From Candidatus Rokuibacteriota bacterium (lineage in GTDB: Bacteria > Methylomirabilota > Methylomirabilia > Rokubacteriales > CSP1-6), in the NCBI GenBank assembly GCA_003220225.1, contig QHRU01000035.1, positions 1 to 64,000 on the forward strand: 64,000 nt of DNA, read 5' to 3'. Position 1 is the first letter of the stretch. The number at the start of each line of letters is the position of its first letter. Shown one piece after another: positions 1 through 64,000 of the stretch. Under the pieces are notes generated by a model that was not told the origin of the DNA, ran no database searches, and saw only the letters and a program-made list of their open reading frames with translations. The position numbers and the translations under genes were made by a program.

Positions 1-645
1 CAGCGTATCGTCGACGTATTCCAGCGGGATCGCGCTGACGGCGTTGGGATTGTTGCGCCGGGCCGCGGCGCCGAGCTCGGCCGACTGCCGGTCGGGCAAC
101 AAGATTTCTTCGCGCGCGACGAATTCCGACTTGCCCTCGACGGCGCGCCGGGCGCGATCCTGGCGCGCGCGGGCCAGGAGGTCGTGGAACTCGTCGGGCC
201 GTCGAACGCTCCGCATCCAGCGCCGACCGTTCCCGATGCCCACCACGCTGACCACGCATCTGACCCGGGGATCGACGGCACCGACCCAGACCACGGTGGC
301 GCCGCCATAGCTCGTGCCGTAGATGCCGAGCCGCTGGGGGTCGACCTGGGGGAGCGTGCCGAGGAACGTGAGCGCGGCCTGCACGTCGGCCACGCGGCTG
401 TAGGGCGCCAGGCGAGTGCGGGGGCCGTCGCTCGCGCCCCAGCCCTTGTAGTCGAAGACCATGGCGACGTAACCGGCCTTGTTCAGGGCCCGCGCGTTGT
501 CGGGAAGATAGATATCCTTGACGCCGGTGTAGCCGTGACAGAGCACGATCCCCGCGCGCTTCTCGCGCGGGCGGACGTCGTCCGGGACATAGACGTCGCC
601 GTCGAGCTTGACCCCTTCGCTGTAGAACGTGACCGGCGTCTTCAT
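1..645 (-). CDS. alpha/beta hydrolase (peptidase S15/YcjY-like), 3' end off window
   Basis: The reading frame starts at an ATG complementary to 643-645 and stays open to base 1, so the C-terminus is missing (215 codons seen). GAGGAG lies just upstream as a ribosome binding site. The protein starts MKTPVTFYSEGVKLDGDVYV, has the oxyanion-region CHGYTGVKD, and the nucleophile elbow GTSYGG near residue 114. This is the layout of alpha/beta hydrolases of the dienelactone hydrolase/S15 type. No signal peptide is visible, so it is probably cytoplasmic. The substrate cannot be told. It is divergent from the small membrane protein at 710. Confidence 0.8.
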   Translation of the reverse strand, partial: MKTPVTFYSEGVKLDGDVYVPDDVRPREKRAGIVLCHGYTGVKDIYLPDNARALNKAGYVAMVFDYKGWGASDGPRTRLAPYSRVADVQAALTFLGTLPQVDPQRLGIYGTSYGGATVVWVGAVDPRVRCVVSVVGIGNGRRWMRSVRRPDEFHDLLARARQDRARRAVEGKSEFVAREEILLPDRQSAELGAAARRNNPNAVSAIPLEYVDDTL

Positions 646-709
646 CTTGCTCCTCGTGGTCCTATACGGTTACCGCAGCGCGACTGTCTGGTAGGCGGAG
701 GACACGGCC

Positions 710-853
710 ATGGTCATCGGTGTCGCCCATCTGGGTCCGCTTCTGTCGATCGTCTTCGGGATCCTGATCCTGATCCTTCCGAAGCTCTTGAATTATCTGG
801 TCGGGATCTACCTGATCCTGATCGGCCTGCTCGGCCTGGGGGTCATCCGCTGA
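710..853 (+). CDS. small membrane protein, DUF3096-like
   Basis: A 47-residue ORF starting MVIGVAHLGPLLSIVFGILI. Almost the whole chain is hydrophobic, with two short membrane segments around residues 8-24 and 27-45 separated by PKLLNYLVG. GGCGGAGGAC before the ATG gives a good ribosome binding site. The sequence resembles the DUF3096 family of tiny inner-membrane proteins, whose function is unknown. It stands alone between two hydrolase genes. Confidence 0.65.
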   Translation: MVIGVAHLGPLLSIVFGILILILPKLLNYLVGIYLILIGLLGLGVIR

Positions 854-922
854 GCCCGAACGCGCCGAAGGCGGGGGCGACCCCGGGCCACGACGAGCAC
901 CAGGGAGTCCATGCAGCCGATA

Positions 923-2026
923 CTACCGCAGGCGCTCGCCGCGCTGCGTGACCACGTCCAGAAACTTCGCCACCTCGGCGTTGATCTGCTCCACGTCGGC
1001 CGGACGGAAGCCGCCGGCGGCGTAGTGGCCCGTGATCGACTCGGGGTTGATCGTCACGGCGCGCACGTCACGGATGTAGCGCGCGGCCTCGAGGGGCTCC
1101 CATTCCGGATTCAGGAGATCCTTCACCCCCGTCATGATCAGCGTCTTGGCCTTGATCGCGCGCAGCGCCTTCGCGTAGTCGCCGTTCATGCCGGGCGTGC
1201 CGCCCACGTCGTGGGTCTCGTAGGCCCACGACTGATAGATGTAGTCGTTCGGATCGAAGGCGTTGAGGATCCTGTCCTCCTGCTCCTTGAGCCAGGGCAG
1301 GACGTCGAGCGGCCTGGCGAACTGGTCGCGGTACATCTCGGGCGTGCGCGCGGCGCCGAAGCCGAGGATCTCGCGCCACAGACGAACGCCGTTGACGGGG
1401 ATGCTCGTGTAGTTGCCGTTGTTCCACGCGGGGTCGAGCATGATGGCCTTGCGGGTGGCCTCGACGAGCAGCACGCTCCACGCCGGCGTGCGCGCCAGCG
1501 GCACCAGGGCGACCAGGCTGTCCATGACGTCCGGATGCGACACGCCCCACTGGAGCGCCTGCATCCCGCCCATCGAGGGACCGATCACGGCCACCACGTG
1601 GTCGATGCCGAGCTTCTCCTTGAGCAGTCGGCGCTGCGACTCCACCATGTCGCGCATCCCGAACTTCGGAAACTGCATGCGCGGCTGCGCCTTGCTGTTG
1701 CTCGGCGAAGTCGTGAGCCCGTTGCCGATGGCGTCGGTGGCGACCACGAAGTACTTCGTCGTGTCCAACGCCTTGCCCGGCCCGATGAGGAAGTCCAGGC
1801 GGTGATGGTTGCCGGTCAGCGCCGTCACCATGAGGATCGCGTTCGACTTCCTGGCGTTGAGCGCGCCGTGGGTGACGTAGGAGATCGCGAAATCCTTGAT
1901 GACCTCGCCGCTCTCCAGCTTGAGATCCCCCATCGTGTAGGTCTGGTGCGGGGGGTCGCCGGGCTTGTGGGCGAGGGCGGGGGAGGCGGCCAGGAGCACG
2001 AGGGCCAGGACGAGGAGATGGGTCAT
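923..2026 (-). CDS. secreted MetX-like alpha/beta hydrolase
   Basis: I start at the ATG complementary to 2024-2026 because GGAGGT precedes it and it opens a clear signal peptide (MTHLLVLALVLLAASPALA); longer versions of this frame lack such a signal. The 367-residue product has the homoserine O-acetyltransferase (MetX) fold signature: a GPSMGGMQALQW nucleophile elbow, an acid region around VKDLLNPEWE, and a late GHYAAGG that can supply the histidine. True MetX enzymes are cytoplasmic, so a signal peptide argues for a periplasmic hydrolase or acyltransferase of unknown substrate rather than methionine synthesis. A TACAAT -10 on this strand lies at 2069-2074. Confidence 0.8.
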   Translation of the reverse strand: MTHLLVLALVLLAASPALAHKPGDPPHQTYTMGDLKLESGEVIKDFAISYVTHGALNARKSNAILMVTALTGNHHRLDFLIGPGKALDTTKYFVVATDAIGNGLTTSPSNSKAQPRMQFPKFGMRDMVESQRRLLKEKLGIDHVVAVIGPSMGGMQALQWGVSHPDVMDSLVALVPLARTPAWSVLLVEATRKAIMLDPAWNNGNYTSIPVNGVRLWREILGFGAARTPEMYRDQFARPLDVLPWLKEQEDRILNAFDPNDYIYQSWAYETHDVGGTPGMNGDYAKALRAIKAKTLIMTGVKDLLNPEWEPLEAARYIRDVRAVTINPESITGHYAAGGFRPADVEQINAEVAKFLDVVTQRGERLR

Positions 2027-2068
2027 GGTGGACCTCCGTCTGAGGGTGGCGCCTGGAAAGTGGCGCGC

Positions 2069-2090
2069 ATTGTAGCAGACCGCGTATGAT
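2069..2090. promoter_or_regulatory. divergent -10 elements for the MetX-like gene (-) and the hybrid kinase (+)
   Basis: On the minus strand TACAAT (2069-2074) precedes the hydrolase start by about 42 nt, leaving room for its ribosome binding site. On the plus strand TATGAT (2085-2090) ends 9 nt before the kinase ATG at 2100, which would give an almost leaderless mRNA. No convincing -35 boxes are visible. Confidence 0.5.
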
Positions 2091-2099
2091 GTCGGGGTT

Positions 2100-4739
2100 A
2101 TGCCGGACCGCGACGTTCCGCGTGTGTTGGTGGTCGACGACGACGCGCGGGTCCGACACTTTCTCACGACCGCGCTGGGCGCCGCGGGGTTCGCCGTGAC
2201 GGCCACCGGCACCGGCGAGGAAGGCCTGCGGCTCGCCGCCGCGCGGCCCGACCTCGTCGTCCTCGACGTCGACCTGCCCGATCTTTCCGGCCGCGAGGTG
2301 TGCCGCCGGCTCAAGGTCGCGGAGGAAACCGCCATCATCCCGGTGCTCATGCTCTCGGGCGTGTTCACGGACGTGGCCGATCGCAGCCAGGCGCTGGAGG
2401 ACGGCTCCGACGCCTATCTCATCAAGCCGGTGACCTCGCGCGAGCTGGTGGCCATGGCGCGCGCGCTCCTGCGTGCGGCGCGCGCCGAGCGGCGCAGCCA
2501 TGAGCACCAGCGCGCGGCCGAGGAGCTGCGGCGCCGTGTCGCGCAGAGCAAGGCGATGGTCGACGTCGCGCGCTCGATCACCGCCTCCCTCGACTTGCAG
2601 GGTGTGCTCGATCGCATCGTGGACGAGGCCTGCCTGCTGCTCGGCGCCCGGCGCGTGGCCATCGCCGTGCTCGAGGCCAGCGAGCCGATGCCGATCATCC
2701 GCTTCCGCGCCGTGCGCGGGCTGTCGCCGGCCTTCGCGCAGCGGCTGCGGCCGCTCTCCTGGCGCGACGGCACGACGCCGATGGCCATCCACGAGCGTCG
2801 CCCGGTCTGGACGGCGGACGTCCTGCGCGACCCCGCCCTCGAGCTGACGCTCCCGACGCGCGCGATCATCGAGGCCGAGGGCTACCGCGCGGTGCTGTCG
2901 GTGCCGCTGCTGGCGGGCGACCGCGCGCTCGGCGCGATCGTCGTCTATCGCGACCTCGTCGGGCCGTTCTCGGAGGACGACATCGACATCACGCAGGTCT
3001 TCGCCGCCCAGGCCGCGGTGGCGATGGAGAATGCCGACCTCTACCGCCGTGCCTCCGAGCGCGCCGAGAAGCTCACGACGCTCAGCGCGCTCACGCGCCT
3101 GATCACCGGCGCCGCCTCCAGCCACGAGGTCTTCGGCGCGGTGGCGGAGGCGGCGGTGCGGCTGCTCGCCGCGCGCGCGAGCCAGGTGTGGGTGGACGAT
3201 CCCGCCAACGCGATGCTGCGCATCGAGGGCACCGTGTCGGTCGATCCGGCGCTCGCCGAGCAGCTCGGCAAGTTCAAAATCATGCCTCACGGCGACGGCC
3301 TCACCGGCTCGGTGTTCGCGACGCGGACCCCGATGTTCGTTCGCGACCTGCGATCCGAGCCGCGGTTCCGCGCCCAGGCCATCGTCGACGAAGGCGCCGT
3401 GCGCGCCTACGCCGGCATCCCGCTGGTGGCCGCCGAGGGCGTGGTCGTCGGCGTGCTCTCGCTGCTCTTCGGCGAGCGCGGCGACTTCACCGACGAGGAG
3501 AAGGAGCTGGTGCGCCTGCTCGCCGACCAGGCGGCCATCGCCATCGTCCAGGCCCAGCTCTACGGCGAGGCCGAAAGGCGTCGGCGGCAGGCGGAGGAAA
3601 TGGCCGAGAACCTCGAGCGCAGCCAGGGTCAGCTCGTGAAGACCGAGCGTCTGCGCGCGCTCGGCGAGATGGCCGCCGGGGTCGCCCACGACTTCAACAA
3701 TCTACTGTCGGTGATCCTCGGCCGCGCCGAGCTGATGCTGCGCCGCGTGCGCGAGCCCGGCATGGTCCGCGACCTCGAGGCGGTGCGCCGTGCGGCGCAG
3801 GACGGCGCCGACACCGTGCGCCGGATCCAGGAGTTCACCCGGACGCGGCGCACGCGCTCGTTCGAGCGCGTGGACCTCGGCGACGTGGCGCGCGAGGTCA
3901 TCGAGCTGACGCGCCCGCGCTGGGAGGTCGAGGGCCAGAGCCGCGGCGTGCGCTACGAGTTCACGGTCGAGGGGCTGGCGCCGCCGGTGGCCGGCCGCCC
4001 CGAGGAGCTGCGCGAGGTCCTCACGAACCTGATCACCAACGCCGTGGACGCGATGCCCGAGGGCGGCCGCTGCACCGTGCGGCTCGCCGCCGGGCTCGAG
4101 TGGGCGAGCGTCTCGGTGCGGGACAACGGCGTGGGCATGGCCGAGGACATGCGGCGCCGCGTGTTCGAGCCGTTCTTCACATCCAAAGGCCCGCGCGGCA
4201 CGGGCCTGGGCCTCGCCGTCTCGTGGGGCATCGTGACCCGCCACGGCGGGACGATCGAGGTGGACAGCGCGCTCGGCGAGGGCAGCACGTTCGTCGTGCG
4301 CCTGCCCATTCCCGTGTCGCTCCCCGACTCCGTGACCGGCGTGACGGTGCCGCCGCCGTCAGGGACGGCGCGCGTGCTCATCATCGAGGACGAGCCCGAG
4401 GTGCAGGCGGTGCTCGCCGACATGCTTCGCGAGGCCGGGTACATCGTCATCGTGGCCAAGGACGGCAACAACGGCCTCGAGCGCTGCGAGCAGGAGTCGA
4501 TGGACATCGTGCTCAGCGACATCTCGATGCCGGGGCTCTCGGGGTGGGACGTCGCCACCCAGCTGCGCACGCGCTTCCCGACAATTCCCATCGGCTTCGT
4601 CACAGGCTGGGGCGATCAGCTCGATCCCGAGCGGCTCACGCGCACCGGCGTGAGCTTCGTCATCGCCAAACCGTTCCAGACGCTCGACGTCCTGCGCCAC
4701 GTCGCCCAGGCGCTCACCGCGCCCCGCCCCGCCGCCTGA
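2100..4739 (+). CDS. hybrid sensor histidine kinase with N- and C-terminal receiver domains
   Basis: An 879-residue cytoplasmic signalling protein with no membrane segment. Domains in order: receiver (about 8-125, acidic pair DDD at 13-15, phospho-acceptor Asp56); GAF (about 150-310); GAF (about 325-485); a short coiled coil; HisKA with the phospho-acceptor His530 in GVAHDFNNLLS; HATPase_c with a G1/F/G2 region (FEPFFTSKGPRGTGLGLA); and a second receiver (about 755-870, Asp807 in LSDISMPG). The double-receiver layout suggests a phosphorelay fed by an upstream kinase. No dedicated response regulator lies next to it. The ligand of the GAF domains cannot be predicted. Confidence 0.92.
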   Translation: MPDRDVPRVLVVDDDARVRHFLTTALGAAGFAVTATGTGEEGLRLAAARPDLVVLDVDLPDLSGREVCRRLKVAEETAIIPVLMLSGVFTDVADRSQALEDGSDAYLIKPVTSRELVAMARALLRAARAERRSHEHQRAAEELRRRVAQSKAMVDVARSITASLDLQGVLDRIVDEACLLLGARRVAIAVLEASEPMPIIRFRAVRGLSPAFAQRLRPLSWRDGTTPMAIHERRPVWTADVLRDPALELTLPTRAIIEAEGYRAVLSVPLLAGDRALGAIVVYRDLVGPFSEDDIDITQVFAAQAAVAMENADLYRRASERAEKLTTLSALTRLITGAASSHEVFGAVAEAAVRLLAARASQVWVDDPANAMLRIEGTVSVDPALAEQLGKFKIMPHGDGLTGSVFATRTPMFVRDLRSEPRFRAQAIVDEGAVRAYAGIPLVAAEGVVVGVLSLLFGERGDFTDEEKELVRLLADQAAIAIVQAQLYGEAERRRRQAEEMAENLERSQGQLVKTERLRALGEMAAGVAHDFNNLLSVILGRAELMLRRVREPGMVRDLEAVRRAAQDGADTVRRIQEFTRTRRTRSFERVDLGDVAREVIELTRPRWEVEGQSRGVRYEFTVEGLAPPVAGRPEELREVLTNLITNAVDAMPEGGRCTVRLAAGLEWASVSVRDNGVGMAEDMRRRVFEPFFTSKGPRGTGLGLAVSWGIVTRHGGTIEVDSALGEGSTFVVRLPIPVSLPDSVTGVTVPPPSGTARVLIIEDEPEVQAVLADMLREAGYIVIVAKDGNNGLERCEQESMDIVLSDISMPGLSGWDVATQLRTRFPTIPIGFVTGWGDQLDPERLTRTGVSFVIAKPFQTLDVLRHVAQALTAPRPAA

Positions 4740-4757
4740 GCCGCCCTGACCGAGTAA

Positions 4758-4880
4758 ATGGGGGGCCCCGAAATGGCCCCCCAAACCCCCCAACCGCTCG
4801 TCGCGCCCCGGCGAAGCCGTGGCGCGCCTCGACCCCCACACGCTCGGGGCGCCCCGGCGAAGCCGTGGCACCCCTCGATA
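4758..4880 (-). repeat. dispersed intergenic repeat, copy A
   Basis: One of five related GC-rich elements. The G-hairpin GGGGGGCC/GGCCCCCC lies at 4760-4767 and 4775-4782. It is followed by two tandem versions of the CGCCCCGGCGAAGCCGTGG module, at about 4803-4822 and 4850-4869. The orientation is opposite to copies B, D and E. It sits between the kinase stop and the 3' end of the zinc-ribbon gene, where the two transcripts converge. There is no T-tract, so it is not a canonical terminator. Confidence 0.8.
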
Positions 4881-4895
4881 CTCCGACAGGCTGAC

Positions 4896-5261
4896 CTAGT
4901 CGACCCCGCGCACGACCGTCTCCGCCGCCGGCCACAACGCGTGCAGCGCGAAGAAGAGCACCAGCAGCCCCACCCACGCGAGGCCGATGAGGGCGTAGGT
5001 GAGCATGCGCGAGTAGGGCGTCGTCTCGAGCGAGCCGTCCACGTGCCCGCGGGGCTTCGTGTCGCCTTCCGCCGCTGGCGGCCCGGACGACGGGCGGCGA
5101 TGCGGGCGGTCCCAGAAGCGGCGCTCGCACCTGCGGCAGCGGTAGGTGTGACGCTCGAGCCGCGGGAGGACCGCCTGCTCGAACCAGCCGTGCAAGCCGC
5201 GGCGCTCGATGCGATCGCTGCCGCAGCCCGGACAGCGGTGGCCGGCACTGAAGGTGCTCAT
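4896..5261 (-). CDS. zinc-ribbon membrane-anchored protein of unknown function
   Basis: A 121-residue protein starting MSTFSAGHRCPGCGSDRIER. Two cysteine pairs (CPGCG near residue 10 and CRRCERRFWDRP near residue 42) look like a treble-clef or zinc-ribbon metal site. One transmembrane helix (YALIGLAWVGLLVLFFALHA) lies near the C-terminus, so the ribbon probably faces the cytoplasm. Its start overlaps the stop of the acyl-CoA ligase gene by 4 bases (ATGA), so the two are translationally coupled. I do not recognise a named family. Confidence 0.65.
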   Translation of the reverse strand: MSTFSAGHRCPGCGSDRIERRGLHGWFEQAVLPRLERHTYRCRRCERRFWDRPHRRPSSGPPAAEGDTKPRGHVDGSLETTPYSRMLTYALIGLAWVGLLVLFFALHALWPAAETVVRGVD

Positions 5262-6865
5262 CGGCGCTTGCGCTCGCGGAGGTCGAGCACGCCAGGGCGG
5301 CGCCGCGGGTCCTCGCCCGTGGGGAAGATCTGCGTCTTCTGCACCTTCTGGGTGCCCGTGGTGGGCAGGGAGGCGACGAAGAGGAGCCACCCCGGCGCCT
5401 TGAAGTACGCCAGGCGCTCCATGCACCAGTCGAAAATCCGATCGGCGAGCGCGGCGCCAGCGACGACGCCGGGCATCGGCACGACGCAGGCCATGACTTC
5501 TTCCTCGCGGACGTCGTCGGGCACGGCGAGGACGGCGACCTGCGCGACCTCGTCGTGCGCCTGGATGACGGCTTCGATCTCCGCAGCCGCGATGTTCTCG
5601 CCGGCGCGTCGGATGATGTTCTTCTTGCGGTCGACGAAGTAGAGCAGGCCGTCGGCGTCCTGGCGCACGACGTCGCCCGTGTGAAACCAGCCACCCCGCC
5701 ACGCCTCTTCGGTGGCCCCCTCGTCCTTGAGGTAGCCGGAGAAGAAGCCGTGGCGCGGCCCCTCGGGCCCGCCCCAGCGCACGAGCAGCTCGCCCTCGGC
5801 GCCGCGCGGGACCTCGCGGTCCCGGTCGTCGACGACGCGCGCCTCGAGCCCGCCGAACGGCCGGCCGAAGGCGCGCGTGTGGATCATGCGCGGCTCGCGG
5901 TTGACCATCGTGACGCGGCCGGTCTCGGTCATGCCCCAGGCCTCGATCAGCGGAAAGCCGAAGCGCTTCTCGAAGGCCTCGTGCAGCTCGGGCTCGACGC
6001 CGGCGCCTATGCCGAACTTCACCGCGTGCTGGCGCTCTGCCGGCACGACCGGCTGGTTCAGCAACATCGGCGGCACCACGCCGAGGTAATGCACGATCGT
6101 CGCGCGCGTGGCCGCCACGTCCTGCCACCAGCGGGTGGGGCTGAAGCGTTCGGGCAGGATCAGGCAGTTGGCCGTGAGCATCGCGCAGGTCGCCGTCAGC
6201 CCCTGGCTGTTCATGTGATAGAGCGGCAGCGGGTTGAGGATGCGGTCGCGGCCGTACTCGATCACGACGAGGCCGCCCATGTCGCGGTACCAGGCGCCGG
6301 AGTTCAGATAATAGAGGTTCGTCAGGATGCAGCCCTTCGGCCGCCCAGTCGTGCCCGACGTGTAGAGCAGACTGCACTCGGTCTCGAGGCCCGGCGCACC
6401 GCCCCGCGGCGCCACGCGCGGCATCGGCAGCGGCGCCGGCCAGTCCTCGGCGTTCACCACGGGCAGCGGGTGGACGCGGTCGCGCGCGACGGCTTCGAGG
6501 TCGGCCACGCGCCGGGCGACGACCACGGCGAGGTCCGCGCCCGAGTGCTCCATCTGGTAGAGCATCTCGTCGTGCCGGTAGTCCGGATTGATCGGCACGA
6601 TTCCGCAGCCGAGGGCGTTGAGCGCCAGGTAGTGGAAGAAGAACTCGGGGCGGTTTTCGAGCAGCAGCGCCACGCGGTGTCCGTGACCATAGCCGGCGCC
6701 ACCGTAGTCGCCGCGCAGCCGCTCGACCTCCGCACGCACCTGCGCGTACGTGTACTCGACCCCGTCGGGATGATAGGCGCGGTTCGGCGCCGGCGGCGCA
6801 CAGAGAAAGGCGTGCTCGGGCGCGGCGTTCGCGGTCGCGGCGAAAGCCTCGTAGACGGTCTTCAT
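5258..6865 (-). CDS. AMP-binding acyl-CoA ligase (CaiC-like)
   Basis: A 535-residue ANL-superfamily enzyme that would adenylate a carboxylic acid and transfer it to CoA. Visible motifs: P-loop LLYTSGTTGRPKG (A3), AWGMTETG (A5), WFHTGDVVRQDADGLLYFVD (A7) and the hinge DRKKNIIRRAGENI (A8). The start MKTVYEAFAATANAAPEHAF is chosen because longer forms of the frame are out of family. TAGAAT ends 10 nt before this ATG, with no ribosome binding site. The overall pattern is closest to crotonobetaine/carnitine-CoA ligase-type enzymes, but the substrate is not determinable. It is coupled to the zinc-ribbon gene downstream. Confidence 0.9.
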   Translation of the reverse strand: MKTVYEAFAATANAAPEHAFLCAPPAPNRAYHPDGVEYTYAQVRAEVERLRGDYGGAGYGHGHRVALLLENRPEFFFHYLALNALGCGIVPINPDYRHDEMLYQMEHSGADLAVVVARRVADLEAVARDRVHPLPVVNAEDWPAPLPMPRVAPRGGAPGLETECSLLYTSGTTGRPKGCILTNLYYLNSGAWYRDMGGLVVIEYGRDRILNPLPLYHMNSQGLTATCAMLTANCLILPERFSPTRWWQDVAATRATIVHYLGVVPPMLLNQPVVPAERQHAVKFGIGAGVEPELHEAFEKRFGFPLIEAWGMTETGRVTMVNREPRMIHTRAFGRPFGGLEARVVDDRDREVPRGAEGELLVRWGGPEGPRHGFFSGYLKDEGATEEAWRGGWFHTGDVVRQDADGLLYFVDRKKNIIRRAGENIAAAEIEAVIQAHDEVAQVAVLAVPDDVREEEVMACVVPMPGVVAGAALADRIFDWCMERLAYFKAPGWLLFVASLPTTGTQKVQKTQIFPTGEDPRRRPGVLDLRERKRR

Positions 6866-6875
6866 GGCCCGGCCG

Positions 6876-6881
6876 ATTCTA
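6876..6881 (-). promoter_or_regulatory. -10 box TAGAAT of the acyl-CoA ligase (near-leaderless)
   Basis: TAGAAT on the minus strand ends 10 nt before the ATG complementary to 6863-6865. The predicted transcription start falls within about 3 nt of the start codon, and no Shine-Dalgarno motif intervenes. Confidence 0.5.
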
Positions 6882-6936
6882 GCGCGAAAGGGGAGCCGGG
6901 CCGGCAGTTGGTCGACGCGACCGGACCCCGGCCCCG

Positions 6937-7365
6937 TCAGCTCGGCGGCCGTTCTCTCAACGCCTGCTCGTAGATCGCCCGGAGGTCGGCCGGCATCTGC
7001 TCGACGGAGTCGTACGTCCGCGTGGTGCCCGAACCGTCCTTGATGACGATCTTCGTCTGGTTTGGAGACAAGGGCCCCGCGCTCGCGCGCGCGTGCTCGA
7101 TCTTGGCGCGGATATCCGGCGGCACTTCGTCCAGCGATCCGTACGTCGTGGTCGCTCCCGTCTGGGGGTCCTGGACCTGGATGCGCTCGGTCCGAATCTC
7201 CGTCACCGTGGTCGTCACGTGCGGAGTCCGGGTCAAGCGGCTGCCGGGCGTCGCGAGGGTCGCCGGGCCCTCCGTGCGGCGGGACAGCACGGCCCAGAGG
7301 GCGGCGAGCGCGACCAGGACCGCGAGCGCAATGAGGACGTAGGTCGAGGTCACGGCGACAAGCAT
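6937..7365 (-). CDS. membrane-anchored protein with a duplicated C-terminal motif
   Basis: A 142-residue protein with one N-terminal membrane helix (STYVLIALAVLVALAALWAV, residues 7-26) and a soluble tail. The tail contains two versions of the same motif: TTTYGSLDEVPPDIRAKIEH (about residues 72-91) and TRTYDSVEQMPADLRAIYEQ (about 115-134). Each has a preceding short beta-like stretch (RIQVQDPQTGA, KIVIKDGSGT). This looks like an internal duplication. I do not recognise the family. Its start overlaps the longest form of the divergent hydrolase. Confidence 0.6.
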   Translation of the reverse strand: MLVAVTSTYVLIALAVLVALAALWAVLSRRTEGPATLATPGSRLTRTPHVTTTVTEIRTERIQVQDPQTGATTTYGSLDEVPPDIRAKIEHARASAGPLSPNQTKIVIKDGSGTTRTYDSVEQMPADLRAIYEQALRERPPS

Positions 7366-8224
7366 GATAACGCGGACGCACGCTTGCGCTCTACCGATCA
7401 GCGCGGTACTGCTAGCGCGATGGAACGCAGGGCCAGCTTTGCCGAAGGGGCCTGACGTTTACTACGAGCGCCGCGGCCGGGGCGCGGCCGACGCCCCGGC
7501 CATCGTCTTCCTGCACGGCCTCGGCTCCTGCGCCGACGATTGGACCTGGCAGATTCCCGCGTTCGAGCGTGACCATCGGCTGCTGCTCGTCGATCTTCCC
7601 GGCCACTATCGCTCGCCGCTGCCCGCGGGACCACTGAGCGTCGATGCCATGGCGGACGCGGTCGGCGTCCTGCTGGCGCGCCTCGGCGAGCCGCCGGCGC
7701 ACGTGGTGGGACTCTCGCTCGGCGGCTGCGTGGCGCTGGCGCTGGCGCTGCGCGCCCCAGAGCGCGTGCGGTCGCTGACGGTCGTCAACGCGTTCGCCCG
7801 GCTGCGTCCCGCGAGCCCGGCCGCCGTCGTGCGTCTGGTCGCGCGGCTGGTGCTGCTCGCCACGGCGCCGATGTCGGTGGTGGCGGCGCTGGTGGCGCGC
7901 GGCCTCTTCCCGCGGGCCGAGCAGGCGGCGCTCTACGAGGCGGCGGCGCACAGCCTGGCGCGCACCTCGCGGCGCACGTACCTGGCCGGGCTGCGCGCGC
8001 TGGCCGGCTTCGACGCGCGGGCGTCGTTGGCGCGCGTACGCTGTCCGACGCTGGTCGTGGCCGGCGCCGCCGACGCGACGGTGGCGCTGGGCCTGAAGGA
8101 AGCGCTGGCGCGGGCGATCCCGGGCTCGCGCTGGGTGATCGTGCCGGGCTCGGGTCACGCGACGAACGCCGACCATCCCGACACGTTCAACGCCACGCTG
8201 CGCGACTTCCTCGCCGCGCCCTGA
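7364..8224 (+). CDS. alpha/beta hydrolase
   Basis: A hydrolase of the HASH type: oxyanion FLHGLGSC, acid region VDLPGHYRS, nucleophile elbow GLSLGGCVAL, a later acid in VAGAADATVA, and catalytic histidine in GSGHATNADHP near the C-terminus. The start is uncertain. The ATG at 7364 is the longest in-frame choice, but it overlaps the divergent start and lacks a ribosome binding site. TTG at 7439 (261 residues) starts just before the conserved domain and is a good alternative. The substrate is unknown. Confidence 0.8.
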   Translation: MITRTHACALPISAVLLARWNAGPALPKGPDVYYERRGRGAADAPAIVFLHGLGSCADDWTWQIPAFERDHRLLLVDLPGHYRSPLPAGPLSVDAMADAVGVLLARLGEPPAHVVGLSLGGCVALALALRAPERVRSLTVVNAFARLRPASPAAVVRLVARLVLLATAPMSVVAALVARGLFPRAEQAALYEAAAHSLARTSRRTYLAGLRALAGFDARASLARVRCPTLVVAGAADATVALGLKEALARAIPGSRWVIVPGSGHATNADHPDTFNATLRDFLAAP

Positions 8225-8248
8225 GACGGGCCTGCGCCGCGCGCGGGG

Positions 8249-8254
8249 TACAAT
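8249..8254 (+). promoter_or_regulatory. -10 box TACAAT (leaderless) of the DMT permease
   Basis: TACAAT ends 8 nt before the GTG at 8263. No Shine-Dalgarno sequence fits between them, so the transcript should begin at or beside the start codon. Confidence 0.55.
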
Positions 8255-8262
8255 CGCCGCCC

Positions 8263-9129
8263 GTGTGGCTCGCGCTCGCCCTGATGGCCGCGCTGTTCCA
8301 GGTGCTGCGCAACACCACCATGAAGCGCCTGGGTCACGTGCTGGACGAGTACATCAACGTCTGGGGCCGCTTCACGTTCCTCCTGCCGTTCGCGCTGCTC
8401 GCCTGCGTCGTCCGCGGCTTCCCGGCGATCCAGCCCGGATTCTGGGGCTGGTGCCTGCTCTTCGGCGTCAGCCAGACGCTGTCCACGCTCGCGCTCTCCA
8501 AGGCCCTGAAAGCCTCGGACATCTCGCTGGTGACCGCGCTGTGGAAGGTGAGCCTGCTCGTGCTGCTGGGCATGGCGTGGGTGACGATCGGCGAACGGCC
8601 GAACGCCCTCGGCGTGACCGGCGTGCTGCTCAGCGCCACCGGCGTCTATCTCCTCAACATCTCCCGCGCGCGGCTCTCGCCGTGGGCGCCGCTCGTGGTG
8701 CTGGTCACCGATCGCGGCCAGCGCTGGACGCTCGTGGCGGCGTTCTTCTACGCGCCGAGCGTGATCACGATCAAGCAGGCGATCCTCGCCTCGGACGCGG
8801 CCATGGGGACGTTCGGCGGCTACCTCGCGGCCAGCCTCATGATGACGCCGATCGCGCTCGCCACCTCCGCACGCCACTTCCGCGCGGTACCGCGGTACTG
8901 GCGCGAGTTCGTCGCGCTCGGGCTCTTCGCGGCGCTGACCACGATCACCCAGGGGCACGCGTACACGCTCACGCTCTCCTCGTACGTCGAGGCGGTGAAG
9001 CAGGTCGAGATCCTCTTCGCGATGGCGGTCGGCGTGCTGCTCTTCGGCGAGGCGCAGCGCGTGCGCGAGTCCGCGGTGGGCGCGGTGGTGATGCTGGTCG
9101 GCATGATCCTGCTCGCGCTGGCCTCCTGA
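8263..9129 (+). CDS. EamA/DMT-family permease
   Basis: A 288-residue inner-membrane protein with about ten hydrophobic segments and two EamA-like halves. Typical features are the N-terminal half ending in ALSKALKASDISLVTALWKV and a C-terminal half with SYVEAVKQVEILFAMAVGVL. The start is a GTG. Drug/metabolite transporters export or import small metabolites, and the substrate cannot be read from the sequence. It appears to be monocistronic. Confidence 0.85.
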   Translation: MWLALALMAALFQVLRNTTMKRLGHVLDEYINVWGRFTFLLPFALLACVVRGFPAIQPGFWGWCLLFGVSQTLSTLALSKALKASDISLVTALWKVSLLVLLGMAWVTIGERPNALGVTGVLLSATGVYLLNISRARLSPWAPLVVLVTDRGQRWTLVAAFFYAPSVITIKQAILASDAAMGTFGGYLAASLMMTPIALATSARHFRAVPRYWREFVALGLFAALTTITQGHAYTLTLSSYVEAVKQVEILFAMAVGVLLFGEAQRVRESAVGAVVMLVGMILLALAS

Positions 9130-9179
9130 GCCACCGGTGTCCTCGAGTGCCCCGGGACTCGCGATCGACCGTTGACGAT

Positions 9180-9686
9180 TCAGCGGATGGCTTGCTCGGC
9201 CTGGCGCAGGCGGCGCGAGAGCGTGACGAGAATGTTCTGGGTCAGCTCGGGCGCCTCGCGCAGCAGCGTGGAGAAGTCGCGGCGCTTGATCACGAGCAGC
9301 CGCATCGGCGTGTCCGCCACCACGGTGGCCGAGCGCGGCTCGCCGTCGAGCAGGCTCATCTCTCCGAAGTAGTCACCGGGCTTGAGACGTGCGCGCCGCC
9401 GCCCGGACAGGTCGACGTGGGCTGAGCCGTCCATGATGAGGTAGAACTCGTTGCCGGCATCGCCCTGGCGCGCCAGCACGGTGCCCGCCGGCACCTCGAC
9501 CACCTCGGTGATCTTGGCCACCGCCTTCAGCTGCTTGCGCGAGCACTCCTCGAGCAGCGTGACCTCTTCGAGGTGGGCGATCTTGTCGTCCTGCGTGACG
9601 CGGGGCCCGAACATCCCCGACGGCGGCAGAGACGCGCGCAGGCTCTCCGGGATCGAGCCGTCGAGGATGCGGCTGATGAGCTCCAT
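9180..9686 (-). CDS. cyclic-nucleotide-binding (CRP-fold) domain protein
   Basis: A 168-residue protein with a single cNMP-binding domain over residues about 40-160. It contains the phosphate-binding-cassette region (YFGEMSLLDGEPRSATVVA), which keeps the GE and R-SA residues expected for nucleotide binding. There is no helix-turn-helix, so it is not a transcription factor by itself; it may be a regulatory subunit. The start is the ATG after GGGAGGT. The gene is co-directional with the MlaC-like gene upstream. Confidence 0.82.
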   Translation of the reverse strand: MELISRILDGSIPESLRASLPPSGMFGPRVTQDDKIAHLEEVTLLEECSRKQLKAVAKITEVVEVPAGTVLARQGDAGNEFYLIMDGSAHVDLSGRRRARLKPGDYFGEMSLLDGEPRSATVVADTPMRLLVIKRRDFSTLLREAPELTQNILVTLSRRLRQAEQAIR

Positions 9687-9730
9687 GGCGACCTCCCGCG
9701 GACAAGCGTACCGCGGGGCCCCCCCATCTT

Positions 9731-10348
9731 CTAGGGCTGCAGGGAGTCGACACGCTCGCGCAGGCGGCGCAGCACCGAGTCGTAGGACTCGGTCTGGAGC
9801 AGCCGGGCGAACTGCGCCTTGTACCCGCCGACCATGCTCGTGCCCATCATCCGGATGTCCCACACGCGCCAGCGCTCGCCGTCGCGCACCATGGCGAAGT
9901 CGAGGGCCATGCCCTCGCCCTCGTTCTTGACCACCTTGGCCCGCACGACCGCGCGGTCGCCGTCCACCGAGTCGCCGGTGACGACGATCTTCTCGCCCTC
10001 GTAGCGATCGAGGTTCCTCAGATAGGCGCGGTTCAGCAGCTCGCTGAAGAGCGCGACGAAGGCGTGCCGCTCGCCGTCGTCGAGCGTCTGCCAGCGCGCG
10101 CCGAGGGTGCGGCGGCCCATCTCGTCCCAGTCGATGAGCTCGTCTGTCACACGGCGGACGGCCTGGCGGCGCGGCCCGACGTGCTCGTCACCCTTGAACG
10201 CGGGATCGTCCAGTACGGCGAGCACGCGGTCGATCTGCGACGCGAGCTGCTCGGCGGGGGGTCCGGCGAAGGCGGGCGCGGATGGCGCGCCGAGCAGGAG
10301 TCCGAGCGAGAAGCCGATGATGATGGCGGTGGTCGAAACGCGCGGCAT
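9731..10348 (-). CDS. MlaC/Ttg2D-like periplasmic phospholipid-binding protein
   Basis: A 205-residue protein with a signal peptide (MPRVSTTAIIIGFSLGLLLG to ...AFA). It then carries the Tol_Tol_Ttg2 pattern: D-MGRRTLGARW, an FVALFSELLNRAYLRNL stretch and a W-V-DIRMMGTSMVGGYKAQFA end. This family carries phospholipids between outer and inner membrane in the Mla pathway. No mlaDEF genes lie in the window, so the partner is elsewhere or the role differs. GGAGGT precedes the ATG. Confidence 0.85.
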   Translation of the reverse strand: MPRVSTTAIIIGFSLGLLLGAPSAPAFAGPPAEQLASQIDRVLAVLDDPAFKGDEHVGPRRQAVRRVTDELIDWDEMGRRTLGARWQTLDDGERHAFVALFSELLNRAYLRNLDRYEGEKIVVTGDSVDGDRAVVRAKVVKNEGEGMALDFAMVRDGERWRVWDIRMMGTSMVGGYKAQFARLLQTESYDSVLRRLRERVDSLQP

Positions 10349-10713
10349 GGTCGTCACCTCCACTCGCGCGAGCACTGCAAGGCCGGTGCCGCACCAGGAT
10401 TTCAGTCAGTTAGGGTGCCAGAGTGGTAAAGGGTTGTCCGAGCTAGGGTTTCCAAAGCCGTCCGACTCGGAGATTTTACCGGACCCAAGTTCCCGTCAAT
10501 CCGGACGTCGAGCCTCGCGGTGCCGGATTGGCGCCACCTCGTTGCGATTCTGACAATTTCGGTTGACGCCTTGTCCCGATTCGGCAATGATCGTCGCCGA
10601 CGTAAATCGCGCGGGGTTCCGGTCCCTGGACCGGCTCGACCAAGTTCTCGGCGCCGCTGGCACGGCGCGCCGCTACGCGGTCACCAGTAAGCTCGCAGAG
10701 CTCGGGGGAGCGC
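10349..10713. other. intergenic region with a promoter for the giant FecR gene
   Basis: This 365-base gap contains no credible gene. TTGACG (10563-10568), a 17-base spacer and AATGAT (10586-10591) form a plausible sigma70-type promoter reading toward 10714, leaving a leader of about 115 nt. The region is less GC-rich around 10400-10570 than its neighbours. Confidence 0.5.
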
Positions 10714-13700
10714 ATGTCGCGATTCCGTCGTCCCGCCGCCGCCATTCTCGCTGTCGCCACGTTCTGGCCGACCCTCGTCTTCGGACAGGCGCCGCGCGCG
10801 GGAGTGGTCACCACGCTCGAGGGCAACGTCACCGTCACGCGCGTCGCGCTGCCACAGCCGCAGCCGCTGAGGTTCAAGGACGACGTGTTCGTGAACGACA
10901 AGGTGACGACGGGCGACAAGGCGATTGCGCGGATGCTGCTGGGCGGCAAGGCCGTGGTCACGGTGCGCGAGCGCTCCTCGCTGACGATCACCGAGGTGCC
11001 CGGCAAGTCCACGATCGACCTCGACGCCGGCAAGATCGCGCTCGCCATCGCCAAGGACAAGATGAAGCCCGGCGAGTCGATCGAGATCCGCACGCAGAAC
11101 GCGGTGGCCGGCGTGCGCGGGACGGTGGTGGTGGCCGAGGTCTCGCGCGCGACGGCGCAGGTAGGCGGCGCGGCGCCCACGCTCACGACGTCGTTCTACA
11201 TCCTGCGCGGGCAGATCGAGGCGATCCAGATCAACACGCCGACCGGCCAGCCCGTCGGTCCGCCGGTGACGGTGGGCACGCTGCAGCAGTTCCGCGCGAC
11301 GGGAATCTCGCCGGCGGCGCTCACGAACATCCCGCCGGGCCAGATCGCCCAGATCGTCCAGGGGCTCTCCTCCTCGAAGCCGCAGCACTCGGGCGGCGGC
11401 GACGACGCGGCGAAGGACAACGCGGTCAACGAAACCCGCGCGTTGTTGGACGCGATCACGGGCGGTGGTGAGGGCCAGCTGATCATTGGTCCGCCGCCGC
11501 CGCCGCTGATAACGGAGAATCCTAGGCCCTCCGTGCCGATCTTACCGGTTGGTAGCCAGTGTACCGATTCCCATAATTCAGGATGCGGTGCGGCAGCAGT
11601 GCCGGGGCCGCCGCCGCCTGGGCCGCCGCCGTCGGGCCTGACGAACGCCTTCGTCACGATCGACCGGAACGTCACGTTGCCGGATGCGCTGTTCAACCAG
11701 GACAACCTCGCGACGATCTCCGGAACGGTGAACTGGGGCAACCTCGCGGCGGCGCCGCCGGAGAACGGGCCGTACGGGCGGATCAACGGCGCGACCGTCG
11801 GCCAGGTCGCCGGCAACACCGCGCCGATGGTGGACGTGCAGGGGACGCTCAATCTCCTCAGCGGCAACGGCCTGCTCGAGGTGCTCAACGCAACGGTCAA
11901 CGGCAACGGGCCGCTGGTCAGGGTCAGCGGCACGATCACTCAGACCACGCCGCCGACCGGCAGCGCGGCGCCATTGATCCTGATCGATCCCTCGACGGTG
12001 GCGCCGGGGTGCTGCGCCGACATCGTGTCGATCACCGGCAACCTCGACGCCATTGGCGGCCAGGTGCTGAAGTCCATCGACGGCACGCTCATCTCGTTCG
12101 CGAGTATCGTGAACCTCACGGGCACCGTGAACAGCAGCACGACGAGCCCACTGGTCGATCTGAGTGGCGGGCACGTCAGCTACGGCCTTGGCGAGTCGGG
12201 AAGCGTCGTGTCGATCAACGGCACCGTCTCGACCCTTGGCGGGCTGCTCCGCGCGAGCGGCGTGACGTTCCACCCGTCCTTCGGGGACGCGATGGTGACG
12301 CAGTGGGGCGGCACGCTCACCACGTTCGGCCCGATCGTCGAGCTGATCGGCGGCGCCGACAATGGATTCGCCAGCATCCTGGGGCTGATCGGCGGCGGAG
12401 CCCATATCAACGGGGCGAGCCCCGCCGTGCTCCTCATCGGCGGCGCCGTGACCTCGGACCACGTCGTGGATGTCCAGAGTGGCGCGCAGCTGTTCGTCAA
12501 CACCTTCGGCGGGCTCTTGTCCGTCAACGGCGTCACCTCGCTCACGCCGAGCGCCGCGATGCTCCACGTAGCGGGTCTGATCCAGCAGGGCTCGCCGGAG
12601 GTGATCGGGCTGGCCTCGTCGGAGGTGGTCAAGCAGGTCGCTTCGGAGGTCGGTGTCGCCGCGCCGTTCATCTCGATCAACGCGTCGCACGTGTCGGCGA
12701 CCAACGAGAGCAACCTCATCCAGATCGAGAGCAGTGGCACCGTCCACGCGGCCAGTCAGTTCTTCCGGGCGGTGGCGAGCGACATCGACGCCGGCCATCA
12801 CTTCCTGAAGGTGGGGGGCTCGCTCACAGGCGGTTCGAGCGAGCCGCTCCTCGACTTCAGCGGCGGCAGCCTCGCGTGGGGCTCGCACAGCGGCGCGAGC
12901 TTCCTCAACGTGAGCGGCGGCAGCATCGTCACCTCCGGCGGCCTCGTCCGCTTCAACGGCGCGACGCTCATCCCGTCGGCGGGCTCTCCCTTCATCGAAG
13001 TCACCGGTGAGGGGTCGCTCGTGGCCGGCGGTCCGCTGCTCGAGCTGAACGGCATCCTCCACCTCGGCTCGGACACGGTCCTGGTCGGCAACGGCGGCGC
13101 AACGCGCGTGACCTCCGGACCCGCCTTCACGGTGGTCGGCGGGGCTCTCACCGCCGGCGGGCTGATCGACTCGTTTCCGAACTTGACCATTCCCAGCACG
13201 CTGCTCGAGGTGAGCGGCGCGACCGTCCACCTCGACACGGGCGTGCCGATCGGGACCCTGACGGTCACGGGCGGCAGCACGCCGCTGTTTTTGTTCACGA
13301 ACAACGCGAACGTGAACCTGGGCGCGGGGCTCGCGATCATCCACGCGGGCGAGACGCTGAATCTGCCGCCCGACCATGGCGGGCTGCTCAGCGCGTTCAA
13401 CTCCACGATCACCGCGGGGACCTCGGGCACCTTCACGCCAGGCCTGATCGTGCTCGAGGGCGCCAGCACGCTGACGGCAAACACGGCGAACCCTCTCATC
13501 ACGCTCGACAACAGCTTCGTGAATCTACAGAGCGGCGAGACGTCGCAGGCGCTGCTCGCGATCGGTCAAAACGAGCGTACGGCCCTGACGCTGACGGGCG
13601 GCGCCGCGCTGCTCCGCATCCAGAACCAGACCGCTGCCAAAGCGGCGGCCATCACGGGCGGGACCGGCACGCTGGTGACGATCAACAACGCGGACGTGTC

Positions 13701-15918
13701 CGTCTCCGGCCTCGTCTTCGACATCGTCAACAGCACGCTGACCCTGCCGACCATGGCGCTCGTGGGCGTCGCGGGCGCCAGCACGATCACGACCACGGGC
13801 GCCGACGCGGCGTTCAGGCTCATCAACGCCACGGTTACGGTGAACAACCTCCTCTCCAGCAGCGGCCTCGGCAACACCTACACCCTCACCGGGCCGGGAC
13901 TGGAGATGACGAACTCGACGCTGACGGCGAACCGCCTCGGCAACGATCCCGGCGCGAACACGGACGTCTTCAACTTCGCGCCGACGCCGGCGTCCTTGAA
14001 CGTGCCGTTCGGCCGGCTCACGAACAGCACGCTGACCGTGACCGGCAACGAGCACGACCTCTTCGGCCTCGGCGACGATAGTCGGAACCCGACGACCTTT
14101 GGCGTCTCGGTCGTCGCCACCGACAGCACGATCAACCTCCCCGCCAGCCTCGCGCGGTTCGAGCGCCTCACGAGCAACGCCCCCGACCCGATGGTGCAGT
14201 TGACGCGCGTCACCGTGAACCAGAGCGGCGCGGGTGAAGACCGTGCGCTGATGACCGTGAACTCGCTCTCTGGCGTGACCTTCGCGGGTCCGATGGCCAG
14301 GATCGACGGCAGCAGGCTCAACCTGAGCCGATCGCTGTTCTCCGTCGAGGCGGGCGGCACCACCTTCAGCGGCGCGGGCCTGCCGGTCATCGACATCCTG
14401 AACAGCACCATCGCCGCGCTGGAGGACGTCGTCGGGGTGGGGGTCTCCACGTCGCTCACCACGGCCGGGGCCCTCCTGCGGGTCAACGCCGGCACGCTCA
14501 ACGCGCGCTCGATCTTCCGGATGGATGGGAACACGACCGCGGTGCTGGGCGGCACGCTCCTCAATGCCATCGGCAGCCCCAGCTCCCGGGCGATCTTCAA
14601 CGCGGCGGGCGATTTCGTCAGGATCGGCGACGGCAGCGTTTTCACGAGCCCGGCGGCCGATCCCGTGATCCTCAGCACGTTCGCGACCTTCAACGTCGGG
14701 CTCGCCCCGCTGCAGCACGCGCACTTCTTCCTGGTGAACAGCGCCAGTGGCAGCGCGCCGGCGCAGGCGTCCATCTCCGGTCCGCTCTTGAACTCTTCGC
14801 ACGATGGGTTCAACATCGCGGCGGGCTTCCTCGAGACGAGTGGAGGCCTGACAGGCAACGCGCCGATTACCTTCCAACGGCTGGGCCCCGGCGCAGCCCT
14901 GACAACCTTCAGCGACAGCACCCTGCGCCTCGGTGTGGGAGGCGGCGGAACGGGCAACTTCATCGATGTGGGTCCCAATACCGCCATGGCGATCGATGGC
15001 ACGATCGCGGCGGTGTCCGGAAGTGGCTCGACGGCGCCGTGGACCCTCGATCGCTTGCTCCTCGCGCAGTGTGGATTCAGCGCCGCGTGTACACCGGGCG
15101 CGGGCACGCCTGGTCTCGACACCAACGGTAGCGTCGCCCCGCTCTTCACGTTCAACGGCGGATTCTCGGGCGTGCACACCGTGAACCAGGAGATGTTCAG
15201 CCTCATCGGAGAGCAGCTCACTCCCGAACCGGATCCCGATTCCGACGTCCATGGCCGCTTCCTCGGGGCCGACCAGCCGGTGCGGCACGGCGGCACGCTC
15301 TACCAGGGCACCGGTGGGTCGATGACCGTCAACAAGGTTATGCAAGTCGATAGGGCCCTGTTCAATGCCAGCGCGCCGATCGTCAGTCTCATCGCGAACA
15401 GTACGCTCAACGTCGCGACCAACGGGCTAGAGGTGGCGAACCTGGGAAGGGTGAAAGCGACCCTGCCCTCCGGCGATGCGATGTTCAAACTCAATGCGAG
15501 CACTCTCAACGTGCTCAATGGTCACCTCGTGAGCCTGTCGGGCTCGACCTTCATGAGCGTGGTCGGTGACCTGCTGAGGCTCTTCAACGGCAGCACGGCC
15601 AGCATCACGAACGGTGGTCTCGTGAGCGTCTCCGGCAGTTCCGTTTTCAGGCTGACCGGCGGCTCGCTCGCGGTGTTCGGCGGCACCGGCGCCAATGCCC
15701 TGAACGTCGCGGGCACGACAACCCTCGGCGGCACGCTCGTCACCAACGTCACGAACCTCGCGGGTGTTCCGGTTCTCCTGAGGAACGGCGCGAACGCGAA
15801 TCAGGTCTCGGTGACCCCGGGCTTCAACGCGTTCTCGGGCGGGACGCCGACCTTCGGCTCGAGCGGTGCCGCGCTCGTCGTCGATGGCACATCGGCCAAG
15901 ATCAAGCTCGGCCCGTAA
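10714..15918 (+). CDS. giant secreted FecR-domain/beta-helix surface protein
   Basis: A 1734-residue protein with a signal peptide (about 1-25, ...VFGQ/A) and a FecR-type domain at about 28-160 (GVVTTLEGNVTVTR; NAVAGVRGTVVVAE). A short linker follows, then a Pro-rich segment (GPPPPGPPPSG) near residue 300. The remaining 1400 residues are repetitive and rich in G, S, T, N, V and L (for example GGLVRFNGATLIPSAGSPF), as expected for a right-handed beta-helix. No autotransporter barrel or LPXTG anchor is present, so export must use a partner. An adhesin or matrix role is inferred. GGGGGAG precedes the ATG. The N-terminal 230 residues are paralogous to the gene at 16512. Confidence 0.8.
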   Translation: MSRFRRPAAAILAVATFWPTLVFGQAPRAGVVTTLEGNVTVTRVALPQPQPLRFKDDVFVNDKVTTGDKAIARMLLGGKAVVTVRERSSLTITEVPGKSTIDLDAGKIALAIAKDKMKPGESIEIRTQNAVAGVRGTVVVAEVSRATAQVGGAAPTLTTSFYILRGQIEAIQINTPTGQPVGPPVTVGTLQQFRATGISPAALTNIPPGQIAQIVQGLSSSKPQHSGGGDDAAKDNAVNETRALLDAITGGGEGQLIIGPPPPPLITENPRPSVPILPVGSQCTDSHNSGCGAAAVPGPPPPGPPPSGLTNAFVTIDRNVTLPDALFNQDNLATISGTVNWGNLAAAPPENGPYGRINGATVGQVAGNTAPMVDVQGTLNLLSGNGLLEVLNATVNGNGPLVRVSGTITQTTPPTGSAAPLILIDPSTVAPGCCADIVSITGNLDAIGGQVLKSIDGTLISFASIVNLTGTVNSSTTSPLVDLSGGHVSYGLGESGSVVSINGTVSTLGGLLRASGVTFHPSFGDAMVTQWGGTLTTFGPIVELIGGADNGFASILGLIGGGAHINGASPAVLLIGGAVTSDHVVDVQSGAQLFVNTFGGLLSVNGVTSLTPSAAMLHVAGLIQQGSPEVIGLASSEVVKQVASEVGVAAPFISINASHVSATNESNLIQIESSGTVHAASQFFRAVASDIDAGHHFLKVGGSLTGGSSEPLLDFSGGSLAWGSHSGASFLNVSGGSIVTSGGLVRFNGATLIPSAGSPFIEVTGEGSLVAGGPLLELNGILHLGSDTVLVGNGGATRVTSGPAFTVVGGALTAGGLIDSFPNLTIPSTLLEVSGATVHLDTGVPIGTLTVTGGSTPLFLFTNNANVNLGAGLAIIHAGETLNLPPDHGGLLSAFNSTITAGTSGTFTPGLIVLEGASTLTANTANPLITLDNSFVNLQSGETSQALLAIGQNERTALTLTGGAALLRIQNQTAAKAAAITGGTGTLVTINNADVSVSGLVFDIVNSTLTLPTMALVGVAGASTITTTGADAAFRLINATVTVNNLLSSSGLGNTYTLTGPGLEMTNSTLTANRLGNDPGANTDVFNFAPTPASLNVPFGRLTNSTLTVTGNEHDLFGLGDDSRNPTTFGVSVVATDSTINLPASLARFERLTSNAPDPMVQLTRVTVNQSGAGEDRALMTVNSLSGVTFAGPMARIDGSRLNLSRSLFSVEAGGTTFSGAGLPVIDILNSTIAALEDVVGVGVSTSLTTAGALLRVNAGTLNARSIFRMDGNTTAVLGGTLLNAIGSPSSRAIFNAAGDFVRIGDGSVFTSPAADPVILSTFATFNVGLAPLQHAHFFLVNSASGSAPAQASISGPLLNSSHDGFNIAAGFLETSGGLTGNAPITFQRLGPGAALTTFSDSTLRLGVGGGGTGNFIDVGPNTAMAIDGTIAAVSGSGSTAPWTLDRLLLAQCGFSAACTPGAGTPGLDTNGSVAPLFTFNGGFSGVHTVNQEMFSLIGEQLTPEPDPDSDVHGRFLGADQPVRHGGTLYQGTGGSMTVNKVMQVDRALFNASAPIVSLIANSTLNVATNGLEVANLGRVKATLPSGDAMFKLNASTLNVLNGHLVSLSGSTFMSVVGDLLRLFNGSTASITNGGLVSVSGSSVFRLTGGSLAVFGGTGANALNVAGTTTLGGTLVTNVTNLAGVPVLLRNGANANQVSVTPGFNAFSGGTPTFGSSGAALVVDGTSAKIKLGP

Positions 15919-16035
15919 ATCTATGCGAGCGGGCCGGCGCGCAACCGGCCCGCCGTCTCCGTGTTGTCCCGAGCAAGCCTGCTAGAATCCGTGTCCGTGC
16001 GGTCGCCACCGCGGCCGCCGAAAAGGGGAGGTCTC

Positions 16036-16416
16036 ATGCGTGTCGACATCGCGGCCGTGGCGCTGACGGGCGCTCTTCTGGTGTTCCCGGGCATCGGCCT
16101 GACCCAGACGCGCGGCACCACCGGGGGCCCGCCACCTGCCGCTCAGTCCAAGGACGAGATCAAGCTGGACGAGTCCACCACGCTCAAGGCTGCCGCCCTC
16201 GAGGCGCGCGCCTCCGCGCTGCTGGCCAACCTGGCCCTCGCGCAGCGCCAGTTCCAGGACATGCAGCAAGAGCTCCAGAAGATCCTCGACGAGCGCAAGG
16301 CGCTCATCCTGGACGCGGCGAAGAAGGTCAACGTCGAGGTGAAGGAGCCGCTCGAGTGGGCCCTGGACAACAAGGGCCAGCGTTATCAGCGGGTGGTTCG
16401 ACCATCGCCCAGATAA
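16036..16416 (+). CDS. small secreted coiled-coil protein
   Basis: A 126-residue protein with a signal peptide (MRVDIAAVALTGALLVFPGI...) and a helical, charged middle section (about 50-110; ANLALAQRQFQDMQQELQKI) likely to be a coiled coil. GGGGAGG gives a strong ribosome binding site, and TAGAAT at 15983-15988 is a possible -10. It lies between the two FecR genes and may be a periplasmic accessory of that system. I do not recognise the family. Confidence 0.65.
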   Translation: MRVDIAAVALTGALLVFPGIGLTQTRGTTGGPPPAAQSKDEIKLDESTTLKAAALEARASALLANLALAQRQFQDMQQELQKILDERKALILDAAKKVNVEVKEPLEWALDNKGQRYQRVVRPSPR

Positions 16417-16421
16417 ACCGA

Positions 16422-16450
16422 TTGACTCGGCTCTGTCGGTAGTCGATCAT
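16422..16450 (+). promoter_or_regulatory. probable promoter of the short FecR gene
   Basis: TTGACT (16422-16427), a 17-base spacer and GATCAT (16445-16450). It resembles the promoter of the giant paralogue (TTGACG-17-AATGAT) in both strength and spacing. Confidence 0.45.
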
Positions 16451-16511
16451 GTGACCCGTTTCCGCACGGTACCGGCCCCATGACCGGGGTTTCGCCGCTC
16501 GGAGTGCTGTC

Positions 16512-17420
16512 ATGATGTCGAACCGCCTCCGCCCCGCCGCCGTCCTGATCGCTCTCGTCACCCTCGATTCCTCGCTCGCGTCCGCGCAGGCCGCGAAGGC
16601 CGGCGTCGTCACGACGCTCGAGGGCAACGTCAACGTCACGCGCGTGACGCTGGCGCCGCAGCCGCTGAAGTTCAAGGACGCCGTCTTCGTCAACGACAGG
16701 GTCACTACGGGCGCTCAGTCGATCGCGCGCATGCTGCTCGGCGGCAATGCGGTGGTCACCGTCCGCGAGCGCTCCACGCTGACGATCACGGAAGTGCCGG
16801 GCAAGACTACGATCGACCTCGACGCGGGCAAGATCGCGCTCGCCGTCGCCAGGGACAGGATGAAAGCGGGCGAGTCGATCGAGGTGCGCACCGCCAACGC
16901 CGTGGCGGGCGTGCGGGGCACGGTCCTCGTCGCCGAGGTGGCGCGCGTGTCCGCGCAGGTGGGCGGTCCGCCGCCGGCGCTGGTGACGACGTTCACCGTG
17001 CTCAGCGGCCAGGCGCAGGGCTTCCAGCGCGATCAGACCACGGGCGCGGTCGTCGGGGCGCCGGTGCTGATCGGCACGCTGCAGCAGTTCCGGCTGGCCG
17101 GCTTCGCGGTGCACTCGGTCGTCAACGTCACGCCGGCGGAGGTCGCGGGCATCGTGCAGGGCCTGTCGACCCGCAAGGTGCCGCCCGCGAAGGGTGGCGA
17201 CGATCAGGTGAAGGAGAACGCGCTCAACAACGGAATCACGGACGCGAGCTCGTTCACGGGCGTGGCCGCGCCCGCGGGCCCGAGCGTCGCGCCGCCACCG
17301 GTTATCCTGAGAGCGCCGATTCTGCCGGGCGGCAGCCCCGACTTTAATCCGCCGCCGCCAACCACGCCCAAGCGGGGGACGACGGATACTTCCTGTATTT
17401 CCGGTCTTGCACGCTGCTGA
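16512..17420 (+). CDS. secreted FecR-domain protein, short paralogue
   Basis: A 302-residue protein with a signal peptide (to about residue 27, ...LASAQA). Its FecR domain is nearly identical to that of the giant protein: GVVTTLEGNVNVTR, LTITEVPGKTTIDLDAGKIA and NAVAGVRGTVLVAE are shared with minor changes. The shared part runs through GTLQQFR and IVQGLS. After that this copy has only a Pro-rich tail instead of the beta-helix. It may be a duplicated regulator or anchor, or a copy that lost its repeat region. A tail cysteine pair (TSCISGLARC) ends the protein. Confidence 0.8.
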   Translation: MMSNRLRPAAVLIALVTLDSSLASAQAAKAGVVTTLEGNVNVTRVTLAPQPLKFKDAVFVNDRVTTGAQSIARMLLGGNAVVTVRERSTLTITEVPGKTTIDLDAGKIALAVARDRMKAGESIEVRTANAVAGVRGTVLVAEVARVSAQVGGPPPALVTTFTVLSGQAQGFQRDQTTGAVVGAPVLIGTLQQFRLAGFAVHSVVNVTPAEVAGIVQGLSTRKVPPAKGGDDQVKENALNNGITDASSFTGVAAPAGPSVAPPPVILRAPILPGGSPDFNPPPPTTPKRGTTDTSCISGLARC

Positions 17421-17444
17421 TCGCCCGGTCCGCTGAGTCGGACA

Positions 17445-17475
17445 GAGAACCGGAATATAAGAGAACCGGGATATA
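17445..17475 (+). repeat. short direct repeat AGAGAACCGG(A/G)ATATA
   Basis: Two adjacent copies of AGAGAACCGGRATATA follow the stop of the short FecR gene. Their function is unknown. Confidence 0.5.
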
Positions 17476-17548
17476 GAGGAGCGCCACGGCGTTGCCGGGG
17501 CGCTCCCGAACGTTGGGGGTATGGGGGGCCATCTCGGGGCCCCCCATC
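17476..17548 (+). repeat. dispersed intergenic repeat, copy B
   Basis: A GAGGAGCGCCACGGC...GCCGGGGCGCTCC module is followed by CGAACGTTGGGGGTATG and the hairpin GGGGGGCCATCTCGGGGCCCCCC. It lies between convergent genes (short FecR and the TPR/barrel gene), where it could act as a bidirectional transcription barrier. It lacks a T-tract. Confidence 0.8.
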
Positions 17549-17552
17549 TCCA

Positions 17553-19247
17553 TCAATAGGACCAGGTCAGCGTGAGCGAGTAGACGTTGCGCGTGTAGTT
17601 GAAGACGGCGATGTTCGAGTTCGCGACCGTGTTCTGGTAGGTGAGCGCGAGCGACATCTTCGTGCCCTCGCCGAAGATCGTCGGGCCGTCGAACGGCGCC
17701 TCCGCGCGGACCGTGTTGTTGTACTCCTCGTCCTGCCGCCATTTGCTGCCCGGGTTCTGGGTCGGCAGCACCGAGTTCTTGTTGCCGTAGTCGCGCAGGT
17801 GGACGTCCACGTCGTAGGACAGCCGGAGCTGCGGCGCGGGGTTCCAGCTCGTGCGCACCGCCGCCGGCAGGTCGAGCGTGTACTGGACGCCGGCCAGCAA
17901 GCGGTGGCCCACGTAGCGATAGTTGCGGCCCTGCGCATCCTCCCAGTCGACCTGGTAGCCGGCCTTGACGAGGTGCTTGTCCCCTGAGAAGCGCAGCAGG
18001 TGAAGGATGCCGATCGTGTAGTTGTTGGCGTCGCGGAACTCGTTGTCGATCGGCAGCGGGTTCAACTCGAAGAACTCCTTGTCCTGGAAGCGGAAGAACG
18101 ACTGGGTCAGGTGGCCCACGTTGCGGACCGCGTCCACGAACGTGTCGGAGGCGCCGGGCTCCTTCTCCACGAGGAGGCTCGACAGCGTCGCCGTGTTGCG
18201 GCGCAGGAACTCCGTCTCGCGCAGATAGAGCATGTCCCACGCATAGGAGAGGCCGAACTGGGCCGGCATGTTGAACATCGCCGTCTTGTAGGCGAACGAG
18301 CCGTTCACCAGGTGGTCGGTCACGTTGAACGAGGTCAGGTCGTTGTAGTACGTGCCGAAGAACGAGTAGCCGAACGACGACTCGAAGCTGTCGCCGTCGC
18401 GGGGCACCCAGCCGAAGAGCGACCCGCGCAGCCACGTGTAGTCGAACCGGGCGTTGGCGGCCTCGCCGTGGGAGTCTTCCTTGTGTGCGCGCAGCACCGG
18501 GACGAGCGGTTCGTGCGAGTTCGGTCCCGGCCGCACGATGACGTTGTCGTCGTAGAGGAAGCCGAGGCTGACCGACGCGCTCAGCCGGCGGCCCGCCTGC
18601 GCGGCGGTCTTGATCGTGTCGCGCAGCCGCTCGGCGGGCCCGGTGAGCGGCGAGCCGGGCGCCAGCTTCAGCGCCTGCTCGACCTCGGCCGAGGCCTGCC
18701 CGGGCAGACCCAGCACCGCCAGCGAGAGGCCCGTGTAGAAGCGCGTGAGCTGCTGCAGCTGCGGGTCCGTCGTGCGGCCGCGGCGGAAGGCCTCGAGCGC
18801 GCCCCGGTAGTCTTTCTTGCGGTAGCGGATGAAGCCAACGTAGTAGCCGAGGCCCTCGATCGTGGGGTCGGCCTTGTACACGCGCTCGAAGAGCGGCTCG
18901 GCCCGGTCGTACTGCTGCAGCGCGAAGTACGCCAGCCCGAGCTGGAAGGCGACCGACGTGTCCTGCGGCGCCTTGGCCTGGGCGCGGGTCAGGTACTTGA
19001 CGGCCTCCTCGGGTCGCCGCAGCGCCATGTGGACCACGCCCATGTAGTAGAGCGCCTCCACGTGGTCGGGCTCGCGCTTGAGGGCCTCCTCGAGGTTGCG
19101 GATGGCGTCCTGGTATTTCTTCTCGTCGAAGTCGAGGATCGCCTGGGCGACGTAGACGTCGGCCTCGGTTGTCTGCGCGAACGCGGGCAAAGGAATCGAG
19201 CCGACGAGTAGCATGCCGACCAGCAGCCAGATGAGGGCCGGGCGCAC
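17553..19247 (-). CDS. TPR plus outer-membrane beta-barrel protein (Slam-like layout)
   Basis: A 564-residue protein started at the GTG complementary to 19245-19247, which opens a signal peptide (RPALIWLLVGMLLVGSIPLP...AFAQ). Residues about 30-200 form roughly five TPR units (for example DFDEKKYQDAIRNLEEALKR). From about 225 on, alternating polar/aromatic strands (SASVSLGFLYDDNV ...) build a barrel that ends in an aromatic residue (YSLTLTWSY), the usual BAM signal. This two-part layout is that of Slam/DUF560-type proteins, which move surface proteins across the outer membrane. Its convergent FecR neighbours are attractive cargo. TATAAC ends 6 nt before the GTG. Confidence 0.75.
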   Translation of the reverse strand: MRPALIWLLVGMLLVGSIPLPAFAQTTEADVYVAQAILDFDEKKYQDAIRNLEEALKREPDHVEALYYMGVVHMALRRPEEAVKYLTRAQAKAPQDTSVAFQLGLAYFALQQYDRAEPLFERVYKADPTIEGLGYYVGFIRYRKKDYRGALEAFRRGRTTDPQLQQLTRFYTGLSLAVLGLPGQASAEVEQALKLAPGSPLTGPAERLRDTIKTAAQAGRRLSASVSLGFLYDDNVIVRPGPNSHEPLVPVLRAHKEDSHGEAANARFDYTWLRGSLFGWVPRDGDSFESSFGYSFFGTYYNDLTSFNVTDHLVNGSFAYKTAMFNMPAQFGLSYAWDMLYLRETEFLRRNTATLSSLLVEKEPGASDTFVDAVRNVGHLTQSFFRFQDKEFFELNPLPIDNEFRDANNYTIGILHLLRFSGDKHLVKAGYQVDWEDAQGRNYRYVGHRLLAGVQYTLDLPAAVRTSWNPAPQLRLSYDVDVHLRDYGNKNSVLPTQNPGSKWRQDEEYNNTVRAEAPFDGPTIFGEGTKMSLALTYQNTVANSNIAVFNYTRNVYSLTLTWSY

Positions 19248-19288
19248 CCGAGGGTTATAGCACGAAACCTGCGATTCGGAAGCGGGAT

Positions 19289-19657
19289 TCAGCCGATTTC
19301 GGGTCGCTTTCCGTACGCCGCGCGGACGTCGGTCTTGATGCCTCCGCGGACGTTGAAATCGCCGGTCACCTCGGCCCACCGGGGGCGGATCGCGGCCACC
19401 AGATCGTTGAGGATCCGGTTGGTCACGTCCTCGTGGAAGGCTCCCTGGTCGCGATAGGACCACATGTAGAGCTTCAGCGACTTCAGCTCGACCAGGTGCT
19501 GGTCGGGCACGTAGCGGATCCGGATCGTCGCGAAGTCGGGCTGGCCGGTCATCGGACACAGACAGGTGAACTCCGGGACCGCCATCGCGACCTCGTAGTC
19601 GCGGTCGGGGTGCGGATTCGGCACCGCCTCGAGCCTGTGCGCGGGCTTCGTGGGCAT
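19289..19657 (-). CDS. queF: NADPH-dependent preQ0 reductase QueF (unimodular)
   Basis: A 122-residue enzyme that reduces 7-cyano-7-deazaguanine to preQ1 in queuosine synthesis. The catalytic Cys is in [14 protein letters not shown] (CPMTGQPD), and the NADPH motif is [19 protein letters not shown]. The length fits the short, FolE-like QueF subfamily. The start is the ATG complementary to 19655-19657. TACAAT ends only 5 nt before it, so the mRNA is probably leaderless. No other queuosine genes are nearby. Confidence 0.93.
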
Positions 19658-19662
19658 GGCCG

Positions 19663-19668
19663 ATTGTA
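19663..19668 (-). promoter_or_regulatory. -10 box TACAAT of queF (leaderless)
   Basis: TACAAT on the minus strand ends 5 nt before the queF ATG. This is the tightest spacing in the window and leaves no space for a Shine-Dalgarno sequence. Confidence 0.55.
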
Positions 19669-19671
19669 CCG

Positions 19672-20550
19672 TCAACGCGCCGTGAGGCCGATGCCCACGG
19701 CGACGGCGAGGCAGGCGAGCAACAGGTCGCCCGTCAGGCGATCGCCGGTGACGAGCGCCGCGATCGCCACGCCGAAGATCGGCTGGGTGAGAAAAAACCC
19801 CGCGAGGCCCGAGGGACGGTAACGGCCCAGCAGCCAGAGGTTCGCGACGAAGTTGAAGCCGGCGATGAGCACGCCCTGGTAGGCGAGCGCGCCGGCCAGG
19901 CGCAGCGTCCACGCGGTGGGCGCGTGCTCGGTGAGCGCGGAGGCCACGATGAACACGGCCGAGCCGAGCGCCGCCTGCGCCAGGAGCAGCTTGACCGGAT
20001 CGAGCGAGCGGACGACACGCGCCAGGTAGACGGTCCGCTCGGCCAGCACGAACGCGCTCACGAACATGATGCCGTCGCCGAGGAGACTCGACGGGCCGGC
20101 CGCCGCCTGGCGCACGAAGAGCACCACGATCCCGGCGTAGGCGACCACGACGCCCGCCGCCTTCCGGAGCGTGAGCCGATCGCCCGGGATCAGGAAGTGC
20201 GAGAGCACGACCGTGTGCACGGCGTAGAGGTTGAGGACGATCGCCGAGTGGGCCGCGCTCGTGAGCGACGTACCGACGTTCATCGTGCCGATCTGGGCGA
20301 TGAAGAGCAGCGTCACGACGAGGAGCGGCCTCACCTCGGCACGCCGGAGTCGGAAGCCGGCGAGCCTTCCCGTGAGCCACGCCCAGAGCGCGATCACGAT
20401 GCCGCCGACGACGAAGCGCATCCATGCCAGCCGCAGCGGCGGCGCGTCTTCGAGCCCGAGCTTGATCGCCACGGGATTGCCGCCCCAGAAGAGCGACAGG
20501 AGGAGGGCGAGCAGCGCGCCCCGGAGATCGACGTCCCTGCGTTCGATCAC
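19672..20550 (-). CDS. EamA/DMT-family permease
   Basis: A 292-residue inner-membrane protein beginning at a GTG (complement of 20548-20550) with [20 protein letters not shown]. It has about ten hydrophobic segments and two EamA halves. Signature stretches include [20 protein letters not shown] in the first half and [20 protein letters not shown] in the second. The exporter substrate is unknown. It shares a compact divergent promoter with ychF. Confidence 0.85.
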
Positions 20551-20559
20551 GGACGCTCC

Positions 20560-20567
20560 ACTATAAT
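20560..20567. promoter_or_regulatory. overlapping bidirectional -10 (ACTATAAT) for the DMT gene and ychF
   Basis: The 8-mer ACTATAAT reads TATAAT on the plus strand (20562-20567, 7 nt before the ychF ATG) and TATAGT on the minus strand (20560-20565, 9 nt before the permease GTG). One nearly symmetric -10 element can therefore serve both divergent genes, each leaderless. Confidence 0.6.
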
Positions 20568-20574
20568 CGAACGC

Positions 20575-21654
20575 ATGAAGATCGGGCTCGTCGGTCTCCC
20601 CAAGAGCGGCAAGACGACGCTGTTCAACCTGCTCACCGGCTCCTCCGTCGCGACGGCGCGCTACGACACCGGCCGCGCGGAGCTGCACACGGGGGTCGCG
20701 CGCGTGCCCGACCCGCGCGTGGACGTGCTGCGCGGCCTCTTCAACCCCAAGAAGACGACATACGCGACGTTCGAGGTGGTGGACCTGGCCGGCATCGCGA
20801 AGGGCGAGCGCGCGGGCCTCGAGACCAAGGAGTTCCGCAGCGCCGACGCGCTGCTGCACGTGGTGCGCGCGTTCCCCGACGAGGCGCTCGGCGCACCCGA
20901 TCCGCGGCGGGACATCGAGGATCTCGAAACCGAGCTGCTGCTGGCCGACCTGGAGGTGGTCGAGCGGCGGCTCGAGCGGCTGGAGGCCTCCATCAAGAAG
21001 CAGCGCAAGGAGGCCGAGCTCAAGGAGCGCGACCTCCTCGGACGGCTCAAGGCCGCGCTGGAGTCCGAGCGTCCGCTGCGCGCCGAGACGCTGACCGGCG
21101 ACGAAGACAAGCTCCTGCGCGGCTTCACCTTCCTGAGCGCCAAGCCGATCTTCCACATCGTCAACCTCGACGAGAAGGCGATCGCCGAGGGCGAACGGGT
21201 GGTGGAGACGTTCGGCCTGGCCGAGATTGCGGCGCGGCCGCGGACCAGGGTCGGCTGGGTCTCCGCGGTGATCGAGACCGAGATCGCGCGCCTCACGGGT
21301 GAGGAGCAGCAGGCGTTCCTGGCGGATCTCGGCCTGGCCGAGCCCGCGATCCGACGCGTGCTCCGCGAGTGCTACGCGCTGCTGGGCCTCGTCTCGTTCT
21401 TCACGGTCGGCGAGGACGAGGTGCGGGCGTGGCCCATCCCGGAGGGCACTCGGGCGCAGGACGCCGCCGGGGTGGTCCACTCGGACATCGCGCGCGGTTT
21501 CATCCGCGCCGAGGTCAACGGCTACGAGGAGCTCGTGGCGGTCAACGGCGCCTTCGCGGACCTGCGGTCGCGCGGCCAGCTCAGGCTGGAGGGCAAGGAC
21601 TACGTGGTCCGCGACGGCGAGATCTGCCACTTCAGATTCAACGTCGCGAAGTAG
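20575..21654 (+). CDS. ychF: YchF/OLA1-family translation-associated ATPase
   Basis: A 359-residue Obg-like P-loop protein. The Walker A is GLPKSGKTTLFNLLTG, the switch region contains FEVVDLAGIAKG, and an internal helical insertion (about 120-165, VVERRLERLEASIKKQRKEA) forms the coiled-coil hairpin. The C-terminal TGS/DUF933 domain shows LVSFFTVGEDEVRAWPI and AGVVHSDIARGFIRAEV. YchF binds ribosomes and hydrolyses ATP. Canonical YchF has N-V-G-K-S in the P-loop, whereas this one has K-S-G-K-T, a divergent variant. The start is set by the ATG directly after the -10. Confidence 0.85.
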   Translation: MKIGLVGLPKSGKTTLFNLLTGSSVATARYDTGRAELHTGVARVPDPRVDVLRGLFNPKKTTYATFEVVDLAGIAKGERAGLETKEFRSADALLHVVRAFPDEALGAPDPRRDIEDLETELLLADLEVVERRLERLEASIKKQRKEAELKERDLLGRLKAALESERPLRAETLTGDEDKLLRGFTFLSAKPIFHIVNLDEKAIAEGERVVETFGLAEIAARPRTRVGWVSAVIETEIARLTGEEQQAFLADLGLAEPAIRRVLRECYALLGLVSFFTVGEDEVRAWPIPEGTRAQDAAGVVHSDIARGFIRAEVNGYEELVAVNGAFADLRSRGQLRLEGKDYVVRDGEICHFRFNVAK

Positions 21655-21775
21655 CGGGTGATGCGGACTGACCAAAAGTTTCGCCGGTTACGGCAGAGCG
21701 CCGCTCCCCCTTTCTCCTCTTATACGGTCCGCAGGCTCATCGGCTGCCGGCACGAAAGATGCCGAGACGCGAGGT

Positions 21776-21955
21776 ATGAGCCTCGTGTTCTTGTTCGCAG
21801 CGTGTGCCTTCGCTCTCGTGCTGGGCTGCGCGGTGGCGTGCGTGGATCGGTGGCGAGAAGCGCGCCTCGCGGCGCCGCGGCTCCGGCCGGTGGCGCGCAT
21901 CGACGGTAGCGCAAAAGCCGGCTCGGCCGGCGACGCATCGCCGCGCCGCCTAGTG
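21776..21955 (+). pseudogene. possible small membrane peptide, coding end lost
   Basis: The ATG at 21776 opens MSLVFLFAACAFALVLGCAV followed by ACVDRWREARL, which looks like the tiny single-helix proteins found upstream of kdp operons in many bacteria. The frame then runs without stop into repeat copy C and antisense through the URO-D gene, which is implausible as coding. I read it as a truncated or extended remnant. Confidence is low. Confidence 0.25.
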
Positions 21956-21957
21956 AC

Positions 21958-22040
21958 ATGGGGGGCCTCGAAGGGCCCCCCATCCCCCCCATCCCCCCAA
22001 ACGTTCGGAGCGCCCGGGGCGAACCCGGGCGCTCCTCTGC
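21958..22040 (-). repeat. dispersed intergenic repeat, copy C
   Basis: The G/C-hairpin ATGGGGGGCC...GGCCCCCCAT is followed by CCCAAACGTTCGGAGCGCC and CGGGGCGAACCCGGGCGCTCC. It is in the same (minus) orientation as copy A and lies just past the 3' end of the URO-D gene. Confidence 0.8.
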
Positions 22041-22072
22041 TCGGCGGTGCTCCTCGATTTCGCGACAGCCTC

Positions 22073-23098
22073 CTACTCGGGCTTCAGGCCCGGAATCGGC
22101 TTGAGCGGGCCGCCGAGCGCCTTCACCACCGCCGCCACGTTCGCGTCCGGCGTGTTGGCCATCAGCACGCATCCCGGCGCGACGATCAGTCCCCGCCCGC
22201 GCGTCTGCGTCACCGCATCCTCCGCCTCCGCCGCCGCGGCCTCGGAGGTCGCCTCACGCAGCGTTCGCCACTGATCGAGGCCCCCGCAGACCGCGCCCCC
22301 GACCAGCGCGGCGCCGGCCGCGAGCGCCGGCCCGGCCTGCCGATCGTCCCAGTTCCAGACGTGACCGGGCAGGCGCGCCAGCCGGTCGAACATGAGCCGG
22401 TCGCCGTGGCAATGGACGACCGTCAGGAACGACCGCGGCCGCAGCGCCTCCAGCACCCGGCGGTCCCAGGGCTCGCCGAAGCGTGCGTACGTCTCCTCGT
22501 CGAGGATGCTGCCGCTGGCGGCCTGGATCGAGTAGAAGATGCCGCCGATGCCCTCGCGCAGCGCCAGCTCGTTGAAGCGCAGCACCGTCTCGCCGATGGC
22601 GTCCACAGCACCGGCGACGGCGTCCGGGCGCTCGCGCAAGTCGGCGGCGAGGCGATCCCCCGAGAGCTTGCGCGCGATCGACAACGGCGAGAAGACCGTG
22701 GCCAGCACCGGCGCGTCGCCGATGCGCCGGTCGAAGCCCAGGCGCACGATCGTCTCGAGCTGCTCGACCCACCCCTCGGCGCTCGCCGGATCGAGCGGCC
22801 GGATGCGCTTCCAGTCGTCCGCGGCCTTCACCGCGCATGACGCGCACGGTCGATGCCCCGTGGGCAGCACCTGGTCCGACTCCACGCAACCCCAGGCGTC
22901 GACGCAGTAACCGCCGCGCGGCGTGATCTTCAGGAAGTCCGAGCCGTAGTGGTCGTGGAAGCGGAGCGTCGCCTGGGCCAGCCCGGCCGGCGAGTGGTCG
23001 ACGGCGGGGAAGTGGCGCCAGACGGCGTAGGGCACGCGGTCGACCGGCTCGCGATTGATGGCGGCCGTGATCCGCTCGCGCCGCGTCATCTGCTTCAT
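22073..23098 (-). CDS. uroporphyrinogen decarboxylase-fold (URO-D) protein
   Basis: A 341-residue URO-D superfamily protein starting MKQMTRRERITAAINREPVD, the standard opening of MtaA/CmuA/HemE-like methyltransferases. Other recognisable parts are GSDFLKITPRGGYC, DAVAGAVDAIGETVLRFNEL, VVHCHGDRLMFD and LIVAPGCVLMANTPDANVAA. The R-rich HemE active-site start is not evident, so a corrinoid or methyl-transfer role is more likely than haem synthesis. It is the last gene of an operon with a MaoC-like and an ASKHA/ferredoxin gene. Confidence 0.8.
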   Translation of the reverse strand: MKQMTRRERITAAINREPVDRVPYAVWRHFPAVDHSPAGLAQATLRFHDHYGSDFLKITPRGGYCVDAWGCVESDQVLPTGHRPCASCAVKAADDWKRIRPLDPASAEGWVEQLETIVRLGFDRRIGDAPVLATVFSPLSIARKLSGDRLAADLRERPDAVAGAVDAIGETVLRFNELALREGIGGIFYSIQAASGSILDEETYARFGEPWDRRVLEALRPRSFLTVVHCHGDRLMFDRLARLPGHVWNWDDRQAGPALAAGAALVGGAVCGGLDQWRTLREATSEAAAAEAEDAVTQTRGRGLIVAPGCVLMANTPDANVAAVVKALGGPLKPIPGLKPE

Positions 23099-23108
23099 GA
23101 TCTCGGGC

Positions 23109-23969
23109 TCATCGCGCGACCCGCCCGTCGGCCAGGACCGACTTACCCGCCGGATCAACGGTGTCGAAGCCGACGCCGCGCCTGTCGGCGGCGTGGCCGC
23201 GGACCGTCAGGCGCGAGGGCAACGTCACCATGCCCGTGAAGCGCGCCGCGACGCCGCGTACGCGGCCCGGGTCGCCGTCGAGGTCGCGGGCCACCACGCG
23301 GGAGACAGCCAGGGCGAGCGTCGCGGTACCGTGCAGGATGATCGCGGGCAGACCCGCCGCGTGCGCGACGGCGGCGTCGGTGTGGATCGGATTGTAGATT
23401 CGCGCGCACTCCGTGTAGACATGCGCCATCAGGAGCGGGATCTCGACCGCCGCTTCCCAGCGCACGCCGCCGGACGTGGCCGCCGTCGCGGCCGGGGGCG
23501 GCGTCGTCGGCGCGACCTCGGCGCCCCGCAGCTCGACGCCGCGGTAGATGGCGCCGTGATCGGTGGTGGTGACGGCGACGCCGGAGCGGTCCATGGTCGC
23601 GAAGCGGATGATCACGAGGGTGCCCCCGCGGAGCCTCTGCGCGCCCACCACGCGCGCGCTCGCCCGCAGGCTCTCGCCGGCTTGCGGCGGCCGGTGCACG
23701 ACCAGGTTGTGGAAGGCGTGCACGCCGCGCCGGGCGATCGCCTCGTCCATCGCCTTCGCGCGCAGCGCCAGCGCGAGCGGCCACTCGTAGCAGACGGAGA
23801 ACAGGGGGTGCGCCAGCGGCCCGCCATGCGCGCGTGTGTCGTAATAGCGCGGATCGGTCTCGCCGAGCGCCGCCGCGTAGGCCATGAGCCAGCGCGCGTC
23901 GACGGTGACCAGAGTAGGGCCGACCTTGAGGCCGGTGAGGCGGGCGGCATCGAGCGTCGGGGCGGCCAT
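23109..23969 (-). CDS. MaoC-like hot-dog-fold dehydratase
   Basis: A 286-residue protein with two hot-dog domains. The N-terminal half has YAAALGETDPRYYD; the C-terminal half has the hydratase-like YNPIHTDAAVAHAAGLPAII with the D/H pair (NPIHTD) expected for R-specific enoyl-CoA hydratases, then LHGTATLALAVSRVV. The likely reaction is addition or removal of water on an acyl-CoA; the substrate is unknown. The ATG overlaps the preceding stop (ATGA), so it is translationally coupled to the ASKHA gene. Confidence 0.82.
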   Translation of the reverse strand: MAAPTLDAARLTGLKVGPTLVTVDARWLMAYAAALGETDPRYYDTRAHGGPLAHPLFSVCYEWPLALALRAKAMDEAIARRGVHAFHNLVVHRPPQAGESLRASARVVGAQRLRGGTLVIIRFATMDRSGVAVTTTDHGAIYRGVELRGAEVAPTTPPPAATAATSGGVRWEAAVEIPLLMAHVYTECARIYNPIHTDAAVAHAAGLPAIILHGTATLALAVSRVVARDLDGDPGRVRGVAARFTGMVTLPSRLTVRGHAADRRGVGFDTVDPAGKSVLADGRVAR

Positions 23970-25870
23970 CAGTCCCGCGGGAAGTTCATGGCGTCCACGA
24001 AGATCTGCTCGAAGTCGGGATGGGCCGCCAGCGAGACGTGCTCGATGCGCGAGGCGATGGCGTCGGCGCGCGCGCGCTCGGCCTCGGACAACAGGCAGAG
24101 CTGAGCGCCCAGGGAGGCGGCGTTGCCGACGTAGCGCACCCGGCTGAGCGGCAGCGCCGGGATCAGCCCGATCCGGATCGCGCTGGCGATCGAGAGGTAG
24201 TTGCCGAAGCCGCCCGCCAGCATCAGCTCCTCGACGCGCACGAGCGGCACCGCCGCGACGTGCAGCAGCATCGCGATGCCCGACGCGATGGCGCCCTTGG
24301 CGAGCTGGACCTGGCGGACGTCGTCCTGGGTGAGCACGATCTCCGCGCGCGCTCCCGCTTCGCCCGGGCGCAGCACGGTGAAGACGCGCTCCTCGCCGCG
24401 CATGGCCACGCGGTCGCGGAGCGCGGGCGGCAAGCTGTCGCGCGCCTCGACGCGGATGAGGCCAGTCCAGTCGATGACGCCGGCATCGAGCAGGCCGGCC
24501 AGCAGGTCGATCAGCCCGGAGCCGCAGATGCCGAGGGCGGGCGTCTCGCCGATGGTGTGCACACGGACGTCGGCGTCGATGGTCACCCGGTCGACGGCGC
24601 CCTGCGCGCCGCGCATACCGTGGCGGATCTGCGCGCCCTCCAGCGCGGGGCCCGCCGGGGCCGAGCAGGCGAACAGGCGCTCGCGCGAGCCGAGCAGGAC
24701 CTCGCCGTTGGTGCCGATGTCGACGGCCACGCGCAGCGCGGGCGAGTCGGCCAGCCGCGTGGCGAGCGCGACCGCGACGGCGTCGGCGCCGACGAAGCCC
24801 GCGACGAGAGGCAGGAGGCAGACGCGCGCCTCGGGGGCGATCTTCAGGAGCAGCTCGCGCGCGGGCAGGACCGCCGCGTGCCGCATGACCGGCGCGTAGG
24901 GCGCCAGCCCGACGTGCGAGGGATCGATGCCGAGCAGGAGATGGTGCATGCACGTGTTGCCGACGACGACCGCCTTGTAGATCCACTTCGGCAGCACGCC
25001 GGACGCGCGGCACACCTCGGCCACGTGCTGGTTCAGCAGGCCGACGATCCGCGTGTGGAGCTTGCGGAGGTTGATCGGGTTGAACTGAGCGAACGCGATG
25101 CGCGACATGAGATCGCCGCCGAAGACCGCCTGGGGATTCAGGCTCGACACCGACGCGAGCTGCTCGCCCGACTCCAGCTCGATCAGGGTGGTGACCACGC
25201 TGGTGGTGCCGACGTCGATGGCGAGGCCGAATTTCATGGCCGTCGTGTCGCCGCGCTCGACCGCGACGACCGTCCGCCCGGCGCCGGCGGCCGCGCCGCC
25301 CGAGGTGCTGCCCGAAGTGAAGGTCGTGACGGTGACGCCGGCCGGATCGTCGCGCAGCGCCTGCGGCAGCCCCACCAGCACGCTCGGCCCAACGCTCTCG
25401 GGCGCCACACCGACCGCCGCCGCGAGCTGCTCGAGGTCGGAGGTCTGGTGGTGCTCCTCGCGCGGCAGCGAGACCTTCACCAGCTCCTTGGCGATGCCGG
25501 CGTCGATGCGCACGCCGAGCCCGCCGACGCCCGGACCGGCGCCGAGGATCTGGAACGCTCGCTCCTCGAGCGGCGGGGCCACCTGGACGGTGATCGGCTC
25601 GGTGACCGTGCACTGACAGGAAAGCCGATAGCCCTCGCGCACGAGGTCGTCGCCGAGCTGGATCTCGTCCATGATCGTGGGCGGCGGGATCGTGCCCTCG
25701 ACGAACTTCACGCGGCAGGACGTGCAGCGGCCGCGGCCGCCGCAGGTGGCGGTGACATCCACCCCCCCGTCGTGCGCCGCCTTGAGGATGCTGGTGCCGG
25801 CCGCGACGGTCAGCTCGCGGCGTGTCCGGGCGTCGCCCGGGTCCGTCAGGATGACGAGCGAGACGGCCAT
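23969..25870 (-). CDS. ASKHA/2Fe-2S protein, corrinoid-activating (RACo-like, DUF4445)
   Basis: A 633-residue protein. Residues about 1-100 are a 2Fe-2S ferredoxin domain with cluster cysteines in CGGRGRCTSC plus a later CQC. A linker follows, and from about 200 there is an ASKHA ATPase domain: FGLAIDVGTTSVVTTLIEL (phosphate 1), VAVDIGTNGEVLLGS (phosphate 2), GICGSGLIDLLAG and LAGGFGNYLSIASAIRIGLI. This is the architecture of RACo/RamA proteins, which use ATP to reduce inactive Co(II) corrinoid proteins. It heads an operon with MaoC-like and URO-D genes. TACAAT ends 8 nt before the ATG. Confidence 0.88.
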   Translation of the reverse strand: MAVSLVILTDPGDARTRRELTVAAGTSILKAAHDGGVDVTATCGGRGRCTSCRVKFVEGTIPPPTIMDEIQLGDDLVREGYRLSCQCTVTEPITVQVAPPLEERAFQILGAGPGVGGLGVRIDAGIAKELVKVSLPREEHHQTSDLEQLAAAVGVAPESVGPSVLVGLPQALRDDPAGVTVTTFTSGSTSGGAAAGAGRTVVAVERGDTTAMKFGLAIDVGTTSVVTTLIELESGEQLASVSSLNPQAVFGGDLMSRIAFAQFNPINLRKLHTRIVGLLNQHVAEVCRASGVLPKWIYKAVVVGNTCMHHLLLGIDPSHVGLAPYAPVMRHAAVLPARELLLKIAPEARVCLLPLVAGFVGADAVAVALATRLADSPALRVAVDIGTNGEVLLGSRERLFACSAPAGPALEGAQIRHGMRGAQGAVDRVTIDADVRVHTIGETPALGICGSGLIDLLAGLLDAGVIDWTGLIRVEARDSLPPALRDRVAMRGEERVFTVLRPGEAGARAEIVLTQDDVRQVQLAKGAIASGIAMLLHVAAVPLVRVEELMLAGGFGNYLSIASAIRIGLIPALPLSRVRYVGNAASLGAQLCLLSEAERARADAIASRIEHVSLAAHPDFEQIFVDAMNFPRD

Positions 25871-25878
25871 CCGGCGGT

Positions 25879-25884
25879 ATTGTA
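25879..25884 (-). promoter_or_regulatory. -10 box TACAAT of the ASKHA operon (leaderless)
   Basis: TACAAT on the minus strand ends 8 nt before the ATG complementary to 25868-25870, with no ribosome binding site between. Confidence 0.55.
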
Positions 25885-25899
25885 CGCGCTCGCGGCGCG

Positions 25900-28800
25900 T
25901 TACCGCGTGATCTCGAACTCGACGCGGCCGGTGCCCTCGCCCTCGACGGCGGGCGGGGCGGTCTGGGCGGCGAGGCGTCCGGCGTCCACGTCGCGGGCGG
26001 CGAGCGCGTCGCGCACCGCTAGCACCCGGCGCTGGGCGAGCGCCGCCTGCGCGGCGGCCGGCGCGCGATCCTGGGCGGCCAGCGCCGCGAGCAGCTCGTC
26101 GAGCGCGGCCGGCGGCTGGCGCTTGGGGAAGCGCCGCGTGAAGACCCGCAGCGCCTGCTCGCGCAGCGCCGCGTCGCTGTCGTCCTTGGTCCGCGTCCTC
26201 AGACGCTCGCGGAGCGCCTCGCGCTTGAGCGGCTCGACGTCGGCGAGCGTGAGGACGGGCCGGAGCTGCAGCCGGATCGCCGGCCTGTCGCGCAGGAACG
26301 TGCCGAGGCGGTCGAGGTGCTCGGCCATGCCGGCCGCCGGCGTGGCGGCACCGGGCGCGAAGGTGACGGGATTCACGCTGAGCGCCTCGATGCGCGAGTC
26401 CTCGGTGAAGAAGAGCCTCCCGATGGTCGTGAAGGGCAGCGCGACCAGCTTCACGGCGGCGCCGCGCAGCGCGCTCCAGATCGCGTCGCCGAGATCGAAC
26501 TGCGGCGACGACAGCCGGCCGTGCACCGGCAGCGAGAGCTCGACGTGGCCGTGGCGATCCTTGAGGAGCGAGACGAAGGTGTCGAGCGGGAGCCCGATCG
26601 GCCACTTGGGAGGCTTCGCGCAGCAGTCGCGCGGCTTGACGACCTCGAGTCCGTCGGCGCCGACGTCGTTGGTCGCCTCCAGCTCGTCGCCCTCGATGCG
26701 GTAGTGCGCGGCCAGCGTGATCGCGCCCTGAGGCGCCGTCCAGCCGAACAGGGTCCGGAGGTAGGCGTTGGTGCGTGGCGCGGCGTAACCGCCCAGCGTG
26801 AAGACGGCGTCGACGGCCAGCGGCGCGCCGACGGTGCCGAGATCCCCGCTGATCGAGAGCGGGGCGCTCGGGCCGAGCGTCGCGCGCAGCGCGGTGCGCG
26901 CCTTGTCGGTCGGTGTGTTGCCGAGCCCGACCATGGTGAGGTTCACCGCCGATAGCTCCTCGGCGAAGTCGGGGTCGGTGGCGTGATCCACGAACCGGCC
27001 GAAGCCGTCGGTGAGCGCGAGCGTGCCGAGCGAGAACCGCAGCGGCTCCGTCGGCTCACGCGGCCCCGGGTCACGGCTCGTCCTCGGCTTCGGCGCCGCC
27101 CGCGCGCGCGGCGTCAGCAGGTCGACGAGCGGAAAGCGTCCCGAAGTCTCGCGCTCGAAGAGCACCCACGGCTTCGCGATCTCCATGCGCGTGACGCGCA
27201 CGCCGCCGGGCCACTGCACGTCCACGCCCTCGGCGCGCGCGTGGTCCGCGGTCAGCAGCTGGCGGTTGGCGTCGCCGATCCCGAGCTCGTTGACGGCGGC
27301 GCTGCCGCGCAGCGAGAGCGCGAACGGATCGAACCGGGCGCTGATCTGCGCCTCGCCGTCGACGTTGCCGGTCACCCGGGCGCCGACCGGCAGGTAGGGC
27401 TGCGCCGGCGCGAGCGCCACGCCCATGAGCCTCACGCTCACGTCCATGCGCGAGGGATCGACCTGGAAGGTGCCGCGGCCCTCGAGGCGGCCGCCGCGCG
27501 GCATCGGCGTGGCGAGCGCGACCTCGGCGGGCATCTTGACCGGCCAGGTGAAATTGCGCATCTCGAGCCGCGTGCCGCGGACCTGGAAGCGCGCCGCCGG
27601 CTCGACCGAGTCGTCGACGATATTCGTGCCGCCGTCCTCGAACAGCGCGTGGCGGACCGCGACCTCCGGCCGGAGCCTGCGCCTGGCGGCCGGCGGCGGC
27701 TCCGGCGCGGCCGTGACCCGCGGCCGTGCCGTGAGCGCTGCGACGAGCGAGAGCTGGCCGCGCTCGTCGCGGTCGACGAGCGCCCACGGCTTGACCACGC
27801 GCACGTCGTCCACCGAGATCTGCGCCGGCGCGCGGTAGTCGATGCCCGTGGCGTCGATGCGTCCGACCGTCAGGAGCTGGCGGTCGCCGTCGACGAGCTC
27901 GGCGTCGCTCACGCCGAGATTGCCGCGCACCTGAACGGCCAAGGGGTCGAGGCGCCCCCGCACGTCCAGCTCGGCCTCGAGGCGACCTCGCACGCGGCCG
28001 CGGAACGGCAGGTACGGCTGCGCCTGCGCGACGTCCGCGTTCCTGGCGCGAACCTTGACGCGCACGACGCGCTGGTCCAGCTCGCCGTTGCCGGCCACCG
28101 TGAGCGTGCCGCCGCCGGCCAGCGTCGCCTCGAGCTCGATCTGCGCGGGGCCGCGCGCGGGCCAGCCCGCGTTCTTCACGCTGAGCCCGATCGCGCTCAC
28201 GCCGAGGCGCGCCGCCGGAGTGACCGTGGCGTCGACCAGCGTGAGCGCGCCGTCCTGAACGCGCAGCTCGCCGATGCTCACGTCTGCAGCCCGCGTACCC
28301 TCGGCGGGCACGGGCTCGCCGGCAGCGGCCTGGCGCGTGAAGAGGGCGCGCAGCGCGAGCGCCCCCGCGGCGTCGCGCTCCACGGTGGCCCAGGGCTTTC
28401 TGAGATTCAGGAATCCGACGGTGAGGCGCGACGGCCACTCGTAGTCGAGGCGGGTCGCGTCGAGGCGCTCGACGCCGATCGGCGGGTCGCCCGGCCGCGC
28501 CGGATCCGCGACGACCAGTCGCGTGGCTCCCACGGACCCGGTGACGCCCAGCCGCATCTTCTTGTTCTCGAGCGACGCCGTGACGCGCGCGTCCACGTCG
28601 GCGACGCCGCCGAGCGTCCCCGCGAGCCGCGCGTAGCGGTTCGCGAGGTCGACCGGCAGGCGGAGCGCGCGCACGCTGAGGTCGGTCCGGAGAGGATTGC
28701 TCACGATGGTGCCGCGCACGTCGAGGCTGCCGCCGCCGGGCAGGCCGCCGGTGAAGGCCACGCGGCCCGGACGGCGCGATGGCCACGCGAGGTCCTCGGT

Positions 28801-29787
28801 GACCAGCCGCGTGTTGCTGAAGGCGTAGCGGATCGGCGGGTCGTACATGGCCTCGACGACGGCGAGGTCGCCCTCGACCTCGGCGCGGCGGACGGAGAAG
28901 TCGCCGCCTTTGACGGCGAGGTCGTTGAGGGTGACCGTGATCTCGGGCGAGGTCGCGAAGTTGCCGTCCTGGCCGCGGCGCTGGAGCGCGACGTTGCGCA
29001 CGCGCGCGCCGGCGCTGACGCGCGTACCCTCGGTGGCGTCGTGGACGACGGTGACGCCGGCGGCGATGACGCCGCTCTCCGGCAGGACGGCCGCGTCGCC
29101 GGGGAGATAGAGCCGCAGGAGACCGAGGTCCACGTTGGCCGCGCTCACGTGTGCGGTCAGGTGGATCGGCGCCAGCCGGAAGTCCTCGACGCGCACGTAC
29201 AGCGGCGCGCCGGCGGCGACGCTCTTGAACTCGAGGCTGCCGCCGGCGTTCGTGGTGGACAGCGCGCGCCCGTCGACTTCGATGCGCTCCACGGCCCACG
29301 TGCGCGCCGGCTTCAGGGTGCGGTCCTCGAAGAACACGGTGCTGCCCGCGATGCGGAGGCGGTCGATGGTGATGGCGACGCGCGAGCGGGGCTCGGCGGG
29401 GCGCTCGAGCAGGTCGGCGATGTTGAGGCGCCCGGACGGAAGCCGGACCAGCCGGACGTCCGTGCCCCCAATCGCGAGGTCCTGGATCCAGACGTGCAGC
29501 CGCCACAGGGAGCGCCGATGGATGCGGCCCTCGATCCGGTCCACCTTCGCGAGGGTGCCCGGCCCCTCACGGTCGGCCACGCGGAGGCCGACGACGGCGA
29601 CATGCCCGCTCAAGATGTTGAGCTCGACGCGCTCGATGGTGACGCGCCGGCGGGTGAGGCTCTCCAGCCGCATGATGGCGGCGTGGCGGACGATCTCGGG
29701 AGCGAAGGACAAGACCGCCACGCCCACCGACGCGAGCGTGACGAAGACGATCAGGGCGATCAGCCAGACGGTGCGGCGTCGGATCAC
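25900..29787 (-). CDS. AsmA/DUF748-family membrane-anchored periplasmic protein
   Basis: A protein of 1295 residues from the GTG complementary to 29785-29787, which is preceded by GAAAGG. One N-terminal helix (RRTVWLIALIVFVTLASVGV) anchors a long periplasmic region. That region is built of repeated units such as IGELRVQDGALTLVDATVTP, DVRVVKPWALVDRDERGQLS and MEIAKPWVLFERETSGRFPL. The C-terminus carries the DUF748 end (ALSVNPVTFAPGAAT; LKREALRERLRT). AsmA-like proteins are bridge-forming lipid-transfer or outer-membrane-assembly factors; the exact role here is unknown. An alternative upstream ATG (29833) would add 15 residues. Confidence 0.8.
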   Translation of the reverse strand: MIRRRTVWLIALIVFVTLASVGVAVLSFAPEIVRHAAIMRLESLTRRRVTIERVELNILSGHVAVVGLRVADREGPGTLAKVDRIEGRIHRRSLWRLHVWIQDLAIGGTDVRLVRLPSGRLNIADLLERPAEPRSRVAITIDRLRIAGSTVFFEDRTLKPARTWAVERIEVDGRALSTTNAGGSLEFKSVAAGAPLYVRVEDFRLAPIHLTAHVSAANVDLGLLRLYLPGDAAVLPESGVIAAGVTVVHDATEGTRVSAGARVRNVALQRRGQDGNFATSPEITVTLNDLAVKGGDFSVRRAEVEGDLAVVEAMYDPPIRYAFSNTRLVTEDLAWPSRRPGRVAFTGGLPGGGSLDVRGTIVSNPLRTDLSVRALRLPVDLANRYARLAGTLGGVADVDARVTASLENKKMRLGVTGSVGATRLVVADPARPGDPPIGVERLDATRLDYEWPSRLTVGFLNLRKPWATVERDAAGALALRALFTRQAAAGEPVPAEGTRAADVSIGELRVQDGALTLVDATVTPAARLGVSAIGLSVKNAGWPARGPAQIELEATLAGGGTLTVAGNGELDQRVVRVKVRARNADVAQAQPYLPFRGRVRGRLEAELDVRGRLDPLAVQVRGNLGVSDAELVDGDRQLLTVGRIDATGIDYRAPAQISVDDVRVVKPWALVDRDERGQLSLVAALTARPRVTAAPEPPPAARRRLRPEVAVRHALFEDGGTNIVDDSVEPAARFQVRGTRLEMRNFTWPVKMPAEVALATPMPRGGRLEGRGTFQVDPSRMDVSVRLMGVALAPAQPYLPVGARVTGNVDGEAQISARFDPFALSLRGSAAVNELGIGDANRQLLTADHARAEGVDVQWPGGVRVTRMEIAKPWVLFERETSGRFPLVDLLTPRARAAPKPRTSRDPGPREPTEPLRFSLGTLALTDGFGRFVDHATDPDFAEELSAVNLTMVGLGNTPTDKARTALRATLGPSAPLSISGDLGTVGAPLAVDAVFTLGGYAAPRTNAYLRTLFGWTAPQGAITLAAHYRIEGDELEATNDVGADGLEVVKPRDCCAKPPKWPIGLPLDTFVSLLKDRHGHVELSLPVHGRLSSPQFDLGDAIWSALRGAAVKLVALPFTTIGRLFFTEDSRIEALSVNPVTFAPGAATPAAGMAEHLDRLGTFLRDRPAIRLQLRPVLTLADVEPLKREALRERLRTRTKDDSDAALREQALRVFTRRFPKRQPPAALDELLAALAAQDRAPAAAQAALAQRRVLAVRDALAARDVDAGRLAAQTAPPAVEGEGTGRVEFEITR

Positions 29788-29820
29788 GAGCGCGGCCTTT
29801 CGATCCCCAGCATACCGCGA

Positions 29821-29826
29821 TAGACT
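29821..29826 (+). promoter_or_regulatory. -10 box TAGACT of the GatC-like/amidase pair (leaderless)
   Basis: TAGACT ends 7 nt before the ATG at 29834, with no Shine-Dalgarno sequence. It lies in the divergent region with the DUF748 gene. Confidence 0.45.
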
Positions 29827-29833
29827 GCGCGCC

Positions 29834-30016
29834 ATGGACGCCGTATTCGATCTCGCGACGCTGCGCGGCGCTGCACGCGTCGCCGGCTTCACGTGGACCG
29901 ACGAGGAGCTGGAGGCCCTGCGGCCCGTGATCCAGGCCTCGCTGCGGCTCCTGGCCACCCTCGACACGCTGCCGCTCGACGCCGTCGAGCCGACCACGCA
30001 GTACCGGATCCTGTGA
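29834..30016 (+). CDS. GatC/AtzG-like small amidase partner
   Basis: A 60-residue protein (MDAVFDLATLRGAARVAGF...). The helical pattern with LRLLATLDTLPLDAVEPTTQ resembles GatC and AtzG, which wrap around an amidase subunit and stabilise it. Its stop overlaps the amidase GTG start (GTGA), so the two are expressed together. No gatB is present, which argues against tRNA amidation and for a small-molecule amidase complex. Confidence 0.65.
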   Translation: MDAVFDLATLRGAARVAGFTWTDEELEALRPVIQASLRLLATLDTLPLDAVEPTTQYRIL

Positions 30017-31431
30017 GCGCCGACCTCGCGTTCGCCCCGGTCGCCGACCTGGCGCGAATGATCGCGCGCAAGGAGGTGTCGCCGGTCGAGGTGGTGCGCG
30101 TGCACCTGGAGCGGATCGCGGCGCTGGACGCGACGCTCCGCGCGTACATCACCGTGTGCGACGAGGCCGCCCTGGCCGCCGCGCGCGCCGCGGAGAGCGC
30201 GCTGGCGGCGGGCCGGCCCGTCGGCGCGTTGCACGGCGTTCCGGTCGCCCTCAAGGATCTCTACGACACCGCGGGTGTGCGCACCACGGGCGGCTCGAAG
30301 ATCCTGGCCGACCGCGTGCCCGAGGCCGATGCGACCGTCGTCAGGCGGTTGAAGGAGGCGGGAGCGATCGTGCTGGGCAAGCTGCACATGGTGGAGTTCG
30401 CCTACGGGCCCGAAGGGCTCAACGCGCACCACGGCGCCCCGCGCAATCCGTGGGACGCCGCCGCCGCGCGGATGCCGGGCGGCTCGTCGTCGGGCTCGGG
30501 TGTCGCGGTCGCCGCGGGACTGGCGCCCGCCGCGCTCGGGTCGGACACGGGCGGCTCGATCCGTATTCCCGCCTCGCTCTGCGGGATCACCGGGCTCAAG
30601 CCGACGTACGGCCGCGTCAGTCGTGCCGGCGTGCTGCCGCTCGCGTGGTCGATGGACCACGTGGGGCCGATGACGCGCACCGTCGCCGACTCGGCGCTGC
30701 TGCTGCGCGTGATGGCCGGCTACGATCCGGCCGACGCCACGACGAGCGTGCTGCCCGTGCCCGACTATCTCGCGGCGCTCAGCGGCGACGTGAAGGGCCT
30801 GCGCGTGGGGCTGCTGCGCTCGTTCTTCCTCGAGTCGGCGACGCCGGAGGTCCGCGCGGCCGTCGAGACCGCGGCGAAGGCGCTGGAGAAGGCCGGGGCG
30901 ATCCTCGACGAGGTCGCGCTGCCCGCCGTCGCGCACGTGGGAGCCGCCTCGTACGCCGTGGTGGCGTCGGAGGCGCTCGCGTATCACACGGGCTGGCTGA
31001 AGTCGCGGCCCACCGACTACGATCCCGAGGTCCGCAAGCGCCTGCAGCTCGGCGCCTTCATCACGGGCGCGCATTACGTCCGCGGCCAGCAGGTGCGCGC
31101 GCTCGTGCGCAACGAGGTCGACGCGGCGTTGGCGCGACGCGACGTGCTGCTGGCGCCCGCCACGCCGCTGACCGCGCCGCGGCTCGACGAGCGGCAGACG
31201 ACGCTCGGCGACGGGCCGAGCGAGGTGCGCGGCGCGCTGATCCGCCTGACGCGGCCGTTCAACTTCTCGGGTCACCCCGCCTGCGCGGTGCCGTGCGGAT
31301 TCAGCACGGGCGGGCTGCCGATCGGCATGCAGCTCGTGGGACGGCCGTTCGACGAGGCGACCGTGCTGCGCGCGGCGGACGCGTACCAGCGCCTCACGGA
31401 TTGGCACACCCGACGCCCTGTGCTAGCGTGA
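30013..31431 (+). CDS. amidase-signature family amidase
   Basis: A 472-residue amidase-signature enzyme starting at the GTG that overlaps the GatC-like stop. The Ser-cisSer-Lys triad is visible: Lys in [12 protein letters not shown] (about residue 80), cis-Ser in [16 protein letters not shown] and nucleophile Ser in [16 protein letters not shown]. The downstream [13 protein letters not shown] is also typical. It hydrolyses an amide or ureide bond. The small GatC-like partner suggests an AtzE-like or related enzyme. The substrate is unknown. Confidence 0.9.
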
Positions 31432-31450
31432 CCGGCCGGGAGGAGCGCGG

Positions 31451-31858
31451 ATGACGGATCCGAATCTCGAGCGGCGGCTGGCGGCGCTGGAGTCGCGCCT
31501 CGGACGGCTCGAACACCTGCTCGGCACGCTGAAGGCGGGCCTCGAGGACGCGCCGGCGCCGGGCGACACGAAGGCCGCCATCCAGGCGTGGGTCACCGAC
31601 TACGTCTCGCTGCGGCTGCAGCAGCTCGTGCCGGAGACGTGCGAGCATCCGGTGGACGAGGCGCCGGCGGCGGCGGCCGCGGGCCCGGTGCTGCCGGGCA
31701 CGCGCGTGCGCTGCACCGAGGAAGTCCTGCATCGGCTCGGACGGATCCCGATCCCGTTCGTTCGCCAGATGGTGACGCAGAAGGTGGCCGAGAGCGCGCG
31801 CGCCGAGAGCGTCGGCGTGGTCGACGTGACCTTCTTCGAGCGCGCCGCCACGTTCTGA
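31451..31858 (+). CDS. small protein with PCP_red-like C-terminal domain
   Basis: A 135-residue protein after a strong GGGAGGAG site. Residues 1-45 are a Leu-rich coiled coil (LERRLAALESRLGRLEHLLG). Residues about 85-132 (VRCTEEVLHRLGRIPIPFVR, then QMVTQKVAESARAESVGVVD) match the helical PCP_red domain found at the C-terminus of protochlorophyllide reductase subunit B and as stand-alone proteins in non-phototrophs. Its function outside phototrophy is not known. Confidence 0.65.
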   Translation: MTDPNLERRLAALESRLGRLEHLLGTLKAGLEDAPAPGDTKAAIQAWVTDYVSLRLQQLVPETCEHPVDEAPAAAAAGPVLPGTRVRCTEEVLHRLGRIPIPFVRQMVTQKVAESARAESVGVVDVTFFERAATF

Positions 31859-31885
31859 CAGTGCAAGCTTGCAGGGGAGGATCTC

Positions 31886-31936
31886 CTGAGCTACCAGCAC
31901 TGGCAGCAGCACGTGATGAGCGGCCCCAGCCTGTAG
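31886..31936 (+). other. 16-codon mini-ORF with strong ribosome binding site upstream of Smr gene
   Basis: AGGGGAGG (31873-31880) sits 5 nt before CTG (31886), which opens a 16-codon frame (SYQHWQQHVMSGPSL after the start) ending in TAG at 31934-31936. The stop is one base before the presumed CTG start of the Smr protein. This may be a translational coupling leader or a frameshift remnant. Confidence 0.3.
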
Positions 31937-31937
31937 C

Positions 31938-32210
31938 CTGAGCGACGACGACCCCGTCCGCCTCCCGATCGAAGATGCGCTCGACCTGCACTCCTTCCTG
32001 CCTCGCGACGTGCCCTCCGTGGTCGACGAATACCTCCGCGCGGCGCACGCGCGCGGCTTTCGCGAGGTGCGGCTGATCCACGGACGCGGCATCGGCGTGC
32101 AGCGGGCGATCGTGCAGTCGCTGCTGCGCGATCACCCGCTGGTGGCGGGCTTCGCCGACGCGCCCGAGGACCGTGGCGGCCGCGGGGCGACGGTGGTGAG
32201 GCTACGGTAG
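31938..32210 (+). CDS. Smr-domain protein, probable CTG start
   Basis: A frame encoding an almost pure Smr domain: ALDLHSFLPRDVPSVVDEYL with the LDLH motif, then EVRLIHGRGIGVQRAIVQSL with the HGxG motif, then FADAPEDRGGRGATVVRLR. Smr domains are nucleases or nucleic-acid-binding modules linked to ribosome rescue and recombination. The frame has no ATG, GTG or TTG before the essential LDLH. The first plausible start is CTG at 31938, coupled to the mini-ORF stop; GTG at 32010 would delete LDLH. The stop lies 2 bases from the end of the convergent small gene. Confidence 0.65.
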   Translation: MSDDDPVRLPIEDALDLHSFLPRDVPSVVDEYLRAAHARGFREVRLIHGRGIGVQRAIVQSLLRDHPLVAGFADAPEDRGGRGATVVRLR

Positions 32211-32212
32211 CG

Positions 32213-32389
32213 CTACGTCTTCGGCTTGCTGCCGAGGTGGCGGAAGAGGAAGTCCTCGTCCGCGGGCGAGAGGTCGAAGCGACGTGACGCCTCGTCCACC
32301 AGCTTCACCCGGTCGGCCTTCGGGTTGTCGTGCAGCTGGTCGTCGATCCACTGGATGGCCTGTTTGATCGGCGCCTCGCCCACGCTCAT
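32213..32389 (-). CDS. small acidic helical protein of unknown function
   Basis: A 58-residue ORF (MSVGEAPIKQAIQWIDDQLH...), preceded by AGGAGA, that ends FLFRHLGSKPKT. It is mostly helical and charged, with no Cys and no membrane segment. It follows the selenoprotein gene by 10 bases and is probably co-transcribed with it. I do not recognise the family. Confidence 0.6.
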   Translation of the reverse strand: MSVGEAPIKQAIQWIDDQLHDNPKADRVKLVDEASRRFDLSPADEDFLFRHLGSKPKT

Positions 32390-32399
32390 GGGACGTCTC

Positions 32400-32699
32400 C
32401 TATGATTTCTGCTCGCGTTCGAACGTGGTCTTCCACTCCTTGTTCTTGTCCTCGATGTCGGGGATGTACTTGATGGTGGACCAGGCGGCGCGCGCGCGCC
32501 CGCGCATCGCGTACATCAGGGTCTCGCTGATCTCGTCCTCGGTGGCGCCGGCTTGCTTCGCAGCCGCGAAGCGTCCGGGCACTCAGGAGGTGCAGCCGGC
32601 GGCGGCCATCGCGGCCAGCGCCACCAGCTGCATCGTCTTCGGATCCAGCGCGCCTTCGCGGTAGTAGAGCCCGGCGAACTCCTTCATTTCCTTGGCCAT
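32400..32699 (-). CDS. AhpD/carboxymuconolactone decarboxylase-family selenoprotein (CxxU)
   Basis: The ATG (complement of 32697-32699) after AGGAGG opens MAKEMKEFAGLYYREGALDP. The frame meets an in-frame TGA at 32583-32585 exactly at the second position of the family redox motif: G-C36-T-S-U39. Translation after it continues the family pattern (RFAAAKQAGATEDEISETLM) to a TAG at 32400, giving 99 residues. A 7-bp hairpin, GCTTCGC-GGCT-GCGAAGC, begins 10 nt after the TGA and has G at the start of its loop, as bacterial SECIS elements do. I read it as selenocysteine, not a pseudogene. The likely role is peroxide or thiol redox chemistry. Confidence 0.82.
32555..32572 (-). promoter_or_regulatory. 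SECIS-like hairpin of the CMD selenoprotein
   Basis: On the minus strand GCTTCGC pairs perfectly with GCGAAGC around a GGCT loop, starting 10 nt 3' of the UGA codon. Position and loop G match the minimal bacterial SECIS. Confidence 0.7.
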
Positions 32700-32728
32700 C
32701 GGGGACCTCCTGTGCGTGAGGTGCCGCC

Positions 32729-32734
32729 ATTATA
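32729..32734 (-). promoter_or_regulatory. -10 box TATAAT of the selenoprotein gene
   Basis: A perfect TATAAT on the minus strand, about 30 nt before the ATG, leaves space for the AGGAGG site. No clear -35 is seen. Confidence 0.5.
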
Positions 32735-32770
32735 CGTCCGGCCCCGCATCCCTTCCCCCGCCGCCCCGGG

Positions 32771-32830
32771 ATTGGCCGGTTTTGGCCCCAGCCAATTGGC
32801 ACTTGACGACGGCCGCTATGGGAAGAAAAT
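32771..32830 (+). promoter_or_regulatory. pdxR promoter region with ATTGGC/GCCAAT inverted repeat
   Basis: ATTGGC (32771-32776) and GCCAAT (32791-32796) form an inverted repeat with TTTTGGCC between its arms, next to a TTGACG (32803-32808) that could be a -35 for a weak GAAAAT (32825-32830). This is a plausible autoregulatory operator for the MocR-type protein encoded directly downstream. Confidence 0.4.
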
Positions 32831-32849
32831 GGCCTGGTAAGGAGGCCGC

Positions 32850-34367
32850 GTGCAGATCCCGCTCGACCGCGACAAGCCGGTGCCGCTGGCGCGACAGATC
32901 CAGGCCCACCTGGAACGGCTGATCACCGCGCGCCTGCTCGCGCCGGGCGTGAAGCTTCCGGCGACGCGCGAGCTGGCGCAGTCGCTCGGCGTGAACCGCG
33001 CGACGGTGGCCCTCGCGTATGAAGAGCTCGTCGCCGCGGGCTGGGCGCGCGCCCACGTCGGGCAGGGGACCTTCGTGGCGGGGCCGCCAGCCGGCGCGGC
33101 CGCGCCGGCGGCGCCACCGGCGGCTCGGCCCCTGAACTGGTCGGCGCTGCTGTCGCGGAGCGCGCGCATCGTGGAGAGCGATGGCGAGCGCGCCCGTGCC
33201 GCCGCTCCGGGCGCCGTCCGCGACGGCGTGATCTCGTTCGCGGGTGGCATGCCGGACAGCGGGCTCTTTCCGACCGACGCCTTCCGCCGCGCCCTCAACG
33301 AAGTCGTGCGCGAGGAGGGCGAGTCGCTGCTCCAGTACTACCCGGTCGGCGGCTATCCACCGCTGCGGCGGTATCTCGCCACCTACCTGCTGCGGTTCGG
33401 GCTCGAGGCGCGCGCCGAGGACATCTTGATCGTCAACGGCTCGCAGCAGGGCTTCGACCTCATCGCGCGCACGCTGCTGGATCCCGGCGACGCGGTCGCC
33501 ATCGAGCAGCCGACGTACCCGCGCGCCATGCAGGTGTTCCGCTCCTTCGGCGCCTCGCTGCTGGCGGTGGACCGGGACGCCGCCGGTCCGCGCGTCGACG
33601 CGTTCGAGCGGCTGCTCGAACGGCAGGTGCCGAAGTTCTTCTACTGCCAGCCCTGCGCGCACAATCCGACGGGGCTCACGATCCGCCGCGACGTCGCGGC
33701 GGGGCTGCTGGCGGCGGCGGCGCGACACCAGGTGCCGGTCGTCGAGGACGGCTTCGACGGCAGTCTCTACTATGGCGCGCGGCCGCCGGCGCCGCTGAAG
33801 GCCCTCGACCGCGACGGCGTGGTGGTCTACATCGGGACGTTCTCGAAGGTGCTGTTCCCCGGGCTGCGCCTCGGCTGGCTCGTGGCGCCGCCGCCGCTGG
33901 CCGAGCGCCTCCGCGCCGCCAAGCAGCTCGCGGACCTGCACACGAGCGCGCTCATCCAGGCGGCGGTCCACCGCTTCTGCGAGCGACGGCTGCTCGATCG
34001 CCACGTGGCCCGCATCGCCGCCGAGTATCGCCGGCGTCGCGACACGCTCGTGGCCGCGCTCAAGCGGCGAATGCCCGAGGACGTCACGTGGACCGAGCCC
34101 GAGGGCGGCTTCTCGCTGCTGGTGACGCTGCCGGCCGGGCTCGACGCGGGTGCGCTGCTGCCGCGGGCGCTCGAGCGCGGCGTGGCCTACACTCCGGGCG
34201 CGGCGTTCTGGGTGGACGACAGCGGCGAGCGGACGCTGCGGCTGTCGTTCTCGTCCGTGCCGGGCGGCAAGATCGACGAGGGCGTGCGGCGGCTCGGCGA
34301 GGTGGTGCGCGCGGCACGACGGCGTCCCGCGCATCCGGTCGAGCGCGTGGCCGCGCCAACGGTGTAA
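32850..34367 (+). CDS. pdxR: MocR/GntR-type PLP-dependent regulator, PdxR-like
   Basis: A 505-residue fusion. Residues about 5-75 are a GntR winged helix ([40 protein letters not shown]). Residues about 125-500 form a class I aminotransferase fold with the PLP site ([17 protein letters not shown]; Lys in FSK) and [10 protein letters not shown]. MocR regulators sense pyridoxal phosphate. With pdxS and pdxT immediately downstream, this one is best called PdxR, activator of vitamin B6 synthesis. It starts at a GTG with AAGGAGG. It is divergent from the selenoprotein gene. Confidence 0.88.
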
Positions 34368-34390
34368 CGCAGAATCCAAGGGGGCTTTTC

Positions 34391-35287
34391 ATGGCTGACG
34401 CAAACGGACTCAGAATCGCAGATCGCAAGCACATCGGACTGGCGGAGATGCTCAAGGGCGGCGTCATCATGGACGTCACCAACGCCGAGCAGGCCAAGAT
34501 CGCCGAGGACGCCGGCGCCGCGTCCGTGATGGCGCTCGAGCGCGTGCCCTCGGACATCCGCAAGGACGGCGGCGTGGCGCGCATGTCGCCCGTGAAGAAG
34601 ATCCAGGAGATCCAGAAGGCGGTGACCATCCCGGTCATGGCCAAGGCGCGCATCGGTCACTTCGTGGAGGCGCAGATCCTCGAGGCGCTCGGCATCGACT
34701 TCATCGATGAGTCCGAGGTGCTGACGCCGGCCGACGAACACTTCCACATCGACAAGTTCGCCTTCCGCGTGCCGTTCGTGTGCGGCTGCCGCGATCTCGG
34801 CGAGGCGCTGCGGCGCATCGGGGAGGGCGCGGCCATGATCCGCACCAAGGGCGAGGCGGGCTCCGGCAACATCGTGGAGGCCGTGCGCCACATGCGCGCG
34901 ATCGTCTCCGGCATCCGGCGGCTGACGGTGCTCTCGCCCGAGGAGCTGATGACCGAAGCGAAGAACCTCGGCGCGCCCTACGACCTCGTGCGCTGGGTGG
35001 CCCAGGCCGGCAAGCTGCCGGTGCCGAACTTCTCGGCGGGCGGCATCGCCACGCCGGCCGACGCCGCGCTGATGATGCAGCTCGGCGCCGAGGCGGTGTT
35101 CGTGGGCTCCGGCATCTTCAAGTCGTCGGATCCGGCCAGGCGCGCGAAGGCCATCGTGCAGGCCACCACGCACTTCAAGGATCCCGCGGTGCTGGTGAAG
35201 GTCAGCGAGGATCTCGGCGACGCGATGGTCGGCATCGAGACCTCCAAGCTCGCCGAAAAGGACCTGATGCAGACCCGCGGATGGTAG
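34391..35287 (+). CDS. pdxS: pyridoxal 5'-phosphate synthase subunit PdxS
   Basis: A 298-residue synthase subunit that makes PLP from ribose 5-phosphate, glyceraldehyde 3-phosphate and ammonia. It has the near-invariant family pattern: [59 protein letters not shown] and [20 protein letters not shown]. Length and sequence are fully typical. It is followed by pdxT after a 92-base gap that holds a tandem repeat. Confidence 0.96.
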
Positions 35288-35385
35288 TGCGAGCCGAGCG
35301 ACGGCCGCCGGCGCGAGGCGAGCGGTGAAATGACGGAGGGAGTGCGAGCCGAGCGACGGCCGCCGGCGCGAGCCGAGCGGTGAAA
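35286..35385 (+). repeat. tandem 45-base repeat (period 55) across the pdxT start
   Basis: AGTGCGAGCCGAGCGACGGC... occurs at 35286-35330 and again at 35341-35385 with a single mismatch. The second copy carries the pdxT GTG start; the first carries a duplicate GTGAAA. It shares the core TGCGAGCCG...GGCGAGGCGAGC with the repeats at 35958-36041. Confidence 0.85.
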
Positions 35386-36057
35386 ATCGGCGTCCTCGCG
35401 CTGCAAGGCGACTTCGAGCTCCACGCCAAGGCGCTGGGGAGGTGCGGCATCCAGGCGGGCGAAGTCCGCAAGCCCGAGCAGCTCGCGGACGTCGACGGCC
35501 TCATCATTCCCGGGGGCGAGAGCACGACGCTGCTCAAACTCATGCACGAGTGGGGGTTCGTGCCGGCGCTCGAGAAGTTCCACGCCCAGGGGCGGCCGAT
35601 CTTCGGCACCTGCGCCGGGCTGATTCTCCTGGCGCGGGAGGTGGAGAGCCCCGCGCAATTCTCGCTCGGCCTCATCGACGTCGGGGTCGAGCGCAACGCG
35701 TACGGCCGGCAGCGCGAGTCCTTCGAGGCGCGCGGTAGCGCGACCCTCGAGGGCCGCGCCACGCCGATCGAGATGGTCTTCATCCGCGCCCCGCGCATCC
35801 GGCGCGTCGGCGCCGGCGTCGAGACGCTCGCCGCCTACCGCGACGAGCCGGTGATGGCGCGGCAGGGCAGCGTCCTGGTGGCCACCTTCCACCCGGAGCT
35901 CACCGACGACCCCGCCGTGCACGAGTACTTCTGCGCGATGGTCCGCAAGGCCCGGGTGGGCGTGCGAGCCGCAGCCGAAGGCGAGGCGAGCCTGCGAAAG
36001 GGCGTGCGAGCCGCCGCCGACGGCGAGGCGAGCCTGCGAAGCGGGCGGCCCGCGTGA
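35380..36057 (+). CDS. pdxT: PLP synthase glutaminase subunit PdxT with repeat-derived tail
   Basis: A 225-residue glutamine amidotransferase that feeds ammonia to PdxS. It starts GVLALQGDFELHAKALGRCG. GGES (about 45), the nucleophile Cys in FGTCAGLILLAREVE and the HPEL catalytic His/Glu near 170 are all present. PdxT proteins are usually near 190-200 residues. The last ~33 residues (VRAAAEGEASLRKG, VRAAADGEASLRSGRPA) are translated from two copies of a 42-base repeat and are probably disordered. The GTG start lies in another repeat. The stop overlaps the next gene (GTGA). Confidence 0.93.
   Translation: MKIGVLALQGDFELHAKALGRCGIQAGEVRKPEQLADVDGLIIPGGESTTLLKLMHEWGFVPALEKFHAQGRPIFGTCAGLILLAREVESPAQFSLGLIDVGVERNAYGRQRESFEARGSATLEGRATPIEMVFIRAPRIRRVGAGVETLAAYRDEPVMARQGSVLVATFHPELTDDPAVHEYFCAMVRKARVGVRAAAEGEASLRKGVRAAADGEASLRSGRPA
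35958..36041 (+). repeat. two 42-base tandem repeats inside the pdxT 3' coding end
   Basis: GGGCGTGCGAGCCGCAGCCG... (35958-35999) and GGGCGTGCGAGCCGCCGCCG... (36000-36041) differ at a few positions. Because 42 is a multiple of 3, the frame is kept and the repeats are translated as a tail. Confidence 0.85.
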
Positions 36058-36677
36058 TCTTCCACGACGTCTACACGAACGTCCCGCCCGAGGAGATCGA
36101 GCGGTTCGTCCGCTCGCAGGAGCTCGGCCGCCTGGTGACGGTGGCCGCCGACGGCACGCCGCACCTCGGGCTCTACCCCTTCACGTACGACGGCGCGGCG
36201 TTCGAGATCCACCTCGTGCGCAGCGACGAGCAGATCGCCGACCTCGGCGTCCGGCCGCGCTGCATGTTCGAGGTCGACGAGGTGCTGGCGACGATCCCGT
36301 CCTATTGGGTGGACCCGGAGAACGCGATCATGGCGACAGCGTACCATCGCACGGTGATGTTCGACTGCGAGGCGACCGTCTCGGGCGACGCCGCGGAGCT
36401 GGCCGCGCAGCAGATGCGGCTGCTGGCGCGCTACCAGCCCGAGGGCGGCTTCCGGCCGGTCACGCCGGACGATCCGCTGTATCACGGGGCCATCCACCAC
36501 ATCACGGCCGTGCGCCTGGACGTGCGGTCGCGCCGGGCGAAGTTCAAGCTGGCGCAGAACCGACCCCTGGACGCGCGCGCGAAAATCGTAGACGAGCTGC
36601 GCAAGCGGGGCCGGCCGAACGACGAGCGCGCCGCCGCAGCACTGACGTGGACCATCGAGCAGGAGGCGAAGCGATGA
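36054..36677 (+). CDS. PaiB-like FMN-binding protein
   Basis: A 207-residue protein of the split-barrel FMN-binding (PaiB) family. It starts FHDVYTNVPPEEIERFVRSQ, followed by LGRLVTVAADGTPHLGLYPF, HLVRSDEQIADLGVRPRCMF, PSYWVDPENAIMATAYHRTV and the late helix AKFKLAQNRPLDARAKIVDE. PaiB is described as a negative regulator, but many members are simply flavin or haem binders. The GTG start overlaps the pdxT stop, and its own stop overlaps the next ATG, so pdxT, this gene and the hydrolase form one coupled unit. Confidence 0.78.
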   Translation: MIFHDVYTNVPPEEIERFVRSQELGRLVTVAADGTPHLGLYPFTYDGAAFEIHLVRSDEQIADLGVRPRCMFEVDEVLATIPSYWVDPENAIMATAYHRTVMFDCEATVSGDAAELAAQQMRLLARYQPEGGFRPVTPDDPLYHGAIHHITAVRLDVRSRRAKFKLAQNRPLDARAKIVDELRKRGRPNDERAAAALTWTIEQEAKR

Positions 36678-37465
36678 AGATCAGCGCGAACGGCATCCAG
36701 GTGAACTACACGCTGGAAGGGCCGGCCGACGGCCCCGTGGTCACCATGAGTCACTCGCTCGCCACCGACCTGTCGATGTGGGATCTGCAGGCGAAGGCGC
36801 TCGCCCGGCGCTATCGCGTGCTGCGTTACGACACGCGCGGCCACGGCGGCACGGAGGCGCCGGCCGGCGCCTACACGCTGAGCCAGCTCGCGGAGGACGC
36901 GCGCGCGTTGTTGAGGGCGCTCGGGATCGCGCGCACGCACTGGATCGGGCTGTCCATGGGCGGCATGATCGGCCAGACGCTGGCGCTCTCGTCGCCCGAG
37001 CTGCTCCAGAGCCTGAGCCTGTGTGACACGTCGAGCCGGATCCCGGCCGACATGAAGCACCTCTGGGACGAACGCATCGCCACCGTCGAGGCCAAGGGCA
37101 TGGAGCCCATGGTCGAGCCGACGGTCGCGCGCTGGTTCACGCCGAAGTTCATCGAGACGCGCAAGGACGTCATCGAGCCCGTCCGCGCGATGATCCGGCA
37201 CACGCCGCCCAAGGGCTACGTCGGCTGCTGTCACGCCATCAAGTCGCTCGATCTGACCGACCGGCTGAAAGCGATCACGCTGCGGACGCTCATCATCGTC
37301 GGCGCCCAGGACATGGGCACGCCGCTCGCCGCCTCGCAGGCCATCAACCAGCAGATCAAGGGCTCCGAGCTGGTCGTGCTCGATCCGGCCTCCCATCTGT
37401 CGAACCTGGAGCAGCCGGAGGCGTTCACCGGTGCCCTCGAGGCGTTTCTCAAGCGCCTCGCGTAA
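36674..37465 (+). CDS. alpha/beta hydrolase, 3-oxoadipate enol-lactonase-like
   Basis: A 263-residue hydrolase: SHSLATDLSMWDLQAKALAR, YDTRGHGGTEAPAGAYTLSQ, nucleophile elbow GLSMGGMIGQTLAL, acid in VGAQDMGTP and catalytic His in DPASHLSNLEQPEAF. This order and spacing is that of PcaD and close relatives. No beta-ketoadipate genes are nearby, so the name indicates family only. The ATG overlaps the preceding stop. Confidence 0.82.
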   Translation: MKISANGIQVNYTLEGPADGPVVTMSHSLATDLSMWDLQAKALARRYRVLRYDTRGHGGTEAPAGAYTLSQLAEDARALLRALGIARTHWIGLSMGGMIGQTLALSSPELLQSLSLCDTSSRIPADMKHLWDERIATVEAKGMEPMVEPTVARWFTPKFIETRKDVIEPVRAMIRHTPPKGYVGCCHAIKSLDLTDRLKAITLRTLIIVGAQDMGTPLAASQAINQQIKGSELVVLDPASHLSNLEQPEAFTGALEAFLKRLA

Positions 37466-37487
37466 CCCACCGAGAAATAGGGCCGGG

Positions 37488-37549
37488 TTGACAAGCACTT
37501 GACAGCCCAGGGGACCCCAGGCGTAATGTGTGGTCGGACCAGCCGACCA
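37488..37549 (+). promoter_or_regulatory. promoter and FadR-like operator of the oxidoreductase/transporter operon
   Basis: Two TTGACA hexamers (37488-37493 and 37499-37504) lie upstream of TAATGT (37524-37529; spacer 19 from the second). Directly after the -10 lies TGGTCGGACCA (37531-37541), a palindrome fitting the TGGT-N3-ACCA form of FadR/PdhR-type GntR operators. It is part of a larger inverted repeat, TGGTCGG-N5-CCGACCA (37531-37549). A FadR-type regulator gene ends this same locus (44863). Confidence 0.6.
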
Positions 37550-37572
37550 GTACCTACCGCTCAGGAGGCCGT

Positions 37573-38781
37573 ATGTCAGCGCTGATCTGCGAAGTCGTCT
37601 ATCGGGGCATCTTCCAGAAGAATCTCGCGGCGCGCATCGTGCGCGGCATCGTGTTGTCGGCGCGGAAGTCGGAACGCTGGGGCATCGCCTTCGGCCGCTA
37701 CGGCGACAGCCCGCAGCGCAACGGGATCCCCGCCAAGGACTTCGCGATCGTCGCCGACACCAAGGAAGAGCTCGAGCAGAACATGGCCCGTTACGAGCCC
37801 AAGCACGTGGACGTCACTATTTGCGTGGACGACACCCTGTCCAAGGGTGTGGAGTCCTGGGCGTGGTACGGGCTGCAGCCGATCAACAGGCTCACGGTGC
37901 CGAACGGCACCGTGCTGATGACGTCGCTCCAGCCGTTCGACGCGCTCCTGAAGGACATCCACAAGAAGGACGCGCCGTACAAGCTGTCGCTCATTCGCGC
38001 GAAGGCCAGCTTCTCCGGGCTCTGGGTCTATAAAGAGGACCACACGGAAGTCCGCATCCTGGGCGCCCTCGCGAAGATCGCGCCGTCCTTCCTGACGCTC
38101 GACGCCGTCGCGGAGGCGATCAAGGAGATGGAGTGGGGCTCGGAGCTCAAGGTGGCCTCCGCGCGCAAAGCGTTCGACCGCATGGAGACGCGCGAGGTGA
38201 AGATCACCGAGGGCAACCCCGAGGTCCCGTACGCGTTCCAGATGCCCAAGTGGTGGGAGATGCGCGAAGGGGTCACCATCCCGGCCATTCCCATCGGCAA
38301 GCCGAAGGAGGGCGGGCAGGGCTACGTGCCCGAGCGCAACCCGTACTTCAAGAAGTTCTCGACCCGCACGATGCGGCCGGTGATCGACTTCGACACCTGC
38401 GTCAAGTGCAACCTCTGCTGGATCGCGTGCCCCGACTCGGTCTTCGACGTGATGCCTGACGGCACCTTCGACGCCAACATGGAGGCGTGCTGCGGCTGCG
38501 GCGTGTGCGAGGCCGTCTGCCCCGTCGAGGACTGCATCACGATGGTCAACGAGTCCGCCTTCGACGACAACGCCAGCCAGTGGGAGGCGTGGCGGAAGGA
38601 CAAGGCCGGCTACAAGACGTGGCTCGGCGCCAAGATCGGCGACAAGAAGACGACCGTCCGGTCGCACGGCTTCCGGTTCCGCGGCCAGTACGACGAGGAG
38701 ATCAAGCACGATCTCGACAGCGGCGGCGTGGAGATCACGGCGGGGATCCCGGGCGAGAACGCCGACCGGAAGACGGTGTAG
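37573..38781 (+). CDS. 2-oxoacid:ferredoxin oxidoreductase, fused gamma-delta subunit (oxalate oxidoreductase-like)
   Basis: A 402-residue protein beginning after AGGAGG at MSALICEVVYRGIFQKNLAA. Residues about 1-190 form the gamma domain (ARIVRGIVLSARKSERWGIA; PNGTVLMTS). Residues about 270-330 carry two 4Fe-4S motifs, CVKCNLCWIACP and CCGCGVCEAVCP. About 60 charged residues follow as an extra C-terminal tail. A fused gamma-delta chain is the arrangement of Moorella oxalate oxidoreductase. The delta clusters pass electrons to ferredoxin. It is the first gene of an operon with alpha and beta subunits. Confidence 0.85.
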   Translation: MSALICEVVYRGIFQKNLAARIVRGIVLSARKSERWGIAFGRYGDSPQRNGIPAKDFAIVADTKEELEQNMARYEPKHVDVTICVDDTLSKGVESWAWYGLQPINRLTVPNGTVLMTSLQPFDALLKDIHKKDAPYKLSLIRAKASFSGLWVYKEDHTEVRILGALAKIAPSFLTLDAVAEAIKEMEWGSELKVASARKAFDRMETREVKITEGNPEVPYAFQMPKWWEMREGVTIPAIPIGKPKEGGQGYVPERNPYFKKFSTRTMRPVIDFDTCVKCNLCWIACPDSVFDVMPDGTFDANMEACCGCGVCEAVCPVEDCITMVNESAFDDNASQWEAWRKDKAGYKTWLGAKIGDKKTTVRSHGFRFRGQYDEEIKHDLDSGGVEITAGIPGENADRKTV

Positions 38782-38790
38782 GGAGAGGAT

Positions 38791-40017
38791 ATGGCGACAG
38801 TCACGACGACGAAAGCCGCGAGCGAGGACAAGGAGCTTCTGATCTCGGGCAGCGAGGCGGTGGCCGAGTCTCTGACGCTGGCCGACATCGATGTCGTCAC
38901 CGCGTATCCGATCCGGCCCTACGACACCGTCATGCAGGCCATCGCGAAGAAGATCGCCAACGGCCAGCTCGTGGCCGAGTACATCGTGGCCGAGGGCGAG
39001 CACAGCCAGTTCGAGATCGTGAAGCACGCGTCCACCGTGGGCGCGCGTGTGTTCTGCGGCTCGTCGGGTGTGGGCTGGATGTACGCGATGGAGTGCCTGG
39101 TGGTGACGCCGCCGCTGCGCGTGCCGATGGTCTGCCTCGTCGGCAACCGGGCCCTCGACGATCCCGGCGCCTTCGGCGTCGAGCACAACGACGCGCTCGT
39201 CGTGCGCGACCTCGGCTGGATGCTCTGCTGGATCGACACCTCGCAGGAGGCGCTCGACACCACGCTGATCGCGTACCGGGTGGCCGAGGACCGGCGGATC
39301 TTCCTGCCGCTGGCGATCTCCGCCGACGGCGCCTTCCTCACCCACTCCCAGGCCATCACGATGGTGCCGCCGAAGGAGAAGGTGGACCGGTTCCTGCCGC
39401 GCTACGACCGCGGCGACCTCCTGCTGCACCCCGACAACCCGATCACCGTCGCCCCGCAGGCGAACGAGGACTGGGTCATCGAGATCCGGCGCCAGAACGA
39501 CGAGGCGATGAAGCGCGCGGTGGGCGTGATCGAGGAGGCCTACGCGGACTTCCGCCGCATCTTCGGGCGCGGGCCCGAGAACCCGTGGTTCGAGGAGTAC
39601 ATGGCGGACGACGCCGAGGTGATCCTGATCGGCATGGGCACCATCTCGCTGCCGATCAAGGTGGCCATCCGCGAGATGCGCGCGAAGGGCAAGAAGGTGG
39701 GCCTCATCCGGCTGCGCTGGTTCCGGCCGTTCCCGTTCGAGCGGCTGGTCAAGGCGCTGTCGGGGGCCAAGGCCATCGGCGTCATCGACCGCGATTACTC
39801 GTTCGGCTCGCCGTTCCACTCGGGCGTGGTGGCCAACGAGATCCGCGCCTCGCTCTACAACGCCGACAAGCGTCCGCCGCTGCTGAGCTTCATCTGCGGC
39901 CTCGGCGGTCGCGAGGTCACGCTGGAGGACGTGAACAAGGCCGTGGACATGTGCGATGCGGCCGCGAGGTCGGGCAAGTCCGACGCCAAGACGCACTGGC
40001 TCGGCGTGCGGGAATAG
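38791..40017 (+). CDS. 2-oxoacid:ferredoxin oxidoreductase alpha subunit with YPIRP motif (oxalate oxidoreductase-like)
   Basis: A 408-residue alpha subunit (domains I, II and III of PFOR). The substrate loop reads TAYPIRPYDTVM, with Arg42 where pyruvate enzymes have Thr (YPITP). In the published Moorella oxalate oxidoreductase the same substitution (Arg31 alpha) binds the second carboxylate. The residues I recall as its switch loop, Arg109 and Asp112, fall at the same +11 offset here (Arg120 and Asp123 in GNRALDDPGAF). The rest, such as KVGLIRLRWFRPFPFERLVK, is typical. Function as oxalate oxidation is inferred; a close 2-oxoacid cannot be excluded. Confidence 0.88.
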   Translation: MATVTTTKAASEDKELLISGSEAVAESLTLADIDVVTAYPIRPYDTVMQAIAKKIANGQLVAEYIVAEGEHSQFEIVKHASTVGARVFCGSSGVGWMYAMECLVVTPPLRVPMVCLVGNRALDDPGAFGVEHNDALVVRDLGWMLCWIDTSQEALDTTLIAYRVAEDRRIFLPLAISADGAFLTHSQAITMVPPKEKVDRFLPRYDRGDLLLHPDNPITVAPQANEDWVIEIRRQNDEAMKRAVGVIEEAYADFRRIFGRGPENPWFEEYMADDAEVILIGMGTISLPIKVAIREMRAKGKKVGLIRLRWFRPFPFERLVKALSGAKAIGVIDRDYSFGSPFHSGVVANEIRASLYNADKRPPLLSFICGLGGREVTLEDVNKAVDMCDAAARSGKSDAKTHWLGVRE

Positions 40018-40029
40018 GAGACGACGGCC

Positions 40030-41058
40030 ATGGCTGAGACGACGTTCGGCAACGCGACGCAGGTCCTCGAGCCGTTCCGGGGGATCAAGAAGGTCACCCT
40101 CGAGGAGTACTTCACCTCCGGGCACCGGACGTGCCAGGGCTGCGAGTCGGCCCTGGTCATGAAGCTGATGGTCAAGGCCGCCGGCCCGCGCACGATCGTG
40201 CTCGGCTCGACCGGCTGCATGTACGTGGCGAACACGACGTACTACACCACGCCCTGGGTGGTGCCGTGGATGCACACGCAGCTCGGCTCGTCCGGCTCGG
40301 CGGCGCTCGGAACCGCGGCCGGCCTGAAGGCGTTGATGCGCAAAGGCAAGATGAAGGCCGAGCCCATCAACGTCATCGCGTTCTGCGGCGACGGCGGCGG
40401 CGCCGACATGGGGCTGGGCGCCATCTCGGCGACGCTCACGCACAAGGAGTACAACTCGCTGATCCTGCTCTACGACAACGAGTCGTACGCCAACACTGAC
40501 ATCCAGCTTTCCGGGATGACGCCGTACGGGGCGCACACCACGTTCAGCCCGCCCGGCAAGGTGCACCGGCTGATCCACAAGCGCTGGAAGAAGAACGTCG
40601 CCGGCCTGATGGCGGCCGGCCACCCCGAGTGCCGCTACGTCGCCACCGTCTGCGCGTCGTACGCGGTGGAGATGATGAACAAGGTCCGGCGCGCGCTGAC
40701 CATCGGCGGGCCGACCTTCATCCACTCGCTGGATCCGTGCCCGAAGGGCTGGGACTACGACCCGATGCTCAGCCACGAGCTGGGCGAGCTCGCCATCGAG
40801 ACGGGCATCTTCCCGCTCTACGAGGTCGAGGACGGCGTCGTGAAGTACTACGGCAAGACGAAGGCCATCGTGGAGGGCCGGCCACGCAAGCCGGTTCGCG
40901 ACTACCTGCTCAAGCAGGGGCGCTTCGCCCACTTCACCGAGGAAGACCTCGCCTATTTCCAGGAGAAGGTCGACCAGCAGTGGGAGCAGTGGGAGATTCC
41001 GGGCGTCGTACCGTTCCGGAAGCTCGACGCCGCGCAGGCCGCCTTGAACGTCAAATAA
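40030..41058 (+). CDS. 2-oxoacid:ferredoxin oxidoreductase beta subunit (TPP-binding)
   Basis: A 342-residue beta subunit holding thiamine diphosphate and one 4Fe-4S cluster. Cluster cysteines are visible in RTCQGCESALV, in GSTGCMYVANTT and in LDPCPKGWDYDP. The TPP/Mg site is FCGDGGGADMGLGAI ... LLYDNESYANTDIQL, and the substrate-side sequence TPYGAHTTFSPPGK follows. It follows the alpha gene by 12 bases with GGAGACGACGGCC upstream. Together the three genes encode a complete enzyme. Confidence 0.9.
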   Translation: MAETTFGNATQVLEPFRGIKKVTLEEYFTSGHRTCQGCESALVMKLMVKAAGPRTIVLGSTGCMYVANTTYYTTPWVVPWMHTQLGSSGSAALGTAAGLKALMRKGKMKAEPINVIAFCGDGGGADMGLGAISATLTHKEYNSLILLYDNESYANTDIQLSGMTPYGAHTTFSPPGKVHRLIHKRWKKNVAGLMAAGHPECRYVATVCASYAVEMMNKVRRALTIGGPTFIHSLDPCPKGWDYDPMLSHELGELAIETGIFPLYEVEDGVVKYYGKTKAIVEGRPRKPVRDYLLKQGRFAHFTEEDLAYFQEKVDQQWEQWEIPGVVPFRKLDAAQAALNVK

Positions 41059-41097
41059 CGACGGGAGTCGGTGACCAGCCGGTCCGTCGAGTGGTGC

Positions 41098-41124
41098 GGG
41101 GCCGGGCGCTCAGCGTCCGGCCCC
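41098..41124 (+). terminator. GC-rich hairpin after the oxidoreductase genes
   Basis: GGGGCCGG pairs with CCGGCCCC around an 11-base loop that can itself extend the stem. Only GTCGTGTATTC follows, so it is a weak or Rho-assisted terminator, or an mRNA-stability element, between the enzyme and transporter genes. Confidence 0.45.
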
Positions 41125-41199
41125 GTCGTGTATTCGGGCTGGCGCACCGCAACCGTCGCGCCGCGCTGAACCGTCTCGGGCACCTCGAGGGAGGCAGCG

Positions 41200-42177
41200 A
41201 TGAGACAGATCTCGACGAGCGTTTTGCTCCTGATGCTCCTGGCCGGAACGCTCCTGGCGACTTCCGCCGCCGCGTGGGAGCCCACCAAGCCTATCGAGTT
41301 CGTCGTTCCCGCCGGCACCGGCGGCGGCGCCGACCAGATGGCCCGGCTCATCCACGGCATCGCCGAGAAGCACAAGCTCTCGCCGCGGCCGATCATCGTC
41401 GTCAACAAGTCGGGCGGCGCCGGCGCCGAGGGCTTCTTGCACGTGAAGGGCAAGAAGGGTGACGCGCACACCATCATCATCACCCTCTCGAACCTGTTCA
41501 CGACCCCGCTCCATACCGGCGTGCCGTTCTCCTGGAAGGACCTGACCCCCGTGACGCGCCTGGCCCTCGACCAGTTCATCCTCTGGGTCAACGCCGAGAC
41601 GCCGTACAAGACCGCGAAGGAGTACATCGCGGCGGTCAAGGAGAAGAACGGCACGATGAAGATGGGCGGCACCGGCTCCGCCCAGGAAGACCAGATCCTC
41701 ACGATCATGCTCGAGCAGGCGCAGGGCGTGAAGTTCATCTACGTGCCGTTCAAGGGCGGCGGCGAGGTCTGCGTGAACCTGGTCGGCAAGCACGTGGACT
41801 CCACCGTGAACAACCCCGCCGAGTGCGTGAGCCACTGGAAAGCCAACCGCGTTCGCCCGCTGGCCGTCTTCGACACCGAGCGCATCCCCGTCGGCGAGTG
41901 GAAGGGCATCCCGACCATCAAGGAGGCGCTCGGGTCGGACATCCACTACCTGATGCTGCGCGGGATCTTCGGCGCGCCGGATATGCCGAAGGAGGCCGTG
42001 GACTGGTACGTCGGCTTCCTCAAGAAGGTCACCGAGACGCCGGACTGGAAGAAGTACATGGAGGACAACGCGCTGAAGCCTGCCTTCACCAGCGGCGCCG
42101 AGTACGTGAAGTGGGTGGAGGAGAACGAGCAGCTCCACCGTGACCTGATGGCGAAGGGCGGCCTGCTCAAGCAATGA
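41200..42177 (+). CDS. tripartite tricarboxylate transporter substrate-binding protein (Bug/TctC)
   Basis: A 325-residue periplasmic binding protein with a signal peptide (MRQISTSVLLLMLLAGTLLA...AAA/W). The Bug-family pattern follows: PTKPIEFVVPAGTGGGADQM, RPIIVVNKSGGAGAEGFLHV, YVPFKGGGEVCVNLVGKHVD and IFGAPDMPKEAVDWYVGFL. These proteins bind carboxylates for the TctAB permease. Position directly after the oxidoreductase suggests the same substrate is imported and then oxidised. It starts the transporter unit, and its stop overlaps tctB (ATGA). Confidence 0.88.
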   Translation: MRQISTSVLLLMLLAGTLLATSAAAWEPTKPIEFVVPAGTGGGADQMARLIHGIAEKHKLSPRPIIVVNKSGGAGAEGFLHVKGKKGDAHTIIITLSNLFTTPLHTGVPFSWKDLTPVTRLALDQFILWVNAETPYKTAKEYIAAVKEKNGTMKMGGTGSAQEDQILTIMLEQAQGVKFIYVPFKGGGEVCVNLVGKHVDSTVNNPAECVSHWKANRVRPLAVFDTERIPVGEWKGIPTIKEALGSDIHYLMLRGIFGAPDMPKEAVDWYVGFLKKVTETPDWKKYMEDNALKPAFTSGAEYVKWVEENEQLHRDLMAKGGLLKQ

Positions 42178-42638
42178 CGCGGACGGCGGACCTCGCCACC
42201 GCCGCGCTGCTGCTACTCATCGGGCTGATCGCGGTCGTCGACTCGCTGCGCCTCGGCGCGGGATGGGGCAGCGACGGCCCCAAGAGCGGCTTCTTCCCGT
42301 TCTGGCTCGGCACGCTGCTGCTCGTGGTCACCGTCGTCATTGCCGTCCAGGCCTGGCGCCGCGGTCCCGGCAAGCCGTTCGTCACGCGCGAGCAGTTGCG
42401 GCCTGTCATGCAGGTGCTGTGGCCGGCGGTGGCGATGGTCGCGCTCACGGCGGTGATCGGGCTCTACGTGGCCTCCGCGCTCTATCTCGCGTTCTACATG
42501 CGCTGGGTCGGTCGCCACCGCTGGCTCACGGTGGTGCTCATCTCCATCGGCATTCCCGTCGTGACGTTTCTGGTCTTCGAGCAGTGGTTCCTGGTGCCGA
42601 TGCCCAAAGGTCCGCTCGAGACCTGGCTCGGCTACTGA
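42174..42638 (+). CDS. tctB: tripartite tricarboxylate transporter small membrane subunit (TctB)
   Basis: A 154-residue protein with four hydrophobic segments (TAALLLLIGLIAVVDSLRLG; FPFWLGTLLLVVTVVIAVQA; LWPAVAMVALTAVIGLYVAS; VVLISIGIPVVTFLVFEQWF), the DUF1468/TctB arrangement. The ATG overlaps the binding-protein stop and the TGA overlaps the TctA start, so the three genes are tightly coupled. Confidence 0.85.
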   Translation: MTRTADLATAALLLLIGLIAVVDSLRLGAGWGSDGPKSGFFPFWLGTLLLVVTVVIAVQAWRRGPGKPFVTREQLRPVMQVLWPAVAMVALTAVIGLYVASALYLAFYMRWVGRHRWLTVVLISIGIPVVTFLVFEQWFLVPMPKGPLETWLGY

Positions 42639-44158
42639 TGGGGCTCGAAAACCTCCTCCTCGGCTTTTCGATCGCGGTCACGCCCTTCAACCTGTTCGTC
42701 GCCGTGGTCGGCATCACGCTCGGCACCATCATCGGCGTGCTGCCCGGGCTCGGGGGAGCCAACGGCGTCGCCATCCTGCTGCCGCTGACGTTCACGATGC
42801 CGCCGACCTCCGCGATCATCCTCCTGACGTCCCTGTACTGGGGCGCGCTCTTCGGGGGCGCCATCACGTCGATCCTCTTCAACATTCCCGGCGAGCCGTG
42901 GTCGGTGGCCACGACCTTCGACGGATATCCGCTGGCGCGTCAGGGGCAGGGCGGGCAGGCGCTGACGGCGGCGTTCACCTCCTCGTTCGTCGGCGCGCTT
43001 TTCTCCATCGTCCTCATCACGCTCTTCGCCCCCTTGCTGGCCGAGATCGCCCTGCGCTTCGGGCCGCCCGAGTTCTTCGCCATCCAGCTCCTGACGTTCT
43101 CGAGCTTCGTGGGGCTCGGCGGCGGCAACCCGCTCAAGTCGCTCGTGTCGATCCTGCTCGGGTTCATTCTGGCGGCCGTGGGCCTGGACATCGTCACCGG
43201 GCAGCTGCGGATGACCTTCGGGATCACGGATCTGATGAAGGGCTTCGACTTCATCATCGCGGTCATTGGCCTCTTCGGCATCGGCGAGATCCTCCTGTCG
43301 GTGGAGGAGGGGCTGACCTTTCGCGGCGCCGCCACGGGCATGAACCTCAAGGTCGTGCTCCAGACGTGGAAGATCCTGCCGCGCTATGCGCGCACGTTCG
43401 TGCGCGGCGCGTTCATCGGCTTCTGGATGGGCTTCAAGCCGGGCGGCGCCACGCCCGCATCGTTCATGTCGTACGCGTTCGCCAAGCGGTTCAGCAAGCA
43501 CCCGGAGCGCTTCGGCAAGGGAGAGCTCGAAGGCGTGGTGGCGCCGGAGACGGCCGCGCACGCCGCGGGCGTCGCCGCCATCTTACCGATGATCACCCTC
43601 GGCATCCCCGGCTCGCCCACGGCGGCCGTGATGCTGGGCGGCCTGATCATCTGGGGCCTGCAGCCGGGGCCGCTGCTCTTCACGGAGAAGCCGGACTTCG
43701 TCTGGGGCCTCATCGCCAGCATGTACACGGGCAACATCATCGGCGTCCTGATGGTGCTGGCCGGCGTGCCGTTCTTCGCGGCGATCCTCCGGGTCCCGTT
43801 CGCGATCCTGACGCCGCTCATCGTCGTCGTCTGCGCGGTCGGCGCCTACGCGGTGCACTCGAGCATGATCGACGTCTGGTACATGATGATCTTCGGTGTC
43901 GTGGGCTACGTCTTCAAGAAGCTCGACTACCCGCTGGCGCCGCTCGTGCTGGCGCTGGTGCTGGGTGACCTCGCCGAGAACGCGCTGCGCCAGAGCCTCA
44001 TCATGTCGCAGGGCTCGCTCACCGTGTTCTTCACCCGGCCGATCGCGTGCGTGATCACCGTCGCCGCGCTATTCTTCCTGTTCATGCCGATCCTGACGCC
44101 CTGGTGGCGTCGGCTGCGCGGCCTGCCGCCGACGCCGAGCGCGCCCGCCGAAGCCTGA
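42638..44158 (+). CDS. tctA: tripartite tricarboxylate transporter large membrane subunit (TctA)
   Basis: A 506-residue permease with about 11-12 membrane helices. Family signatures include GTIIGVLPGLGGANGVAILL, LYWGALFGGAITSILFNIPG, DGYPLARQGQGGQALTAAF, the second-half GVVAPETAAHAAGVAAILPM and TLGIPGSPTAAVMLGGLIIW. It moves the carboxylate bound by the TctC protein, driven by ion gradients. The start ATG overlaps the tctB stop (TGATG). Confidence 0.92.
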   Translation: MGLENLLLGFSIAVTPFNLFVAVVGITLGTIIGVLPGLGGANGVAILLPLTFTMPPTSAIILLTSLYWGALFGGAITSILFNIPGEPWSVATTFDGYPLARQGQGGQALTAAFTSSFVGALFSIVLITLFAPLLAEIALRFGPPEFFAIQLLTFSSFVGLGGGNPLKSLVSILLGFILAAVGLDIVTGQLRMTFGITDLMKGFDFIIAVIGLFGIGEILLSVEEGLTFRGAATGMNLKVVLQTWKILPRYARTFVRGAFIGFWMGFKPGGATPASFMSYAFAKRFSKHPERFGKGELEGVVAPETAAHAAGVAAILPMITLGIPGSPTAAVMLGGLIIWGLQPGPLLFTEKPDFVWGLIASMYTGNIIGVLMVLAGVPFFAAILRVPFAILTPLIVVVCAVGAYAVHSSMIDVWYMMIFGVVGYVFKKLDYPLAPLVLALVLGDLAENALRQSLIMSQGSLTVFFTRPIACVITVAALFFLFMPILTPWWRRLRGLPPTPSAPAEA

Positions 44159-44165
44159 GCCGGCG

Positions 44166-44861
44166 ATGGCGCTCCTGGTCGAGCCGGAGTTCTGGGCCCG
44201 CCTCTTCGGCATCGGCGTGCTGAACCTCCTGCTCTCAGGCGACAACGCGCTCGTGATCGCGCTCGCGGTGCGGGCGCTGCCGCCGAAGCAGCGGGTGCTG
44301 GGGCAGATCTGGGGCGCGCTGGGCGCGGTCGCCCTGCGCGTGGTCTTCGTGGCGATCGTCACGCTGCTGCTGCGGGTGCCGTTGCTCCAGCTGGCCGGCG
44401 GCCTGCTCCTGCTGTGGATCGCGGTGAGGCTCGTGCGCCCGGAAGACGCGGAGGACGGCGGCGGGCGCCACGGCTCGTCGGTGTGGGAGGCGGTCTGGAT
44501 CATCGTCGTGGCCGACATCACGATGAGCCTCGACAACGTGCTCGCCATCGCCGCCGCCGCCAAGGGCGAGATGATCCTGGTGGTCATCGGCATCGCGCTC
44601 TCGCTGCCCATCGTCGTCTGGGGCGCGGGGTTGCTCGCGAAGCTCATGAACCGCTGGGCGTGGATCGTCTGGCTCGGCGGTGGGTTCCTCGCCTACGTCG
44701 CGGTGGAGATGGTCTTCGAGGACAAGGCGGTCCACGGCTGGCGCGGCGGCGCGGGCGAGGGGCTGAAGCTGCCGGTGGCGGTGGCGATGGGCGCGGTGGT
44801 GGCAACGCTGGGCTGGTGGCTGTCGCGGCGTCCGCACGCCGCGGTACCGGAGGACGTCTGA
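44166..44861 (+). CDS. TerC/YjbE-family membrane protein
   Basis: A 231-residue integral membrane protein with the two TerC repeats: NLLLSGDNALVIALAVRALP and ADITMSLDNVLAIAAAAKGE. Both contain the acidic SxDN motif in a membrane helix that is thought to bind a metal ion, often manganese. Seven or so helices are visible. It sits 7 bases after tctA and before the regulator and may have been recruited into the operon without a functional link. Confidence 0.85.
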   Translation: MALLVEPEFWARLFGIGVLNLLLSGDNALVIALAVRALPPKQRVLGQIWGALGAVALRVVFVAIVTLLLRVPLLQLAGGLLLLWIAVRLVRPEDAEDGGGRHGSSVWEAVWIIVVADITMSLDNVLAIAAAAKGEMILVVIGIALSLPIVVWGAGLLAKLMNRWAWIVWLGGGFLAYVAVEMVFEDKAVHGWRGGAGEGLKLPVAVAMGAVVATLGWWLSRRPHAAVPEDV

Positions 44862-44862
44862 C

Positions 44863-45645
44863 ATGGCGGATGAGGCGCGGCGCCGGGGCCCGACCGGGGA
44901 CGAGGCGATGAGCATCGCCCCCATCAAGTCCACGCGGATCTACCAGGAGATCGTTCGACAGGTCAAAGCCATGATCGCCGAGGGCCGGCTCAAGAGCGGC
45001 GACCAGCTGCCGCCGGAGCGCGACCTCGCCGAGAAATTCGTCGTCAGCCGGACGTCGGTCCGCGAGGCCCTGCGCGCGCTCGAGAGCCTCGGGCTCGTGG
45101 AGATCCGGCCGGGCGAAGGCACGTTCGTGCGCGAGGTCTCGGTGGAGTCGCTGATCGAGCCGCTCGCGCTGGTGATGGCCTCGCAGCGCGAGGCGATCGG
45201 CGAGCTGTTCGAGGCGCGGCGCATGATCGAGCCCGCGCTGGCCGCGCTGGCCGCCCGCCGGGCGACGCCCGAGGAACTGCACGAGATGGAGCGGATCCTC
45301 GAGGAGCAGGCCAAGGAGGTTGCGGCCGGCCGCACCGGGCTCGAACAGGACGCCGAGTTCCACTCCGCCATCGGCGCCGCCGCCCACAACCGCGCCATCA
45401 CGCGCATCGCGCACGCCGTCATGGACCTGCTGCGGCAGAGCCGGGAGGAGTCGCTCAATACTCCCGGGCGCCCCACGCGCTCCCACGAAGACCATCGGCG
45501 TCTGCTCGCGGCCATCCGCGCGCGCAACGAGGCGGCGGCGCGGCAGGCGATGGTCGACCACCTCCAGGCCGTCGAGGGGCTCGTGCTGGGCGACGACGAG
45601 ACGCCCCGTTCGACGTCCGCGCCAGGGCGAGGAAAGACGCCTTGA
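44863..45645 (+). CDS. FadR/GntR-family transcriptional regulator (FCD domain)
   Basis: A 260-residue regulator with an N-terminal winged helix (KSTRIYQEIVRQVKAMIAEG; LPPERDLAEKFVVSRTSVRE). An all-helical FCD domain follows (EARRMIEPALAALAARRATP; EFHSAIGAAAHNRAITRIAH; HRRLLAAIRARNEAAARQAM), with Asp/His residues that usually bind a metal and a carboxylate effector. FadR-type proteins bind TGGT-N3-ACCA palindromes, and such a site stands at the head of this locus and, in a one-base variant, in the fdh promoter. It probably controls both. A downstream ATG (44908) is an alternative start. Confidence 0.88.
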   Translation: MADEARRRGPTGDEAMSIAPIKSTRIYQEIVRQVKAMIAEGRLKSGDQLPPERDLAEKFVVSRTSVREALRALESLGLVEIRPGEGTFVREVSVESLIEPLALVMASQREAIGELFEARRMIEPALAALAARRATPEELHEMERILEEQAKEVAAGRTGLEQDAEFHSAIGAAAHNRAITRIAHAVMDLLRQSREESLNTPGRPTRSHEDHRRLLAAIRARNEAAARQAMVDHLQAVEGLVLGDDETPRSTSAPGRGKTP

Positions 45646-45671
45646 CGCGGTCGGAGCGCGCTGGCTATACT
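45642..45671 (+). promoter_or_regulatory. sigma70-type promoter TTGACG-18-TATACT of the leader transcript
   Basis: TTGACG (45642-45647) overlaps the regulator stop codon; TATACT (45666-45671) follows after 18 bases. Transcription would begin at or just before the leader ORF ATG at 45681. Confidence 0.65.
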
Positions 45672-45680
45672 GCGCGCGCT

Positions 45681-45758
45681 ATGACGCTGACGCCGCGGAT
45701 GCTGTCGCTGGGACTGATTCTGGTCCTGCCGGGCCTGCCCGGAGCGTCCGCGACCTGA
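45681..45758 (+). CDS. 25-residue leucine-rich leader peptide or signal-peptide remnant
   Basis: The ATG directly follows a good promoter. The peptide (MTLTPRMLSLGLILVLPGLP then GASAT) has seven Leu, all CTG, plus one Ile and one Val, and ends 13 bases before the first hairpin. It could be an attenuator leader for the branched-chain genes further down, or the leftover signal peptide of a lost secreted protein (the end resembles a G-A-S-A cleavage site). Confidence 0.35.
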   Translation: MTLTPRMLSLGLILVLPGLPGASAT

Positions 45759-45771
45759 TAGAGCGCGGGAC

Positions 45772-45797
45772 GCCACGGGCAGGAGCAAGCCCGTGGC
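45772..45797 (+). promoter_or_regulatory. first hairpin of the leader (possible anti-antiterminator)
   Basis: GCCACGGGC (45772-45780) and GCCCGTGGC (45789-45797) pair perfectly over 9 bp around AGGAGCAA. Both arms are repeated in the terminator hairpin, so alternative pairing is possible. Confidence 0.5.
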
Positions 45798-45811
45798 TGA
45801 AAGAACATCAG

Positions 45812-45847
45812 GGGCCACGGGTTGCCGACCCGTGGCCCTTTTTCTTT
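45812..45847 (+). terminator. intrinsic terminator with 10-bp stem and T5CT3 tail
   Basis: GGGCCACGGG (45812-45821), loop TTGCCGA, CCCGTGGCCC (45829-45838), then TTTTTCTTT. It is the clearest factor-independent terminator in the window. Confidence 0.85.
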
Positions 45848-45884
45848 GTCGTCGCGAGGGTGGGACCGAGGAGGGTGTGAAACG

Positions 45885-45914
45885 TTGACTTCGGTGTCCG
45901 GTATCCAATAGAAT
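45885..45914 (+). promoter_or_regulatory. ppdK promoter TTGACT-18-TAGAAT
   Basis: TTGACT (45885-45890) and TAGAAT (45909-45914) with an 18-base spacer. The expected transcription start is about 45921, which excludes the upstream ATG at 45914 and supports the ppdK ATG at 45959. Confidence 0.65.
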
Positions 45915-45958
45915 TGAAAGACTTTTTCCCTCGTCGATCGACGGAGACAGGCCGCCCT

Positions 45959-48682
45959 ATGGCGACGATCACATACGTCTACTCGTTTGGCTCAGGCAAG
46001 GCGGAAGGCTCGTCCGTCATGCGCAACCTTCTCGGCGGCAAGGGCTGCGAGCTCGCCGAGATGACCAACCTCGGCATTCCCGTGCCGCCGGGCTTCACGA
46101 TCACCACCCAGGCGTGGGCGGCGTACAACCGGACGGGGCGCACGTTCCCCGACGGCATGTGGACGCAGGTGAGCGACGCGCTCGAGAAGCTCGAGCACGA
46201 CGCAGGGCTGGGGTTCGGCGATCCCAAGCGTCCGCTCCTCGTCTCCGTCCGCTCCGGCGCGCGCGTCTCCATGCCGGGGATGATGGAGACCGTTCTCAAC
46301 CTCGGCCTCAACGACGAGACGGTCGAGGGCCTGGCGGCGTGGACGCGCAACGAGCGCTTCGCGTGGGACTGCTACCGCCGGTTCGTCACGATGTTCGGCG
46401 ACGTGGTGCTCGGCATCCGCCGCGACGTGTTCGACGAGCACTTGGTCGCGACCAAGGCGCGGCTCGGCGTGAAGACCGATCCTGAGGTGCCGGCGGGCGA
46501 GCTGCGCAAGCTCGTGCAGACGTTCAAGGACGTCGTCGTCTCGCGGACCAACGCGCCGTTCCCCCAGGATCCGCGCGAGCAGCTAGAGCTCGCGGTGCGC
46601 GCGGTGTTCGACTCCTGGTACGGCAAGAAGGCCGTCGAGTACCGGCGGATCAACAACATCCCAGCCGACTGGGGTACCGCCGTGACCGTGATGTCGATGG
46701 TGTTCGGCAACCTCGGCGACACCTCGGGCACCGGCGTCGGCTTCACACGCGACCCGCGCACGGGCGAGCGGCGCTTCTACGCCGAGTTCCTCGCCAACGC
46801 CCAGGGCGAGGACGTGGTGGCCGGCATCCGCACGCCCGAGCACATCGACGACCTCAAGCGCCGGATGCCGGAGATCTACGACGAGCTGCTCGCCATCGCG
46901 GGCCGCCTGGAGCGCCACTACAAGGACATGCAGGACATCGAGTTCACCATTCAGGAGGGCAAGCTCTACCTCCTGCAGACGCGCGCCGGCAAGCGGTCGG
47001 CGGCGGCGGCGGTGAAGGTGGCGGTGGACCTCGTGCACGAGGCCGTCATCGACCAGCACACCGCGCTCCTGCGCGTGAACCCGCGCGACCTCGCCAAGCT
47101 CTTCGTGCCCCTGCTCGACCCGCGCGACAGGCAGCGCGCGCTCGACGGGGGCCGGCTTCTCGCGCGCGGCCTGCCCGCGGCGCCGGGCGGCGCCGTCGGC
47201 CAGGTGGTGTTCGACGCCGATCGCGCCGTGGAGCTGGCGAAGAACGGCCAGCAGGTGATCCTGGTGCGGCCCGAGACCTCACCGGAGGACGTGGCCGGCA
47301 TGTACGCGGCTGAGGGCATCGTGACCGCGCGGGGCGGGCGGACCTCGCACGCGGCGGTGGTCGCCGTCGGCATGGGCAAGCCGTGCATCGTGGGCGCGAG
47401 CGACATCGTCGTCCACGAGGAGCGGCGCGTGTTCGAGGCGGGCGGGCGCATGGTGCGCGAGGGCGACGTGATCGCCATCGACGGTGAGACCGGCGAGGTG
47501 ATCCTCGACGCGATCGAGCGCACCACGCCCGAGGTCAGCGGGTTCGCCCAGGAGTTCCTCGGCTGGGCCGATCGGTACCGCAAGCTCGGCGTGCGCGCCA
47601 ATGCCGACACGCCGGAGGACGCGGTGCGCGCCCGCTCGTTCGGCGCCGAGGGCATCGGGCTCGTGCGCACGGAGCACATGTTCTTCGCGACCGATCGCAT
47701 CCCGATCGTGCGCGACATGATCATGGCCGCGGACGACCCCGATCGCCGCGCCGAGCTCCGGGCGGCGCTCGACAAGCTGAAGCCCATGCAGCGCGACGAC
47801 TTCAGCGGAATCTTCCGCGCCATGGACGGCCTGCCCGTCACCATCCGGCTCCTCGATCCGCCGCTCCACGAGTTCCTCGCGAACCCGAAGGAGTACCGTG
47901 AGATGCTCGAGGAGAGCGCGCGGCTGGACGCGCTTGCGATCAATCCGGCCCGCAAGGCGGCCCTCGACGAGAAGCTGGCCAAGATCGACTCGCTGCGTGA
48001 GGCGAATCCCATGCTCGGCCACCGTGGCTGCCGGCTCGGGATCACGAACCCGGAAATCTACGGCATGCAGGTCGAGGCGATCATGGAGGCGGCCTGCATC
48101 GCCGCGGAGCAGGGCGTGAAGGTCGAGCCCGAGATCATGATTCCGCTGACGGGTACCGTCGGCGAGATGCACGTGACGCACGACCAGACGAAGAAGGTCG
48201 CCGACGGCGTCGTCGCGCGGATGGGCGTCCCCGTCAAGTACACGATCGGCACGATGATCGAGGTGCCGCGCGCCGCGCTCATCGCCGACAAGATCGCCCA
48301 CGACGCCGAGTTCTTCTCGTTCGGCACCAACGACCTCACGCAGCTGACCTTCGGCTACAGCCGGGACGACGTCGCCAAGTTTCTGCCCGCCTATCTCCAG
48401 AAGGGGATCGTTCAACACGACCCGTTCTCGGTCCTCGACCAGGAGGGCGTGGGCGAGCTGATCCGAATCGGCATCGAACGCGGGCGGCGCACGCGCCCGG
48501 ATCTCAAGATCGGTATCTGCGGCGAGCACGGCGGAGAGCCGTCGTCGGTGGAGTTCTGTCACAAGGTAGGGATGACGTACGTGTCCTGTTCGCCGTTCAT
48601 GATTCCGATCGCGCGGCTGAGCGCGGCGCAGGCGCGTCTCCGGGCGCGCGAGGCCTCCGCCGAGGGCGCGCCGAATGCGTAA
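45959..48682 (+). CDS. ppdK: pyruvate, phosphate dikinase
   Basis: A 907-residue enzyme interconverting pyruvate, ATP and phosphate with PEP, AMP and pyrophosphate. The N-terminal ATP-grasp domain starts YVYSFGSGKAEGSSVMRNLL and has VSVRSGARVSMPGMMETVLN. The central phosphohistidine is in TARGGRTSHAAVVAVGMGKP (the second-last His motif G-R-T-S-H). The C-terminal PEP/pyruvate barrel shows GIGLVRTEHMFF, GHRGCRLGI, FFSFGTNDLTQLTFGYSRDD and the catalytic Cys region GICGEHGGEPSSVEF. I chose the ATG at 45959 because the promoter lies across the longer start. Confidence 0.96.
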   Translation: MATITYVYSFGSGKAEGSSVMRNLLGGKGCELAEMTNLGIPVPPGFTITTQAWAAYNRTGRTFPDGMWTQVSDALEKLEHDAGLGFGDPKRPLLVSVRSGARVSMPGMMETVLNLGLNDETVEGLAAWTRNERFAWDCYRRFVTMFGDVVLGIRRDVFDEHLVATKARLGVKTDPEVPAGELRKLVQTFKDVVVSRTNAPFPQDPREQLELAVRAVFDSWYGKKAVEYRRINNIPADWGTAVTVMSMVFGNLGDTSGTGVGFTRDPRTGERRFYAEFLANAQGEDVVAGIRTPEHIDDLKRRMPEIYDELLAIAGRLERHYKDMQDIEFTIQEGKLYLLQTRAGKRSAAAAVKVAVDLVHEAVIDQHTALLRVNPRDLAKLFVPLLDPRDRQRALDGGRLLARGLPAAPGGAVGQVVFDADRAVELAKNGQQVILVRPETSPEDVAGMYAAEGIVTARGGRTSHAAVVAVGMGKPCIVGASDIVVHEERRVFEAGGRMVREGDVIAIDGETGEVILDAIERTTPEVSGFAQEFLGWADRYRKLGVRANADTPEDAVRARSFGAEGIGLVRTEHMFFATDRIPIVRDMIMAADDPDRRAELRAALDKLKPMQRDDFSGIFRAMDGLPVTIRLLDPPLHEFLANPKEYREMLEESARLDALAINPARKAALDEKLAKIDSLREANPMLGHRGCRLGITNPEIYGMQVEAIMEAACIAAEQGVKVEPEIMIPLTGTVGEMHVTHDQTKKVADGVVARMGVPVKYTIGTMIEVPRAALIADKIAHDAEFFSFGTNDLTQLTFGYSRDDVAKFLPAYLQKGIVQHDPFSVLDQEGVGELIRIGIERGRRTRPDLKIGICGEHGGEPSSVEFCHKVGMTYVSCSPFMIPIARLSAAQARLRAREASAEGAPNA

Positions 48683-48699
48683 GGACGGGTGCCGTGATC

Positions 48700-48806
48700 G
48701 CGGGGCGCCCCGGCTCCGCCGGGGCGCCCCGAGCGTGGCCGGGGGAGTCCGAGGGGGGCGTAGCCTCCTTCGCTTGAAGAATGTGGGGGCCATGTCGGGG
48801 CCCCCA
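48700..48806 (+). repeat. dispersed intergenic repeat, copy D, directly before ilvB
   Basis: The GGGGCGCCCCGGCTCCGCCGG hairpin module is followed by CGAGCGTGGCCGGGGG, then about 45 unrelated bases, then the G-hairpin GGGGGCC (48785-48791)/GGCCCCC (48799-48805). The hairpin ends 12 nt before the preferred ilvB start. Confidence 0.8.
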
Positions 48807-48817
48807 TGGAGGAGAAG

Positions 48818-50566
48818 GTGAAACTGCCAGGGGCGAAGATCGTGCTGGAGTGCATCAAGCGGGAGGGCGTGGACATCATCTTCGGCCTCCCCGGCGGCGC
48901 CGTGCTGCCGATTTACGACGCGCTGTACGACTTCGAAGGCCTGCGTCACATCCTGGTCCGCCAGGAAGCGGCGGCCGGGCACGCCGCCGAGGGGTACGCG
49001 CGTGCGACGGGGAAGGTCGGCGTCTGTCTGGTGACCTCCGGACCCGCGTGCACCAACCTCGTCACCGCACTTCAAGACGCGATGATGGATTCGATTCCGA
49101 TTGTGGCATTCACTGGTCAAGTGCCCACGCATCTGATTGGAAACGACGCGTTCCAGGAGGCCGATAACGTCGGCATCACGCGCTCGGCCACCAAGCACAA
49201 CTTCCTCGTGAAGGACGGCAAGGATCTCGGCCCCATCATCCGCGAGGCGTTCCACATCGCGGCCACGGGCCGGCCGGGTCCCGTGCACGTGGACCTGCCC
49301 AAGGACATCCTCGTGAAGGAGGCGGAGCTCATCTGGCCGGAGAAGGTCACCATGCGCTCCTACAATCCGAACTACGAGGGCCACGCCGGCCAGATCAAGC
49401 GCGCCGCGAAAGCCATGCTGCGCGCGAAGAAGCCGGTCCTCTACGTCGGCGGCGGCGTCATCTCGTCGAACGCGCACGCGGAGCTGCGCGAGCTGGCCGA
49501 GCTGACCCAGATCCCGGTGACCACGACCCTCATGGGGCTGGGCGCGTTTCCGTCGGAGCATCCGCTGTCCATCGAGATGCTCGGCATGCACGGGACCTAC
49601 TACGCGAACATGGCCGTCCACCATTCCGACGTGCTCGTCGCGGTGGGCGCCCGCTTCGACGATCGGGTGACCGGGCGGGTGGACGCCTTCGCGCCGCACG
49701 CGGAGATCATCCACATCGACATCGATCCGTCGTCGATCTCCAAGAACATCAAGGTCGACGTGCCGATCGTCGGCGACTGCCGCCGCGTGCTACGGGCGCT
49801 CGTCGAGGCGGTCCGCGAGGAGGCGAAGGCCGGCGGCGACGGCCAGGAGGGCCAGAAGCCCTGGCACGCGCAGATCGCCGAGTGGAAGGTGAAGGAGCCG
49901 CTCCGCTACGAGTGGAGCGACGACGTCATCAAGCCGCAATACGTGATCCAGGAGATCTCCAACGCCACGCGCGGGGAGGCGATGATCGTCACCGGCGTCG
50001 GCCAGCACCAGATGTGGGCGGCCCAGTACTACAAGTTCACGCACCCGCGCGCGTGGTTCACCTCGGGCGGGCTCGGCACCATGGGCTACGGCCTGCCCAC
50101 GGCCATGGGCGTGCAGGCCGCGCACCCCGGCCGGCACGTGGTCAACATCGACGGCGACGGCTCCTTCGCGATGAACAGCCAGGAGCTGGCCACGTGCTTC
50201 GTCGAGAAGCTCCCGGTGAAGACGGTCATCATCAACAACAGCGGCCACGGCATGGTCCGGCAGTGGCAGCGCATCATCTACAAGGAGCGTTACTGCGCGA
50301 TCGACCTGCCCGGCATCCCCGACTGGGTGAAGCTGGCCGAGGCCTACGGTTGCGTCGGGCTGCGGGTGACGAAGCCGAGCGAGGTGGTGCCGGCCATCGA
50401 GAAGATGCTGAGCACGCCGGCGCCGGTCGTCCTGGACGTGTGCGTGGACAAGGACGAGTGCGTCTTCCCGATGGTCCCGGCGGGGGGCGCCAACACGGAC
50501 ATGATCCTGGCCCCCCCGACCCGCGAGGTTCGCGACCGGGCCGAGAAGTCGCAGACGGGGTTCTGA
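48818..50566 (+). CDS. ilvB: acetolactate synthase large subunit
   Basis: A catalytic subunit of acetohydroxyacid synthase (582 residues from GTG 48818), using ThDP and FAD, the first common step of Val/Leu/Ile synthesis. Motifs: GLPGGAVLPIYDALY, catalytic Glu in HILVRQEAAAGHAAEGYARA, FAD-region VAVGARFDDRVTGRVDAFAP and the ThDP site VVNIDGDGSFAMNSQELATC...INN. GGAGGAG lies directly before GTG 48818. The ATG at 48806 would fall at the edge of repeat D and destroy its role as leader, so I prefer the GTG. Confidence 0.95.
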   Translation: MKLPGAKIVLECIKREGVDIIFGLPGGAVLPIYDALYDFEGLRHILVRQEAAAGHAAEGYARATGKVGVCLVTSGPACTNLVTALQDAMMDSIPIVAFTGQVPTHLIGNDAFQEADNVGITRSATKHNFLVKDGKDLGPIIREAFHIAATGRPGPVHVDLPKDILVKEAELIWPEKVTMRSYNPNYEGHAGQIKRAAKAMLRAKKPVLYVGGGVISSNAHAELRELAELTQIPVTTTLMGLGAFPSEHPLSIEMLGMHGTYYANMAVHHSDVLVAVGARFDDRVTGRVDAFAPHAEIIHIDIDPSSISKNIKVDVPIVGDCRRVLRALVEAVREEAKAGGDGQEGQKPWHAQIAEWKVKEPLRYEWSDDVIKPQYVIQEISNATRGEAMIVTGVGQHQMWAAQYYKFTHPRAWFTSGGLGTMGYGLPTAMGVQAAHPGRHVVNIDGDGSFAMNSQELATCFVEKLPVKTVIINNSGHGMVRQWQRIIYKERYCAIDLPGIPDWVKLAEAYGCVGLRVTKPSEVVPAIEKMLSTPAPVVLDVCVDKDECVFPMVPAGGANTDMILAPPTREVRDRAEKSQTGF

Positions 50567-50589
50567 CATGAGACATGGTGTGGCGATAC

Positions 50590-50660
50590 CGAGGCGCGCC
50601 ACGGCTGCGCCGGGGCGCGTCCGAGCGATGGGGGTCTGGGGGCCATGTCGGGGCCCCCAG
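50590..50660 (+). repeat. dispersed intergenic repeat, copy E, directly before ilvN
   Basis: The GAGGCGCGCCACGGCTGCGC module is followed by CGAGCGATGGGGGTCT and the hairpin GGGGGCC (50638-50644)/GGCCCCC (50652-50658). It ends just before the ilvN ribosome binding site AGGAAG. Confidence 0.8.
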
Positions 50661-50668
50661 GAAGAAAG

Positions 50669-51247
50669 ATGAGCATGAACGGCACCGAGCCCCGCAAGCA
50701 CACGATCTCCGTGCTCGTCGAGAACAAGTTCGGCGTGCTCTCGCGCGTGGCCGGGCTGTTCTCGGCGCGCGGCTACAACATCGAGAGCCTGTCGGTGGGC
50801 GAGACGCTCGACCCGACGGTGTCGCGGATGACCCTCGTGGTCGGCGGCGACGAGTTCGTCATCGAGCAAGTGATGAAGCAGCTCCACAAGCTCATCGACG
50901 TGATCAAGGTCAACGACCTCACCGACGAGAGCCACGTCGAGCGCGAGCTGATGCTGATCCGCGTGAACGCCGAGCCCCAGCATCGCGAGGAGATCCTGCG
51001 CACCGCGGACATCTTCCGCGCCAAGGTGGTGGACGTCACCCAGGTGTCGTTCGTGCTCGAGGCGACCGGCGACGAGGGCAAGCTGGAGGCACTCATCGAG
51101 CTGCTGCGGCCGATGGGCATCCAGGAGATCGTGCGCACGGGCAAGGTGGCGATCTCGCGCGGGCCCAAGACGCGCGTTCGAAAGGCCGAGCCGGCGAAGC
51201 GCCCGCGCGTGTCCGACGACCCGCGCGTGGTGGGCTTCGCGGACTAA
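50669..51247 (+). CDS. ilvN: acetolactate synthase regulatory subunit
   Basis: A 192-residue small subunit of acetohydroxyacid synthase that activates IlvB and confers valine feedback inhibition. The N-terminal ACT domain is [20 protein letters not shown] then [17 protein letters not shown]; a second ACT-like domain follows ([13 protein letters not shown] region, [20 protein letters not shown]). The extra ~20 basic residues at the C-terminus ([16 protein letters not shown]) are longer than usual. The ATG after AGGAAG, downstream of repeat E, is the best start. Confidence 0.94.
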
Positions 51248-51273
51248 CCCACGACAGAGGGAAAGGACCACGT

Positions 51274-52278
<1,005 letters not shown>

Positions 52279-52280
52279 CG

Positions 52281-52913
52281 ATGGAGAGAAAGACGCTGCC
52301 CATCGCCAGTGAGGGCTGGCCCTTCATCGTGGGGCCGGCGGTGATCGCGCTCGGCCTCCGCCTGCTCGGCCACCGCCGGCTGGCCCTGCCGTTCTGGGCA
52401 GCGTCGGTGGCGTCGCTCGGCTTCTTTCGTGACCCCGTGCGCGAGATTCCCGCCGTCTCCAACGGCGTGCTCTCGCCGGCCGACGGCCGCGTGCTCGGGG
52501 TCGAGGACGCGGTGGATCCGTTCGTGGGGCCGTCGACGCGCGTGTCGATCTTCCTGTCGCCCCTCGACGTCCACGTCAACCGCGCGCCGATCGGCGGGCT
52601 CGTGGTCGACGTCGTCTATACGCCGGGCCGGTTCGTCGCCGCCTACGATCCCGACGCCGGCGACAACGAGCGCTGCGCGGTCCGCCTGCAGGGCGACGCC
52701 GCGCGCGTCACCGTGGTGCAGATCGCGGGCGTGGTGGCGCGGCGGATCGTGTGCCGCGTCGGTCCCGGGGACAAGCTGGCCGCGGGCGAGCGCTTCGGCA
52801 TGATCCGGTTCGGCTCGCGCACCGACTGCTACGTGCCGCGCGGCAGCGACGTCCGCGTGCGGCCGGGCGACCGGGTCATCGGGGGCGTCACCGTGATCGG
52901 ACTCCTGCCATGA
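52281..52913 (+). CDS. psd: phosphatidylserine decarboxylase proenzyme (short type)
   Basis: A 210-residue proenzyme making phosphatidylethanolamine. One or two N-terminal hydrophobic segments (GWPFIVGPAVIALGLRLLGH) precede FFRDPVREIP, LSPADGRV, SIFLSPLDVHVNRAPIGG and the self-cleavage motif RFGSRTDCYVP, where the Gly-Ser bond is cut to make the pyruvoyl group. It starts 2 bases after ilvC ends and overlaps pssA (ATGA). Confidence 0.95.
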   Translation: MERKTLPIASEGWPFIVGPAVIALGLRLLGHRRLALPFWAASVASLGFFRDPVREIPAVSNGVLSPADGRVLGVEDAVDPFVGPSTRVSIFLSPLDVHVNRAPIGGLVVDVVYTPGRFVAAYDPDAGDNERCAVRLQGDAARVTVVQIAGVVARRIVCRVGPGDKLAAGERFGMIRFGSRTDCYVPRGSDVRVRPGDRVIGGVTVIGLLP

Positions 52914-53710
52914 TTCCCCGGCGTCACGGGGGCAAGCGACCGCGGCGGCGCCCGTGGCAGGAGCTGCGCGAGCGGCGGCGGAAGAGCGTCTTCCTGCTGC
53001 CGAGCCTGCTCACCACCGGCAACCTCTTCTGCGGCTTCTTCGCGATGCTGCTGACGGTGGAGGCGCGCTACACGGAGGCGACGCTCGCGATCTTCGTCGC
53101 CATGATCATGGACATGCTGGACGGCCGCGTGGCGCGGCTCATGAAGGCCACGAGCCAGTTCGGCGTCGAGTACGACTCGCTGGCGGACGTCGTCTCGTTC
53201 GGGGTGGCCCCGGCGTTCCTGCTCTACTCGTTCGCGCTGCGCGACCTGGGCCGTCCGGCCTGGTTCGCCGCGTTTCTCTTCGTGATCTGCGGGGCGCTCC
53301 GGCTGGCGCGCTTCAACGTCATCACCGGCAGCACCGACAAGCGGTACTTCATCGGGCTGCCGATCCCGGCCGGCGCCGCGGTGGCGTGCTCGGTGGTCAT
53401 CCTGCTCCAGGGCGAGGAGCTCACCCGCTGGATGCGGTTGAGCGTGGCCATCGTCACGTATCTGGTGGCGCTGCTCATGGTCTCGACGTTCCGGTACTGG
53501 AGCTTCAAGGAGTTCGACTGGGCGAAGCGCCCGCCCCTTCACACGCTGCTGATCGTCGTCCTGGCCGGGATGATCGTGGCCACGAAGCACGAGGTGTTCC
53601 TCTTCCTCGTGTTCGGCGGCTACGCGGTCTCCGGGCCGGTGCGGCGGCTGGTCGCGGGGCAGACGCCGGCGCCGGCGCCGAGCGATGTGCCCGGCAAGGA
53701 ATATTCGTGA
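52910..53710 (+). CDS. pssA: CDP-diacylglycerol-serine O-phosphatidyltransferase
   Basis: A 266-residue inner-membrane CDP-alcohol phosphatidyltransferase that makes phosphatidylserine, the substrate of the Psd encoded just upstream. The family motif D-G-x2-A-R-x8-G-x3-D-x3-D is seen in [20 protein letters not shown] followed by DSLAD. Several membrane helices follow. An Arg-rich N-terminus ([20 protein letters not shown]) precedes the first helix. The start overlaps the psd stop. Confidence 0.95.
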
Positions 53711-53739
53711 GGGAGAAGGAAGGACAGGGGGAGAAGGCC

Positions 53740-55287
53740 ATGGACCGAGTCATCATCTTCGACACCACGCTCCGCGACGGCGAGCAGTCACCCGGGTTCT
53801 CGATGAATGCGATGGAGAAGCTGGAGATGGCCCGGCAGCTGGCGCGTCTGAACGTGGACGTCATCGAGGCGGGCTTCCCGATCTCCTCGGAGGAGGATTT
53901 CGAGGCGACACGCGAGGTGGCCAAGCAGGTCGGCACCCTCGCGGGCGCGCCGGCGATCTGCGGGCTCTCCCGCGTGGGCCTCGGCGACATCGACCGGTGC
54001 TGGGAGGCGGTGAAGTACGCGACGAAGCCGCGGATCCACACCTTCGTGGCCACCTCAGACATCCACCTCAAGTACAAGCTGCGGAAGTCGCGCGCCGAGG
54101 TGCTGAAGGCGTCCGTGGAGGCGGTGCGGCACGCGCGCGGCTACTGCCAGGACGTCGAGTTCTCGCCGGAGGACGCCTCGCGCTCCGACTTCGACTACAT
54201 GTGCGACGTCCTCGAGGCCTGCGTCGATGCCGGCGCGCGCACGATCAACATTCCCGACACGGTCGGCTACGCCATCCCGCGCGAGTGGGGCGAGCGGATC
54301 GCGCGCATCCAGGAGCGGCTCAAGCGCCACGCGGGCGCGTACGTGCTCTCGGTCCACTGCCACAACGACCTCGGCCAGGCGGTGGCCAACTCGCTCACGG
54401 GCGTGATGAACGGCGCGCGGCAGGTGGAGTGCACCATCAACGGGATCGGCGAGCGAGCCGGCAACGCCTCGCTCGAGGAGCTCGTGATGGCGCTCCACAC
54501 GCGCAAGGACTACTTCGGCGCCGACACGCGCGTGAAGACGGAGGAGATCTTCCGGACCTCGCGGCTGCTCTCCCACATCACCGGCGTCCACGTCCAGCCG
54601 AACAAGGCCATCGTGGGGGAGAACGCGTTCGCCCACGAGGCGGGCATCCACCAGGACGGCGTGCTCAAGGAGAAGCTGACCTACGAGATCATGAAGCCCG
54701 AGGACATCGGGCGGCCGTCCAACAAGCTCGTCCTCGGCAAGCACTCCGGGCGCCACGCGCTGGCCGCGCGGCTCAAGGACCTCGGCCTCGACCTCGCGGG
54801 CGGCGACCTGGACCGCGCGTTCAAGGCCTTCAAGGACCTCGCCGACAGGAAGAAGGAGGTCTACGACGAGGATCTCATCGCCATCGTCACCGACGAGGCG
54901 ACCCAGACGGACGCCGTGTACCAGCTCGAGTACCTGCACGTCATCAGCGGCACCGGCGTGATCCCGTCGGCCACGGTGAAGCTCAAGAAGGACGGCGAGT
55001 CGTACCAGGACTCGGGCGTCGGCGACGGGCCGGTCGACGCCGCGCTGGCGGCCATCGACGCGATCACGGGCCTGAAGGGCCGTCTTCAAGATTACGCGAT
55101 CCGCGCGGCGACCTCGGGCAAGGACGCGCTGGGCGAGGTGGCGGTGAAGGTGGACTTCGACGGCACGCTGGTCTCCGGGAAGGGCTCCTCGACCGACGTC
55201 ATCGAGGCGAGCGCGCGCGCCTACCTGAGCGCGCTCAACCGCATGTTACGGAGCGGACAACGCACCAAGGACGCCGGGGGCGTGTGA
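53740..55287 (+). CDS. leuA: 2-isopropylmalate synthase
   Basis: A 515-residue enzyme condensing acetyl-CoA with 2-oxoisovalerate, first step of leucine synthesis. The DRE-TIM barrel starts [20 protein letters not shown]; metal ligands lie in [20 protein letters not shown], with [16 protein letters not shown] next. The C-terminal LeuA_dimer regulatory domain is complete ([40 protein letters not shown]), so leucine feedback is likely. Citramalate synthase is less likely because of the overall LeuA pattern, but it cannot be fully excluded. Confidence 0.93.
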
Positions 55288-55295
55288 CGGGCCGT

Positions 55296-56393
55296 ATGGC
55301 CACCCACACGATCGCGGTGCTGCCCGGCGACGGGATCGGGCAGGAGGTGACGCCGGAGGCGGTGCGCGTGCTGCGCGCCGTCGGCAAGCGCGCCGGCGTC
55401 ACGTTCGAGTTCGAGGAGGCGCTGATCGGCGGCGCCGCGATCGACGCCACCGGCACGCCGCTGCCCCCGGAGACGCTCGCGCTCTGCCGAAAGGCCGACG
55501 CCATCCTCTTCGGCGCCGTGGGCGGGCCCAAGTGGGACCACCTGCCTCAAGAATCGCGCGCGGAGCGCGGGCTGCTCGCCCTGCGCAAGGAGCTCGACCT
55601 CTACGCCAACCTGCGACCCGCGATCTGCTTCCCGATGCTGATCGACGCCTCGCCGCTCAAGCGCTCGGTGGTCGAGGGCACCGATCTGATGGTGATCCGG
55701 GAGCTGACCGGCGGGCTCTACTTCGGCGAGCCGCGCGGCCGCGAGTCGTTCGCCGACGGCGGCGAGCGCGCCATCAACACCATGGCGTACACGACGCGCG
55801 AGATCGAGCGGGTGGCCCGCGTGGCCTTCGACGTCGCGCGCAAACGGCGCAAGCGCCTCGCCTCCGTCGACAAGGCCAACGTCCTCGTCGTCTCCCAGCT
55901 CTGGCGCGAGGTGGTCACGCGCCTCGCCAGGGACTACCCGGACGTCGCGCTGGAGCACGTCCTCGTCGACAACTGCGCGATGGCCCTGGTCCACAAGCCG
56001 ACACACTTCGACACCATCGTCACCGAGAACACGTTCGGCGACATCCTGTCGGACGAGGCGGCCATCCTGGCGGGATCGATGGGCATGCTGCCGTCGGCGT
56101 CGCTGGGCCCCGCGGCCGCGGGCGGTCGCAACGTCGGGCTCTACGAGCCGGTCCACGGCACGGCGCCGGACATCGCCGGCAAGGGCGTCGCCAACCCGCT
56201 CGCCGCCATTTTGTCGGCCGGCCTGCTGCTGCGGTACTCTCTGAACATGACGGCCGCGGCGGCCTGGGTCGAGGCCGCGGTCCAGCGCGTGCTCGAGCAG
56301 GGCCGGCGGACGGGCGACATCGCCAAGCCGGGCGAGAAGGTGCTCGGGACACGCGAGATGAGCGATCACGTCGTGCACGAGCTGGAGGGCTGA
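55296..56393 (+). CDS. leuB: 3-isopropylmalate dehydrogenase
   Basis: A 365-residue NAD-dependent decarboxylating dehydrogenase of leucine synthesis. Family motifs: [39 protein letters not shown]..., [40 protein letters not shown]-like [20 protein letters not shown], and [24 protein letters not shown] at 55284 overlapping the leuA stop is an alternative start (four residues longer). leuC and leuD are not in the cluster. Confidence 0.95.
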
Positions 56394-57400
56394 TGGCTTC
56401 GGGAGTCACCATCGCGGTGGTCGGCGCCACGGGCGCGGCCGGACAGACGACGCTCAAGATCCTCGAGGAGCGCAAGTTCCCGGTGCGGGAGCTGCGCGCC
56501 TTCGCCTCCGAGCGCTCCGTCGGCAAGACGGTCAGCTTCCGCGGCGAGGACATCCGGGTCGCGCGCGTCGAGCCGGCGGCCTTCAAGGGCGTCGAGATCG
56601 CCATCTGCTCGGCGGGCACCGCGCAGGCGAAGGAATACGCGCCGATGATCGCGAGGGCCGGCGCTGTCGTCGTGGACAAGTCCAACGCCTGGCGCATGGA
56701 CCCGAAGGTCCCGCTCGTGGTGCCGGAGATCAATCCGCACGCGGTGAGGACTCACCGGGGGATCGTGGCCTCGCCCAACTGCACGACGATCGTGGCCGTC
56801 ATGCCGCTCAAGCCCCTGCACGACGCCGCGCGGATCCGTCGCGTGGTCGCGACCTCGTACCAGTCCGTCTCGGGCGCCGGCGTCAATGGGATCGACGACC
56901 TGCGGCAACAGGCGCTGGCCTGGGCGCGCGGCGAGGCGATGGTGCCGCGGCACTTCGCGCATCGCATCGCGTTCAACCTGATTCCCGCCATCGACGCGTT
57001 CGCGCCGGACGGTTACACGGGCGAGGAGTGGAAGCTGATCAACGAGACGCGCAAGATCCTCGAGGCGCCGGATCTCATGATCTCGCCCACGACCGTTCGC
57101 GTCCCGGTCTTCACATGCCACTCCGTAGCCGTGAACGTCGAGACGGAAGAGAAGATCACCGCCGCGCGCGCGCGCGAGCTCCTCGGCCGCTTCCCGGGGC
57201 TCAAGGTATGGGACGAGCCCGCCCAGGGGCGCTATCCGATGCCGGTGGACGTGGAGGGACAGGACGACTGTTGGGTGGGGCGCGTGCGGGAGGACCTCTC
57301 GCATCCGCGCGCGCTGAACTTCTGGGTGGTCGGTGACCAGTTACGGAAGGGGGCGGCGACCAACGCCGTGCAGATCGCCGAGCTGCTGCTCGCCACCTAG
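56393..57400 (+). CDS. asd: aspartate-semialdehyde dehydrogenase
   Basis: A 335-residue NADPH enzyme reducing aspartyl phosphate, the branch to Lys/Met/Thr. The N-terminal Rossmann motif is VAVVGATGAAG-like (IAVVGATGAAGQTTLKILEE). The nucleophile Cys is in IVASPNCTTIVAVMPLKPLH, and the catalytic His/Arg region is RVPVFTCHSVAVNVETEEKI. The start overlaps the leuB stop (TGATG). Confidence 0.95.
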   Translation: MASGVTIAVVGATGAAGQTTLKILEERKFPVRELRAFASERSVGKTVSFRGEDIRVARVEPAAFKGVEIAICSAGTAQAKEYAPMIARAGAVVVDKSNAWRMDPKVPLVVPEINPHAVRTHRGIVASPNCTTIVAVMPLKPLHDAARIRRVVATSYQSVSGAGVNGIDDLRQQALAWARGEAMVPRHFAHRIAFNLIPAIDAFAPDGYTGEEWKLINETRKILEAPDLMISPTTVRVPVFTCHSVAVNVETEEKITAARARELLGRFPGLKVWDEPAQGRYPMPVDVEGQDDCWVGRVREDLSHPRALNFWVVGDQLRKGAATNAVQIAELLLAT

Positions 57401-57427
57401 GGCGCCGAGCCCCAGGGAGGTCGCGGG

Positions 57428-57754
57428 ATGAGGACTCTTCGCCGCGCCTACCGCCGCCGGTTCGGTCGCCACGGCCGGTTCAACTTCGCCGTCGTGCTCA
57501 CCATCCTCGTCGTCGCCTGGGTCGCCGTCCCGAGCGTCGCGCGCTTCGTCAACGCGTGGGCCGGCTATGCGCCGCTGCATTACGAGCCCAAGGACCTCGA
57601 GCGGCAGACCTGGCTCGAGCGCCACGACCCGGACTCGCTGCTGGGACGCCTGGAGTGGAACGACGTGATCGGCATCGGACTCTTTCTCCTCGTCGCGGTG
57701 GTCTGGCTGACGCTGGTGCCGGACCGCGCGTCGCGGCGGCGTCCGCCGCAATAG
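57428..57754 (+). CDS. small basic protein with two membrane helices, unknown function
   Basis: A 108-residue protein. It has an Arg-rich N-terminus (MRTLRRAYRRRFGRHGRFNF), a membrane helix (AVVLTILVVAWVAVPSVARF), a soluble loop with YAPLHYEPKDLERQTWLERH, a second helix (GIGLFLLVAVVWLTLV) and an Arg-rich end. GGGAGGTCGCGGG gives the ribosome binding site. It sits between asd and truA and its stop overlaps the truA start. I do not recognise the family. Confidence 0.65.
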   Translation: MRTLRRAYRRRFGRHGRFNFAVVLTILVVAWVAVPSVARFVNAWAGYAPLHYEPKDLERQTWLERHDPDSLLGRLEWNDVIGIGLFLLVAVVWLTLVPDRASRRRPPQ

Positions 57755-58497
57755 GGACGCGTACCGTCCGTCTCGTCCTCGCCTACGACGGCACCGACTT
57801 CCACGGCTGGCAGGTCCAGCCCGACGCGCCGACGGTGCAGGGCGCGATTCTGGAGGCGGCGCGCCGCTTCCTCGGTCCCGACGCGCGCGTGACCGGCGCC
57901 AGCCGCACCGACGCCGGCGTCCACGCGCTCCGCCAAACGGCCTCGCTCAGCACGGAGGCGACGCTGGCGCCCGCGGCCGTGCAGGCGGCGCTCAACGCGG
58001 CGTTGCCGCCGAGCGTGCGCGTGCTGGACGCTCGCGAGGCGCCGGCGGACTTCGATGCCCGCCGCTCGGCCGCCGGCAAGCGCTATCTCTATCTGCTCGA
58101 CAACGGATCGATCGCCGCGCCCCTGTTGCGGCGCTTCGCCTGGCACGTGCCCGGCGCGCTGGATCTCGGCGCCATGCGCGCCGCGCTGGCGGCGGTGCGC
58201 GGCCCGCACGACTTCAGCGCGTTCTGCGCCGCCCCCGGCCGCGACACGGATCCCGTCTGCCGCGTGCGGGCCGCCCACGTCCTCCGCCGCCGCGCCCTGG
58301 TCGCGGTGTTGATCTCCGCCGACCGCTTCCTCCACCACATGGTGCGAAACCTCGTCGGCAGCGCCGTCGAGGTCGGCCGGGGCGCCCGCCCCGCGAAGTG
58401 GCTTGGCGAGGTGCTCGCCGGCCGCGATCGCACTCGTGCCGGACCGACGGCCCCCGCGCACGGTCTCGTCCTCGTCCGCGTGCGCTATCCCGACTAG
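57751..58497 (+). CDS. truA: tRNA pseudouridine(38-40) synthase TruA, non-canonical ATA start
   Basis: A 248-residue pseudouridine synthase for tRNA anticodon-stem positions 38-40. Motifs: VLAYDGTDFHGWQVQPDAPT, catalytic Asp in ASRTDAGVHALRQTA, YLYLLDNGS and a conserved LHHMVRNLVGSAVEVGRGAR. The frame has no ATG, GTG or TTG near its start. The codon in the right place is ATA (57751), which overlaps the upstream stop as ATAG, in the same way ATGA overlaps occur throughout the window. I infer either coupled initiation at ATA or an ATG mutated in this strain or assembly. Confidence 0.88.
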   Translation: MGTRTVRLVLAYDGTDFHGWQVQPDAPTVQGAILEAARRFLGPDARVTGASRTDAGVHALRQTASLSTEATLAPAAVQAALNAALPPSVRVLDAREAPADFDARRSAAGKRYLYLLDNGSIAAPLLRRFAWHVPGALDLGAMRAALAAVRGPHDFSAFCAAPGRDTDPVCRVRAAHVLRRRALVAVLISADRFLHHMVRNLVGSAVEVGRGARPAKWLGEVLAGRDRTRAGPTAPAHGLVLVRVRYPD

Positions 58498-58586
58498 GGG
58501 GTCCCACTTCGCCCACCGCCGGGCGGCCGCACCCGCGCCACCCCGCCAGCTCGCCCGCGCCGACGGTCCCCGCGGCCGATCCGCGC

Positions 58587-58592
58587 TAGAAT
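58587..58592 (+). promoter_or_regulatory. -10 box TAGAAT of fdhD (leaderless)
   Basis: TAGAAT ends 9 nt before the fdhD ATG, with no Shine-Dalgarno sequence between. Confidence 0.55.
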
Positions 58593-58601
58593 AGCGACGC
58601 G

Positions 58602-59372
58602 ATGCGCACGTACGTCACCGTCCGGGGCGGTCGCGTGAGCGAAGTGGCGGCCGACGTCGTCCGGGAGCAGCCGCTCACCATCCACGTCAACGGCGAGAAG
58701 TTCCTCACGCTGCTCTGCTCCCCGATGATGCTCGAAGCGCTCGTCGTCGGCTATCTCTGGATGGAGAAGGTGATCGGCGACGTCGAGGAGATCGCCCGCG
58801 TGGAGGTCTCGCCCGTCGACGGCCGCGCCGACGTCACGTTGACCCATCCGGTGACCCTGCCCACCGAGCGCATCCTCACCTCTGGCTGCGGCGGCGGCAT
58901 CACATTCCGTATCGACCACCGGCTCTTCCCGCGGCTGCACTCGTCGCTGCGCGTGCGGCCGGCCGATCTGGCGAACGGCATGAAGCAGCTCTTCCAGGCG
59001 GCCACCCAGTACCAGCGCTCGCGGGGCATCCACGGCGCCGCGCTCTCGGACGGCACGCGGCTGCTCGTCGTCGCCGAGGACGTCGGCCGTCACAACGCCG
59101 TCGACAAGGTGAAGGGGCAGGCGCTGCTGGAGGGGATCCCCACCGCCGATCGCATCTTGTTGTCCACCGGCCGCGTCTCGTCCGAGATGCTGCTCAAGGC
59201 CGCGCGCATGGGCGTGCCCGTGGTCGCCTCGCGGACGTCGCCGACCGAGATGGCCGTGGCGCTGGCGGAGCAATTGAACGTGACCGTCTGCGGCTACGTG
59301 CGGCCCGACGGCCTCAACCTCTACGCCGGCGAGGCGCTCGTGCTGGACGCTGAGCCTGCGTCGCATGGCTGA
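58602..59372 (+). CDS. fdhD: formate dehydrogenase accessory sulfurtransferase FdhD
   Basis: A 256-residue protein that passes sulfur from IscS to the bis-MGD molybdenum cofactor of formate dehydrogenase. Motifs: EQPLTIHVNGEKFLTLLCSP, VVGYLWMEKVIGDVEEIARV, the SGCGGG loop carrying the single essential Cys, RGIHGAALSDGTRLLVVAED, VGRHNAVDKVKGQALL and STGRVSSEMLLKAARMGVPV. Only one Cys is in the loop rather than the CxxC of E. coli. Its target enzyme is encoded 1.5 kb downstream. Confidence 0.95.
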   Translation: MRTYVTVRGGRVSEVAADVVREQPLTIHVNGEKFLTLLCSPMMLEALVVGYLWMEKVIGDVEEIARVEVSPVDGRADVTLTHPVTLPTERILTSGCGGGITFRIDHRLFPRLHSSLRVRPADLANGMKQLFQAATQYQRSRGIHGAALSDGTRLLVVAEDVGRHNAVDKVKGQALLEGIPTADRILLSTGRVSSEMLLKAARMGVPVVASRTSPTEMAVALAEQLNVTVCGYVRPDGLNLYAGEALVLDAEPASHG

Positions 59373-59736
59373 GCAGCCCGGCGACCGGATCGAGTCGGCC
59401 GCCGAGAAGGCCTTCAAGCGGCGGTTCGGCGGCAAGGACAAGGGGCGGGACAAGCGGGAGGACTACGCCCTCGACCTGTTCCGCGAGGCTGCGGCCTACC
59501 TGGACGACCACGAGCGGGTGAACCGTGTCCTTCGCGAGCTCGGCAAGCTCTACAACCCGGTCAAAAATGCCCCAATCGTCGACCTGGAAACCCGGCAGCG
59601 GATCATGACGCTGCTCGGGGCAGGGGCCCGGGAGGAGGCTGCCAGGGTCCTTGACGAGCGGCGACGCTTGTATGCCCCGCTCGATCAGGCGGACGATTCG
59701 CGCTTACGTTCACAAGAACAGTGGGATACGCAGTAG
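59365..59736 (+). CDS. small charged helical protein between fdhD and fdh operon
   Basis: A 123-residue protein starting MAEQPGDRIESAAEKAFKRR, with a Lys/Arg/Asp-rich N-terminal third and helical sections (LDLFREAAAYLDDHERVNRV; LLGAGAREEAARVLDERRRL). There is no Cys and no membrane segment. Its ATG lies 8 bases inside fdhD, so it is coupled to it. Position suggests a role in formate dehydrogenase assembly, but I do not recognise the family. Confidence 0.6.
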   Translation: MAEQPGDRIESAAEKAFKRRFGGKDKGRDKREDYALDLFREAAAYLDDHERVNRVLRELGKLYNPVKNAPIVDLETRQRIMTLLGAGAREEAARVLDERRRLYAPLDQADDSRLRSQEQWDTQ

Positions 59737-59743
59737 TGCAATC

Positions 59744-59772
59744 TTGACATTCTGGTCGGACCGGCCTAGCAT
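59744..59772 (+). promoter_or_regulatory. fdh operon promoter TTGACA-17-TAGCAT with internal FadR-like site
   Basis: A consensus TTGACA (59744-59749) and TAGCAT (59767-59772) at ideal 17-base spacing. Within the spacer lies TGGTCGGACCG (59753-59763), which matches 10 of 11 bases of the palindrome at the oxidoreductase operon (37531-37541). A protein bound there would block RNA polymerase. Confidence 0.7.
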
Positions 59773-59826
59773 GCGATCAGCCCTATGCCGGCCACAGTGC
59801 CGGACTCACCGGGGAGGAGGCGCGCC

Positions 59827-60099
59827 ATGAGCCTCACCGACTCGATCCAGCAGGATCGCCACATCATCGTCGCCGTGGACACCGCCAGGAACACCGTCCG
59901 GATCAAGGGTGTCGCCGACGCCTGCACCGACCTCTCGTGCTCCGCGCAGACCCTCGTCGTCAGTGACGAGGGGAGTCGCGCGGACCTCACGGCGCTGAAC
60001 GCGGGCGACATCGTCAGGCTCGAGGGGCCGGTCGGCCGTCCCGAGCGCATCGTCGTCGTCCGACGGGTCTGGGACGAGCTCTCGAGTCCAGAGTGGTGA
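59827..60099 (+). CDS. small beta-rich protein preceding fdhA
   Basis: A 90-residue protein after GGGGAGGAGG (MSLTDSIQQDRHIIVAVDTA...). The pattern of short strands (NTVRIKGV; TLVVSDEG; DIVRLEGPVGRPERIVVVRR) suggests a small beta-barrel. Two Cys (DACTDLSCSAQ) are spaced C-x4-C. It is the first gene of the fdh operon and may be an assembly or regulatory protein. I do not recognise a family. Confidence 0.6.
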   Translation: MSLTDSIQQDRHIIVAVDTARNTVRIKGVADACTDLSCSAQTLVVSDEGSRADLTALNAGDIVRLEGPVGRPERIVVVRRVWDELSSPEW

Positions 60100-60112
60100 T
60101 AAGGAGGCTTCG

Positions 60113-63100
60113 ATGAGCCTTTCACGTCGTGACTTCCTGAAGTACGGGGGAGCGACCGCCACGGCAGGCGCGCTCGGCGCGGGCGTCGACATGCTGCCCG
60201 TCGAAGCCGCGGCGGTCTCGCTCAAGATCAAGGAAGCGAAGGCGTTCGCCGGCGTCTGCCCGTATTGCGCGGTGGGCTGCGGGCAGCTCATCTACACCAG
60301 GGACAACAAGATCATCGACATCGAAGGGAACCCGGACACCCCGCACACGCTGGGCCGGCTCTGCCCTAAAGGTGCTGCCACCATCCAGCTGTCGAACAAC
60401 CCGCTGCGGCCGACCAAGGCGCTCTACCGCGCGCCCGGCTCCGACAAGTGGGAAGAGAAGCCGATCGCCTGGATGTACGACCAGATCGCCAAGCGCTACT
60501 ACGACGCCCGCGAGAAGTACTTCATCACGAAGGAAAAGGACAAGGACGGCCACGACGTCACGGTGAACCGGCTCGAGGCGATCGCCTCGCTCGGGTCGGC
60601 GTGCATCGACAACGAGGAATGCTACCTCCTGTCGAAGCTGAACCGGACCTTCGGCATCGTCTACCACGAGCACCAGGCCAGGGTCTGACACAGCGCCACG
60701 GTCCCAGCTTTGGGGACCACGTTCGGTCGCGGGGCGATGACGACCAACCTGATCGACCTCCAGCACTCGGATGTGATCATGGCGACGTCGAACATGGCCG
60801 AGAACCACCCCGTCGGCTTCCAGTGGGTGATGAAGGCCAAGGAGCGCGGGGCCAAGCTCATCCACGTGGACCCGCGCTACACGCGCACCAGCGCGGCGGC
60901 GGACATCCACGTGCCGCTGCGGTCGGGGACGAACATCGCGTTCTTCGGCGGCCTGATGAGCTACGCGATCCAGAAGAACCTCTACTTCAAGGACTACGTC
61001 GTTCACTACACGAACGCCTCGTTCCTGCTCGATCCGGCGTTCAAGACGCCCACCGATCTCAACGGCCTGTTCACGGGCTTCGACGGAACCAAGAAGTCGT
61101 ACGATCGGGCGTCCTGGAAGTATCAGCTCGACGGCGAGGGCAACCCCAAGCGTGACCTCTCGCTGAAGGACCCGCAGACCGTCTTCCAGCACCTCAAGCG
61201 GCACTACAGCCGCTACACGCCGGAGATGGTCGAGAAAGTCTGCGGCATCCCGAAGGCGAAATTCGAGGAGGTCGCCAAGCTCTACTGCGGCACGTCGGGG
61301 CCCGACAAGACGGGCACCATCACGTACGCCCTGAACCTCACGCAGCACACCAACGGCGTGGAGAACATCCGCTCGCTGTGCATGCTCCAGCTCCTGCTCG
61401 GCAACATCGGGCGGCCGGGCGGCGGCGTCACCGCGCTGCGCGGCCACGCCAACGTGCAGGGGGCGACGGACCTCGAGCTGCTCTACCACGAGCTGCCCGG
61501 GTACCTCGCCATGCCGTTGCGTGACGCGCATCCCGACCTCAAGACGTATCTCGAGAAGGAGACGCCCAAGGGCGGGTTCTGGACGAACAAGCCGAAGTTC
61601 ATGGTCAGCCTGCTCAAGGCGTTCTACGACGACGCTGCGACGAAGGACAACGAGTTCGGCTACCAGTGGATCCCGAAGCGCGCGTCCGCCGACGCCTATA
61701 GCCACCAGCACATGTTCGTGGACATGTACAACGGCATCATCAAGGGCTTCCTCGCCGACGGCCAGAACCCGGCGGTGGGCGGCCCCAACGCCAAGCTCGC
61801 GCGGGCGGCCATGCAGCGGCTCGACTGGCTGGTGGTCGTCGACATCTTCCTGACGGAGACCGCGGAGGTCTGGAAGGAGCCCGGCAAGGATCCGAAGGAG
61901 GTCAAGACCGAGGTGTTCTTCATTCCCGCGGCGCCGGCCGCGGAGAAGGACGGCAGCCTCACCAACACCATGCGGCTGATCCAGTGGCACGAGAAGGCGG
62001 TGGATCCGCCGGGCGACGTGCAGACCGACGCGCAGTTCATCTGCACGCTGGCCCACCGACTCCAGAAGATGTACGCGAGCAGCAAGAAGGAGCGGGACAA
62101 GGGATTTCGGGCCGCGAACTTCACCTACGGCGCGAAGCCCGACCATCCCGAGATGGTCGAGGTCCTGAAGGAGGTCAACGGCGTCGCGACCGAGGACATC
62201 ACCGACAAGGAAGGCAAGGTCCTCTACAAGAAGGGCCAGCCGATCGCCTCATTCGCGCAGCTCACGGACGACGGCAAGACGACGTCCGGTTGCTGGATCT
62301 ATACGGGCGTCACCGTGGAGAGCCCGGACGGCAAGCTCATCAACAAGGCGGCCTCGCGCAAGCCGGCCGACGGCACCGACTACCTGGCACACGGCTGGGG
62401 TTTCTCGTGGCCGGCGAACCGCCGCATCCTCTACAACCGCGCCTCCGCCGATCTCCACGGCAAGCCGTGGAGCGAGAAGAAGAAGCTGATCTGGTGGGAT
62501 CCGGCCGCCCCGGGGGCGAAGCCGGAGGACAAGCCGGGCAAATGGGTCGGGCTCGACGTTCCCGATTTCAACGCCTTCCTGGCGCCCGACGCGAAGAACG
62601 GCGACAAGCCGTTCATCATGCGCGCCGACCTCGTGGGTGGGTTCTTCGGGCCGCTCAACGACGGGCCGTTCCCCGAGCACTACGAGCCGATCGAGTCACC
62701 GACGAAGAATCTGTTGTCGAGGCAGCAGAACAACCCGGTCGCGAAGATCTGGAAGGTGCCTGACCAGAAGAACGAGCTGGCACCGGTCGGCTCGAAGGAC
62801 TACCCGTACGTCATCACGACGTATCGCCTGACGGAGCACCATCTGTCCGGCGTCATGTCCCGCTACCTGCCGATGCTGGCCGAGCTGCACCACTCGCACT
62901 TCGCCGAGATCAGCCACGAGCTGGCCAAGGAGCTCCGGATCGAGAACGGCGAGAAAATCACGGTGCTGAGCCCGCGCGGCAAGGTCCACGTGACCGCGAT
63001 GGTCACGAACCGCATCAAGCCGTTCATCATCGACGGCAAGACCGTGCACCAGATCGGCGTCCCCTGGCACTGGGGCTGGAAGGGCGTCGATCAGCTGCCG

Positions 63101-63211
63101 GGCAGCAAGGGCGACATCACCAATGACCTGTCGGCCACCGTCGGCGACCCCAACGTCTACATCCAGGAGACGAAAGCCTTTCTCTGCAATGTGAAGAAGG
63201 GGGTGGTGTAG
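60113..63211 (+). CDS. fdhA: formate dehydrogenase alpha subunit, selenocysteine-containing, Tat-exported
   Basis: A 1032-residue catalytic subunit read through an in-frame TGA at 60686-60688 (residue 192). A Tat signal (SRRDFLKYGG) opens the protein. The 4Fe-4S cluster motif is CPYCAVGCGQLIYT with a fourth Cys in GRLCPKGAA. The active site reads HEHQARV-U-HSATVPALGTTFGRG, where known FdhG/FdnG enzymes have Sec followed by H-S. Molybdopterin-binding stretches follow (NPVGF region, HVDPRYTRTSAAADIHVPLR; GNIGRPGGGVTALRGHANVQ), as does the C-terminal molydopterin-dinucleotide domain (LTEHHLSGVMSRYLPMLAEL). A 6-bp SECIS-like hairpin lies at 60700-60718. The enzyme oxidises formate in the periplasm. 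Confidence 0.95.
60700..60718 (+). promoter_or_regulatory. SECIS-like hairpin of fdhA
   Basis: GGTCCC (60700-60705) pairs with GGGACC (60713-60718) around AGCTTTG, 11 nt after the TGA. A G in the first two loop positions fits the SelB-recognised upper stem-loop. Confidence 0.75.
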
Positions 63212-63213
63212 CC

Positions 63214-63990
63214 ATGGCGCGCACGCTGGCGATGTTCACGGACACGTCCCTGTGCATCGGCTGTCGGGCCTGCCAGGTGGCGTGCAAGCAGTGGAACGAG
63301 CTCGGGCTCGAGGTGCCCGAGTGGACCGGCGGCTACCAGAACCACGCCCACTTCACCGACAAGACGTACCGGCTCGTGCGGTTCGTCGAGGCACCAGGCG
63401 CCAAGCCGAACGGTGATCTCGCCTGGCTGCTCATGTCGGACGTCTGCAAGCACTGCGCTCAGGCGGGCTGCCTGGACGCCTGCCCGACGGGCGCCATCTA
63501 CCGGACCGAGTTCGGCACGGTCAACATCAACCAGGACGTCTGCAATGGCTGCCGTTACTGCGTGGCCTCGTGCCCGTTCGGCGTCGTGTCGTTCAACGAG
63601 CAGACGGGCACCGCGAAGAAGTGCACCTTCTGCAACGACCGCATCCACAACGGCCTCGGGCCCGCCTGCGCCAAGGCGTGCCCCACCGACTCCATCCAGT
63701 TCGGCTTCCGCGACGAGCTGGTTGCCAAGGCGAACAAGCGCGTCGAGACGCTGAAGGGGATGGGCTTCAAGGACGCCCAGCTCTACGGCGCCGACAGCGG
63801 CGGCTTCCTGGGAGGCCTCAACGCGTTTTTCCTGCTGCTCGCCAAGCCGGCCACGTACAACCTGCCGGACAATCCCAAGCTCCCGCAGCGCAACGTCGTG
63901 GTGGATTCGCTCCTCTCCATCGGCTCGGCGGTCCTGGTCGGCCTCGGCGCGATGCTTGCCTTCCGCGAGCGCGGGAAGGGGGGCAGGTGA
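63214..63990 (+). CDS. fdhB: formate dehydrogenase iron-sulfur subunit
   Basis: A 258-residue electron-transfer subunit with four 4Fe-4S motifs: CIGCRACQVACKQWNE, CKHCAQAGCLDACPTG, CNGCRYCVASCPFG and CTFCNDR...ACAKACPTD. A hydrophobic helix (LLSIGSAVLVGLGAMLAF) near the C-terminus anchors it in the membrane, as in FdnH-type subunits. It follows fdhA by 2 bases. It passes electrons toward a membrane cytochrome or quinone-reducing subunit, whose gene probably starts at 63990. Confidence 0.95.
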   Translation: MARTLAMFTDTSLCIGCRACQVACKQWNELGLEVPEWTGGYQNHAHFTDKTYRLVRFVEAPGAKPNGDLAWLLMSDVCKHCAQAGCLDACPTGAIYRTEFGTVNINQDVCNGCRYCVASCPFGVVSFNEQTGTAKKCTFCNDRIHNGLGPACAKACPTDSIQFGFRDELVAKANKRVETLKGMGFKDAQLYGADSGGFLGGLNAFFLLLAKPATYNLPDNPKLPQRNVVVDSLLSIGSAVLVGLGAMLAFRERGKGGR

Positions 63991-64000
63991 TGCTCAAGGC
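63990..64000 (+). CDS. start of next fdh operon gene (cut by window edge)
   Basis: ATG overlaps the fdhB stop (TGATG) and only Met-Leu-Lys is visible. By operon position it is likely the membrane (cytochrome b or NrfD-like) subunit, but the sequence seen cannot confirm this. Confidence 0.35.

Follow-up and report, generated by a model that had tools for sequence, protein, structure and literature searches.

An AhpD-like selenoprotein gene from Rokubacteria and its apparently selenocysteine-only subfamily

The 64,000-nucleotide stretch of DNA analysed here (the window) carries on its minus strand a gene of the AhpD/CMD family whose codon 39, an in-frame UGA, is read as selenocysteine (Sec) with a probability that we put at roughly 95% from comparative sequence data. 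An initial annotation had proposed such a gene, and its coordinates proved right, as did its description of a strong ribosome binding site ahead of the true start (Table 1). Translated with TGA as Sec, the gene gives 99 residues (MAKEMKEFAGLYYREGALDPKTMQLVALAAMAAAGCTSUVPGRFAAAKQAGATEDEISETLMYAMRGRARAAWSTIKYIPDIEDKNKEWKTTFEREQKS), with G-C-T-S-U-V around the TGA. A promoter scan gave no consensus match for the minus strand; a TATAAT just upstream was spotted by eye. The window belongs to contig 108 of a 97% complete draft genome of 6.03 Mb, and in a scan of named genomes its nearest relatives are Candidatus Rokuibacteriota/Methylomirabilota MAGs. The host is a soil/groundwater bacterium.

Table 1. 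Coordinates of the selenoprotein gene, its signals, its neighbours and its paralogues; positions are those of the window unless contigs are given.
Feature	Position	Strand	Remarks
AhpD/CMD-family selenoprotein gene	32403..32699	-	99 codons, ATG at 32699; translation with TGA as U, Pfam CMD match, phylum-wide conservation
Stop codon TAG	32402-32400	-	read from sequence
In-frame TGA, codon 39 (Sec39)	32583..32585	-	second redox residue of C36-T-S-U39; counterpart of AhpD Cys133
Shine-Dalgarno AGGAGG	32706..32711	-	6 nt before ATG; read from sequence
Putative SECIS hairpin GCUUCGC-GGCU-GCGAAGC	32555..32572	-	7-bp stem, GGCU loop; fold and synonymous freeze in stem codons
58-codon gene downstream	32213..32389	-	starts 10 nt after the selenoprotein gene's stop; no Cys
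Divergent pdxR (MocR-type regulator of pyridoxal-phosphate synthesis)	32850..34367	+	NCBIfam NF052282, 339.3 bits (cut-off 320)
Eight further Sec-CMD paralogues	contigs C97, C51, C128, C1, C28, C96, C162, C57 (G000)		loci L012, L013, L016, L019, L020, L021, L022, L024

Membership of the CMD superfamily is borne out by the Pfam model PF02627 (55.1 bits, cut-off 23), and the AhpD core model TIGR00778 is also passed (30.4 bits, cut-off 27.8). The protein nevertheless fails to reach the cut-off of any NCBIfam selenoprotein family. Specifically, the best-scoring of these, the GSU3128 family (NF041047), gives 50.9 bits where 110 are required, and NF041537 (arsenite methyltransferase/AhpD selenoprotein, a family fused to a methyltransferase) reaches 48.4 bits against 510, through its AhpD part only, so that the protein is a member of neither. 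GSU3128 proteins, distant AhpD homologues, are likewise small, single-domain, AhpD-like and of the CxxU type. An AlphaFold model (pLDDT 93.8) has as its best Foldseek match in the PDB the CMD protein RclX (7y4r), at a TM-score of about 0.6 and with no match reaching an E-value of 0.001. RclX is the best match among solved structures in both structure and sequence: it shares the CMD fold and has its CxxC at the same place, but it is a Cys form and retains a His at position +4 from the second Cys. In Mycobacterium tuberculosis AhpD and Pseudomonas aeruginosa PA0269 the CxxC sits in a two-helix hairpin, and the CxxU occupies the same place. The best explanation of these data is a single-domain, mostly helical AhpD-like thiol/selenol oxidoreductase, whose physiological role, judged from its family, is probably the handling of peroxides or disulfides.

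The neighbouring genes suggest another function, namely that the protein is a regulatory CMD tied to pdxR-pdxST or to the 58-residue protein and not primarily a peroxide or disulfide oxidoreductase. pdxR is followed by pdxS and pdxT, whose products both exceed their family cut-offs, and pyridoxal phosphate is the cofactor of SelA. Within the window's family most members retain the divergent pdxR, and in many the 58-residue gene lies close behind the selenoprotein gene. The latter encodes a protein with three predicted helices and no family match in Pfam or NCBIfam, and is found in 62 of 94 genomes (about two thirds of the phylum's), in nearly all of them as a single copy. The tight pairing of this gene with the selenoprotein gene, to which the initial annotation drew attention, holds in part: the two adjoin in many genomes of the window's family, but elsewhere other genes intervene (an ABC transporter, L115, in one resolved case), and 17 genomes of the same family have a single-copy 58-residue gene with no selenoprotein gene of the subfamily detected. 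An obligate pair was therefore rejected. Against a regulatory function, moreover, distant members keep the selenoprotein gene but not its neighbourhood, with no divergent pdxR in those examined, and the conserved C-x-x-U points to redox chemistry. We consider this alternative unlikely; the neighbours give a hint of shared regulation and do not decide the function.

The oxidoreductase reading presupposes that the UGA is decoded as Sec, and the machinery that the initial annotation expected in the host is complete, including selB and selC, whose absence would have counted against the assignment. The genes selA (584.8 bits), selB (372 bits) and selC (69.7 bits; a tRNA-Sec with anticodon UCA) are clustered on contig C5, and selD (335.3 bits; L042, C159:12780-13730) is itself a selenoprotein gene with an in-frame TGA and the active site SCAGU. 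At a single locus, a frame that stays open through a TGA would look identical if the codon now stood for Trp, Gly or some other amino acid. However, all four Sec genes and a tRNA-Sec(UCA) are present, TGA still terminates genes in the phylum (several orthologues of the selenoprotein gene stop at TGA), nine CMD paralogues have their TGA where the redox Cys would be, and a SECIS follows the TGA studied here, so that reassignment retains only a very small probability. The window also holds, at 60686 on the plus strand, an fdhA-type gene for a formate dehydrogenase alpha subunit, with an in-frame TGA (ARVUHSATV) and a SECIS-like hairpin with a 7-nt loop 17 nt downstream of it.

Orthologues were searched for in 95 genomes of the phylum and are present in dozens of them. 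All 46 extracted copies that span the Sec codon have TGA there, with the frame intact on both sides at identities down to about 60%, the hairpin sequence kept, and the protein flanks of the TGA near-invariant (GCTSU/VPGRFAAAKQAGAT), which agrees with the initial annotation that the family pattern continues past the TGA. The copies that do not span the codon are two contig-end fragments (L098, L099) and one locus (L094/L138, contig C205 of G007); the latter appears to be a degraded or misassembled copy, conserved after Arg43 and unrelated before it. The retention of TGA, frame and hairpin in 46 copies is far beyond chance and, as comparative evidence, argues for recoding. That the TGA is instead a real stop, a disabling mutation or a sequencing error, with the downstream part a remnant or a separate small gene, would fit standard ORF calling, which returns just a 60-residue downstream fragment with a GTG start, but is extremely improbable, because neither errors nor decay would give the same TGA in independent assemblies with near-invariant protein on both sides and a frozen SECIS.

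Outside the phylum, all three subfamily members that we found (in Nitrospinota, Olavius Delta 1 symbiont and Tectomicrobia MAGs) have the TGA and the same stem, their phylum labels resting on MAG binning and thus possibly being wrong. Neither the phylum copies nor the named genomes scanned contained a Cys member of the subfamily. Such a member would have shown in the scan of named genomes, because neither of the two peptide patterns used there covers the Sec position, and the subfamily thus appears to be Sec-only.

The 7-bp hairpin with its GGCU loop was found where the initial annotation had placed it, starting exactly 10 nt past the UGA, with the loop 17 nt after it. The 42 nt after the UGA fold at −21.2 kcal/mol (z = −2.02), and since 8 of 200 shuffled sequences fold equally well, folding by itself exceeds chance only moderately. 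Formal covariation is uninformative because the stem does not vary: the upper stem is invariant among orthologues, and the score obtained is matched or exceeded in 41 of 500 shuffles. The constraint is seen in the codons. In 34 of 34 close orthologues the residues R-F-A-A-A-K past the UGA are encoded by CGC TTC GCG GCY GCG AAG, with synonymous change nowhere except at the fourth loop base, which takes all four letters across the wider orthologue set. Codons +4 to +9, which form the stem, are the most constrained of 83 six-codon windows, with 10 non-major codons observed where other columns of the same genes predict 53.8, counts that come from related orthologues and are not a probability; all 10 vary at one wobble base, loop position 4. 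The published rule for bacterial SECIS elements asks for a loop of 3–9 nt, a G in the first two loop positions, a distance of 16–37 nt from the UGA and an MFE below −7.5 (PMC13188914). Applying bSECIS limits of a 4–16 bp stem, a 3–9 nt loop and an MFE of at most −7.5, we find that the hairpin qualifies, with 7 bp, a 4-nt loop, and the distance and folding energy given above. Because the RNA is constrained and the published rule is satisfied, a SECIS is the natural reading, and the frozen codons together with the universal TGA constitute strong comparative evidence for a SECIS and for selenocysteine. An Rfam scan of the whole window gave no match.

Aligned with AhpD, Sec39 takes the place of the catalytic Cys133, and Cys36 that of Cys130. 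The proton relay of AhpD consists of Glu118, Cys130, His132 (or Tyr), Cys133 and His137 (PMC3141380). The equivalents in the selenoprotein, a single short domain unlike AhpD, are Gln24, Cys36, Ser38, Sec39 and Arg43, so that it falls outside AhpD proper; among 21 aligned subfamily members Arg43 is invariant and Gln24 nearly so. Because Glu118 and His137 are replaced by Gln24 and Arg43, the subfamily probably does not use AhpD's proton relay, and AhpD-type peroxidase chemistry is therefore not to be assumed. On our reading, SelB with Sec-tRNA decodes UGA39 with the aid of the hairpin just downstream. Recoding, SECIS, family, motif and conservation are borne out by the sequences, and reaction, electron donor and physiological role are inferred. 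In the catalytic scheme that we propose from the family, the Sec39 selenolate, which would already be ionised at neutral pH and could be stabilised by Arg43, would attack a peroxide or disulfide; Cys36 would then resolve Sec39 into a selenenylsulfide, which a dithiol (thioredoxin and a lipoyl protein are candidates) would re-reduce. We regard this cycle of selenolate attack, selenenylsulfide formation and dithiol reduction as reasonably likely.

The missing relay His invites a more general rule, by which the presence of Sec would free CMD proteins to drop this residue. Within the phylum the His is kept in 8 of 8 CxxC proteins and in 10 of 40 Sec proteins (Fisher p = 0.0013 on 50%-identity clusters). 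However, a control outside the phylum contradicts it: two of the His-less Sec subfamilies have Cys homologues there that are likewise without the His, with Asn in L341 and L342 and Arg in L347. We therefore do not claim the rule, because the loss tracks the subfamily and not Sec. Plasmid-borne Cys relatives of the subfamily (L350–L352, L354) carry Gln as the first relay residue and retain the His; among the sequences compared, the change from His to Arg was seen only in the Sec subfamily. A precedent for neighbouring catalytic residues that differ between Sec and Cys forms is mammalian MsrB1 (Sec) versus MsrB2/B3 (Cys) (PMC1311585), although MsrB is unrelated to the present protein in fold and reaction.

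CxxU has been a listed motif of AhpD-like and CMD-like selenoproteins since 2005 (PMC1088965, PMC2398784, PMC13188914). The suggestion in the initial annotation that Sec in the CxxU and not the UxxC position is odd was thus dropped: it is the usual arrangement in this group. The CMD-like and AhpD-like selenoproteins (PF02627, COG2128) known from the Sargasso Sea and GOS surveys share the CMD fold, the CxxU and a SECIS right after the UGA, but those families have many Cys homologues (299 Sec versus 902 Cys, and 70 versus 207, in the GOS data; PMC1088965, PMC2398784), whereas the present subfamily yielded no Cys member. PMC13188914 cites a recent report of 63 predicted selenoprotein genes in one Methylomirabilota MAG; none of the papers searched deals with selenoproteins in Rokubacteria. 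That the gene is a new member of the known AhpD/CMD selenoprotein group is well supported, and it probably represents a new subfamily. What seems to be new is a subfamily outside all NCBIfam selenoprotein cut-offs, apparently Sec-only and lacking the Glu and His of the AhpD relay, which adds an uncatalogued group to the prokaryotic selenoproteome. With no known Cys form and no Cys-activating relay, it is a clear-cut natural example in which to study what the use of selenium allows. Because ordinary gene callers cut such genes, antioxidant-type proteins are probably missing from the annotations of these genomes.

The genome contains 19 CMD-family matches, nine of which have exactly one in-frame TGA, in every case at the second redox residue (eight CxxU, one NxxU). 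The remaining 10 all lack a CxxC, and searching again with the AhpD-core model added no such copy, so Sec is present in every redox-type CMD detected in this genome; with the draft 97% complete, a CxxC copy could be missing from the set. CxxC copies do exist elsewhere in the phylum, in other genera. It is possible, though we hold it tentatively, that these observations describe a Sec-obligate AhpD-like subfamily of Methylomirabilota/Rokubacteria and a few other phyla, made selenium-dependent by the exchange of the Glu/His relay for Gln/Arg, in a genome where all redox-type CMD proteins detected (nine of nine) use Sec. The paralogues on C162 and C128 resemble the 'YciW-related (seleno)protein' family NF053654, at scores below its cut-off. 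The NxxU paralogue (L020, on C28) belongs with L313, L315, L321 and L324 to a conserved small CMD subfamily with N-T-H-U, which would need another partner for the selenenic acid because the resolving Cys is replaced by Asn. Sec without the first Cys is also seen in two CMD proteins, L331 and L336, with A-x-Y-U and S-x-Y-U.
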